In this document: positions 1 to 46,633 of the stretch, in pieces
Layout of the letters: each line of letters begins with the position of its first letter
Numbering within the stretch: position 1 is the first letter of the stretch
From: Methanosarcina sp. DH2
GTDB lineage: Archaea; Halobacteriota; Methanosarcinia; Methanosarcinales; Methanosarcinaceae
Reading direction: 5' to 3'
Length of the DNA stretch: 46,633 bases
Assembly: GCF_020804225.1 (NCBI RefSeq)
Contig: NZ_WJBI01000010.1
Location: 1 to 46,633 of the forward strand
Made by a program: the position numbers and the translations under genes
Notes under the pieces: model-generated
Told to the model about the DNA's origin: nothing
What the model saw: only the letters and a program-made list of their open reading frames with translations
Databases searched by the model: none

Positions 1-658
1 AGTGAAAATAATGGAAGCGTTGATTAAGACGAAAATATAAGAAACAAAAATAGTAAGGTAAAAATTCTCAAAATGGTGTAAATTTGGGTAGAAATAAATT
101 GTGATACCTACAAAAATGAGTTAATTTGACAATGTCAAGCTAATTAGACCGAGTATATTCCAAATATCTAATTATGTCGGATCTATACGGTAATTCAAAA
201 ATCTAATTACGTCTGCGTAATATTTTTGAATCTATCCAATTCTATTCTCTGCATTTTGTGGGGCGGACACGGTGCAGAGGATTTTCCACTCTCCAATCAC
301 TTATAGGGATTAGTCACTGGGGTAGAGTCGAACATTAAAATTTTGCCTTAAGCATTCAAACTTCGATGCTGATCACAGGATGCTGCTCCTTCTGATCAAT
401 ACTGTCTATTCACTAAATATAGCGTCTAGCCAGGTCAACTCTTGTGAGGAATTTTCGCTATTTACTATTTATTGTTTAATTGCTGAGTTGACATCTAAGA
501 TTCATAAGGGTTATATTATAAAAGATTTTGCATTAATAGATAGAAAGTTGAGAAAAATAATACCTAGTATTAAAATATGTTTAAAAAATAACAAATTTTA
601 AGTAAATAACTGAAAAAAACGAAAAAGCTAACGAAAAAGCTAACGAAAGTAGATAAAA
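1..658. other. Gene-free left flank with hairpins
   Basis: AT-rich stretch downstream of gltX in which I see no convincing gene. It holds a strong palindrome at 193-231 (listed separately) and a second inverted repeat whose 7-bp arms CTCTGCA and TGCAGAG lie at about 246-252 and 272-278 around a G-rich loop. An open frame of 73 codons at 380-601 has no recognisable domain, no clear ribosome binding site and AT-driven composition, so I do not call it a gene. No tRNA T-arm signature is present. Confidence 0.4.
193..231. repeat. 39-bp near-perfect palindrome
   Basis: Outer arms ATTCAAAAAT (193-202) and ATTTTTGAAT (222-231) are a perfect 10-bp inverted repeat. Inside them ATTACG (206-211) and CGTAAT (216-221) form a further 6 bp around a TCTG loop, with CTA as a one-sided bulge. 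It could be the end of a lost mobile element, an RNA hairpin or a dimeric-protein site. The 12 bases ATCTAATTATGT just upstream (about 167-178) resemble part of it. Confidence 0.6.
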
Positions 659-686
659 GAAAAAGGGCAGTTCTCCACCCTTTTCT
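616..686 (-). terminator. Probable gltX terminator
   Basis: Read on the minus strand, a hairpin with arms built on GAAAAGGG and CCCTTTTTC (plus-strand positions about 659-667 and 678-685) starts within about 10 bases of the gltX stop. It is followed by several T-rich runs, including two copies of a 12-base unit GTTAGCTTTTTC. Hairpin plus oligo-U is a plausible archaeal termination site. Confidence 0.55.
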
Positions 687-695
687 TTCTGAGAA

Positions 696-2411
696 TCACT
701 TGTGGGCAAAATATGCCACAATTTCTTCTTCGTTCACTGCATCGATCCTGCAGAAGCCGAAACGTTCGAACTGCACGATTTTGTCAAGTTCGGCTGCAAT
801 CCCATATTCTCCAATTCCTTCGATGTCGCCTTCAGGACCTCGAACTTTCACCGGAATTCCATCAACTGGAGCCCAGTGGATGATTTTTGCTTTTGTTTTT
901 TTAAGGGTTTCAAGAGAAACATTAGAGCGTTTTGCCTGCAGCGGGGAAAGGGAAATGATTTCGATATTGCAGAAATCTTTTAAGCGGATGATGGAGCCTA
1001 CTTCCAGCTTTTCGACATCATCCTTACAGGCAAGCACTTTATTTTCTACGGCAATTTCCCTTACACCTCTTGCGTGATCGGTAGGGTGAAGCGGAAGTTT
1101 AGCAACTGTAGGCTCGGTATCAATAAGTTCCAATTCTACAGGGTCCCAGACAAAGAAATACCTGTTTGCAATGGGGTCTATGATCTTGCGGTTTTCTGCA
1201 TAGAGGGACTCCATGCTTATACTCACGTCAGTCATCCCGACTCCCATCTCTATCATGAACTTCCTGAGAGCTTCAGCCATTATTCCGCGGCGCCTGATTG
1301 CCCGGATTGTTGGCAGGCGAGGGTCATCCCAGCCGCTGTATTCTCCGGCTTCAATGGATTTGCGCAGGGTGCTTGTGCTGAACTTTCCGAACTCGTGGAT
1401 CTTGACCCTTCCCCAGTGGGTTGTTTTCGGGTACGTCCAACCGAAATACTTGTAGATATATGTCTGCCTCTTTTCACTATCTATAAGATCTTTACCCCGG
1501 ATGATGTGGGTCATGCCGAGCTCGTGGTCTTCGATAGCGCCTGCAAAATCCAGGAGGGGCCAGACAATGTATTTATTTCCAATTTCAGAGCGGGGATGGG
1601 ACATTTTTCTAATCCTGAATGCCCCCCAGTCCCTCAGAGCAGGGTCTTTATGGTCTATATCTGTCTTTATACGCAGTACAGCCTGCTGGTCTTCATATTC
1701 CCCGGCAAGCATCTTTTCCCAGTGCCTGAGGTTTTCTTCCGGGCTTTCATCCCTGTGCGGGCAGGCCTGTTTGGCATCCTTTAACTGCTTGAAATCTTCT
1801 CCTTTACAGAAACAGACATAGGCTTTACCCATCTCAATCAGCTTTTTTGCATAATCGTAATAGACAGGGAAATGGTCAGAGGCGTATACGACCTGGTCAG
1901 GCACAACCCCGAGCCATTTGAAGTCGTCCAGGTACCATTCATAGGCTTCAAGCATGGGGCGCTTTATATCAGGATCAGTATCGTCAAAACGCAGGATAAA
2001 CTTGCCTTTGTATATCTTTACGTACTCGGAATTGACTACCATGCCCCTTGCACTCCCCATAGTTGCGGGCCCGTTGGGGTTAGGGGCAAACCGCATCACT
2101 ACCTTACCGGCTTCTGCCCCTTCAAGGGGTTTTAAACCTTTGTCAGGCTCTTTCTTTACACTCAGGGCTTCTATAAGCTCGGGGGCAATTTCTGACAGCC
2201 GGGCTTCCCAGGCTTCGGGGCTCCCTTTAGCAATTTCGGAAACAATAGTTTCAAGGGCAATGGATACCCCATTGGGGTCAGCCCGTAGCTGGGGGTATTC
2301 CCCCATCACTTTGCCCATTACAGCTTTGGGCTGGGGGGCTTTTCCGTATTTTACAGCGTTTTGAAGAGCGTATTTTTCGATTATTTTAATATCTTCAGGA
2401 CCTAAGGTCAT
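696..2411 (-). CDS. gltX: Glutamyl-tRNA synthetase, archaeal type
   Basis: Class I aminoacyl-tRNA synthetase that charges tRNA-Glu with glutamate (571 aa, normal for the archaeal/eukaryal GlnRS-like GluRS). The Rossmann-fold start is visible as RFAPNPNGPATMGSARG (about residues 107-123), where the HIGH motif is replaced by TMGS. The KMSKS-equivalent is KFSTSTLRKS (about 343-352). A beta-barrel anticodon-binding region fills the C-terminal third. The ATG has GGAG about 9 nt upstream. It is the last gene of the heme cluster, which fits metabolically: Glu-tRNA is both a translation substrate and the substrate of HemA encoded upstream. The degenerate HIGH motif is, as far as I recall, shared by Methanosarcina GluRS and is not a defect. 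Confidence 0.96.
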   Translation of the reverse strand: MTLGPEDIKIIEKYALQNAVKYGKAPQPKAVMGKVMGEYPQLRADPNGVSIALETIVSEIAKGSPEAWEARLSEIAPELIEALSVKKEPDKGLKPLEGAEAGKVVMRFAPNPNGPATMGSARGMVVNSEYVKIYKGKFILRFDDTDPDIKRPMLEAYEWYLDDFKWLGVVPDQVVYASDHFPVYYDYAKKLIEMGKAYVCFCKGEDFKQLKDAKQACPHRDESPEENLRHWEKMLAGEYEDQQAVLRIKTDIDHKDPALRDWGAFRIRKMSHPRSEIGNKYIVWPLLDFAGAIEDHELGMTHIIRGKDLIDSEKRQTYIYKYFGWTYPKTTHWGRVKIHEFGKFSTSTLRKSIEAGEYSGWDDPRLPTIRAIRRRGIMAEALRKFMIEMGVGMTDVSISMESLYAENRKIIDPIANRYFFVWDPVELELIDTEPTVAKLPLHPTDHARGVREIAVENKVLACKDDVEKLEVGSIIRLKDFCNIEIISLSPLQAKRSNVSLETLKKTKAKIIHWAPVDGIPVKVRGPEGDIEGIGEYGIAAELDKIVQFERFGFCRIDAVNEEEIVAYFAHK

Positions 2412-2563
2412 AAAAACTTCTCCGGAAGTAAACCTTGATTAAATAATCACTGGATAAGATGAGAATATTACGCGAGTTAAACTGTATGGATAAACCCGCG
2501 GTAAGGTGGGCAGCTCCATTAGCTACACTGAATTCGATGATTGCAGGAAAAACATGTAAATAG

Positions 2564-2575
2564 GGTTATAAAAAG
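2564..2575 (-). promoter_or_regulatory. TATA-like box upstream of gltX
   Basis: On the minus strand CTTTTTATAACC lies about 155 bp before the gltX ATG and about 90 bp after the stop of the HTH gene. It would start a transcript near 2540 with a leader of roughly 130 nt. It suggests gltX has its own promoter in addition to any read-through. Inferred from sequence only. Confidence 0.4.
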
Positions 2576-2666
2576 CCACCGAAGCCCGGAACTCCACAGA
2601 AAGAACCGAGAAAAAAATATGATAACAAAAAAGCACATCCGTAAAAGGCTTTTAAGGGCAAAGCCT

Positions 2667-2972
2667 TTACTTCGGAATGGAGGCTTCAATTTCCCGGATG
2701 AGAATTATTTTTTCATTGATTTTGCCCAGATCTCGTTCAAAGTCCTGCAAGAATTTAGGGACAGCATCCCCTGGCACGGCACCCTGAGCTGAAGGCTTGA
2801 TAAGATTTGCCTGTTCAAGGACTCTAAGGGAATAACGTACCTTATGGTTCTGCATCCCGGTAACCTCTGCAAGTTTAAGGATTCCTATGGGACCTTCTTC
2901 AATTACCTTTTTGAGCACAATCAGGTGGCGCTCTGTAAGATCAAGTTCAGTTCCAATATGCTCAAGAAGCAT
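2667..2972 (-). CDS. Small winged-helix regulator-like protein
   Basis: A 101-aa protein with a predicted winged helix-turn-helix: residues about 15-65 read as LTERHLIVLKKV..GPIGILKLAEVTG..NHKVRYSLRVLEQANLI, a MarR/ArsR-like arrangement of helix, recognition helix and wing. This resembles the archaeal predicted-regulator group COG3388. The C-terminal 35 residues look helical and may dimerise. Its start overlaps the stop of the FAH-family gene by one base (TGATG), so the two are almost certainly cotranscribed and translationally coupled. Target genes are unknown. No ligand-binding domain is present. Confidence 0.75.
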   Translation of the reverse strand: MLLEHIGTELDLTERHLIVLKKVIEEGPIGILKLAEVTGMQNHKVRYSLRVLEQANLIKPSAQGAVPGDAVPKFLQDFERDLGKINEKIILIREIEASIPK

Positions 2973-3706
2973 CAGACAACCTCGTTTCTAAGTGTTCCGA
3001 TTCCCTGGATCTCGACTTCCACGATATCTCCCCTTTGCAGTTCTCCAACTCCGGGGGGAGTACCGGTAGCGATTACATCTCCTACTTCCAGGGTCATAAT
3101 CTCGGTGATGAATTCAATAAGATGAGGAATGTCAAAAATAAGGTTTGAAGTGTTAGATTCCTGCCTGGTTTCCCCGTTTACTCTACAGACGATCTTTGCA
3201 TCGCTAACATCAATCTCTTCTGCAGAAACGATATAGGGCCCGAATGCCGCAAAGGTATCAAAACTCTTTGCCCTCGTCCACTGCCCGTCCTTTTGCTGGA
3301 TATCACGTGCAGTCACATCATTAAAGCACGTATAACCTGCAATCACGTCCTCAGCCTTTTCAGCTGAAATATTCTTGCAGCGCTTTCCGATTACGACCGC
3401 GAGTTCGGCTTCATAATCCACCCTCGAGCTGGATGCAGGGTAGATTATCTTATCTCCATGCCCTATAACTGCAGACGGAGGCTTTAAAAAGAGAATAGGG
3501 GTTTCAGGAACTTCCATGTAAAGCTCCCCGGCATGGTCCTTATAGTTCAGGCCAACACAGACGATTTTAGAGGGAAAAGAGGGCGGTAGAACGCGAAGTT
3601 CCGAAAGTTCAAATGTCCCGACAGAGATCCCTCCATTGGGATACACCTTCCCGTCTTCGATTTCTCCATAAAAAATGTTATCTCCCGACCTGAACCTTCC
3701 AATCAT
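2972..3706 (-). CDS. Fumarylacetoacetate hydrolase family protein
   Basis: A 244-aa protein of the FAH/2-hydroxyhepta-2,4-diene-1,7-dioate isomerase family (FAHD1/YcgM-like). A short N-terminal domain is followed by the catalytic core: VGLNYKDHAGE, the metal-binding DYEAELAVVIGK, the GYTCFNDVTARDIQ segment, and GDVIATGTPPGVG near the C-terminus. Family members are Mg2+-dependent C-C hydrolases or decarboxylases such as acylpyruvases and oxaloacetate decarboxylases. The substrate cannot be told from the sequence. It sits 77 bp after pyrK and one base overlaps the HTH gene, so it probably belongs to the pyr/hem transcription unit without an obvious metabolic link. Confidence 0.88.
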   Translation of the reverse strand: MIGRFRSGDNIFYGEIEDGKVYPNGGISVGTFELSELRVLPPSFPSKIVCVGLNYKDHAGELYMEVPETPILFLKPPSAVIGHGDKIIYPASSSRVDYEAELAVVIGKRCKNISAEKAEDVIAGYTCFNDVTARDIQQKDGQWTRAKSFDTFAAFGPYIVSAEEIDVSDAKIVCRVNGETRQESNTSNLIFDIPHLIEFITEIMTLEVGDVIATGTPPGVGELQRGDIVEVEIQGIGTLRNEVV

Positions 3707-3783
3707 AGCTTTGCCTTCCTTATTCTATTTTCGAGGAGCTTTTTACCTGCTCTCTTTCATTTTTTAAAAGGATATATCGAAAC

Positions 3784-4563
3784 TTAAATTTTAACTCTTC
3801 GCCCACTGGCATCCCGTGAATATTTTCCGAGCTCAGAACCAATTAGTTGAACCCCGGAAAACACAGGCCCGTCCTTGCAAACCCGAAGACCGGACTGGTC
3901 TATGCAGCATGCCCCGCAGACTCCGATGCCGCATTTAAAATAGCGGTGGAGGCTGAACTCTGACTTTTCCAGAACCTGTCTCTCTTCCAGGAGCCTGAAA
4001 ACCGAAGACATCATTATTTCAGGACCACAGACTGCAATTCTGTCATAGGCTGCGACATCAAGGTTTTTGAGGACATCGGTCACAAATCCTTTAACTCCTT
4101 TTGAGCCGTCGTCGGTAGAGACATAAACCTTTCCAAGGGCTTCAAATCTACCCTCAAAAAGCAGGTCTCCGGCGCTCCGTGCTCCAAGAATTGTATTCAC
4201 TTCAGCACCTGCAGCACAGGCTGCCTCGGCATAGGGCGACAGGGGAGCAGCTCCGACCCCTCCAGCTATAACAAGTACTTTTTCACCTTTAGCAGGAAGG
4301 GTAAAGCCCTTTCCGAATGGGCCCCTGAGCCCGAAAGAATCTCCTTCTTTTAACTCAAAGAGCTTTGAGGTTGCCTCCCCTACCTTCTGGACAGTTATGG
4401 AGTTATTTCTGGAGAGGCCCATGGGAACTTCGTCCACGCCCCTGATCCAGACCATCACAAACTGGCCTGGCTTCATGTCCTTAAACATGTGGTTAAAGAA
4501 AAAAGTCCTGACAGCAGGAGATTCTTCAGTTATCTGTGTTATTGTAGCATTAAGAGGAAGCAT
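3784..4563 (-). CDS. pyrK: Dihydroorotate dehydrogenase electron-transfer subunit
   Basis: PyrK, the FAD- and 2Fe-2S-binding subunit that passes electrons from dihydroorotate oxidation in PyrD to NAD+ or another acceptor (259 aa). A ferredoxin-reductase-type flavin domain comes first, then a nucleotide-binding domain with [11 protein letters not shown]. The C-terminal cluster ligands are in [13 protein letters not shown]...RVCKDGP, giving the C-x4-C-x2-C-x(n)-C pattern of PyrK. The ATG overlaps the pyrD stop by one base (TGATG), so the heterotetramer subunits are translationally coupled. Confidence 0.95.
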
Positions 4564-5468
4564 CAGACCATCTCATGGGCAAGCCCTATAATTTTCTTTA
4601 TATCCGAATAACCTTTCCTCTCGAGGAAAGCTTCTATCCCTTCACCGATTTCAGAGAATACATCCACCCTGTTGTATACCGCAGACCCGACCTGAACAGC
4701 TGCTGCTCCTGCCATCATCATTTCCACAGCGTCTTCCCAGGAAGAAATCCCTCCAACTCCGATTACCGGAATTTCGAGGGCGGTGTAAAGGTCATAAACG
4801 CATTTGACAGCTACTGGCTTGACAGCTTTTCCGGAAAGCCCTCCTGAGCGGTTTCCAAGAACAGGGTATCCGGATTCAATGTCAATAGCCATTCCTTTTA
4901 AAGTATTGATTGCAACGACAGCATCCGCGCCCCCGGATTCTGCTGCATTTCCGATGCATGTGATATCTGCAACATTGGGTGTCAGCTTAACCCAGACAGG
5001 AACATTAACAACATCCTTAACCGCCGCTGTAACTGCCTCTACCAGGCAGGGGTTCGAACCTATTGCAGCCCCGTACCCTTCGGCATGCGGGCAACTCACA
5101 TTAAGCTCGAAAGCGTCAGGCTTTGCAGGAAGCAGGCCCTCTGCAACTTCAGCAAACTCAGAGGGATTTCCGCCGAAAATGCTTGCAATTACAGGCGCTT
5201 CAGAGTTCTTTTTTGCAAACTCGAGCTCCTGCAGGAAGCCGGTATAGGAAGGGTTCGGAAGCCCCATTGCATTTAAAAAGCCGCAGTCCAGCCTGACCAT
5301 GCTGGGGTTGGAGTGTCCGGTCTTAGGAGCAGGACCTATGGATTTGGTCACAACTGCGCCTGCTCCCCCTTCACGCGCGACTCTGTAGAGGGAAGCGCCG
5401 GTGGTCCCGAGCACCCCGGCTGCAAGAATGGTCGGGTTTTTTAATTTAAGTCCGGTGAGAGTATACAT
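4563..5468 (-). CDS. pyrD: Dihydroorotate dehydrogenase, class 1B catalytic subunit
   Basis: FMN-dependent oxidation of dihydroorotate to orotate in pyrimidine synthesis. A TIM-barrel protein of 301 aa from the start chosen here. Key motifs are [10 protein letters not shown], the active-site [11 protein letters not shown], with Cys as base as in class 1B enzymes, and [19 protein letters not shown] for FMN phosphate binding. The frame stays open for 24 codons upstream (to 5540, overlapping hemC). I chose the ATG at 5468 because it starts [12 protein letters not shown], like family members, and has GGAG 8 nt upstream. It lies 37 bp after hemC and is coupled to pyrK. Confidence 0.95.
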
Positions 5469-5505
5469 TGAATAACTCCGTTTCCTGCCCGCAGGCAGTT
5501 TTGTA

Positions 5506-6459
5506 TCAATAATCGTAAGAATCTCCGGAATCGCATGCATCTCTGGAGATCTGAAGGAGCGCTTCTTCAGCCAGCCTCTTGCCGCCCATCTTCACAAGCC
5601 TGTGCCCGAGTTCCCTGGCTTTTTCAACACCACCCCTCATCGGGATAAACTCATCAATCCGAACATCTTCCCTGCCGTCAAGGGAAAGGACTTCAGCCCG
5701 AACATGGATTTCTTTCCTATCAGGTGTAAGCTCTGCATAGGAACCAATAGGAGTAGTACAGCCCCCTCCGAGTTCGGAAATAAGGATGCGTTCAATTTCA
5801 GTAACAATCCGGCTCTCGGTATGGTCAAGCCTGGAAACAGCGGCTTCAGCTTCAGTACCTGCTCTTGTTACAACTGCAACCGTGCCCTGGTTCGGGGAGG
5901 GGCAGAAAAAGTCAGGGGAAAGGATTTCTCCTTCAAGCTCCCAGCCCATGCGTTCAAGCCCTGCTTTTGCAAGCAGGATACCATCATACAGTCCCTCTTT
6001 AAGCTTCCTGAGCCTGGTATCGATATTGCCTCTGAGGTCCTGGGTGATAAGGTCAGGCCTGTAACGCCTGATCTGTGCAGTCCTTCTCAGGGAACTGGTG
6101 CCTATAATGGCCTGGTCGGGCAATTCGTCAAGAGTACTCCCATCGTACGTAAGCAGGATATCAAAAGGGGTATCCCGTTTCAGAACTGCAACAGTAGGAA
6201 GTACTGGCGGGCGGATCGTGGGCATATCCTTCATCGAATGGACAGCGATGTCGATTTCTCCTGAAAGCATGACATCATCCAGTTCCCGGACAAAAGCCCC
6301 GACTCCTCCGGATACGGCATGCAGAGGGCGGTCAGTAAACCGGTCTCCGCTTGTTTTTATTATCTTAATACTGGTTTCAACGCCCTGCTCTTTAAGAAGG
6401 CGGGCGACATTCTCGGTCTGGGCAAGCGCAAGCTGGCTGCCCCGGGTACCTATGATCAT
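5506..6459 (-). CDS. hemC: Hydroxymethylbilane synthase (porphobilinogen deaminase)
   Basis: Polymerises four porphobilinogens into hydroxymethylbilane, using a covalently bound dipyrromethane cofactor (317 aa). The start IGTRGSQLALAQT, the substrate-binding HSMKDMPT, the arginine-rich GTSSLRRTAQIRRYRPDL and the cofactor-attachment cysteine in LGGGCTTPIGS are all present. GAGG sits 8 nt upstream of the ATG. It lies 51 bp downstream of hemL and just before pyrD. Uroporphyrinogen-III synthase, which should act next, is not encoded in the window. Confidence 0.97.
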   Translation of the reverse strand: MIIGTRGSQLALAQTENVARLLKEQGVETSIKIIKTSGDRFTDRPLHAVSGGVGAFVRELDDVMLSGEIDIAVHSMKDMPTIRPPVLPTVAVLKRDTPFDILLTYDGSTLDELPDQAIIGTSSLRRTAQIRRYRPDLITQDLRGNIDTRLRKLKEGLYDGILLAKAGLERMGWELEGEILSPDFFCPSPNQGTVAVVTRAGTEAEAAVSRLDHTESRIVTEIERILISELGGGCTTPIGSYAELTPDRKEIHVRAEVLSLDGREDVRIDEFIPMRGGVEKARELGHRLVKMGGKRLAEEALLQISRDACDSGDSYDY

Positions 6460-6510
6460 GTGGAATCCTCAAACGTTTTCAAAGATAAATCTTGAGAGAA
6501 GATAAAATCC

Positions 6511-7785
6511 TCAGAGATTTTCCATATAAGCTTCAAGGGTCTTTTCAATGTCCTCTTCGCTGTGGGCTGCAGATATGAAGTTGGTCTCAAACTGGGACGG
6601 AGGCAGGAAGACCCCGCTTGCAAGCATCCTGTGGAAGAAAGCAAGGTAGCCTTCCTTATCGCATTTCAGGACCTCCTGGTAGTTGTGAGGCTCTGCCCCA
6701 AAGAAGATCTTGAACATGGAAGCAATTCCGCATACATTATAGTCAAGCCCTTCGTCCTCAACGATCTCTGAGAGTACAGCCCTCATGTAATCTCCGGTTG
6801 AATTCAGCTTCGCGTGAATATTTTCCTCTTTCAGGTAATCAAGCACGGCAATGCCCGCGGCCACAGAACATGGGCTCCCGCTGAAGGTTCCTGCCTGATA
6901 AACAGCTCCGGAAGGTGAGATCATTTCCATAATTTCACGGCGGCCTCCAAAGACCCCAATAGGTAGACCTCCGCCCACAATCTTTCCAAGGGTGGTCATG
7001 TCAGGCACTACCCCGAAATATTCCTGCGCCCCACCCATTGCAAGCCTGAAACCGGTAATAACCTCGTCGAAAATGAGAAGTACATCATTTTCTTCCGTGA
7101 GTTTTCTGAGTTCTTTAAGGTATCCAGGTAACGGAAGAACAGGACCTATATTCCCGAGTACGGGCTCTATTATCACTGCTGCAAGGTCGTCCCTGTTCTT
7201 TTCCACAAGCGTGGCCATTGTTTCTATATCGTTATATGGGGCCTGCAGGGTATGTTTGGTAAAATCTGCAGGGATACCGAGGGAATCAGGCTCTCCAAGG
7301 GTAGTAGCTCCTGAACCTGCCTTTACGAGCACAGCATCATGGGCGCCGTGAAACCCTCCTTCAATCTTGATGAATTTATTCTTGCGTGTAAAGCCGCGAG
7401 CGAGGCGGAGGGTGCTCATAGTAGCTTCCGTGCCTGTGGACACGAAACGGAGCATATCAATGCTGGGATAATAGCTTGCAATTTTTTCTGCAAGGGTCAC
7501 CTCAAGCTCGGTAGGAGTTCCGTAGAGCCAGCCTTTATCGAGCTGCTGTTTGATTGCCTCCTTTATTACAGGATGGTTGTGCCCGAGGATAGCAGGACCG
7601 TAGGCAAGACAGTAGTCAATATATTCATTTCCGTCAAGGTCCCTTATCTTCGAACCATCCGCAGAAGCGGTATAGAAAGGATAGGGTTTGATTGCTCTCA
7701 CCGGACTGCTAACCCCGCCCGGAATAAGGGTCTTTGCTTTCTCATACATCTGTCTGGACTTATCAAGTGTTACCTCAAACGTCAT
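6511..7785 (-). CDS. hemL: Glutamate-1-semialdehyde 2,1-aminomutase
   Basis: PLP enzyme that converts glutamate-1-semialdehyde to 5-aminolevulinate, the second step of the C5 pathway (424 aa, usual length). Signature segments are [10 protein letters not shown] near the N-terminus, [18 protein letters not shown], the PLP aspartate in [12 protein letters not shown], and the lysine in [18 protein letters not shown] that forms the Schiff base. GGTGAG is 5 nt before the ATG. It takes its substrate from HemA, encoded about 1.6 kb upstream in the same direction. Confidence 0.97.
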
Positions 7786-8215
7786 GGGAATCTCACCGGA
7801 TGGACTTAAATGTTCGATAAAGGACTGTAAGTAGATTAAATTGATTAGATTTTAGTAAATTAAATTGATTAAGCAAATTGAAACGGGTTTTGACTTAACC
7901 GGAAATTGAATTAAACGGAGATTTGTTAATGTTAATATATGAATGACATGAACTCCCGGGTTAATATGTAAACCTTGAAGTGAAGCAAGCTTTCGTTTTC
8001 CAGTGAGCTTCTGGATTAAGATAATGCTCTTTTCTGTGCTTCTTATTTATCTTTATAACAGAGCCTTCACCTATTAAGCAGTTATTGATGGAAACAACCA
8101 TTGAAGATAGCATACAGGCAAAAGGCAGGCTAAAAACAAAAGGTAAGAAAGGGATGCGGGAAAGAAAGCTCTGACTGAATCCCCTTAAAAGCAGAAGTGC
8201 CTGGAAAGAAAGCAG
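7786..8215. other. Spacer between hemB and hemL
   Basis: No conserved gene seen. It holds a 13-bp direct repeat (ATTAAATTGATTA at about 7836 and 7860) and a minus-strand TATA-like TTCATATATTAAC near 7933-7945 that could serve hemL. A plus-strand frame of 28 codons (8088-8174, basic, beginning METTIEDS) follows a CTTTATAAC box by about 30 bp. It is too short to call on sequence alone. Confidence 0.35.
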
Positions 8216-9190
8216 TTACTTAAGCATTCGGGCAGCATCCTTTGCAAAGTAGGTAATAATGAAATCCGCCCCTGCCCTTTTGATCGAGATCAGGGACTCG
8301 TAAATAGCTTTTTTCTCATCAATCCATCCATTAGCTGCAGCTGCCTTGATCATAGAATACTCCCCGCTTACATTGTATGCGGCTGTTGGCATTCCAAATT
8401 CACTCTTGACCCTGTATATGATATCCAGGTAGGGGAGGGCAGGCTTTACCATAAGGATATCTGCCCCTTCTGCCACATCAAGGGTTACTTCCCTGAGAGC
8501 TTCGTCGCTGTTTGCAGGGTCCATCTGGTAGGTCGAGCGGTCCCCGAAGGAATACCCCGATTCGGCAGCTTCCCTGAAAGGTCCGTAGAAACAGGAATGG
8601 TACTTTGCGGCATAGGACATAATGGGAATGTTTTCAAATCCGCTGAAATCAAGCGCCTGTCGGATTGCGTCTACCATCCCGTCCATCATTCCCGAAGGAG
8701 CCACCATATCAGCTCCGGCTTTTGCATGGCTGATGGCAATTTTTCCCAGGACTTCAAGAGTAGGGTCGTTAAGGACTTCCTTAGTCTCAAAGTCGATTAT
8801 CCCACAGTGCCCGTGGCTTGTATATTCACACATACAGATGTCAGTGATCACTACAAGCCTGTCTCCGAGTTCGGCTTTGATTCTCCTTACAGCTTCCTGA
8901 ACGACATCTGTTTCCCCACAGGAAGAGCTACCCTCAGCATCTTTAAATGCTGGCACTCCGAAAAGAATCACTGCAGGAATCCCGAGCTCTGCAATCTCTC
9001 TTGCCTCTTTTACAACCTCTGAGAGAGGAAGATTGTATATTCCCGGCATGGAAGAAATCTCAACAGGGGAATCAATATTCTCGTTCACAAAAATAGGCTG
9101 GACCAGGTCATCCACGGATAAAGTGGTCTCCCGCATAAGGTCCTTGATCTTTCCCCTTCTCAACCTTCTTAACCTGACTTCTGGAAACAT
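8216..9190 (-). CDS. hemB: Porphobilinogen synthase (ALA dehydratase)
   Basis: Condenses two 5-aminolevulinates into porphobilinogen (324 aa). The metal-binding segment [14 protein letters not shown] (about residues 117-130) carries the three cysteines typical of zinc-type enzymes. The two Schiff-base lysines are visible in [16 protein letters not shown] and [12 protein letters not shown]. The ATG has a near-perfect Shine-Dalgarno, GGAGTGATC, directly before it. It lies downstream of hemA across a 164-bp spacer with tandem repeats. Confidence 0.97.
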
Positions 9191-9240
9191 GTGATCACTC
9201 CTGATTATAAACTATTTTTGAAATATGAACTGCTTTATTT

Positions 9241-9304
9241 GTGAATAGATTTATCTATGAATTGATTTATCCGTGAATTGATTTATCTGTGAATTGATTT
9301 AATC
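9241..9304. repeat. 16-bp tandem repeat, four copies
   Basis: Four head-to-tail copies of GTGAATTGATTTATCY (9241-9256, 9257-9272, 9273-9288, 9289-9304) with one or two changes each, in the hemA-hemB spacer. The units are AT-rich and could have grown by slippage. I see no hairpin in them. Confidence 0.85.
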
Positions 9305-9354
9305 TGGAAATTCTTCTGCCTGTAAATTGTTTCTTTTTTCCCGTACGCCTCAGC

Positions 9355-10695
9355 TTAATCTTTTACAGCGTAATGTTCTTTAACTGTTGTCTGTTCTTTA
9401 ACGGTAGTCTGCTCTTTGTTACATCCGGGCTTTATTTTCTCAACCCTTACTCTGTCTTTATCGAGACAAAAGACTCTTGAAACCACATCAAGAAACTCTT
9501 CATTTCCGAGTTCTGCAGCCTGGCGGAGAACTTTGGTAGGCTCTGCTAGGATCTTGTTAACGATTGAATGAGTGAGATCGTCAAGCACCTCGGTTTCGAT
9601 CTCCCCGATCGTATGATAGGCACAGAGCCTGTTGACTGCTTTTTCCCGTTCCCTTACGCGGACATCGTAGATCTGCCGGTAAAGCTCGGAAATCAAACGG
9701 TCAGCTTTCTGGCGCTTGTACTGGAGGTTTAAGAGCCTGATTTCTTCCTGGATAATAGCTTCAGCTTTTTTTGCTTCTTCTTTTCGCATCTTAAGGGTTC
9801 TTTCACTTATGACCCTGAGATTATCGATATTGCAGAGCTCGACACTTTCCAGTTCCACAACAGATTCCTCGATATCCCTGGGATTTGCAATATCGATAAG
9901 AAGGAGCTTTCTATCTCTACCCCGAATAGCTTCTTCAACTATCTCTCGTGTAAGGATATAATGGGGAGCTCCAGTGCCACTGATCACGACATCCGCGCCC
10001 GGTAGATAGCCCCTGATATCATCAAGCCTGACCGCGTGCCCTCCGAGCTCGTAGGCGATTTCTTCGGCTTTCTTAAAGGTGCGGTTTGCAATGTAAATAG
10101 CTTCGATATCCTTTTCGGCAAGAGCTTTTGCGACCAGGACTCCTATTTCTCCGGCTCCGATTACAAGCACGGATTTTCCTGTGAGCCCCCCGAAAATATC
10201 TTCGGCGAGGTCCACAGCCGCAGAGCCTATGGAGACCGAACCCTTATTGATCCGGGTCTCGTTCCTGATCCTTTTGCCTACCTGAATGGCCTTTTCAAAA
10301 GCCGTATCAAGGATCTTGCCAGTTGTTCCGGCTTTCTTTGAATAGGCGTAGAGGTCTTTTATCTGCCCGAGGATCTGGTCTTCTCCTACAATCATAGACT
10401 CAAGCCCACCTGAAAGCCTGAGCAGGTGCTCCAGGGACTCATCGTGCCCGTAAAAGTCAATGATATGGGTGGAAGCTCCCATTTCCTTTGCAAAAGAGAA
10501 AAGTACACTGCTGCTCTTGGGGGAAACAACGTAAATTTCAACACGGTTGCATGTTTTTAAGACAACGCACTCGTACACATACTCACGGCTGTACAGGTTA
10601 TGGAGCAGCCCGTCCAGATCTCCGTGCCAGGCGGACTCCATTTCCTCAACCTTCGCTTTTTTATGGGATATAACCATACTTGAGATTTCTGTCAC
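9355..10695 (-). CDS. hemA: Glutamyl-tRNA reductase
   Basis: NADPH-dependent reduction of Glu-tRNA to glutamate-1-semialdehyde, the committed step of tetrapyrrole synthesis (446 aa). The catalytic cysteine lies in VVLKTCNRVEIYVV (about residue 49). The substrate-binding LLRLSGGLESMIVGEDQILGQ segment is split in Rossmann fashion from the NADPH domain with VIGAGEIG. The C-terminal dimerisation helix region ends near residue 420. The last ~20 residues are unusual: six-residue units EQTTVK, EQTTVK and EHYAVK, encoded by 18-bp direct repeats at about 9368-9415. They look like a recent slippage extension beyond the conserved enzyme. Confidence 0.96.
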   Translation of the reverse strand: MTEISSMVISHKKAKVEEMESAWHGDLDGLLHNLYSREYVYECVVLKTCNRVEIYVVSPKSSSVLFSFAKEMGASTHIIDFYGHDESLEHLLRLSGGLESMIVGEDQILGQIKDLYAYSKKAGTTGKILDTAFEKAIQVGKRIRNETRINKGSVSIGSAAVDLAEDIFGGLTGKSVLVIGAGEIGVLVAKALAEKDIEAIYIANRTFKKAEEIAYELGGHAVRLDDIRGYLPGADVVISGTGAPHYILTREIVEEAIRGRDRKLLLIDIANPRDIEESVVELESVELCNIDNLRVISERTLKMRKEEAKKAEAIIQEEIRLLNLQYKRQKADRLISELYRQIYDVRVREREKAVNRLCAYHTIGEIETEVLDDLTHSIVNKILAEPTKVLRQAAELGNEEFLDVVSRVFCLDKDRVRVEKIKPGCNKEQTTVKEQTTVKEHYAVKD

Positions 10696-10814
10696 AGAGA
10701 GCCTCCGGATAGAATGAATACAGGAAATAGAATGAATAATATAAGGAGTTATAAATTAAACTTTGTCCAGAAATCCTCAGCCATTTTTCACTAAAGGGTT
10801 TCTATTTAATGGTT

Positions 10815-10898
10815 AGTTATTCAAGATTAATCACTCAAGATTAATTATTCAAGGTTAATCACTCAAGATTAATTATTCAAGGTTAATTATTCAAGGGT
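10815..10898. repeat. 14-bp tandem repeat, six copies, in the sirC-hemA spacer
   Basis: Six 14-bp units of the form AAT(T/C)A(T/C)TCAAGRTT run without interruption. Alternating A/B forms (ATTATTCAAGG, ATCACTCAAGA) suggest a 28-bp higher-order unit. The rest of the 439-bp spacer (10696-11134) is AT-rich, with further degenerate TAATTATTAAA stretches and no gene that I can support. It must contain the hemA promoter if hemA is not transcribed from further upstream. Confidence 0.85.
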
Positions 10899-11068
10899 AG
10901 ATATTAATGAGTAATTATTAAAAGGTAGTTATTAAAGAGGATTATTACAAACATTTTCATACACAGAAAGTTTATTTTCATAGAGTAATTATTTTCCTTT
11001 CAATATGCTCTGCATGTTACTCTGCACAGGCCTTTGAGCCTCCAGCCTGATTTTACGGTTGGAAGTTC

Positions 11069-11158
11069 CCGAAATTGTCCTATATTATCCGAAATTATCC
11101 TAGATTATCCGAAATTATCCTAGATTATCCGAAATTATCCTAGATTATCCGAAATTAT
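11069..11158. repeat. 20-bp tandem repeat running into the sirC 3' end
   Basis: Units CCGAAATTATCCTAGATTAT at 11069-11088 (two changes), 11089-11108, 11109-11128 and 11129-11148, plus a 10-bp partial to 11158. The last part lies inside the coding sequence of the sirC-like gene and supplies its final residues and stop codon. Confidence 0.9.
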
Positions 11159-11797
11159 TGCATATGCTTCTTCTGTTGCCTTTTCGTACGATTCGGAAAA
11201 GCCATTCCAGACACTTTCGCTTTCAAGGACTTTCCAGAGAAGGGCTTTTCTTTTCCTCTGTTCTTTCACATGCAACTTGAGGTAACTCCTCAATTCGTCC
11301 TGAAGCCTGATCATATCGGAATATGCAGGAGTTATCACCCCTTCGATCCGCCTGCGAGTGTATTTCGAGACCGCAGGGCTGTGCCCTAGGGTGGAGATCC
11401 CTATTACCAGGTCTCCTCTTTTGATGACTGATGGGATTACAACACTACCTAAAGCATCCACCTGATTAATCAAAATATCGCTTTCCCCTGCAATATCAGT
11501 GATTTTCCGGTTAAGTTCGGAACTGCTGGTTGCAGGAATAACAAGAAAAGCCCCTGAAATGATTTCCCTGAGTTCTGAGTCCGCTGCTGCCGTGAGGTCA
11601 AGCATAAGCAGTCGAACCTGTCCCGAGACCTCAAGTTCCTGCAGCCTTTCGGAAAAATCGAGGCTGACAACAACAGTGTCCGCGCAGCCGCAGAAAAGTT
11701 CAGCCTTGCGTTCCCCGACAGAGCCGCCCCCGAAAATTACGATTTTCCTGCCTGAAAGGTCAAGCATGAGGGGGAGAAAGTTATTAGTTCCAGTCAT
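11135..11797 (-). CDS. Precorrin-2 dehydrogenase / sirohydrochlorin ferrochelatase-like protein
   Basis: A 220-aa protein of the SirC/Met8p/CysG N-terminal family, which oxidises precorrin-2 to sirohydrochlorin with NAD+ and in some members inserts iron. The NAD-binding loop IVIFGGGSVGERKAELF is near the N-terminus. The conserved VIPSVIKRGDLVIGIST...SPAVSKYTRRRIE segment, which carries the catalytic-region residues, is intact. A helical C-terminal domain follows. GAGGT lies 8 nt upstream of the ATG. In the cluster it would feed sirohydrochlorin towards siroheme for AhbA/B, and also towards F430 and cobalamin. The last few residues come from a tandem repeat. Whether it has chelatase activity cannot be seen. 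Confidence 0.9.
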   Translation of the reverse strand: MTGTNNFLPLMLDLSGRKIVIFGGGSVGERKAELFCGCADTVVVSLDFSERLQELEVSGQVRLLMLDLTAAADSELREIISGAFLVIPATSSSELNRKITDIAGESDILINQVDALGSVVIPSVIKRGDLVIGISTLGHSPAVSKYTRRRIEGVITPAYSDMIRLQDELRSYLKLHVKEQRKRKALLWKVLESESVWNGFSESYEKATEEAYAIISDNLG

Positions 11798-11826
11798 TTT
11801 CAGGGACCTCGCAAATTAAAGTTTAA

Positions 11827-11892
11827 ATAAACGCTTAATAAATGGACGATAAACGCCTAATAAATACCTGATAGACGGTTAATGATCGATAA
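11827..11892. repeat. 22-bp tandem repeat, three degenerate copies
   Basis: Units beginning ATAAACGCYTAATAAA at 11827-11848 and 11849-11870, and a more diverged ATAGACGGTTAAT unit at 11871-11892, fill most of the 138-bp spacer between ahbB and the sirC-like gene. A minus-strand TATA-like GTTTATTTAAAC at about 11820-11831 overlaps the first unit. Confidence 0.7.
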
Positions 11893-11935
11893 CAAACGAT
11901 AATAGATGCCTTAAAAGCAGTTTTTACAGCCATCC

Positions 11936-12394
11936 TTAAAGCCTGACTCCTGTTTTCTTGAACTCTCTGTCACTGAAGAAAAGGGTATAATCCTTAATTC
12001 CGGTAGCTTCAGAAATTTTCTCAGCCACTTTTTCGCAGTCTTCGGGGTTATAGGAATGGACCATTGTAAACAGGTTATACTGCCAGTCAGGATAGCGGGG
12101 GCGTTCATAACAGTGCGTAACTTCGGGAAATTCAGCCATGATATTCCCTATCTTTTCGATCTGCTCATCAGGAACGTTCCAGACGCACATTGCATTTGCT
12201 GTTATGCCTATAGCCCTATGCCCGATTGAAGCCGCAAAGCGACGGATCTTCCCAGCTTTCTGGAGGTTTTTAAGCCTGTCAACAACCTCCTGTTCACTGA
12301 TTCCAAGTTCAGAAGCAAACCCTTTGAAAGGAGAATGAGTGATTGGAATTCCGTCCTGCACGAGTTTTAGCAGTTTTACATCCGTTTTATCCAT
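11936..12394 (-). CDS. ahbB: Siroheme decarboxylase subunit (AhbB-like)
   Basis: One of two Lrp/AsnC-like subunits that remove two acetate carboxyls from siroheme to give 12,18-didecarboxysiroheme in the alternative heme pathway. A winged-helix domain occupies about residues 1-60 and a RAM-like ferredoxin fold the rest. The HCYERPRYPDWQYNLFTMVH segment is characteristic of the family. I start at the ATG at 12394 (152 aa), which has AGGTGA, overlapping the ahbA stop, 4 nt upstream. An in-frame TTG at 12412 is less likely. The A/B assignment follows gene order as I remember it from Methanosarcina barkeri and could be reversed. Confidence 0.9.
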   Translation of the reverse strand: MDKTDVKLLKLVQDGIPITHSPFKGFASELGISEQEVVDRLKNLQKAGKIRRFAASIGHRAIGITANAMCVWNVPDEQIEKIGNIMAEFPEVTHCYERPRYPDWQYNLFTMVHSYNPEDCEKVAEKISEATGIKDYTLFFSDREFKKTGVRL

Positions 12395-12398
12395 AATT

Positions 12399-13999
<1,601 letters not shown>

Positions 14000-14016
14000 G
14001 GTAATCAGAGATTAAT

Positions 14017-14030
14017 GGTTTATATTAATG
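14017..14030 (-). promoter_or_regulatory. TATA box of the ahbD-led cluster
   Basis: On the minus strand CATTAATATAAACC is centred about 25 bp upstream of the ahbD ATG, so transcription would begin at or next to the start codon. The same arrangement is preserved in the duplicated fragment at 23.7 kb. Confidence 0.6.
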
Positions 14031-14323
14031 GAAGTCAGAGGGAAATGAGATTTACGAACTAACGATAACTGAAAGTGGCATCATATTCTATAGACAGAAT
14101 ATAGGTCAGAACCAATATTACTTAAAGTTAGTATAAATGAAACTTGAGAGGTCATATTAATAAAGTAATATTAATATTCTGCCATTTCAAACAGTGACCT
14201 GAAAAAAGAGAACAGAAAGTCAGGTATTTATCTGACTGAAAGACCGAAGATTTATGATTTAAATAGTTAAACAGTTAAATGTCTGCCCGAACAGGGAGAA
14301 AAAAAGGTAAAATCAGAAGCTAT
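14031..14323. other. AT-rich spacer with a small hairpin
   Basis: No gene seen. A 6-bp hairpin AGTCAG / CTGACT (14218-14223 and 14232-14237) lies downstream of the minus-strand beta-helix gene and may mark its transcript end. Confidence 0.35.
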
Positions 14324-15967
14324 TCAGGTTGATATCAGTTGCTGCCACCCTCCAAGTAGCTCCCACCTTAATTCTTCTCCATATGGGTTGGGATAATCAA
14401 ATTCTTGTTTGAACACAGTTATCGTCTGAACGTCGTATTCCATGTCATTTTCTAAATCGAGAGTAGTTTCGTACTTGAATGGTTTTCGGTATGTTAAAGT
14501 AATATCTTCTTCAGAAAGCAGCGTATAAGGTATTTCTTCGCCTTCGTCGGGATTATATTCCCTTGAAAATATCCGGACCCTTGCAGGGATAACATCAGTT
14601 TGTGAATCTTCGGCAAAACTGTAATCGTATGCTTGTTTACTCCTGTAATTAATATCCATTGATAGAGTAACCTGTGTATGCGTTTCATTAATTTTGGAAG
14701 AATTATACCAGCTGAAATTATTAATTTCTACATTGTTCCTGGGAAGACCCGATTCAAACGGGAAGTACCAGGCAATAATTGCAATCAAAAGTATTACTAT
14801 TAAAATGCCTAAGCTTTTAAGGGCTTTTTTCGACAAAGGTTTTCTAATTAAGTAAAACGCAAGACCGATTCCTGTTAGAAGAATAAGGATAGTATAAATT
14901 GGCATGGAGGAAGAGGTTAGATTGTCATCTCCTTTTTTATTATCTAAAAAAATATTCTCCTTGATAGTGTTATTTTTGTTTAAATTAGAGTAGAAGTAGA
15001 ATATGCCGTACTCTTTATTAGAACTAAAAGTGTTGTTAGTAACAAGGTTATTGCTGGAATCTCCGATTGAAATGCCATTGGAATTGTTAGATAAAATGTT
15101 TCTAATTAAAGTATTTTTATCAGAAGCCAGGAGATAGATGCCAGAGTTTCCATTCTCTATGAAAATGTCATCTTTTAAGTTATTTGACTCGGAGATCCAT
15201 AAAAGAAAGCCGGATTGTTTGTTGTTACCGGCAACGTTATCTGCTATTACATTTTCATGAGAGACAGTTAGACAAAGCCCATATTTGTTCATGAAAAATT
15301 GGTTATTAATTAAATTATTGGCATTTGATTTCCTGAGAGCAATTCCATAGTTTTCATTATTACTGGCATTGTTATTAACTAAAGTATTTTGATTTGATAG
15401 GTTCAAGTAAAGACCACGTTTATTTTCAGTGATGAGATTGTTCCTCAAATCGTTGTCCGTCGAATTAATTAGATAGATTCCATGCAAAGTGTTTGAAAAT
15501 AGAGTATTATTTTCAATACTACAGCCGGAAGAGGCATTTAGAACAATACCATCCTGAAAATTTGAAATAATATTGTTTTGAATAAGTGAGTTATTGACGT
15601 TGTCTAAATAGATTCCTGAGATTTGACTTTCGTTGCTGTCTTCAAGAATTATCAAGCCGGTTATTTCAACATTGTTTGATTTAACGTGAATTACTGGTAT
15701 AGAAGAAATGTCAGAGTTGAGAATCACATCTTCTGGATTGTGAGAAATAGAACTGATTTTTAGTTGTTTATCGATAGTGAGAGTTTCCGAATAGTTTCCT
15801 TTATAAATCAGTATTGAGTCATTTTCCTGTGCAAAGTTTATTGCTTCCTGTATAGAAGAGAAATTACTGCTATTTTCATTATTAATATCTACAGTAATTG
15901 TAGTAGCAGATGCGCAGTTGATAGTAAAAATAATCAGCAATGTAGTAAATAAATTTTTGAGTCTCAT
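14324..15967 (-). CDS. NosD-like parallel beta-helix membrane protein
   Basis: A 547-aa protein with an N-terminal signal sequence (LFTTLLIIFTINCASA), then about 300 residues of right-handed parallel beta-helix repeats: recurrent N-x-I-x-x-N-x-x and NNxAxxNxxxGIxLxxSxxN motifs of the NosD/CASH type. Two closely spaced transmembrane segments follow around residues 350-400. The C-terminal domain of about 150 residues contains a WYNSSKINETHTQVTLSMDINYRS stretch, presumably outside the membrane. Such surface beta-helix proteins are abundant in Methanosarcina and are thought to be cell-envelope components. No enzymatic motif is seen. The coding sequence is clearly more AT-rich than the housekeeping genes around it. 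Confidence 0.8.
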   Translation of the reverse strand: MRLKNLFTTLLIIFTINCASATTITVDINNENSSNFSSIQEAINFAQENDSILIYKGNYSETLTIDKQLKISSISHNPEDVILNSDISSIPVIHVKSNNVEITGLIILEDSNESQISGIYLDNVNNSLIQNNIISNFQDGIVLNASSGCSIENNTLFSNTLHGIYLINSTDNDLRNNLITENKRGLYLNLSNQNTLVNNNASNNENYGIALRKSNANNLINNQFFMNKYGLCLTVSHENVIADNVAGNNKQSGFLLWISESNNLKDDIFIENGNSGIYLLASDKNTLIRNILSNNSNGISIGDSSNNLVTNNTFSSNKEYGIFYFYSNLNKNNTIKENIFLDNKKGDDNLTSSSMPIYTILILLTGIGLAFYLIRKPLSKKALKSLGILIVILLIAIIAWYFPFESGLPRNNVEINNFSWYNSSKINETHTQVTLSMDINYRSKQAYDYSFAEDSQTDVIPARVRIFSREYNPDEGEEIPYTLLSEEDITLTYRKPFKYETTLDLENDMEYDVQTITVFKQEFDYPNPYGEELRWELLGGWQQLIST

Positions 15968-16008
15968 ACTATAACCTGATCTATTTATGGAAAAAAATAA
16001 TCAAAGTT

Positions 16009-16056
16009 GCGGTGGCGCACCCCGCTGCAAGCAACGGGGTATGTTCGCGCCACCGC
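16009..16056. repeat. GC-rich nested hairpin
   Basis: GCGGTGGCGC (16009-16018) pairs perfectly with GCGCCACCGC (16047-16056), and inside it ACCCCG (16019-16024) pairs with CGGGGT (16035-16040). This 48-bp GC island stands out in an AT-rich spacer. The inner core CCCCGCNGCAAGC recurs about 150 bp further on. Confidence 0.8.
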
Positions 16057-16176
16057 TCCAAATTCCGTTAAAGTAGATAATAACCCTAAACAATTTAGTT
16101 TGAGCAGAAATTAACAGCCCAAAAATGGAACTGATAAATCATATTATCATTAACGCTTACCGGGAAAGTTTTCCAT

Positions 16177-16259
16177 CCCCGCAGCAAGCTAGCGGGGTAT
16201 TCGACTGAAAATAAATGAGCCAAGTGGCTCGCTTAAAGATATTTCGCTTTATTTTCTTA
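16177..16259. repeat. Second CCCCGC...GCGGGG hairpin with following stems
   Basis: CCCCGC (16177-16182) and GCGGGG (16192-16197) enclose AGCAAGCTA, a close relative of the loop in the neighbouring hairpin. It is followed by a GAGCC / GGCTC hairpin (16217-16221, 16226-16230), itself flanked by GAAAATAAA and TTTATTTTC arms. Placed just after the C39 peptidase stop, it may terminate that transcript. The repeat structure also recalls ends of IS200/IS605-type elements, but no transposase is present here. Confidence 0.6.
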
Positions 16260-17405
16260 TCCCAAATAAGAATATCCAGTTGATGAGGTATCATCAGACC
16301 CTGTGTATTCATAGACATTTTCTTCATAGTTGAATAAAGGATTACCTGTATCGTACCAAAACATCGTATTTTCACCAGTCCAAGTATTTGGATCATTTAG
16401 TTGGAAATATTGGCTGCCTGTAGAGTATCCTCTAAGAACTACTGCATGGCAAGCACCATAGAAACTTTCTTCTGTAAGATAAAATGGTCTTCCATTATCG
16501 ATCATACTTTCAATTTGACCGATTGTGTAAGAGAGTGAGCCAGTTTTTAGACCTTTAATTAAATATACGCCTTGATCATCCAGATAATCTTGAGCTTCAC
16601 CAGCGCTCATTCGATCATAACCATTATAAACCCAGATACTCCATATAGATGGATGGTCACCTGACCAGTATTCTTCAAGCATTGCAGCGCATGTTTCACC
16701 ACAGGCTTGGCTTGCAGCATCGTAATTTTGTTGGTATGTATATATTTCCCACTGACTTCTTTGAGGAACATCAAGGGATATACTGCTTTTAGTTGTTGCA
16801 GTTGGACTAATGTTTTCGTACATGCTGATAGATGATCCCAAGAGACCTATTTCACATTCAATTCCATTTCTTATAACTTTCCCAACAATGCATCCTTTTC
16901 CATCTTCATAGAATTCTCCATGTAGGTTGTATTTTTCTTCTGCATCTTGAAGATCGACATATGTTGCGTACATTTCTGTTGCGCCTTCGTAACGGGTCAT
17001 TGTCATGTTGTCTACTTTGGAGTAAATAGGCTTGGCTCCGTCCGGGACATTCCATCCAATAAACACTTGAGTTGCTTCACCGGATAATTGAACTTTCTCC
17101 TCTTCTCCATCAAGTGTGATTATGCCTTCAAGAACAACAAAGTTGTTCTTATCGATGGTGCCTGATAGATAAGCTGTCACTGATTTTTTAGTAGTGTTTG
17201 CTGTGCTCAAGTCAGTGATCTTTTTGTCATCTAGAGGAATTATCAGAACCCCATCTTTTTGGTCCATTGTTAAGGTAACTTGTTTGACATCTGAGCTATC
17301 AGACAATGTTTCTGCTTGGGCACTTACCATTGGTACAAATGTCATGCCTACCAGCATCATTGCCGCAAGTAGTGCGGCAATTTCAAATTTTCTGTTTGCA
17401 ATCAT
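16257..17405 (-). CDS. Secreted C39-like cysteine peptidase family protein
   Basis: From the ATG at 17405 (382 aa) the protein begins with a clear signal peptide, LLAAMMLVGMTFVPMVSAQA. A middle region of about 180 residues has no recognised domain. The C-terminal half is a papain-like peptidase C39-type domain: the nucleophile lies in QACGETCAAMLEEYW, the histidine in ACHAVVLRGYS and an Asn/Asp in QLNDPNTW. The start is fixed by GAGGT 7 nt upstream. The open frame runs 14 codons further, to 17447, but those codons overlap the leader stem. It may cleave exported peptides or surface proteins. The substrate is unknown. It is preceded by the structured leader at 17406-17534. Confidence 0.82.
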   Translation of the reverse strand: MIANRKFEIAALLAAMMLVGMTFVPMVSAQAETLSDSSDVKQVTLTMDQKDGVLIIPLDDKKITDLSTANTTKKSVTAYLSGTIDKNNFVVLEGIITLDGEEEKVQLSGEATQVFIGWNVPDGAKPIYSKVDNMTMTRYEGATEMYATYVDLQDAEEKYNLHGEFYEDGKGCIVGKVIRNGIECEIGLLGSSISMYENISPTATTKSSISLDVPQRSQWEIYTYQQNYDAASQACGETCAAMLEEYWSGDHPSIWSIWVYNGYDRMSAGEAQDYLDDQGVYLIKGLKTGSLSYTIGQIESMIDNGRPFYLTEESFYGACHAVVLRGYSTGSQYFQLNDPNTWTGENTMFWYDTGNPLFNYEENVYEYTGSDDTSSTGYSYLG

Positions 17406-17534
17406 TCTTTTACCTCGTAATTTTATTCCCGAGGCAAGATCAAGCAAGCTTTAAATATCCACAAAGATATCATTTCCTTGCCTCAGGGCATGTGAAGTTC
17501 AAATGTGCTCTGGAAAGTTTGTTTGGACTTCACA
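17406..17534 (-). promoter_or_regulatory. Structured leader, copy 1
   Basis: Read on the minus strand: a long hairpin with 13-bp arms (17522-17534 and 17491-17503, one mismatch) around a loop containing ACTTTCCAGA. Then comes a second stem with perfect 8-bp arms GAGGCAAG (17477-17484) and CTTGCCTC (17431-17438), and then the ribosome binding site and ATG of the peptidase. A TATA-like AATGTATAG lies about 25-30 bp before the first arm, so the whole segment could be the 5' untranslated region. A related copy lies at 23008-23129. Confidence 0.6.
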
Positions 17535-17839
17535 TTCAAAAATCTCTCTTAATCTTCTCCTATACATTTATTACGGTGATGAACTATTCATCAGCCCGAT
17601 TAACATTCATTAAACCAATACTCTTTTTCATCAAAAATAACGAAATTTCAGAGCTTTAACTGATGTCTGAAATTCGATTCACTTTTAGCAAATAATCTGG
17701 AGATTATTTTCTTCACTAAATAATAAAATTAACAAAAAAGGTAGCAACATACATGCCCCAACAAAAGAAAAGAATATATGATGTCAAAATAATTTAATAA
17801 GAAAGTAAGGAAAAAAATCTGTAGATACGGCGACATGAA
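17535..17839. other. Divergent spacer
   Basis: AT-rich region between the peptidase leader and the plus-strand regulator. It holds the proposed TATA box for the leader (about 17558-17570, minus strand). No clear promoter was identified for the regulator, and I see no gene. Confidence 0.35.
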
Positions 17840-18670
17840 ATGAACGGCTTCGAAATTTATAAAAAAAGGGGAGATGACGTTCAGGCAATATATAGGTCAA
17901 GACTTCTAACAGAGATACTTCTATCATTAAACGAGGGCAGCAGAAAGCTTTCTCAACTGCGTGAAATTACCGGAAGTACATCTCAGGCACTAATTCCAAA
18001 GCTCAGGAAAATCGAAGCGGATCATCTGATAGAAACAAAAGAACATGAGTATTTCCTGACGTCAGCAGGAAAAATTGTGGCTTCAGGAATAGCTGACTCT
18101 TTTGTAACATTTTGGACTATTAATAAGTTTAAGCATTTCTGGTTAAGACATTACCTCGAAGGAATTCCCAGTCCTTTGTTAAAAGAAATCGGATGTCTTT
18201 ATGAGTCTGAAGTCCTCAAGGATCGAGGCATGAAGATCCTTAACGTCTACAACAATCAGTTAAAAATGATTAAAGAAGCAGATCATATATACGGTATATC
18301 GTCCGTTGTAACCGAAGGATATGCTGATGCTATCTCTGAAAGAGTAAAAGAAGGAGTCCCTGTCGAGCTTATAGTTCCTCTTCACGTTGCAGAAGAATTG
18401 AAGCGATCACCTTATCTGGAAAAAATAGAAGCACTGAAAAATTATGAAAACTTCAAATTAATGGCTATGAATGAAGATATTAAAGTGGGACTTATTGTTA
18501 CGGATAAACGTCTTTCTCTGAACCTGTACAAAAAAGAAGGCGTTGAGTACGACATAAGCACAGGCCTGTTCAGTTCTGACTCGAAGGCCATTGAATGGGA
18601 GAGAGGCTTTTCTGGTATTGTAAAGGGAAGGCAGATTTCACAAAATTTCAGTGATGCGGAAATTTGTTAG
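17840..18670 (+). CDS. ArsR-type winged-helix regulator with FilR1/DUF1724 domain
   Basis: A 276-aa archaeal regulator. Residues about 18-75 form a winged helix (LLTEILLSLNEGSRKLSQLREITGSTSQALIPKLRKIEAD). The C-terminal two thirds match the FilR1 (DUF1724) sensor domain, with HFWLRHYLEGIPSPLLKEIG and GVPVELIVPLHVAEEL. This architecture is that of the Methanosarcina-specific Msr regulators of methyltransferase genes and of FilR of Methanothrix. Here no methyltransferase genes are adjacent. It diverges from the C39 peptidase gene and its leader, which makes that gene a candidate target. The Shine-Dalgarno is weak. Confidence 0.82.
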   Translation: MNGFEIYKKRGDDVQAIYRSRLLTEILLSLNEGSRKLSQLREITGSTSQALIPKLRKIEADHLIETKEHEYFLTSAGKIVASGIADSFVTFWTINKFKHFWLRHYLEGIPSPLLKEIGCLYESEVLKDRGMKILNVYNNQLKMIKEADHIYGISSVVTEGYADAISERVKEGVPVELIVPLHVAEELKRSPYLEKIEALKNYENFKLMAMNEDIKVGLIVTDKRLSLNLYKKEGVEYDISTGLFSSDSKAIEWERGFSGIVKGRQISQNFSDAEIC

Positions 18671-18692
18671 AGAAAAATCTGGACAAGCCTCC

Positions 18693-19103
18693 TCAAACAG
18701 TTTCTATCATTATCATTATTGGAGCCTCGTTATTCCAATCTATTACTATAATAGGTGTGCTGCAACGATGCAAAGATACTGGAATAGTTTCTTCTAGAAC
18801 TCCATTATCCAGTGTAATCCTGAATGTATAATTTTTCATTCCGGTAGAATATAGAAGATCAAACGGTTTTGCTTCTGAAGCCCTTTCATCCGGATAAAGC
18901 TTGTATGATTCCTTGAACATGGAACTGTTGTACGAGTCCAATATTTCTACAGTTACTTCATGGGTCCCTGCATCATTATTTCTGATTTCAAAAAAATTAG
19001 GTAAAGCCGGACCGCCCAGAAGAAATATTAATACATTATAACCCACGAATGCAGCTACAAGTATGATTAACAAAAGTAAAAGTATTTTTTCAAAGTTTCG
19101 CAT
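18693..19103 (-). CDS. Small membrane-anchored protein, unknown function
   Basis: A 136-aa protein with one N-terminal transmembrane helix (ILLLLLIILVAAFVGYNVLIFLL) and an exported domain of about 100 residues predicted to be mostly beta strands: VTVEILDSYN, NYTFRITLDNGV, TPIIVIDWNN. It resembles an Ig-like or C2-like sandwich. GAGGATT 5 nt before the ATG supports the start. It converges with the DUF1724 regulator gene and precedes no obvious partner. I do not recognise the family. Confidence 0.65.
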   Translation of the reverse strand: MRNFEKILLLLLIILVAAFVGYNVLIFLLGGPALPNFFEIRNNDAGTHEVTVEILDSYNSSMFKESYKLYPDERASEAKPFDLLYSTGMKNYTFRITLDNGVLEETIPVSLHRCSTPIIVIDWNNEAPIMIMIETV

Positions 19104-19188
19104 TTGTAATCCTCACATCTTGAATTCGGATTTAGCAAACAGGCTCAAAAAGGAAAGTGAAAAGATAGACTATTCAGAATCGTATTTT

Positions 19189-21471
19189 TTACCCCCTAAA
19201 GGAACTTATCCACTCCGGTCTTTCAGGAGGGTTATTATTCAGCATTATTCTCCATTCTTCATCAGTCAACCTTTCTCCTGAAGGCTGCCAGAACTCATAG
19301 TAACTCATTACAGGGCCTGCTCCAAGCACGATCCTGCCGTCAGGCTGTTTGTACGCTACTACCATCATGTCCAGTTTTCCGGTCCCTTCTTCCAGGATAC
19401 TTCCTCCCGGACCTGTATAAACATCCGCAACCAGAGTGGACATCTGGGACTTGATATCTACGTTCTCAAGCATTGGAGCTATATTCTGGTCGAAATTCCT
19501 GATGAACTCGTACTCTTCATCCGTCAGCTCTTTATTTTCAAGCTCTTTAATCGAGATTTCCAGCAGCCTTTCAAGGGTTTTTTCAAGAGTTGTAAAGTCT
19601 TTATCCGACTGCTCATCAAGTACTTCCATATCATTTAACCCCGTGTGTGCCATTTTTGTAAGAGCAAGCATCCTTGCATAGAATTCAGGGACTGGCTCCA
19701 CATATCCCTCTACAGGTTTTTCTTCCTGAATTTGGGGAGCACCCATGAAGTAGGTCTGCTTTCCATAGAGGATAGTATCATGCCTGAGCTCGGTCCAGGA
19801 AGCAAGGGCGGTGTTAAGCTGCTTATCCTCCCAGGCTTCGGTCTGCATGAAAGTGGGATACCCCTCAGGATAGCTTACAAGGAGGGGCTTTAAGGCGTAT
19901 AGCTGTGCCCAGTAGAGGTTTTTATTCCAGTCTTCTTCATCAAAAGCTTCAAATTCGTTTTCCAGAGATTGATGGCTGATTTCATATTCTGCGTTTTCGG
20001 AAACATCCATATTTTTAAGGTGTTTCGCGGCTCTTTCAGAGCCGAGAAGATCCATGATATTCAGGGCAGGGAAACCGAGCTTCTGGAAGATATAGGAATC
20101 CGGGGTATAGCGCTGCCCCATGAACCTGAAACCTTTTGTGGCATCAAGGGTTTTGCTTTCAGTTTCAGAGCCTGCAGGAATTATTTCCCCTGTTCCGCCA
20201 TAGATTTTCGGGCTTTCGTATCTTTCCAGTTCGGTTTTCAGTGCTGTAAGGCTTTCGTTGTCGAAACTCACTCCGGATCTATCATTTCCAAAGACGGTAT
20301 CCAGAGCTTTTGCATATTCATAGGGGCCAAGGTCATCGGAAAAACCGACATAGAAAGCCGTTACCTCGTAGATTCTGTCCCAGCTGGCCCGGAGGTTTTT
20401 GTCCCTGTCAAAATGGTCAGAAATTAAAAGGGCCTGCATAGTCTGAATTCTCGCTTCCTTTTCCGGGGTTTCTGCAGTAATCATATCCGACTGAAGGAGC
20501 ATGCTCATTCTGCCGTGCCACATCATGGCCTTAAAATAGTTCTTCAGTTTCTCGGAGCGAGTGTAATGTCCCCTTGGGGTGTACTGAGAGTAATCTTCCC
20601 TATACTTGAAAATCGGAGATATTCCATCCTCACGTGCCCCTATCAGGCGCAATTCAGTATCTACATCGGTCTTTACAAAAGAGGGGACTTCGACACTGTA
20701 TTGTTTTGCTTCCTCAGAATCAAAGAGTATGATTTTCCCCGAATCTTCCCGTGATTGCCCTATCTGATCAGGTTCCGGTTCAAGAAGTCGCAAAGCCACT
20801 GCAAAGTATGCAACATTTCTTCTTGCGGCTTCCTTTTCTCGCCCTGAGGCGCTGTCATAATCTTCTATGGAGGCTTCAAGGAGAGCTTTGTCAAGTTTCC
20901 AGAGTTCGTCGTAAAATTCATCAGATTCTGCCCTTTTTAGCGTCTCATCAAACTGGATATGATAAAGGTGAAGAAGAGAATCCGAAGTGATGAAAATAGG
21001 AACGTCAGCAACTTTCAGGTCTTTATAAGTAGAATTTACCAGTGTATGCCCTGCTCCAGGCAGATTTTCGATAGCCGGATTTTCAATCACAACAAACCCA
21101 TTTATGTACAGCAAATCCCTGCTTTCGTTCTTCAGGGGAATTTTTTGGACGAAATCGTCATAATTTGCAATTTCGGAGGCCTGTAGATGTAAAGAATAAG
21201 GGGAAACATTTGCTTCAAACCGTAGATTTTCTTTACTATAATATTTGGAAAAAGAGCTTTGCCTTTCAGGTTCGAGGGTATCTTTGCTCTTTTCGGAGTA
21301 ATTCTCTACAGGAGCGATTTCTACTGTAGCATTGAGTGAACTGTCCTGATTGTCTGTTACTTCATCAAGTTTAGCTTCTTTTACTGGTTCGCTGCTGCTA
21401 TCAATACAGCCTGATCCAGGTATCAGTGATACTGCCAGCAAGCAGATTACTATCAATGCCTTTATTTTCAA
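19189..21471 (-). CDS. DUF3160 family lipoprotein
   Basis: A large exported protein with a lipobox (LAVSLIPGSGCIDSS), so probably lipid-anchored outside the membrane, followed by a ~650-residue DUF3160 region: ADVPIFITSDSLLHLYHIQFDETL, KNYFKAMMWHGRMSMLLQSD, FRFMGQRYTPDSYIFQKL, SWTELRHDTILYGKQTY. The function of DUF3160 proteins is unknown. An in-frame ATG exists at 21513, but the TATA box overlaps it, so the likely start is the TTG at 21471 (760 aa), with GAGGG 7 nt upstream and a normal signal peptide directly after it. Several HxxxD and E-rich helices are present, but no catalytic motif I can name. Confidence 0.85.
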   Translation of the reverse strand: MKIKALIVICLLAVSLIPGSGCIDSSSEPVKEAKLDEVTDNQDSSLNATVEIAPVENYSEKSKDTLEPERQSSFSKYYSKENLRFEANVSPYSLHLQASEIANYDDFVQKIPLKNESRDLLYINGFVVIENPAIENLPGAGHTLVNSTYKDLKVADVPIFITSDSLLHLYHIQFDETLKRAESDEFYDELWKLDKALLEASIEDYDSASGREKEAARRNVAYFAVALRLLEPEPDQIGQSREDSGKIILFDSEEAKQYSVEVPSFVKTDVDTELRLIGAREDGISPIFKYREDYSQYTPRGHYTRSEKLKNYFKAMMWHGRMSMLLQSDMITAETPEKEARIQTMQALLISDHFDRDKNLRASWDRIYEVTAFYVGFSDDLGPYEYAKALDTVFGNDRSGVSFDNESLTALKTELERYESPKIYGGTGEIIPAGSETESKTLDATKGFRFMGQRYTPDSYIFQKLGFPALNIMDLLGSERAAKHLKNMDVSENAEYEISHQSLENEFEAFDEEDWNKNLYWAQLYALKPLLVSYPEGYPTFMQTEAWEDKQLNTALASWTELRHDTILYGKQTYFMGAPQIQEEKPVEGYVEPVPEFYARMLALTKMAHTGLNDMEVLDEQSDKDFTTLEKTLERLLEISIKELENKELTDEEYEFIRNFDQNIAPMLENVDIKSQMSTLVADVYTGPGGSILEEGTGKLDMMVVAYKQPDGRIVLGAGPVMSYYEFWQPSGERLTDEEWRIMLNNNPPERPEWISSFRG

Positions 21472-21512
21472 GTCAAATCCCTCACATTTTGATTTTGGTT
21501 TTAGCAGGCACA

Positions 21513-21523
21513 TTTATAAAAAA
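21513..21523 (-). promoter_or_regulatory. TATA box of the DUF3160 gene
   Basis: TTTTTTATAAA on the minus strand, about 45 bp before the TTG at 21471. The expected start of transcription, near 21490, lies after the ATG at 21513, which argues against that ATG as the translation start. Confidence 0.55.
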
Positions 21524-21580
21524 TGAGAAAATTTAAGAATTGGAAAATTTAAGGTATACGGCAACCTGAGAATGTAAAGT

Positions 21581-22750
21581 TTAATTTTTTACTATTATAA
21601 TTCCAAAAATTACCAATAACGTTGCGCATAACCCAATCGCTGCGACATGATGAATATCATCTATTGGAAAGATAGTGCCTTCTATTGGAAAGGTAATATT
21701 TTCTGTGTCGTCTAATTCAGCAGAGTTGTTTAATGTAGAATTCTCTATTCCGCCATTACTCCCTGATGCCGGACCGCTGGGCAGTAAATATGATTCATTA
21801 TAGTAATTATCAAAACGTACTGTACCTTCCTGGTTGTAAAACATAACCGAAACGCCACTGAGACCGGCTTTATCCGCATATTCTTTCACGATATTGCAGA
21901 TTTCGTCAAGTTCGCTCTGAGGATAAACTGTTTCGTTTTCTTGATAGTAAAGTGATATCAGGAAAACGTCGTCCATCGTGTCTGAACCATATGCAACTAT
22001 CGGCCCTTCTGGATAGAGGTACGGTTGTATTTCATTGAGAGAACCATCTTTTATAATTTGTAAGGATGACGAATTGGACATATAATAAAAAAGCTTCGGA
22101 AGTGTAATATCTGTTAGCTGAACAACGTCCCTGCCAAATGTAGCTTTATTTTCAGAAAAATAAAATATTGCTGTTTTATCCCAGAGACAAAATATGACCG
22201 GTACTTCATCAAGCCCGGCTTTAATGGCATTCTTTTCCACAATGTTGTAGATTTCTTTTAACTCGGCTTCGGAATAGACAGTTTTGTTACCTTTATAGTC
22301 ATAGAGTTTAATCAAAAAATACCCGGGCATAGGACCGGCACCATAGTTAACTATCGGGCCATCAGGATAAAGATACGGCTTTACCTCACGGATAGAACTG
22401 TCTCTTACAGTCTGCAGGGTTGAACTGAATTCAGCTAGCTGGGAAGCGTTTTTAACTGCCGGAACACTTCCATACGCTTTTAGAACATTGGGGTCGTATA
22501 TAGGACTTTCAGGATTTGTACAATTTTTAAAGGACTCTTCATTTAATTTTGAGAGCAGGGAGATTGTTTCTTCCGGATTATCCTGCCAGGCATAGTATGG
22601 TACATCATATACGGGTATCTCTGACCAGCCAGTTGTTTCCTCTATAATTTCATTCTGGTCAGGCAAATGGAGACTATCTGCAAGTGCATATCCTGAAAGC
22701 AGGACTAGAATCAAAAAAACGATAAGTAGTTTTACTGGCTTTCTACTCAT
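21581..22750 (-). CDS. Exported membrane-anchored protein with internal duplication
   Basis: From the ATG at 22750 (GGTGAG 3 nt upstream, 389 aa) it has a signal peptide (LLIVFLILVLLSGYALA), an exported region and a C-terminal membrane anchor (VAAIGLCATLLVIFGIIIV). The exported part contains two related modules of about 70 residues: PYLYPDGPIVNYGAGPMPGY...YKGNKTVYSEAELKEIYNIV, and PYLYPEGPIVAYGSDTMDDV...YQENETVYPQSELDEICNIV, separated by roughly 75 residues. Each module ends in AGL-x-x-V/x-V-x-F. The family is unknown to me. The architecture suggests a surface binding protein. Seventeen extra in-frame codons upstream, to 22801, lack a ribosome binding site. Confidence 0.72.
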   Translation of the reverse strand: MSRKPVKLLIVFLILVLLSGYALADSLHLPDQNEIIEETTGWSEIPVYDVPYYAWQDNPEETISLLSKLNEESFKNCTNPESPIYDPNVLKAYGSVPAVKNASQLAEFSSTLQTVRDSSIREVKPYLYPDGPIVNYGAGPMPGYFLIKLYDYKGNKTVYSEAELKEIYNIVEKNAIKAGLDEVPVIFCLWDKTAIFYFSENKATFGRDVVQLTDITLPKLFYYMSNSSSLQIIKDGSLNEIQPYLYPEGPIVAYGSDTMDDVFLISLYYQENETVYPQSELDEICNIVKEYADKAGLSGVSVMFYNQEGTVRFDNYYNESYLLPSGPASGSNGGIENSTLNNSAELDDTENITFPIEGTIFPIDDIHHVAAIGLCATLLVIFGIIIVKN

Positions 22751-22910
22751 ATTCTCACCAAAATTCCCAAAAATTAGAATGTCAGAAAGTAAAAAAGGCA
22801 CGACTAGTAACTATTCGAATAGTGACCACTCAAATTTACAAAATTTCCTCCACCGGTAATCCCTCTGCTTCAGTAATCATCCATGGCTCCGCAACTACTA
22901 TAGCGGTTGA

Positions 22911-23007
22911 TTATTCAGTTAGTGTTTCAGCACCTGAAAACGGCACAGATATATTTTATCAACATTGCCGAAATTAGCGTTCCGATTCTAGGTTATTCTT
23001 TGTTCAT
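22911..23007 (-). pseudogene. Decayed start of a secreted protein
   Basis: Behind leader copy 2, an ATG at 23007 opens a stretch that reads MNKE, stop, PRIGTLISAML. After one frameshift it continues VPFSGAETLTE before a stop at 22911. Compared with the C39 peptidase start (RKFEIAALLAAMM...VPMVSAQAETLSD), this looks like the remains of a signal peptide and mature N-terminus of a paralog. The rest of the gene is not recognisable before the neighbouring gene at 22750. Confidence 0.45.
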
Positions 23008-23129
23008 GCTTTGCTCTTTTCTTACTCAAGAGGCAGGATCATGCAAGCCTAAGGACCCTCAAAGCTGGCATATCATGCCTCGGAAGCATGGAGTTCAGGC
23101 GAGTCTGGAAAGTATATTTGAACTCCATA
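23008..23129 (-). promoter_or_regulatory. Structured leader, copy 2
   Basis: Minus-strand homolog of the segment before the C39 peptidase. A 10-bp hairpin with arms at 23119-23128 and 23088-23097 has a loop again containing ACTTTCCAGA. A second stem has GAGGCA (23076-23081) pairing with TGCCTC (23030-23035). Between the stem arms, blocks CTTTG and GCTTGC-TGATC are also shared. A TATA-like CTTATATAG (about 23146-23156) lies some 25 bp before the first arm. No intact gene follows. Confidence 0.6.
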
Positions 23130-23364
23130 ATTGACTTTGAATAGACTCTATATAAGTTTTCTAGCCAGATCATCAAACTGACATTCTTTCATACTCTTTT
23201 GGAGTATACAATTATTCTCTGACCTCTGATTGTTTGATACCTTGGACAGAAAACTTATAAGGCTACAGTTGCCACAGTTGTTTTCCACAATATAAAAAAA
23301 CGAACCTCATCACTCTACAGGTATCTACATCGAAATTCAAGCCAGTTCATCTAGATTCGGATGA

Positions 23365-23694
23365 TTACATACCTGATCGCTCTTTAATAGAATTAAAAAA
23401 GAGGTGATTTGCGGCGGAAGGTGTTTTATGATCGGAGTAAATTTTGGGGGATCGAAGCCCGGCATCAGTCCCATACCTTGCAATCTCGAAAACATCCGGT
23501 CTGGTAAGAGGTTCGCCTCCGCTCAGGATGAGGATAGCTTTTCCAAGCTCTACCTCATCAATGAAATGCTTAGCCTCTTCGGTTGTAAGCTCACCTTCAG
23601 GAACCGAGGAGGTGGAAGCTCCCCTGCAGTGCACGCAGTTCAGGTTGCAACCTGCAGTAAGTTCCCATGCAATAAGCCTTGGTGCATTTGTCAT
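23365..23694 (-). pseudogene. Truncated duplicate of ahbD
   Basis: The first ~81 codons are nearly identical to ahbD at 12959-13999, including the radical SAM cysteines and ILSGGEPLTRPD, with one codon deleted (VELGK instead of VVELGK). Homology ends near 23455-23462, after TDAGLR. The frame then continues for about 28 unrelated residues to a stop at 23365. By eye the nucleotide identity is about 90 percent, and it continues upstream of the start through the TATA box to about 23719. The product would lack the rest of the barrel and the second cluster domain, so it cannot be a working heme synthase. Confidence 0.88.
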
Positions 23695-23730
23695 AGCAAT
23701 CATAAATTAAGGGTTTATAGGAAGAAGCGT

Positions 23731-24060
23731 AAAACCCATGAAATCTTAATTTCATGGGATATAAGCGTCAACTTCCTCAACATTATTTTCGATACGTGTT
23801 GCCTCCATATATACCATCGTCTAATATAATCTTAGATTAAGGTATGCGAAAACCAAGCAACCTTTTTCCAAGAGTTTACCATCAGGCTCAATATGTCTTG
23901 AATAAATCCACTGTACCAAGTTCGTTTTCATGTAAAGCCGAAACGGACGAATGGACAGAACTCAGTAGGGCTGGTATAGCCCGAATTAACGCTCATGGAG
24001 ATGCCGATGGTCTTCTATGAAGTGAGAAGCCGCTAAGTCTTTAGCTTAGTGGTAGTTCAC
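23731..24060 (+). mobile_element. Relic of an IS200/IS605-type (TnpB) element
   Basis: A perfect 10-bp hairpin CCCATGAAAT / ATTTCATGGG (23735-23744, 23749-23758) stands at the left. A short reading frame resembling the C-terminus of TnpB lies at 23844-24020. At the right a hairpin CCGCTAAG / CTTAGTGG (24030-24037, 24045-24052, one G-U pair) is followed by GTAGTTCAC. This order (left subterminal hairpin, tnpB end, right hairpin that overlaps the gene end) is that of IS200/IS605 elements, whose right end also encodes the guide-RNA scaffold for TnpB. Nearly all of tnpB, including its nuclease residues, is missing. Confidence 0.5.
23844..24020 (+). pseudogene. TnpB C-terminal remnant
   Basis: A 58-codon frame containing QYVLNKSTV (compare the NILNRAT stretch after the last catalytic Asp in IS1341-type TnpB) and DEWTELSRAGIARINAHGD. 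After a one-base shift it continues MPMVFYEVRSR before the right-end hairpin, as TnpB C-termini often do. No RuvC catalytic residues or zinc ribbon remain. The family assignment rests on recall of typical C-terminal motifs and on the flanking hairpins. Confidence 0.45.
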
Positions 24061-24335
24061 GTCAATGCAATCTTTCTAAACTGATAACAGCGAAAAGATT
24101 TAAGAAAGAATTGGAGATACCCACGCAGCAGGTGACGGGAGTAGTTACGTTCTGTCTTCCTCATAGATACCAATAATTTGTATTAGGTTGGATGCGATCA
24201 ATAAGGAATGGGTTTCTTTCGTTGCAGCTTATGTAAACCCATAAGTCTAAATCGAAACAAATAGGTTAACCGAACAGCAAGAAAGGTCTTTTGAATATGA
24301 GTGTCTTGAAGATTATGTACTTTTTTTATCCGGGC
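24061..24335. other. Spacer right of the TnpB relic
   Basis: No gene seen. An imperfect inverted repeat TCTTTCTAAA / TTTAAGAAAGA lies at about 24070-24112. The bases directly after 24060 would be the guide-equivalent position if the right end were still transcribed as a TnpB guide RNA. Confidence 0.3.
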
Positions 24336-27300
24336 TTATGATCTTTCCGCTACCCTGAATGTAATTCTGAATTTTGTTCCCTGGTCTCGTTTAAGCTCAA
24401 TTTTTCCATCCAGCTGGTCAACCAGGATGCTTACTAACTGCAGTCCGAGTGATTCAAAACTTTCTAATTCTACGTTTTCAGGAATTCCTTTTCCGTTATC
24501 TGAAATTGTCAGGCTGAAAAGAGATTTATCTATTTCGTTATTCTTTTCTTTCCGGCAAAGCTTGATTCGTATTTCCCCTTCTTCTTTCTCAGTAAATGCA
24601 TGTTTGAGAGAGTTGGAAACGAGTTCATTAACAATTATTCCTAACGGGACAGCAACATCCATATTAAAGAGTGTATTTTCTTCCAGATCCATGCAGAGGC
24701 GGACATTTTTACTACTAAGTCTATAAGTTTGGAAAAGGCTTTCAGCTAATTTTTGAAGGTAAGCAGAAAAGTTCAGTGTGTCGTTTCCTTCCCCTTTATA
24801 GAGTTCTTCATGGATAAGAGACATTGAGGTTACCCGGTTCTGACTTTCCCTGAAAGCTTCGAGTACCTCTTTATCCCGGAACTTTTCAGCCTGGAGATCT
24901 AGCAGGGAAGAGATTACCTGCAAATTGTTTTTGATTCTGTGGTGAATTTCTTTCATTCTCGCCTCTTCAGCTTTTGCCAGTAATTTTTCTGCCTTAATAC
25001 GTTCAGTAATATCTCTGGCAATACCTGAGATAGCTACAAGCTTTCCATGTGAATCAAAAATCGGAGAAAGAGTTATCGAACCATTTATTATTGTACCGTC
25101 CTTTTTTACCCGTAAAGTTTCGTAGTGCTGGACCTTTTCTCCCTGTTTAATCTTTTCAATTAACTGTTTTACTTCCCCTTTAATAGTATCTGGTTCAAGT
25201 ATTGATACGTTTTTTCCCAGAATTTCTTCAGCTGAATAACCATAAATCTGCTCTGCACTCTTATTCCAGCTGGTAATAATACCATCAAGAGACTCAGTTG
25301 CAATAGCATCGTTCGATGATTCCACAACATTTGCGAGTATCTTAATTTTCTCTTCTGATTTTTTACGTTCAGTAATATCCTGAACTATTCCCTTCACTCG
25401 AACAGGAATTTTCTGCTCGTCAAAGATAACTTCAGCTTGTGAATGGACTGTACGTTCTTCCCCATTAGCTAAAACAATACGATAGTCAATGCCACTTTTG
25501 GGTTCTTCATTTAGCCCTTTCTGAATATTTTGTTCTACATAGTCTCTATCGTCAGGGTGGACATAATTAAAAAGCTCATAGTAAGTTGCACCTGGCTCTT
25601 GAGGATTACGTCCATAAATACGATACAGTTCATCAGACCAGTATACTTCACCAGTTACAAGGTCCCAGTCCCAGTTTCCAATATGGGCCATCTTTTGAGC
25701 TTCAGCGAAGCCTTTTTCACTTTCTTTCAATGAGATGTAAGCCTTTTCAAGCTCTTCTGTTCGTTTTTTAACTAATTGTTCTAAATTATCATGTGCTTTT
25801 TTTAGATTTTCTTCTGCTTTTTTGCGCTCAGTAATATCGTGTGCCGCAGCAAAAACCCCAATAATTTTGCCAGCTTCGTCTTTATAAACTGAGGCATTAT
25901 ACAAAACAGGAGTTATACGCCCATCCTTATGCTGTAGCTCTAGAGGATAATCCCAAACTTTGCCATATGTGAATACCTGTTGATAGCCTTTATGGGCTTT
26001 CTCAGGCTCAGTAAAGTAATCTGAGAAATCGGTACCTATGAGTTCATCTCGAGAATAACCGGTAACTGTTTCAGTGGAATTATTGACATCCGTAATCTTA
26101 CCATCATGCCCAATGGTTACTAAAGGGTCCAGGCTGGCTTCAATAAGGCTACGATTATAAATATTAGATAATCTGAGAGATTCTTCCGACCTTTTCCTCT
26201 GTAGAGCCTGCACCACTGCTGGCGCGATAGCTTCGAGATCCTTCTGGTGCTCGCAGCTATAGCCTCCTTCACTGTTTGCGACCGCAATCAAGCCCATCGT
26301 TTTCCCGTCCCGGACAAGGGGCACGCCAAGAAACGACGTGAGTGAAGGATGGCCTTGAGGCAAGCCAATGCTGTCGGGATGTGACAGTGGATTATTGGTA
26401 AAGAAGCTTTTCTCGTTGATGACGACACTGCCGTACAGGCCATGGACAACAAAGTCACTCGGGGGACGCGATGCCCTGTCTTGTCGTACATAAGGCACTG
26501 TTCCCATGCCAGCTCGCTTTTTGCAACATCATGCAGCATTCCGTCAGAGCCCATTTCATTAATGAAACCAAACTTACTGCCTGTAATTTCCAGGGCCACA
26601 GAGAGACATGCATTTCCCAGTTCTTCTTCTGTTTTTGCCTGCACCACATTGCTGAAGATCCGGTTGATTCCCTCAAGAATAAGGTTGTATCTGCTTATTC
26701 TGTGCTCTTCTTGTTTGCGTTCGTTGATATCATGGGCGACATAAACACTCCCAATGAGTTTTCCTTCCGAATCATATAGTGGCGAGGCGCTCACTAAGAA
26801 ATAACCACCAAGATAATCCTCGAAAACCTCTACAGTGTGCTCAGCCCCATCCTTAAGCAACTGCCGGTGCGGGCAAAAAGAGGGGGGCCTGTCTGTCCCA
26901 TGGATAACACGATCGCAGGTTAACCCTACGCACTCTTCTGGTGTCACCCCCAATCTTGCCGCCATGGCTCTGTTTGCACGAACAACTCTATATTTATCAT
27001 CAATTATGGCTATCAGGTCTGGCACGGTATCGAAGGTGTATTTCCAATTTTGTGCAGCCTGAATAGCTTCTTTTTCCGCCCTCTTCCTTCCGGAATTTTC
27101 TATCCGTCCCCATTTACCGTCCCTTTTGACCAAAGCAAATTGATGGTTGGAGACTACATCGATAATCTCGGCTGTGCTGCACATATCGAGATAATATGGG
27201 CATAGAGCTATTACGTGGTGTTTGTCGATAATAGCATCCACTTTATTCTCATAATCAACAAAATCATCCCAGCCTTCTTTTTCCAGCCAGCGATTGTCCC

Positions 27301-27676
27301 CTGTAGCTCTCAGTCCATCATAGCCCCTTGCCAGAACCTGATCGATTTTTTCAACCCATCTATTTACGGCTCTCTCCGGATCGAAAACACCCTCCTTCAT
27401 ATACCCGTGAGTATAGGGGATAATTTCCATTTGCCCTCTCTCCAGATAAACATCAAAATCAGGAACAGCCCTTCTAAGAGCTTCTTTTGCCTCTTCTACT
27501 TCCAGAGGTTGTAATGTGATCCACACACAAAGCTCGTTATTTTCCAGCCCTGCTTTGAAATAAGGGACCAGTATATCCATCAAATCTTCTTTTGTCTGAT
27601 AGAATTGACAGAGGTGAGTTCCCCAGGGCACATCTCCAATTATATCAATGCCAGATTTTCTCAGGATTTCCCTCAT
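24336..27676 (-). pseudogene. MEDS-PAS-GAF-PAS sensor histidine kinase, frameshifted
   Basis: Two overlapping frames (27676-26288 and 26507-24336) together encode one ~1113-aa kinase. The order is: MEDS sensory domain (~10-180, GDVPWGTHLCQFYQTKEDL), PAS (~215-330), GAF (~350-500), three PAS domains (~505-900), a HisKA_2-type dimerisation domain with the phospho-acceptor in EIHHRIKNNLQVISSLLDLQ, and an HATPase_c domain with NELVSNSLKHAF and DNGKGIPE. The frame is lost inside the GAF domain at 26461-26465, a run of five G (five C on the coding strand). A sixth C would restore KTGHRVPPSDFVVHGLYG. The lesion may be real, phase-variable or an assembly error. MEDS domains occur in methanogen and methylotroph sensors. 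No response regulator is adjacent. Confidence 0.85.
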
Positions 27677-27972
27677 TCCAAAATTTTCTCCTGCTTGGCT
27701 ATGTATAAAGCAAAAATTCAGTTGTCTTTTTAGTGGGCGGTCTTGCCTTCCCGTACTTCATAATTAGACTTTCACTTAAAAATCCTGTGCAGAGCGATAT
27801 TTGGAAGAGTCAAAAACCTTATTTGGTGGGAGAGGTGACAGCTCTCACAGTGCTATATAGCCATATGACAAATCAATATTAATTTTCTTCTATTTATTTT
27901 GTCATCTACATATGTTTTATTGAGCCTACAACGGTTATCAGATTTGCGTTATAGTAATTGAATCGCATATCT
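27677..27972. other. Spacer between the kinase gene and aroC
   Basis: AT-rich, no gene seen. The kinase ATG is preceded by AGGAG, about 11 nt upstream. The region beyond should contain its promoter. The half next to aroC lies downstream of the aroC stop, and I see no strong terminator hairpin in it. Confidence 0.3.
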
Positions 27973-29070
27973 TTATTCCAGCAGGGTTCTTGGATTGATA
28001 AAGCCGCTCCTGAGCATATGGTCTGCAAGCACAAGGGCAACCATGGCTTCGGCAACCGGCACCATACGCGGGGGAATCGTCGGGTCATGCCTTCCTTTAA
28101 TTGAGATTTCAGCATTTTCATGGGTTATAAGGTCGACAGTTTGCTGGAGTTTCCCTATAGAAGGGGTGGGTTTTACTGCTGCACGGCAAACAATATCCAG
28201 GCCTGTTGAGATTCCGCCGAGGATCCCGCCTGCGTTATTGCTCGTACAGGTGATATTTTCCCCCTCCATACGGAAGGAATCGTTCATTTCACTTCCACGC
28301 ATACGGGCAGCCTCAAATCCTGCCCCGATTTCAAAGCCTTTGACGGCGGGGATACTCATCAGGGCCTTTGCAAGGTCTGCATCCAGACGGTCAAATACGG
28401 GTTCTCCGAGGCCTGCGGGCACTCCTTTTGCAATAACCTCGACAATTCCACCGACACTGTCTCCTTCCTTCCGCAGGTTTGCAACCTTTTCAAGCATTTT
28501 TTCAGCAGCCTCGAGATCGGCACAGCGAACAGGCGTTTTTTCAACATTTTCAAGGATTTCTTCAAAAGAGAGAGGTTTTGCCCGGATTCCGCCAAGTTCC
28601 ATGACGTGCCCAGCTACCTGGATTCCGAAGCTTGAAAGCAGAAGCTTTGCCAGGGCACCGCCTGCAACCCTGCCTATTGTCTCCCTTGCAGAGGATCTTC
28701 CCCCTCCGCGGTGGTCCCTTATTCCGTAGCGGGCCATGTACGTAAAATCAGCGTGTCCGGGGCGGGGAGTATTTTTAATAGCATCGTAAGAAGAAGACCT
28801 AGCGTCAGAATTCCAGACCAGCATGGAAATGGGAGTGCCTGTACTCATGCCTTCGAAAATTCCGGAAAGTATCTCCACCCTGTCAGCTTCATTTCTAGGT
28901 GTGGAGACTTCGCTTTGTCCGGGGCGCCGCCTGTCCAGTTCTTTCTGGATATCGGCTTCGGAAAAAGGAAGTCCTGCAGGCAATCCGTCGACAACAACAC
29001 CTACAGCCCTGCCGTGAGACTCGCCCCATGTCGTGATTCGAAACATTTGCCCGAAAACGTTTCCAGCCAT
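27973..29070 (-). CDS. aroC: Chorismate synthase
   Basis: Converts 5-enolpyruvylshikimate-3-phosphate to chorismate, the last shikimate-pathway step, using reduced FMN (365 aa). Signatures: [20 protein letters not shown] at the N-terminus, [35 protein letters not shown], and near the C-terminus [18 protein letters not shown]. All are intact. It lies 5 bp downstream of the cation efflux gene, so the two are probably cotranscribed. The Shine-Dalgarno is weak, which fits coupling to the upstream gene. Confidence 0.97.
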
Positions 29071-29075
29071 GCATC

Positions 29076-29966
29076 TTAACTGGTTTTTTTGCTATTTGAT
29101 CCTTGGGGTAAGGCGGGCTCGAGGTGCACAACCACATCAGTAACGTCTTTATATTCAGCCTTCAGCATTTTGCTTACCCTGTGAGCGATAAGGTGTGCTT
29201 CTTCAAGAGGCAAGTCAGGCTGCACAAGCACGTGCATATCTATCCGAATATCGCCCATGCCGCCGCGCGTCCGGATCTTATGGCAGCCGATTACTCCTTC
29301 AACTCCTATAACAAGGTTGCAGATCTCCTCTTCTTCAAGCCGGGACATATCGAGCAGAACCTTTGAATTCTCCTTCATAATCCTGAACCCGGCTCTGAAG
29401 ATAATAAAAGATATGAGAAGAGCGATTAAAGGGTCCAGAAGAGGAAAACCCAGTTTTATAGCAGCCAAGCTTACTATTACCGAGAGAGAGACATAAATAT
29501 CGCTTTTCGTGTGCAGAGAGTCTGCAATAAGAACCTGGCTTCTCAGGGATATGCCCTGCCTGTATTCATAGTGAGTGACCAGATAGTTAATGCACATCGT
29601 GCCCAGGATTACGAGGAAACTGATAGCTGTAACTTCAGGCACGCTCCGGATAAGAAAACGGTCAAGTGCATGCCGGAAAATCTCAAAACCTACATAAAGT
29701 AGAAGTAAGGCAATAAAAATAGAGGCTACGGTTTCATACTTCTGATGGCCGTAAGGGTGTTCTTTGTCCGGAGGGCGCGCTGCAATAAAACTTCCCACAA
29801 GCCCCACAATGTTCGAGACCCCGTCAAATAAGGAGTGGTAGCCGTCCGCGGTCATACTGAGGGTATTGGTAAAAGTGCCGTAAATGATTTTAGCAAAAGC
29901 TACGGCGAGATTCAGGAAAAGTACAAGGACAAGGACTCGCTGGACTTTTTTAAACCTGTGTATCAC
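29076..29966 (-). CDS. Cation diffusion facilitator family transporter
   Basis: Divalent metal (Zn/Fe/Mn/Co type) efflux protein of the CDF family, 296 aa. About six transmembrane helices end near residue 200. The two metal-binding HxxxD signatures are [10 protein letters not shown] (helix 2) and DSLHTKSD (helix 5), and HPYGHQKYE sits in the loop typical of the family. The cytoplasmic C-terminal domain ([20 protein letters not shown]...[23 protein letters not shown]) is complete. The metal cannot be predicted reliably. It is followed within 5 bp by aroC. Confidence 0.93.
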
Positions 29967-30297
29967 CGGACGACACCCCTAACTGCAAACTGCGAAATAT
30001 CAGGACAGAAAATGAAAAAATCAAAGGCTATGTAAGTCAGAATAATGCTATTATTGTATACTAACTTGCGTTGTTTGATATTATAATATTCTGCTGTCAA
30101 CATGCAGATTATCCAAGGTCAAGAAGTAATAATTTGTCACTCTATTTTTCCAGTGCGGTTGAAAATTGATCCGTATTTTGATTGAAACCGGCCGGCTAAG
30201 CCGTGCTCGACGTTTGCAAAGAAAGGTTGAAATATGCCATTCAGGCTGCCCTATAGTAATATCAACCGGCTAACTATGGACCGCGAGCATTCAAATA
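29967..30297. other. Spacer between ribB and the CDF gene
   Basis: No gene seen. A minus-strand TATA-like AGTATACAATAATAG near 30047-30061 could drive the CDF-aroC pair. A GC-rich ACCGGCCGGCTAAGCCG stretch at about 30188-30204 forms a small palindrome of unknown role. Confidence 0.35.
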
Positions 30298-30453
30298 AGA
30301 GAAAAAGAAAAATGAAAAAGAAAAATGAAAAAGAAAAATGAAAAAGAAATCAAAAGCAAAAAAGAAAAGACAAAAAGAGAAATAAAAAAGACAAAAAGAG
30401 AAATAAAAAAGACAAAAAAGAAATAAAAAAGACAAAAAGGGGAATAAAAAAAA
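30298..30453 (-). terminator. Polypurine tandem repeats forming oligo-U runs after ribB
   Basis: On the plus strand this is an almost pure A/G stretch made of about three 13-bp units (GAAAAAGAAAAAT) and then about four 21-bp units based on GACAAAAAGAGAAATAAAAAA. In the ribB transcript it would be a series of U5-U8 runs within 170 nt of the stop codon, which matches archaeal oligo-U termination. Slippage probably expanded it. Confidence 0.6.
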
Positions 30454-30461
30454 GATGGATT

Positions 30462-31205
30462 TCAGCACTCTGAGCCTGTCCATATCATGTAGGCTTCAAC
30501 TATTTCCTGCCCTTCGAGAAAGATAAGCCCGTGTTCTTCGCCGTACTCTTTTGACATTTCTTTTGAGAGGGCTTTCCCGCTCTCATCGTCCAGCATCTCA
30601 CAGACAACCATTGCAGGGGTGATTCCTGCCATGCGGGCAAGTGCAACTGAAAGCTCTGTCTGGCCCATGCGCTCTTCGAGAAGTCCTTCGGCAGCCCTGA
30701 GGAGAGCTACATGACCAGGAGTCCTGAATTCGTTTCCAAAACGGACTCCGTTTCCGGAAAGGGAGTTTTCCGTGATTTCCCCGATTTTTCGGATTGTAAG
30801 GGCTCTTTCAAGGTCAGGGATGCCTGTTCTCGTATCCCTGTGGTTGACCCAGAGGGAAAAAGATGAGTGTGAATCGTACTTAAGATCCCCGTCCTTTTCA
30901 ACAACTTCTCCGAGAGACTCACTGGTTTTGCTGGCCTCCCGAACAAGATCTGCCATAAAAGGCAGCCTGAGCTGTTTTGACGCCACAGGATCTACTGCCA
31001 CGCAGATAAGCCCGCCTGCATCTTTTCGCATCCACTTAACATCCGTGTAAGTAACAACCTTTGCAGGGATCACAAGATCTGTTTCTCCTTCCCGGGAGTC
31101 CGAGTCATAGATCTGGATCATTTTTCCGGCACGCAGGGCTTCCAGTGCCCTGTTGATGTTCTCATTACCATACTTCAGGCATTCGTATACCATGCTCTCG
31201 CTCAT
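30462..31205 (-). CDS. ribB: 3,4-dihydroxy-2-butanone 4-phosphate synthase
   Basis: Makes the four-carbon riboflavin precursor from ribulose 5-phosphate with release of formate, Mg2+-dependent (247 aa, single-domain archaeal form). The catalytic acidic loop is IYDSDSREGETDLVIPA. The substrate-binding SLWVNHRDTRTGIPD, RTPGHVALLRAAEGLL and GITPAMVVCEMLDD segments are present. Its ATG overlaps the ribK stop by four bases, so the two riboflavin/FMN genes are coupled. Some annotations call the single-domain archaeal enzyme RibB, RibA-like or DHBPS. Confidence 0.95.
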   Translation of the reverse strand: MSESMVYECLKYGNENINRALEALRAGKMIQIYDSDSREGETDLVIPAKVVTYTDVKWMRKDAGGLICVAVDPVASKQLRLPFMADLVREASKTSESLGEVVEKDGDLKYDSHSSFSLWVNHRDTRTGIPDLERALTIRKIGEITENSLSGNGVRFGNEFRTPGHVALLRAAEGLLEERMGQTELSVALARMAGITPAMVVCEMLDDESGKALSKEMSKEYGEEHGLIFLEGQEIVEAYMIWTGSEC

Positions 31206-31915
31206 TCCTGTCCCTCCATACCCTGTTTTTTTACCCGTGTCACAATTCTATCTCCATCTTTCAATTTCAGGGCATCCCTGAGTTTTAGCGGTGCAATAAT
31301 CTCAATTAAATCCAAGGGGTAATGTGTCCTGTCAGGGACGATCACAGCAGCTTCTATACCCCCTACTCTGATAGGATAACAGTTCCCGCCTCCGAAAGTG
31401 CGTTCCCCGTCATTGAAACCGTCTATCCGGACAGCAGGCATTTCTCGAAGCCGGTTTCTAAGAGCCGAGCTACTTTCCGAAAGCTGCACATTCAGTGTAC
31501 CCGGGAAAGGTACAAAGTGCAGTTTTTCTTCAAATTGTTTCCGGTATCCTGGAATGTTTATATAGTACTGACCTTCGCCAAGGCCTTTAAGCACATTTCC
31601 TTCGAGTTCCAGAGTATCTGGCTCTGAGGAAAAGATCCTGCTGTATTCAACGTATTCGTTCTTTAGGATTTCAATCCCTTTTTCTGTCATTTTTATCAAC
31701 TGGCCACCGGGAACTATCTTTCTTTCGATTAACCGCTCTTCCTCAAGCTGTTTTAGCTTTCGTGCTGCGGTTTTAGAGCTGTCCCCCGTATGCTTGTGAA
31801 ACTCACTAGAAGAGACCTTAACAGTTTTATTCACTGCCCCTATAAGGGCAAGTTTCTTCAGATATTCAATGTCCGGCACTATCGGCACCTGTATTGCCTT
31901 AATTTTGAGACGCAT
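31202..31915 (-). CDS. ribK: CTP-dependent riboflavin kinase with N-terminal HTH (RbkR type)
   Basis: Phosphorylates riboflavin to FMN with CTP. From the ATG at 31915 it has 237 aa: a winged-helix domain (~10-90, IEYLKKLALIGAVNK..SSSEFHKHTGDSSKTAARKLKQLEEERLI), then the RibK domain with GLGEGQYYINIPGYRKQF, FPGTLNVQL and GGNCYPIRVGG. Archaeal proteins with this fusion (RbkR) are known to be both kinase and repressor of riboflavin genes. In-frame alternatives are the ATG at 31948 and the TTG at 31981. I prefer 31915 because a TATA-like TTTTATTATAATG sits 33-45 bp upstream. A palindrome covers this start. Confidence 0.9.
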   Translation of the reverse strand: MRLKIKAIQVPIVPDIEYLKKLALIGAVNKTVKVSSSEFHKHTGDSSKTAARKLKQLEEERLIERKIVPGGQLIKMTEKGIEILKNEYVEYSRIFSSEPDTLELEGNVLKGLGEGQYYINIPGYRKQFEEKLHFVPFPGTLNVQLSESSSALRNRLREMPAVRIDGFNDGERTFGGGNCYPIRVGGIEAAVIVPDRTHYPLDLIEIIAPLKLRDALKLKDGDRIVTRVKKQGMEGQE

Positions 31916-31930
31916 CTCATAATTGAGATG
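31913..31930. promoter_or_regulatory. Palindrome over the ribK start, candidate operator
   Basis: CATCTCATAATTGAGATG is a perfect inverted repeat with 7-bp arms and a 4-bp centre. It lies about 20-30 bp downstream of a TATA-like TTTTATTATAATG and includes the ATG, a position where a bound dimer would block transcription. The HTH domain of the encoded protein is the obvious candidate ligand. Confidence 0.5.
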
Positions 31931-32071
31931 TAAGACTACGCATTTCATTATAATAAAACTTTTGATATCGGGCAGGGACAAAAGAAAACGGAAGTAGCTT
32001 TCCTAATTATCATATAAAAGGTTTTACCAAACAATTAAGTAGAATAAAGAGAATTAGAAAACGGACCTGCC

Positions 32072-32566
32072 ATGACACAGCATATCAATATCGAATGCCC
32101 CTCATGTTCGCCTGGGGAAGAAGTCTCGCATGAACTGGTAAAATTTGGAAAAAGTCCTATAGTGCACTGTCTTGAGTGCGGGCTTGTCTATGTTGCCTCA
32201 GGAATAAAAATCCCGAACAAAATAAGCGTAAGGGTTTTTGTAAACAGGATAGAACATCCTTTCACCCAATGGGTAAAACTGGACGCAGGAGAGCTTCTTT
32301 ACGAAGACGAGGAGATAGTTCTGGATACGCTAAAAACCAGTGAAGAAAATCCATTCATTATAACCTCGCTGCAGGCAGGAGTCAGACGCGTGCCTTCTGC
32401 TTTTGCTGAGGAACTTGATACAATCTGGGTAAGGCCTCTTGAAGAAATCACCTTCGGAAAGAAAAGGAAAATGAGACAAAAACACCCTGTATCCCCGGAG
32501 AATATGAAACCCGCAATTGAAGTTTCTGCTTCTTCAAAAGGTTTCAAAATAGTGCAGGAAACATGA
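32072..32566 (+). CDS. HVO_0476 family zinc-finger protein
   Basis: A 164-aa protein with an N-terminal zinc ribbon, ECPSCSPGEEVSHELVKFG...VHCLECG (C-x2-C ... C-x2-C), followed by a beta-rich region (KISVRVFVNRIEH, PFIITSLQAGVRRV, DTIWVRPLEEI). The C-terminal 40 residues are Lys- and Ser-rich. It is a paralog of the protein at 33028 but lacks that protein's last ~60 residues (about 48 aa shorter overall). The molecular function of the family is not established. It is conserved in euryarchaea, and the association with pcm seen here may be meaningful. Confidence 0.8.
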   Translation: MTQHINIECPSCSPGEEVSHELVKFGKSPIVHCLECGLVYVASGIKIPNKISVRVFVNRIEHPFTQWVKLDAGELLYEDEEIVLDTLKTSEENPFIITSLQAGVRRVPSAFAEELDTIWVRPLEEITFGKKRKMRQKHPVSPENMKPAIEVSASSKGFKIVQET

Positions 32567-33027
32567 TTTGCAGGCACACAGAAAAAATTAGTTGGTGTTG
32601 TCTAAAACACCGGTAAATAATGTATGACGCCTTCTTTACCCTACGCCAAATGAATCTTGGGCTTGCTGGATATAGTAACAAAATAAATCATTAGCCTGGC
32701 TGGAAAAACTTAAATTCAGTCTACTAACCATAAAACCGGAGATGGTTGATTTCCAGGATAATGGACGATAAATTGATGATAAATGGATGATGGATGATAA
32801 ATGGATAATAAATGGATGATAATAGGATAACAGTGTCCAGATTCCGGGCTCAATCTAAGGAACCATTTGCTTTTTTACTCTTTTCTGAGTCTTTTATCTT
32901 TATCTCGAATTTATTTTAAATGGGACTTTTCTGTCCTGACTTATTCTGAAGGTAAAGATATGGCAGGCGAAGACGTCACCGGAGAAGTTAAGTATTTAGT
33001 ATCTTGAATCCATGTACTGATTAGACC
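32567..33027. repeat. Spacer with degenerate GGATGATAAAT tandem repeats
   Basis: At about 32757-32832 an imperfect array of 10-12-bp units (TGGATGATAAA, TGGATAATAAA) runs for roughly 75 bp. The rest of the spacer has no gene. The last 40 bp hold AAGTATTTAGT, a plausible TATA box about 30 bp before the ATG at 33028, so that gene is probably almost leaderless. Confidence 0.55.
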
Positions 33028-33666
33028 ATGACAAGAGAAATTGATATTGAGTGCCCTTCCTGTTCCCCGCGGGAGGAAGTTGCGCACGAAGTTCTGAAAG
33101 AAGGACAGAGCCCGCTTGTCCGCTGTATGAAGTGCGGCCAGGTGCACCCTGCAAAGATGAAAACCCCGAAAAACGTCAGCTTGAGGGTCATTGTTAGCAA
33201 GATGGACGTCTCAAATACCTTCAAAACCGATCTGGACTCCGAGACCGTCCTTCATGTGGATGACGAGCTCGTCGTTGATGACGAGGAAACAGGAATGGTA
33301 TGCCCTATCCTGATCACCTCCATTGAAGCAGGGGGAAAACGTGTCAATGCAGGCAAGGCAGAAGGAATAGAAACAGTGTGGGGCAGGGCAATTGATGAAG
33401 TAACTGTAAAATTTTCCGCACAGGAAGGTACCGACAAAACGGAAGTAATAGAAAAACGTGTTCCCGGAGACTATGAGTTTGTAGTGGGAGCGGAGGAGAA
33501 AGTTGGAAACACCAGGCTTTTCATCACCAAAATAAAGGTAAGGGATGGACTGTTCAGGTCAAGAAAAGGCGATGTTGTATTTGCAAAATATGTAAAACGT
33601 ATATTTGCCAGAAAGGGAAGAAGAGAAGGGTCAATACAGGGTGGGATCAGAAGAGGACCGTGGTAA
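33028..33666 (+). CDS. HVO_0476 family zinc-finger protein, longer paralog
   Basis: A 212-aa protein with zinc ribbon [19 protein letters not shown]...[10 protein letters not shown], the same beta-rich core as its upstream paralog ([34 protein letters not shown]), and an extra C-terminal domain ending in [23 protein letters not shown]. The positively charged tail suggests nucleic-acid or ribosome contact, but this is inference. Its 3' end overlaps the start of pcm1, so the two are coupled. A second, broken copy of its last ~30 codons lies before pcm2. Confidence 0.82.
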
Positions 33667-34360
33667 AGAAAGCCACATCGAAAAAAAGGGAAGAAAAAAA
33701 CAGGAAGACAAGGAAGAACTGCATAAACTCGAAGAGATGCGCGAGCGTCTCGTAAGAGGGCTTGAGATCCAAGGAACGAGCGAAAGAGTTCTCAAAGCCA
33801 TGCTCAGGGTCCCAAGGCATATGTTTGTACCTGAATACGCGAAAAAGGGGGCTTACATTGATACGCCTCTGGATATCGGTTTCGGGCAAACTATATCTGC
33901 CCCTCACATGGTTGCTATCATGTGTGATCTCCTCGAACTTTCGGAAGGGCTAAAGGTTCTGGAGATAGGGACAGGATCGGGATATAACGCAGCTGTAATG
34001 GGGGAACTTGTAGGGAAGAGTGGGCATGTATACACTATTGAACGAATAGAATCACTTGTGAATTTTGCAAGGGAAAACCTGAATAAAGCAGGCTACGAAA
34101 ATGTTACCGTACTGCTCGAAGACGGGTCCATTGGCTATTCCGGATATGCTCCTTACGACAGGGTAGCTGTGACATGCGCAGCTCCCGATATACCCAAACC
34201 TCTACTTGAGCAGTTGAAACCCGGAGGGATAATGGTAATTCCTGTTGGAAATTATGTTCAGGATCTTATCCGGATTAAAAAAGATAACGAAGGCAATGTA
34301 CACAAAGAGACAAGAGGCGGGGTTGTTTTCGTACCATTGAGAGGCAAATTCGGATTCTAA
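33641..34360 (+). CDS. pcm1: Protein-L-isoaspartate O-methyltransferase 1
   Basis: SAM-dependent repair enzyme that methylates L-isoaspartyl residues in damaged proteins. The core is complete: [17 protein letters not shown], the family signature [14 protein letters not shown], the SAM-binding [20 protein letters not shown], and the C-terminal [11 protein letters not shown]. The N-terminus carries a Lys/Glu-rich extension of about 30 residues. I use the GTG at 33641 (239 aa), which aligns best with the pcm2 start. Alternatives in the frame are TTG at 33605 and ATG at 33737, the latter giving a typical 207-aa enzyme. It overlaps the HVO_0476 gene by 26 bp from the start chosen. Confidence 0.93.
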
Positions 34361-34416
34361 AAAACCGAGGATATGGTTCAGATAGAAAAAATTGGAATAC
34401 ATGCCTTTTAATTGAT

Positions 34417-34508
34417 AAAATAAAAGTTAGGGTGGGGTACTGAGGTCCAGAAAAGGCGACATTGTGCTTACAAAATATGTGAAACGAATTTTTGCCAGAA
34501 AGAAGGGG
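34417..34508 (+). pseudogene. Vestigial 3' end of an HVO_0476-type gene
   Basis: These 92 bp match about 33530-33622, the 3' end of the zinc-finger gene. Read in frame they give KIKVR..., then a stop produced by a one-base deletion, and from about 34443 [22 protein letters not shown], against [21 protein letters not shown] in the intact gene. It is the leftover of a tandem duplication that copied this gene end together with pcm. Confidence 0.8.
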
Positions 34509-35225
34509 ATGGTTCTGGTCAATACGATTTCTGAAAAGGACTATGGCAGGGACAGCAAGAGAAGAAAAAAAGAAGAAAAAGAATTCGAAAAGCTTCGCAA
34601 GCTCCTTGTAGAAAGGCTTAAGGATATCGTATTGGAAGAAAAAGTGCTCAAGGCTATGCTCCATGTTCCCAGGCACAGGTTTGTTCCGGAGTATGAGCAA
34701 AGAGCAGCTTATACGGACAGACCTCTGGAAATCGGATACGGGCAAACAATATCTGCCCCTCATATGGTTGCTATTATGTGTAAAATCCTGGAGCTTTCCG
34801 AAGGACATAAAGTCCTGGAAATTGGGGCAGGCTCCGGATATAATGCTGCAGTGATGGCAGAGCTCGTAGGAAAAACCGGACATGTATACACTGTGGAACG
34901 TATAGAACCTCTTGTAAATTTCGCAAGGAAGAACCTGGAGGAAACAGGGTACGATAATGTTACAGTATTACTTAAGAATGGATCAACGGGTTATCCCAGG
35001 TATGCACCTTATGACAGGATAGCTGTAACGTGCGCAGCTCCATCTATCCCTGAGACTCTGCTGGAACAGTTGAAGCCCGGGGGCATAATGGTGATTCCTG
35101 TAGGGAACTATTCCCAGGAACTTATAAGGGTTAAAAAAGACAGCAATGGCAATATACATAAAAAAAGAAAAGGTGAAGTTACCTTCGTGCCCATGCTCGG
35201 TAAACATGGCTTTCCAAAAAATTGA
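34509..35225 (+). CDS. pcm2: Protein-L-isoaspartate O-methyltransferase 2
   Basis: Paralog of pcm1 with all catalytic motifs ([69 protein letters not shown]), 238 aa from the ATG at 34509. The frame is open to a GTG at 34464, but those codons derive from the duplicated zinc-finger gene end, so the downstream ATG is preferred. Its Lys/Glu-rich N-terminal extension parallels that of pcm1. Divergence is spread over the whole length, so the duplication is not recent. Substrate specialisation is possible but cannot be judged here. Confidence 0.93.
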
Positions 35226-35310
35226 GAATGCAAAAATTTGATATTAGAAAAAGTCTGAAGCAAGGCTATAAGCATCTCTTTTAATAATCTTTAAAGAATT
35301 AAATAAGGTA

Positions 35311-35321
35311 TTAATATATGT
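35311..35321 (+). promoter_or_regulatory. TATA box of the DUF151 gene
   Basis: ATTAATATATG lies about 20-28 bp before the ATG at 35339, with no Shine-Dalgarno between, so a leaderless transcript is likely. Confidence 0.45.
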
Positions 35322-35338
35322 GAAATTAACTACTGGAT

Positions 35339-35803
35339 ATGGACATCGATAACTACGAGGATTTTGAAGAAATTCATGTCAAGGATGTCTATATAGTCGA
35401 TGTTTTCAGTGACCCTACTCCTGTTGTACTTCTAGAGAATTTGAAAGGCGAGATGCTTCCCATATATATTGGACATCTGGAGGCTCTTTCAATAGGAAAC
35501 GTGCTTAAGAATATATCTCCTCCTCGCCCGATGGCCCACGACCTCATGGTCAATATTTTCGACCGCCTGGAAATAAAGGTAGAGGGCGTAATGATCGATG
35601 ATAAGGTGGACAAGGTCTATTATGCACGTCTCCTGGTAAGAAAGGACAATAACATAATGCAGTTCGATGCAAGACCAAGCGACTGCATTGCCCTCGCCCT
35701 CAGGGTGGGAGCCCCGATAAGGATTAGAAAAAAAGTGCTTGAATGTTCCGAAATAGAGATGTCCAGACTTGAAGGCGCACGTGTGATGAATATTTTCGGT
35801 TAG
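35339..35803 (+). CDS. Bifunctional nuclease family protein (DUF151)
   Basis: A 154-aa protein of the DUF151/BFN domain family. The conserved strands VVLLENLKGEMLPIYIGHLEALSI and the ARPSDCIALALRVGAPIRI motif are intact. Plant and bacterial relatives have been reported to have RNase and DNase activity, and other members act as stand-alone domains of unknown role. It is the last gene of the local HVO_0476-pcm block but has its own promoter and is followed by a hairpin. Confidence 0.9.
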   Translation: MDIDNYEDFEEIHVKDVYIVDVFSDPTPVVLLENLKGEMLPIYIGHLEALSIGNVLKNISPPRPMAHDLMVNIFDRLEIKVEGVMIDDKVDKVYYARLLVRKDNNIMQFDARPSDCIALALRVGAPIRIRKKVLECSEIEMSRLEGARVMNIFG

Positions 35804-35805
35804 AT

Positions 35806-35841
35806 CTCCCGAGTTTCGATTCCCTAGTTGCGATTCGGGAG
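35806..35841. terminator. Hairpin after the DUF151 gene
   Basis: CTCCCGA (35806-35812) and TCGGGAG (35835-35841) form a perfect 7-bp stem starting 3 bp after the stop codon. No long T run follows, so termination is only suggested. Confidence 0.4.
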
Positions 35842-36423
35842 CCCGCCGTCCTTTTCGCTCCACTTCGTTTCGCTCAAGAAGACTAACTTATGGATGAGTA
35901 ACGTTACTTTTCTCTTTGTTCAGAGGGACTAAATTATAGATATTTTTACACGTGCAATTATTCTCTATCTTGTGTTGTTCCTATCACGCTCGACGCAGGA
36001 GAGCGGTCTTCCCCCAAAAAAGCAAAAAAGAAGAAAATAAAGAAAATAAAAGCAGGAAAGTAAAAACTGCTGAGGACTTTTGTGTAAGAACGATAATTTA
36101 ACATATCAAATCGGCATAAATTTAGGTCTAATCTCTCTTTCAAATCTGTTTTTCTTCTTTTTTCGATTCTTCAGACAAGCTGGTGGAGGTGCTGATGTTT
36201 ACCTGAATTAAAAACGGTTTCCGGGGTAAAGGAAAATATTCTCCTGGTTCTGAAGATATTCCTCCAGTATCCGTCTTTTAATTACGGTGCCGTCCTTTGG
36301 ATCGCTTTTTATCTGGCTGGCAGGTCGGCCCAAGCCCGAGCGGCGCGAAAGAGAAATACGAAATCTCTTCTTCCGTTCAATTTCAATAAGCTTTTAATAA
36401 CAGTTAACTTCATTATCCCTTAG
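35842..36423. other. Long spacer before hisF with GC-rich island
   Basis: No protein gene seen. At about 36290-36380 a GC-rich island (GGCTGGCAGGTCGGCC, AAGCCCGAGCGGCGCG) follows a TATA-like GCTTTTTATCTGG and ends in an AGAGA / TCTCT hairpin. This looks like a possible small structured RNA. hisF has its own TATA-like CTTTTAATAAC at about 36389-36399, some 25-30 bp before the ATG, so its transcript is probably leaderless. Confidence 0.35.
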
Positions 36424-37245
36424 ATGCTCACCAAAAGAATCATACCATGCCTTGATGTGACCCTTGACAGGGCAGGCGGCTGTGTTGTCAAGGGCGTGGA
36501 GTTTGTGGACCTGAAAGAGGCCGGAGACCCTGTGGAGCTCGCCAAGCGCTATAATGAAGACGGCGCAGACGAACTTGTTTTCCTGGACATCACAGCTTCA
36601 GCTCACGGCAGGGAAACCATGATCGATGTGATTGAAAGGACTGCAGATGAGGTCTTTATCCCTCTTACAGTGGGAGGCGGGATCGGTTCGATTGATGCTA
36701 TCCGCCAGATCCTCAGGGCAGGCGCGGATAAAGTTTCGGTCAACACTTCAGCAGTAAAGAACCCTGATTTTATCAAAGAGTCCTCTGACATATTTGGAGC
36801 CCAATGTATTGTTACTGCTATTGACTGCAGGCGAAATACAGATATAAAGAACAATCCCGGCAAAACTGTTCTGGAGCTGGAAGACGGGACCCCTGCCTGG
36901 TATGAAGTGGTAATTTACGGAGGCAGGGAAGCTACAGGGATTGATGCCGTGCAGTGGGCAAAAAGAGCAGAAGAACTGGGCTCGGGAGAAATCCTGCTTA
37001 CAAGTATGGACAGAGATGGAACCTGTGCAGGCTACGATCTCCCCATTACAAGAAAGCTTTCTGAAGAGCTGGATGTACCAATCATCGCCTCTGGCGGAGT
37101 TGGAAACCCGCAGCACATCTATGAAGGTTTTTCAAAAGGAAAAGCAGATGCCGCCCTTGCAGCAAGCATATTCCACTTCAGCGAATATTCAATACATCAA
37201 GTAAAAGAATACCTGAAAGAGAGGGAAATCCCTATAAGGCTCTGA
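36424..37245 (+). CDS. hisF: Imidazole glycerol phosphate synthase subunit HisF
   Basis: Cyclase subunit of the HisH-HisF complex that closes the imidazole ring in histidine synthesis and releases AICAR (273 aa, TIM barrel). The catalytic aspartates lie in [15 protein letters not shown] and in [11 protein letters not shown]. Phosphate loops are [12 protein letters not shown] and [23 protein letters not shown] is conserved. It is about 20 residues longer than typical HisF because of an insert around [16 protein letters not shown], near the ammonia-channel face. hisH is not in the window. Confidence 0.97.
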
Positions 37246-37341
37246 ATTCGGAAAAAAACAGCAGGACACTTATCCGGCAGGATACTTTATTCAGGTTGTC
37301 GGCTCGCTTTAACAGAATAGAGGCAGGAAACAGGAGAGAAT

Positions 37342-37629
37342 ATGGAAATTTCTGAGTTTCAGAAGCTTATGTATGAACTCTACGCCCATAACGACAAAAG
37401 GAGGGGTGGAAAGGCTACGATGCTCTGGCTGGTTGAGGAAGTAGGAGAACTTGCCGAAGCTATTCGCAGAGAAGAACCTGAAAATATAGAAGAGGAACTT
37501 GCGGACTGCTTTGCCTGGATAGGGGCTCTTGCCAACCTCTATGGAGTCGATCTTGAAGAAGCTTTCTTTAAAAAGTATCCCGGTGTCTGCCCTACTTGCA
37601 GGCAAAAGCCCTGCGTCTGCATTGACTGA
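37342..37629 (+). CDS. MazG-like nucleotide pyrophosphohydrolase with C-terminal Cys cluster
   Basis: A 95-aa all-alpha NTP pyrophosphohydrolase of the MazG fold. The metal-binding pattern is WLVEEVGELAEAI...EEELADCFAWI (E-x2-E and E-x3-D). The last 15 residues add CPTCRQKPCVC, a C-x2-C-x4-C-x-C cluster that could bind zinc or an Fe-S cluster. A strong AGGAG precedes the ATG. Family members hydrolyse aberrant or canonical NTPs to NMP. It lies about 100 bp after hisF. The MazG fold is shared with HisE (phosphoribosyl-ATP pyrophosphohydrolase), but the sequence looks MazG-like. Confidence 0.88.
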   Translation: MEISEFQKLMYELYAHNDKRRGGKATMLWLVEEVGELAEAIRREEPENIEEELADCFAWIGALANLYGVDLEEAFFKKYPGVCPTCRQKPCVCID

Positions 37630-37656
37630 GTACGCATAAGTGCAGAGTGGTGTATT

Positions 37657-37688
37657 ATTCAAGCATTTATTTATTCAAGCATTTATTT
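37657..37688. repeat. 16-bp perfect tandem repeat
   Basis: Two perfect copies of ATTCAAGCATTTATTT (37657-37672, 37673-37688) and a partial third, in the 329-bp spacer 37630-37958. The rest of the spacer has no gene. A TATA-like TGTTTATTTATC lies close to the next start, at about 37936-37947. Confidence 0.8.
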
Positions 37689-37958
37689 TGTTCAAGCAGA
37701 AGATCCTGATAATTGGAACCTTGCAGTCAAGAGCAATAATCCGATAATTCCTATGACTATAATCTTTCAAGGTCCCTGATTATCCAGGAATATATTTTTA
37801 AGAACTTTAGTTTATCCGGCGCCTCTATTATTTCAACTGTTACGTATTCTATCAGGTAGAGGCTCACTTTCAGATATTTTGAGATACTTTTTTATTTATT
37901 AGAGGCAATCTCTTGTTCGGAATTTATCTGGATTGTTTATTTATCGGGGTAATCGAAG

Positions 37959-38360
37959 ATGTCAGAAACAGAAACTATCGAAACTCTTGAAGGGTTACAG
38001 TTGAAGATCCTGAACAACACCGGTGAGAACTTTGTGCTTCAGGCTCAGAAAATTGAGAAGGGAAAATACAAAAAAGGCCACCTTGCTCCGGAAAAAGTCG
38101 GATCTTATGAGGAAGAGATCTTTGAACTCATTGCATGCGAAGGAAGTTGCGAGGGCGGGGCGGATATCGAAGGCTGGATTAAATACGGGATAGGGTGCTC
38201 AGAAGGGTTCTTCAAGATACACTTCAAGTACATTGGAAAGCAAGATAAAGTTAGCTATTCCTGTGAATCCCATATGCACGATGGAAAAATACTTTGCGAA
38301 ACCTCAAAAGATAAGAAGAGCGATAGGATCGTGACCTGGATAATAGGACCAAAGGCATAA
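37959..38360 (+). CDS. Small beta-rich protein, unknown (aegerolysin-like?)
   Basis: A 133-aa soluble protein without a signal peptide. It begins with an acidic stretch, then alternating strands: LQLKILNNTGENFVLQAQKI, a central glycine/acid-rich EGSCEGGADIEGWIKYGIG, and GFFKIHFKYIGKQDKVSYSC. The pattern (conserved N-N-T-G start, G-x-x-Y centre, aromatic strands) vaguely recalls aegerolysin-type beta-sandwich proteins, but I cannot confirm it. It has four cysteines. GGGGTAATC before the ATG acts as ribosome binding site. Its neighbours give no functional hint. Confidence 0.65.
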   Translation: MSETETIETLEGLQLKILNNTGENFVLQAQKIEKGKYKKGHLAPEKVGSYEEEIFELIACEGSCEGGADIEGWIKYGIGCSEGFFKIHFKYIGKQDKVSYSCESHMHDGKILCETSKDKKSDRIVTWIIGPKA

Positions 38361-38543
38361 CTCGAAAAAACGTTATATCGGACTTGTCCGGTAATTCCTT
38401 AATCTACACCTGTTATTATTTTTTCCTTTTATTATTTTTCCTTTTCATTTTTTATCTTCCCAATTTTAATTTCAGTACCTTAAATTTTCCAGCAGGAAAG
38501 GATGCCAAAGATTAATTAAGAGCATACTCTGTAATCCCATCTG

Positions 38544-41210
38544 ATGAAGCCTGCAAAACCTGAACTGCTGGCTCCAGCTGGCGGCATGGAAGCCCTTATG
38601 GCAGCCGTAGAAAACGGAGCCGATGCTGTGTATCTCGGAGCCAGGGCTTTTAGCGCCCGGGGATATGCATCCAATTTTTCAGAAGAAGAACTTGAAAAAG
38701 CCATTGATTATGCCCATCTAAGGGGCGTGAAAATATACGTAACTGTAAACACCCTGCTCAAAGAAAGGGAAATGGAAAGGGCTCTTATATTGCTTTCCCG
38801 TCTGAGAGAAATGGGGACAGATGCGATTATCATTCAGGACATTGGGCTTATTTCCCTTTCCCAAAAATACCTGCCTGACCTTCCCCTGCACGCAAGTACA
38901 CAGATGACTTTGCACAATAGCGAAGGAATCGGGTTTGTAAAAGAGCTGGGAATCGAAAGGGTTGTGCTCTCAAGGGAAGTTTCGCTTGAAGACATAAGAA
39001 AGATAAAAGAAAAAAATGATGTGGAGATAGAGGTTTTCGTACACGGAGCCCTCTGCATTTCCTATTCAGGGCAGTGCCTCCTGAGCAGCCTTATAGGGGG
39101 AAGAAGCGGAAACAGGGGATACTGTGCCCAGCCGTGCCGCAAAAAGTACAGGCTGTACTGTGCAGGAAAGCAGATAAAAACAGCCGGCAGTTATCTTTTA
39201 AGCCCTAAGGACCTTAACACGACCTCAGGCCTCGGAGCCCTTATAGAAGCCGGGATAGAGTCCTTCAAAATAGAGGGTAGGATGAAAAGGCCGGAATATG
39301 TTGCAGGTGTTGTTAGGATCTACAGCCGCCTGATTGACAGTTACCTGAAAAACCCTGCCGGTTATTCGGTTTCTGAAGACGAGCAGGAAACCCTTACCCA
39401 GCTTTTTAACCGCGGCTTTACCTCAGGATATTTTTTTGGAAACCCGCGCGGAAAACTTATGAGCCGGGAAAATCCACATAACCGCGGCATTCCTGCAGGC
39501 ACGGTTATTAGCTATGACAGGCGTACGGAACGCATCCGTGTAAAACTTTCGAACTCCCTTCGCCTGGGAGACGGTATAATGGTCGAAAATGCCGAGACAA
39601 GGCCTGAAGACAAAGGAAAAATAATATCCTCAATGTATTCTGAAAAGGGCCCTGTATACAGTGCAGGAAAAGGAGAAGTCATAGAGATCCCCTTTGATTC
39701 GAGGGCGCCATCAGGAAGCATGGTTTACAGGACCCATGACAAGAAGCTTATGGATTCCCTTAAAAAAGAAAGCGAATCCGGATCTTTGAGGCCCAGGATT
39801 CCGTTATTTCTCACGGTAACCCTTTCCCCGGGAAAACCTGCCAGGCTCGAGATAAAGGACAGCGATTCAAATACAGTGACAGTTGAATCCGAATATCTGG
39901 TCGAGAAGGCTGAGAAACTGCCAACCTCAAAAGCTCAGGTAGAAAAACAGCTTACAAAACTTGGAAATACGATTTTTGAGGCATCAGGACTTAACGTGAA
40001 TATAGATAAGGATATTTTTATTCCAGTGGGGCAGCTGAACGATCTGAGGACGAAAGCGGTTTTACAGCTTGAAAACCTGCGCGTATCAAAATGGAAGCGG
40101 AAACCTCTCGAAAATCTGCAGCTCCTTGCACCTGGAGAAAGAAAGGCAAAGGAAATAGAGGAAACAAAGGGAACAAAGGGAACAACGGAGACAGAGGAAA
40201 TAAAGGAAGCAGAAGAAACAAAGGGAACAACGGAGATAGAGGAAACAAAGGAAATAGAGGAAATAAAGGAATTAAAATCCCAAAAACTTCCGGGAAAGCC
40301 TTTGCTCTCAGTTTCCGTGTATTCCCTCGAAGGGCTTGAAGGGGCTCTTGCAGGCGGAGCAGACTGCGTTTACTTCGGAGAGGGGCTTTTTAGAAGGCCA
40401 CAAACAACAGGAAAAGAGAAAAACTCCGAAGTGGAGGAATCCTCCTTTAGATGCCTTGATTCCAGATTTGAAAGTGCTGTTCTGAAAGCCAAATCTGCAG
40501 GCAGAAAAATCTATTTCAATACTCCTAAAATAGTGAAGGATTCCGAGATGAAGCAGGTTGAGGAGACCCTTTCCAATGTCTTAAAGTTAGGAGCTGACGG
40601 TGTCCTTGTTTCAAACCTGGGTACATTTAACCTCGCAAAAGAAAAAAAGATCCCGTTTATTGCAGACAGTCCCCTGAATATCTATAACGGTCATACATTT
40701 GCCCTTCTCTTGCAGAAAGGGGCAGAAATGGCTGTGATTTCTCCCGAATTGACGCTTGAAGAGCTCAAAGAAGTGGCTCCTCACGGACCTGCAGAGTGTG
40801 TTGTCCACGGCCGTCTCGAACTGATGGAGTCCGAACACTGCCTCGCAGACGGGCTGCTCGGGAAAGAAGGAAACCATTGCAGTGCTCCCTGCACCTCAGG
40901 AAACTTTACGCTGGTAGATGAGAAGAATTACGAATTTCCCCTGCTCATGGACTATCAGTGCAGAACCCATCTCCTGAACTCAAGATCCCTCTGTATGCTT
41001 GAATATGTCCCTGCATTTATAGAAAGTGGAATCTCAAGCCTGAGAATTGAGACTCTCGGAATGGATAATGCAGAAGAAATCAGGAGAATTACAGGAAAAT
41101 ACAGGAAAGCAATTGATGCATTTTGTGAGAGAGGAGATAGGGCAAAGGAAAAATGTGAGGATATCGGAAAAGGTTTTACCACGGGGCATTACTTCAGAGG
41201 CGTGCAATAA
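38544..41210 (+). CDS. U32 family peptidase-like protein (RlhA/YhbU relative)
   Basis: An 888-aa protein of the U32 collagenase-like family, a group now linked mainly to RNA hydroxylation (RlhA, TrhP) rather than proteolysis. The N-terminal catalytic-type barrel has [26 protein letters not shown], the signature [20 protein letters not shown], and CAQPCRKKY (cluster cysteines). A DUF3656-like middle region (~350-530) follows. A low-complexity linker (~533-575) of [14 protein letters not shown] repeats then leads to a second barrel half with [14 protein letters not shown] and HCSAPCTSG. The linker DNA at 40140-40275 is almost pure purine. Both halves keep Cys sets, so two Fe-S clusters are possible. 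Confidence 0.92.
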
Positions 41211-41302
41211 GAGGACTGAAACAGATAAAAAACAAACAAAAACAGTCCGAAAAACAGACAAAAAAGCTGTGTGGTATAGCAGATAAAAAGGGTGGTAGGA
41301 TA

Positions 41303-41752
41303 ATGGAAAAAAAGAAAGTTGCAGAACGTCAGAACCCGAAAATTTTCCTGTCAGGCTCGATCAGGGGAGGAAGACAGCTTCTTGAGACATATCGGTTTAT
41401 GTACGCTGCCCTCGAGGAAGCAGGAGCAGAAGTGCTTAGCTGGCATGTTGCAGACCCAGATCTGGAAGAAAACGAATCAAAAATGACTGAACAGGACATT
41501 TATGATAGAGACATGGGGCTGCTTGCAAAAAGCGATGCTCTGATTGCAGAGGTGACAGTACCGTCTACGGGCGTGGGCTATGAAATATGCAGGGCGCTTG
41601 ACCGGAAAATTCCTGTGCTCTGCCTGCATAGGCCCGATGCTGTAGTCTCTGCAATGGTGCTTGGGAACCCTTACCCTGCGCTGGATATACGAGCTTATTC
41701 AAACGAGTCAGTACTTAATGAAATTATTATAAAATTTGTCCGGGCTCTATGA
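41303..41752 (+). CDS. 2'-deoxynucleoside 5'-phosphate N-hydrolase-like protein (DNPH1/Rcl)
   Basis: A 149-aa member of the nucleoside 2-deoxyribosyltransferase superfamily closest to DNPH1/Rcl, which cleaves the glycosidic bond of deoxynucleoside monophosphates. [11 protein letters not shown] is the phosphate-binding start, SWHVADPDL follows, and the catalytic glutamate is expected in [26 protein letters not shown] precedes the ATG. It is probably a nucleotide-pool cleaning enzyme. The substrate base is not predictable. Confidence 0.88.
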
Positions 41753-41871
41753 GGGAAAAAATGCCGTAAAATAGTGTACCTCTCTCAAATAAAAAAGATC
41801 GGTAGCCATTTTCAATTATGTCTGGCACAAATTCCCAAAAAGCCATAACTGGTTCAGAAAACTCAGTGATA

Positions 41872-41884
41872 AATATAAATAATT
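41872..41884 (+). promoter_or_regulatory. TATA box of the BofA-like gene
   Basis: AAATATAAATAAT lies about 20-32 bp before the ATG at 41904, with no Shine-Dalgarno, indicating a leaderless transcript. Confidence 0.45.
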
Positions 41885-41903
41885 TGAACACTATGTATAA
41901 TCT

Positions 41904-42161
41904 ATGGTAGTCGGAGTTCCCGAAATCTCAGTATTAATCCTGGCAGCTATAGCAGCGTTTGTGCTGTACAAAATGCTCAAGACTGCCACCAGCCTTGCAA
42001 TAAATGCAGTGCTTGGGATCTTAGCCCTGATAGTAGCAAAATTTTTGCTAGGACTTGAAATCGCAATCACCTGGGTAGCAGTCCTGGTCTGCGCAATAGG
42101 AGGTATTTTCGGAGCCCTTGTAATAATTGTGCTTAATTACCTTAAGCTAGCTTTTATATGA
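41904..42161 (+). CDS. BofA-like small integral membrane protein
   Basis: An 85-aa protein made almost entirely of membrane segments: VLILAAIAAFVLYKMLK, LAINAVLGILALIVAKFLLG, and WVAVLVCAIGGIFGALVIIVLNYL. The LAINAVLGILAL-x(n)-GI-x-GAL pattern is that of the pro-sigmaK processing inhibitor BofA family. Archaea have no sigmaK, so the role here must be different. Its neighbours give no clue. Confidence 0.78.
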   Translation: MVVGVPEISVLILAAIAAFVLYKMLKTATSLAINAVLGILALIVAKFLLGLEIAITWVAVLVCAIGGIFGALVIIVLNYLKLAFI

Positions 42162-42263
42162 AAATAAAAATAAAGTATTCAGGTTGTTTTTAAAGTTATA
42201 TAGAGGGTCTGGAACGGCAAAAAACAGATGAGTAGAAAGATTCAGAGAAAGTATGAGTTAAGT

Positions 42264-43028
42264 TCAAAGTTTCCGGAAAACTCCCCTGACCATATGCCGT
42301 TGATAAGATTTCCCTCTAAAAGTTTTCTCTTTTATTACATTTTCCAGTTCAAGGACTTCAAACCCGCAGAAAAGTTCCTTTACCTCTTCTTCAGTAAAAT
42401 AATGGTAAATTATCCCGTTTTGACGGACAAAAGTTTTTTCTTCAAATGGGCTTGAAGGCTCTCCTCCACAGCGCATATCCTCACAGCCGAACGCCTCGAA
42501 AAAAACGAAACCTTCACAGCAGAGAAGGCGCAAGAATTCCCTGACAGCAGCTTGCCGCTCTTCTTTAAAAAGGTGCTGGAGTACACCATAACAGAGAATT
42601 CCGTCAAATGAGCCGGATTTGAAAGGAAGGGCATGCACACTTGCTCCAAGATGTTCTGCAAACCTGCCGCTTCTCGCAAGCTGCGTACGGGAACTTCCAA
42701 GAGCGGTTAAGGAAATATCAGCCCCGACCGAAGTATAATGCCTTGAAAGCTCTCCAAGGTACCTTCCATTCCCCGAACCTGCATCCAGGACTCTCACTTC
42801 TGGCGCAAGATAAGCCTGCAGACTCCGGATAGACGCTGGGCCCCCCCATTTTAGGTGGACATATTCCTTATCCCAGGCAAGGAAGTGCTCTTTTGAAGAG
42901 CCTGCAGGCTTTTTCACCGGTTCATCTGTATTATTTGGTTCATCTGTATCCTTTGTATCTACCGTGCCGGTCATCTCTGTGTCCGTGATACCCATACCCT
43001 TTATGATCTCTGCATCATCTATTTCCAT
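42264..43028 (-). CDS. Class I SAM-dependent methyltransferase
   Basis: A 254-aa protein with a Rossmann-type methyltransferase core. Motif I is VLDAGSGNGRYLGELS, followed by GADIS (motif II region), LPFKSGSFDGILCYGVLQHL (motif III/IV) and LLCCEGFVFFEAFG. The first ~40 residues are a Thr/Asp-rich low-complexity segment (TDTEMTGTVDTKDTDEP) not expected in the fold. The overall pattern resembles small-molecule or tRNA wobble (Trm9-like) methyltransferases. The substrate is unknown. It is convergent with the BofA-like gene and lies just downstream of lysS in the same direction. Confidence 0.85.
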   Translation of the reverse strand: MEIDDAEIIKGMGITDTEMTGTVDTKDTDEPNNTDEPVKKPAGSSKEHFLAWDKEYVHLKWGGPASIRSLQAYLAPEVRVLDAGSGNGRYLGELSRHYTSVGADISLTALGSSRTQLARSGRFAEHLGASVHALPFKSGSFDGILCYGVLQHLFKEERQAAVREFLRLLCCEGFVFFEAFGCEDMRCGGEPSSPFEEKTFVRQNGIIYHYFTEEEVKELFCGFEVLELENVIKEKTFRGKSYQRHMVRGVFRKL

Positions 43029-43084
43029 ATTTGTCTGTCTTTTTCCACGTCTACTTTTCTTTTTCCATACCCATCTGACTTTAT

Positions 43085-44698
43085 TTATGAGCGTTTTTCA
43101 GGGATGTATGTTGAAGCTTCCCTGAACCGGGTTATAAGGAAGTCCTTCTCAAAAGAAGATAAGAACCAGCCTGCTTTTGGGCCCGAGCTCTGCCCGAGAA
43201 TTGAGGTATAGATCGCTTTGAAAAGGTCTTTAGGGTCTACCTGTGGGACCGGTTCATTTAACTTTTCCGTGATCAGCCCGTTCAGTTCAGAACCTTCATC
43301 TTTTGCGGAATATACCAGCATATGGTATTCCTCTCCGCTGATCTCTCCTCTCGCTTCAATAAGGTCTGCAAAAGCCCCAAGGAAGGCTTTCTGGAGTTCC
43401 GAAAGGGTAGCTGCCTGCACAGGCACTCTCTCTTTTACACTGAACCTGGCAAAAGGCGGAGCATAGAGTTCAAGCCATCTGGAGACATTATCTACAAGTT
43501 CCCTGATACACTTTTCATCTTCAATTGAAAAGCCTGAACGTTTTACGATCTTCAGCACCTGCTCGAAATCCCCCCTGGCAACCTGGTAGATTGTTACCAT
43601 CTGCTTGAAAGGAATTTCCGGATGGCAGATGCCAGTTGCCCTGGAGAGTTCGTAAATCCTCTTTTCAAAGTCTCCAAGGGAGGGGTCATTTTCCCGGAAC
43701 TTATCTCTGAGCCGCTCGTATTCGTCCACCATTGTAAGGAGAGGCTGCCCAGGGTCGAACTGGATATGTTTTTCAGGTTTTGTACGGATAATCAGGTAAC
43801 GGAGGACTTCGGGAGGCACCACCTCAAGCATATCAGAAATAGAGACAACCACTCCCGTAGAAGAAGACATCGCCCCTTGTTTTCCAAGCATTATCCACTC
43901 GTAGACTATAGGATAGGGAGGTTCGTGTCCGTAGATTTCCCTTACTATTCTCTTTCCTGTATCATAGGAGCCGCCTCTTGAAGCGTGGTCTTTTCCGAAA
44001 GGCTCGACAGTTACCCCGAGAACAGCCCAGCGGGCAGGCCAGTCCACTCTCCAGGTAAGCTTTCCCCCTCCTGTCATCGGCACCGTCCCTGAGTGCCCGC
44101 AGGCACAGACGTAATCCACAGTTTCGGCTTCCAGATCAAACCCTGTGACTTTTGTGGTCGTTATTTTCCCGCACTCGTTACAGCGGGGGTTAAAAGGGCT
44201 CCATTCTTCTGCGACTGTTTTTCCAGAAACCTCTTCAAGGATTTTTGCAATTTCGTCCCTTTTCACAAGGGCGGACTTTATCGCTTCGGTATACATTCCT
44301 GCCCTGTACATTTCGGCCGCCCTGTAGACCTCGGGGTTGATGCCAAGGCGTCTGAGTGCTTCAAGGAAAGGCTTCAGGAAATGCTCAGCGTAATTTGCAC
44401 ATTCCCCGCATGGGCAGGGAACCTCTGAAATGGGTTTTCCCACATGCTCGGCATAACTTTCTGGAAGGAAAGGGTAAACCTTACGCAGCGGGTCATAATT
44501 ATCGGCAATGTAGATAAAACGGGCATCTGCTCCCCTGTCAAGGAGAGCACGATAAGCAGCATCAGCAGTCACTACCTCCCTCATATTGCCTATATGGATG
44601 TGTCCGGAGGGAGTGATTCCAGTGGCAACAAGGTGCTTGCCACTCTTATTTAACGCGTCTTCGGCTATGACGTCTGCCCAGTGAATTGTGTCAGCCAT
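43085..44698 (-). CDS. lysS: Lysyl-tRNA synthetase, class I
   Basis: Class I LysRS, the archaeal type unrelated to the class II bacterial enzyme (537 aa from the start chosen). The HIGH motif is [11 protein letters not shown] and the KMSKS-equivalent is [12 protein letters not shown]. The [12 protein letters not shown] and CNECGKITT...CACGHSG cysteine pairs suggest zinc sites. A helical anticodon-binding domain makes up the C-terminus. I start at the ATG at 44698 with GGTGAG 4 nt before it. The in-frame GTG three codons upstream is part of that ribosome binding site. Methanosarcina species also carry a class II LysRS, and both enzymes were once studied in connection with tRNA-Pyl charging. 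Confidence 0.96.
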
Positions 44699-45500
44699 GG
44701 TTCTCACCAGAATATAAGATAAACCGTAGAATCAGGTATGAAGACAAGAAATCAGGATCTTTTCATTCATTTATCTACAGGTTTGGATTTCCTGCATAAT
44801 TATCGTATCAACTGATAAACTTTGGGCTGGCAATGAAAACCCTGAAAGTACTTGATTTCTTTCCATTTCAGGGCACAGGGAACCAAAGAGAATGAAAGAC
44901 AGAAAAACAGAAAAAAAGGTAGAGACTGGTAAATTAAAGAAGGAAAGGATGAAACAGGGAAAAAAGAAAGAGAGAATCAACTCAGGGAGACAAAAAAAGG
45001 AAAAAAAGTAATGGAGGTTCAAAGGCAAATTGTTTCAGGAGTCTACAGAATTACGGAGATTTAAAATGGCGCTTTACAAGGCAAATCAAGTAAATTTGAT
45101 TTACCAATAAATAAAAGCACGTATAAATATATAAATTTATCGTATTTAGTCGATTACGTCCTTAAAAAAAATATAATTACAGAACAACCAGACTAAAAAC
45201 AACTAAACCGGAAATCCGAAATGAAAACTGTTCAGACCCGAAGGAAAAACTGCAAATTGGAAAAACAAAGAAGAATGACTGCAAAAAAATAAAAAGGGTT
45301 TGAAATATAATAATCCGTTGAAATAGCAGTTTCTAAAACCCGGGCTTCAGTACAGTTTTATAAAAAAAACTCTGTTGAAACCAATCAAATCATGATGCTT
45401 TCTTTTTAACTCTCAGCTAAGCAGTGTAAACCTATTTTACCATTAATGTAGAAAGATAACCGTTCCTGTAAAAAATAAGGCTAAAAAGCAGCACTTAAGG
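44699..45500. other. Long spacer upstream of lysS
   Basis: No conserved gene. A purine-rich stretch at about 44875-45010 contains a 39-codon Lys/Arg-rich plus-strand frame (44892-45011, begins MKDRKTEKKV) that I regard as composition-driven. A small palindrome AAATCAA / TTGATTT sits at about 45083-45101, next to a TATA-rich segment (ACGTATAAATATATAAATT, about 45119-45137). The lysS promoter is probably the minus-strand TTTATCTTATATTC just before its ribosome binding site. Confidence 0.35.
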
Positions 45501-46029
45501 CTAAAAACAGCGTTTTTTCAAAGAAAAGAACATATAATCCAGATAAAGCTGCATGTCAGATTCAGTTGCTCCAGAAACTTTTGCAAGTGATGTGGATTTT
45601 GCCTTTTCTTGACCAATATACGTATTGTTATCATCTGACTGTGTACTGATGAATGCCGCATAGTTTTCCGCATCATAGTTGTAGCTTAAAATATCTCCCA
45701 TAGATGCATCAATATCATAATCATATTCAGTGTTAACTATAAAATTCGATTTCATACTCCGGTCTGCCATCATCTGTGTCAGGTTTTACCGTGAAAAAAG
45801 TGACATTAGCTTCTGCAAGTCCGGCATGAACAAGAGCGATTTCCTTTGCTCTGTCTGCAGTCATACTATCCGTACTGTTAATAATTTCATCTATATAGGA
45901 GTTTATAGAAACTATAGAGTATATTATTTCATCAGCAGTGCCGGGTGTCGTATCGTCTGTAGCCGCACAACCAGCAGCACTTATTGCTAATACACTGACC
46001 ATTAATATCGTAAATAGTGTTTTTTTCAC
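45501..46029 (-). pseudogene. PepSY-domain lipoprotein, frameshifted and truncated
   Basis: The 5' part (46029 to 45733) encodes a lipoprotein signal (FTILMVSVLAISAAGCAA) and a PepSY-type repeat, AKEIALVHAGLAEANVTFF..DTDDGRPEYEIEFY, then hits a stop. The continuation lies in another frame: NTEYDYDIDASMGDILSYNYDAENY and a second repeat beginning IGQEKAKSTSLAKVSGA. A single extra base near 45740 (TTTTATAGTTAAC, where TTTTATGTTAAC would keep the frame) explains the break. The second repeat ends early, at 45501, with unrelated residues. PepSY lipoproteins are usually thought to inhibit or modulate extracytoplasmic peptidases. Confidence 0.75.
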
Positions 46030-46484
46030 TAAAATACTTCGAGATATAATTTTGTTTTCGTAGAAAGAGGAGTTTTTAATTTTAGAGACATAAGTGTTAC
46101 TATTAAAATCAAAGTTTGTACTTCAAGATCAAAAATCAATTGTTATCTGATACTTGTCGAAAGCAGTGTGTGAACATGAAAACCTGTTTTCAAAAGAAAA
46201 AGGCATGAACCAGAGCCCTTTCCTCGCTTCTGAAGGAAGCAGGCAGGAGTAAGTCACCAGAGATCAAAAAGAAACAAGCGAAAAGAATCCAATAAGACAT
46301 TCAATAAAAAGAAAATGGAAAGGACGGCAGAGATTCATCCCCGGAATACGGATCGGGAAGGAAATTTCCAGAGCGGTTTTCCGGAGATATGAAAGCATTT
46401 TTGAGGGCTGTTCCCGTTTTTTGCTTCCTGCCGTTTTTCCATTTCATGGACGAAGGTACAGGCCGAAGCCTGAACCAGTCCATC
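46030..46484. other. Spacer near the right edge
   Basis: No gene seen. A minus-strand TATA-like ATTATATCTCG at about 46040-46050 could be the promoter of the decayed PepSY gene. The remainder is the downstream region of the partial gene at the window edge. Confidence 0.3.
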
Positions 46485-46633
46485 TTAAGCAATCTGTCTT
46501 CTGAAAAGATTACAGGAGTTTATCTTGACATCGAGAACTTTCTCGATATTCATTTTTGCAGCAATGCCCTTTGCGGCACCCGGGACTGAGGTGATCACGC
46601 CAATATCGAGCTCTTCACGGAGTTCGCGCATAA
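46485..46633 (-). CDS. 3' end of an unidentified gene running off the window
   Basis: The last 48 codons before a TAA at 46485 read [20 protein letters not shown]...[16 protein letters not shown], with normal housekeeping-like codon use, and the frame is open to the window edge. The first Met seen need not be the start. I do not recognise the family from this fragment. Confidence 0.6.

Follow-up and report, generated by a model that had tools for sequence, protein, structure and literature searches.

Two segments on the minus strand of a 46,633-nucleotide stretch of the Methanosarcina sp. DH2 genome (the window), 17534–17403 and 23129–23005, were proposed in a sequence-only reading to share one structured element of about 130 nucleotides. 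The question raised by this locus is whether the element is a small RNA or a 5′ RNA leader through which this lineage controls its exported-protein genes, and, if it is a leader, how it might act on the genes that follow.

Two copies of a structured leader

The two segments align over their full length. Copy 1 of the leader occupies 17422–17534 (−) and matches the covariance model with 117.2 bits over positions 1–113 of 113; copy 2 occupies 23021–23129 (−) and matches with 93.3 bits. Both copies belong to the training set of the model, so these scores are not independent and the main proof must come from homologs outside that set and from covariation. The first hairpin of copy 1, P1 (17491–17534), consists of a 13-bp stem, TGTGAAGTCCAAA/TTTGAACTTCACA, closed by a loop that contains ACTTTCCAGA. 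The same loop core is found in copy 2, whose first hairpin is TATGGAGTTC...GAACTCCATG, and the compensatory difference between the two first hairpins (GTGAAG/CTTCAC in place of ATGGAG/CTCCAT) is present as originally described. P1 is followed in copy 1 by the P2 5′ strand GAGGCA (17479–17484), which resembles a Shine-Dalgarno (SD) sequence, by the P3 hairpin region ATCTTT...AAAGCT (17447–17468), with a conserved loop of family consensus TACTTAA, and by the P2 3′ strand TGCCTC (17431–17436). The partner of this last strand is either GAGGCA (17484–17479) or the SD region CGAGGTA (17411–17417), the complement of TGCCTCG. The long first hairpin and the GAGGCA...TGCCTC stem are likewise found in copy 2, in which the P2 strands lie at 23081–23076 and 23030–23035. 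The predicted fold of copy 1 has an energy of −37.9 kcal/mol (z = −3.97), and none of 200 shuffled sequences folds as well; copy 2 stands out less from its shuffles, 6 of 200 being as good (z = −2.25).

TATA-like boxes precede the first stem in both copies: TGTATA at 17561–17566 (−) starts 32 bp before it, and TTATATA at 23148–23154 (−) lies 25 bp before it. Across 134 copies of the leader, the positions of TATA-like hexamers, counted from the first base of P1, have maxima at −27 to −25 and at −32/−31. This fixed distance suggests that the transcript would start close to the P1 base.

An ATG follows the GAGGCA...TGCCTC stem in both copies (17405–17403 and 23007–23005), as anticipated, but only that of copy 1 opens an intact exported protein. 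This is a C39-like cysteine peptidase (16257–17405, −; PF13529, E = 1.4e-11) with the signal peptide MIANRKFEIAALLAAMMLVGMTFVPMVSA. The ATG of copy 2 begins four codons (MNKE) and a stop, followed by the signal-peptide remnant IGTLISAMLIKYI and in-frame stops, and the original gene of this copy has therefore decayed (22900–23007, −; lower end approximate). The next intact gene (21581–22750, −) encodes an exported protein with an internal ATG start (MSRKPVKLLIVFLILVLLSGYALADS) and is followed by a DUF3160 lipoprotein gene (19189–21513); in another Methanosarcina (locus L039) the leader is followed by the same kind of gene as that at 21581–22750. Two further genes lie nearby. A FilR1-type (HxlR-like) transcription regulator gene (17840–18670, +) is divergent from the peptidase gene and the copy 1 leader that precedes it. 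A radical SAM ORF of 112 residues (23365–23703, −) matches the domain over its first part only and is probably a fragment.

A leader family in two orders of methanogens

With copy 1 as the query, DNA searches returned relatives from 43 of 101 Methanosarcinaceae genomes; copy 2 as the query returned them from 23 of 101. A first covariance model (R1), for which a structure was drawn by hand on 34 sequences aligned with plain MAFFT, extended the family to 70 of 112 Methanosarcinaceae genomes. The richest genome has at least 32 matches, a figure capped by how many candidates were scored. The many homologs expected of a conserved leader were thus found. R1 also matched loci in other families of the phylum (E ~1e-7) that have the same architecture. 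A second model (R2), trained on 78 sequences from both orders, placed the leader in 25 genera, in 89 of the 393 genomes sampled from the phylum; 10 forward copies lie in the DH2 genome. When named genomes were scanned for the pattern, the element was detected in Methanosarcina, Methanolobus, Methanohalophilus, Methanomethylovorans, Methanoculleus, other Methanomicrobiales and one Methanoperedens bin, and these matches were confirmed by the covariance model. In one exoprotein island (L138 and L139; G062:C1:2838000-2877500), about nine copies of the leader occur within 40 kb, each upstream of a different exported protein.

Matches outside this range were examined separately. Eight chance pattern matches in bacteria (Firmicutes, Verrucomicrobia, Rhizobiales and others) gave no covariance model match. 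Reverse-strand model matches were discarded on account of the P1 palindrome. Strong matches also occur in contigs labelled as Clostridia, Syntrophomonadaceae and Cloacimonadota metagenome-assembled genomes (L218, L161, L187); these are most likely mis-binned methanogen contigs, and horizontal transfer may be an alternative. The core pattern had no matches in viral contigs, which led us to set aside a viral origin, and a plasmid search returned no match to the leader.

The family is apparently uncatalogued. Rfam 15 gave no match at the gathering threshold for the window and 18 diverse loci, and a permissive Rfam search of 16900–23400 returned nothing for the leader element. A weak match to sRNA162 (RF02792) at 23155–23301 (−), in the promoter region directly upstream of copy 2 and only there, has an E-value of 0.005 and falls short of the gathering score of 78 with 32.8 bits. 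No description of the family was found in the openly accessible literature that was searched. The flpD motif (RF01737) is likewise a structured RNA candidate of the Euryarchaeota (PMC2864571), to which the leader has no match at the gathering threshold.

Conserved structure and covariation

In family members P1 is followed by a GCCC linker, P2 (GAGGCA/TGCCTC) and a short helix of the GAT/ATC type. Beyond these lie an internal loop in which AUGU faces UUGC, and P3 (AGCTTT/AAAGCT), whose loop reads UACUUAA. P2 carries a CCC/GGG extension in the Methanomicrobiales. In the 34-sequence alignment, 90.2% of the cells at paired positions can pair, compared with 27–53% when the partners are slid, and 42 cells show double changes compared with 15.2 after shuffling. 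The R2 alignment of 78 sequences, which was fitted to the structure and so leans towards it, gives 85.6% paired cells (33–50% for slid partners) and double changes at 22 of the 28 pairs. It contains 222 double-change cells compared with 77.3 after shuffling (0 of 500 as high), a permutation statistic that, like the others given here, is optimistic in view of related sequences and gene duplications among the members. The hand-drawn structure on the alignment that was not fitted to structure agrees with the R2 covariation. Within P1, double compensatory changes occur at 9 of 13 pairs in the smaller alignment and at all 13 in the larger one. Paired covariation across homologs, the signature predicted for an RNA leader, is therefore significant in both hairpins, and the element has the conserved structure with compensatory changes that characterizes structured cis-regulatory leader RNAs.

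The unpaired core bases GCCC, AUGU, UUGC and UACUUAA are kept between the two orders, which gives the leader a putative sensing domain with conserved unpaired bases of the kind found in translational riboswitches. Loops kept in this way speak for recognition of a specific signal. We rejected a pseudoknot between the P1 loop and the core (in copy 1, TTTCC with GGAAA), as GGAAA is missing from most members.

Internal and terminal loops conserved across two orders would suit recognition by a protein equally well. The same SD-masking switch could then be driven by an RNA-binding protein on P2–P3, for instance a growth-phase or secretion regulator, and it is export rather than one pathway that defines the regulon. 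There is precedent in archaeal L7Ae, which controls translation through k-turns in 5′ UTRs (PMC5539422). The leader shares with those targets a structured 5′ UTR and archaeal translation control, but its regulon consists of secreted proteins and it has no conserved k-turn signature: inspection of the alignment shows that the tandem GA/AG is not conserved, with GA on the 3′ strand only and AUGU on the 5′ side. L7Ae is therefore unlikely, and no candidate partner protein was found. We regard a protein-responsive leader as possible but distinctly less probable than one that responds to a small molecule.

Downstream genes

The leader usually ends 14–25 nt before the start of an ORF, and nearly all such ORFs open with a signal peptide. 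It consistently lies upstream of a coding sequence and in the same orientation, as structured cis-regulatory leaders generally do. By a stricter home-made criterion, signal peptides are present in 109 of 118 distinct downstream proteins; among the remaining SD-bearing ORFs of these loci the figure is 101 of 270 (Fisher p = 4e-26). The comparison is conservative, since exported proteins are already abundant in this background. In loci from four families that were read afterwards, all nine copies precede signal-peptide ORFs (three of the nine overlap loci seen earlier). Placement before signal-peptide genes, the remaining expectation of the sequence-only reading, is thus borne out. Taken with the homologs, the covariation and the TATA boxes, it supports the proposal that the element is a 5′ RNA leader that would control exported-protein genes in this lineage.

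The mature parts of these proteins include M12-type metallopeptidases (14 of 110) and C39-like peptidases (14 of 110), together with matrixins, transglutaminase, DUF3160 proteins, one weak match to a halocin C8-like domain and many unknown sequences. None of the genes downstream of the leader points to a ligand. In DUF3160-type lipoprotein genes the leader lies ~60 nt before the start (L061 in the DH2 genome; L040, L049 and L139 in other Methanosarcina), and this subgroup differs in its start and SD spacing. Two related genes with the leader encode no signal peptide (L021, 1043–1492, and L148, 4147–4587; MCEKQKSELL...); they may be a clue to function or may have lost the signal peptide.

Mature proteins of different kinds follow signal peptides that resemble one another (MIANRKFGIG...VPAVSA), and the leader occurs in tandem clusters. 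Both observations would fit a module in which the leader and the signal-peptide start were copied together by duplication and fusion; the link to secreted genes would then be hitch-hiking, and the structure would serve only mRNA stability or constitutive initiation. This reading is unlikely: signal peptides differ strongly between the two orders while the RNA core stays the same, and covariation of the SD-masking helix beyond the SD core (see below) implies selection on a switch.

Alternative pairing with the Shine-Dalgarno sequence

P2 is not formed in the minimum-energy fold of copy 1. Instead, TTGCCTCG pairs with the SD sequence CGAGGTAA, and this SD-masked state is favoured by a predicted 2.3 kcal/mol. 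Because the P2 3′ strand is common to both helices, P2 and the SD-masking helix are mutually exclusive. Pairs formed by the P2 3′ strand and its own SD region include TGCCTCG/CGAGGTA, CTCCTAG/CTAGGAG, TGCCTTTTG/CAAAAGGTG and TGCCTCA/TGAGGCA. Among 116 genes the complementarity of the strand to its own SD region is 15.3; exchanging SD regions between genes lowers it to 12.7 ± 0.19, and none of 300 such exchanges reaches the observed value. Part of this complementarity is built in by the SD-like P2 5′ strand, and independent covariation comes from the flanks only. There, in the register CCTC/GAGG, the base that follows UGCCUC covaries with the SD flank (G-C, U-A, A-U). Like a translational riboswitch, the leader would thus have two exclusive helices, one of which masks the SD, as predicted by folding and supported by covariation. 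The standard SD spacing is absent from copy 2 and from the DUF3160 subgroup.

The median predicted energy difference between the two folds is −2.4 kcal/mol, with 41% of members within 3 kcal/mol, and the P2 (SD-free) fold is predicted to be preferred in 73% of members; some members may be mainly ON. Folds so close in predicted energy, together with a predicted masking helix, would also be compatible with an RNA thermometer or general stability switch, in which temperature or ions shift the balance and no specific ligand is involved. A study of the related methanogen Methanolobus psychrophilus reported start sites that depend on temperature, and long 5′ UTRs with stem-loops that mask the SD, one of them in a cell-surface protein gene (PMC5378194). 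SD masking in the 5′ UTR is shared with the leader, but those stem-loops are presented as features of individual genes that arise via alternative start sites, rather than as a conserved RNA family. Moreover, a thermometer has no need for conserved unpaired bases, yet GCCC, AUGU, UACUUAA and UUGC are kept between orders. A temperature trigger is accordingly improbable, and less likely than a protein.

The same pairing bears on the nature of the element itself. P1 is a near-perfect palindrome with weak reverse-strand matches, as might be expected of a binding site acting at the DNA level, and a trans-acting small RNA, the second possibility raised at the outset, would likewise not be an mRNA leader. 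Both are very unlikely: most copies are oriented towards the gene at a near-fixed distance from an SD-bearing start codon, P3 covaries with inclusion of G-U pairs, and the 3′ part of the element pairs with the local downstream SD.

These observations suggest that the element is probably a cis-acting 5′ leader RNA that serves as a translational switch for secreted-protein genes in the Methanosarcinales and Methanomicrobiales, with a small molecule as the probable signal. In the proposed mechanism, transcription would start at the base of P1 or close to it, and P1 would be followed by the P2–P3 hairpin. The P2 3′ strand (UGCCUC and a few more bases) would then pair either with the upstream GAGGCA or with its own SD, never with both. 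With P2–P3 stable, the SD would be free and translation ON; with P2 open, its 3′ strand would mask the SD and translation would be OFF, a direction that we infer from the predicted pairings. The conserved loops most likely bind the signal, probably a small molecule, which would stabilize P2–P3 and so drive switching in vivo. An RNA apparently suited to hiding or exposing a ribosome-binding site makes an on/off switch of secreted-protein output probable, and the leader is most likely riboswitch-like.

Relation to known riboswitches and significance

In SD-masking translational riboswitches, such as the adenine add, preQ1-II and SAM-II classes, a conserved sensing domain is followed, just before the start codon, by an SD-masking helix with a common strand. 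The leader shares this layout and would work in the same way. It differs in being archaeal, in preceding secreted-protein genes and in having no Rfam match, and its membership among riboswitches is tentative. The GEMM (c-di-GMP-I) riboswitch is a single class with many copies per genome and varied extracellular functions. Many copies and extracellular functions are also features of the leader, which lacks an Rfam match and has no detectable relation to GEMM in sequence or structure.

To our knowledge, few cis-regulatory RNAs are known in archaea. That the leader represents a new riboswitch class in methanogenic archaea of two orders, in which one signal governs a secreted-protein programme through SD masking, is a plausible though still tentative reading; if true, the class would be an archaeal counterpart, in its logic, to second-messenger riboswitches. 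Both Methanosarcina acetivorans and M. mazei are open to genetic manipulation. Present in 10 to 32 or more copies per genome and linked to exoproteins, secreted proteases among them, the leader would mark out an exoprotein regulon under post-transcriptional control in major methane producers, and its trigger would reveal the signal by which these cells decide when to secrete.
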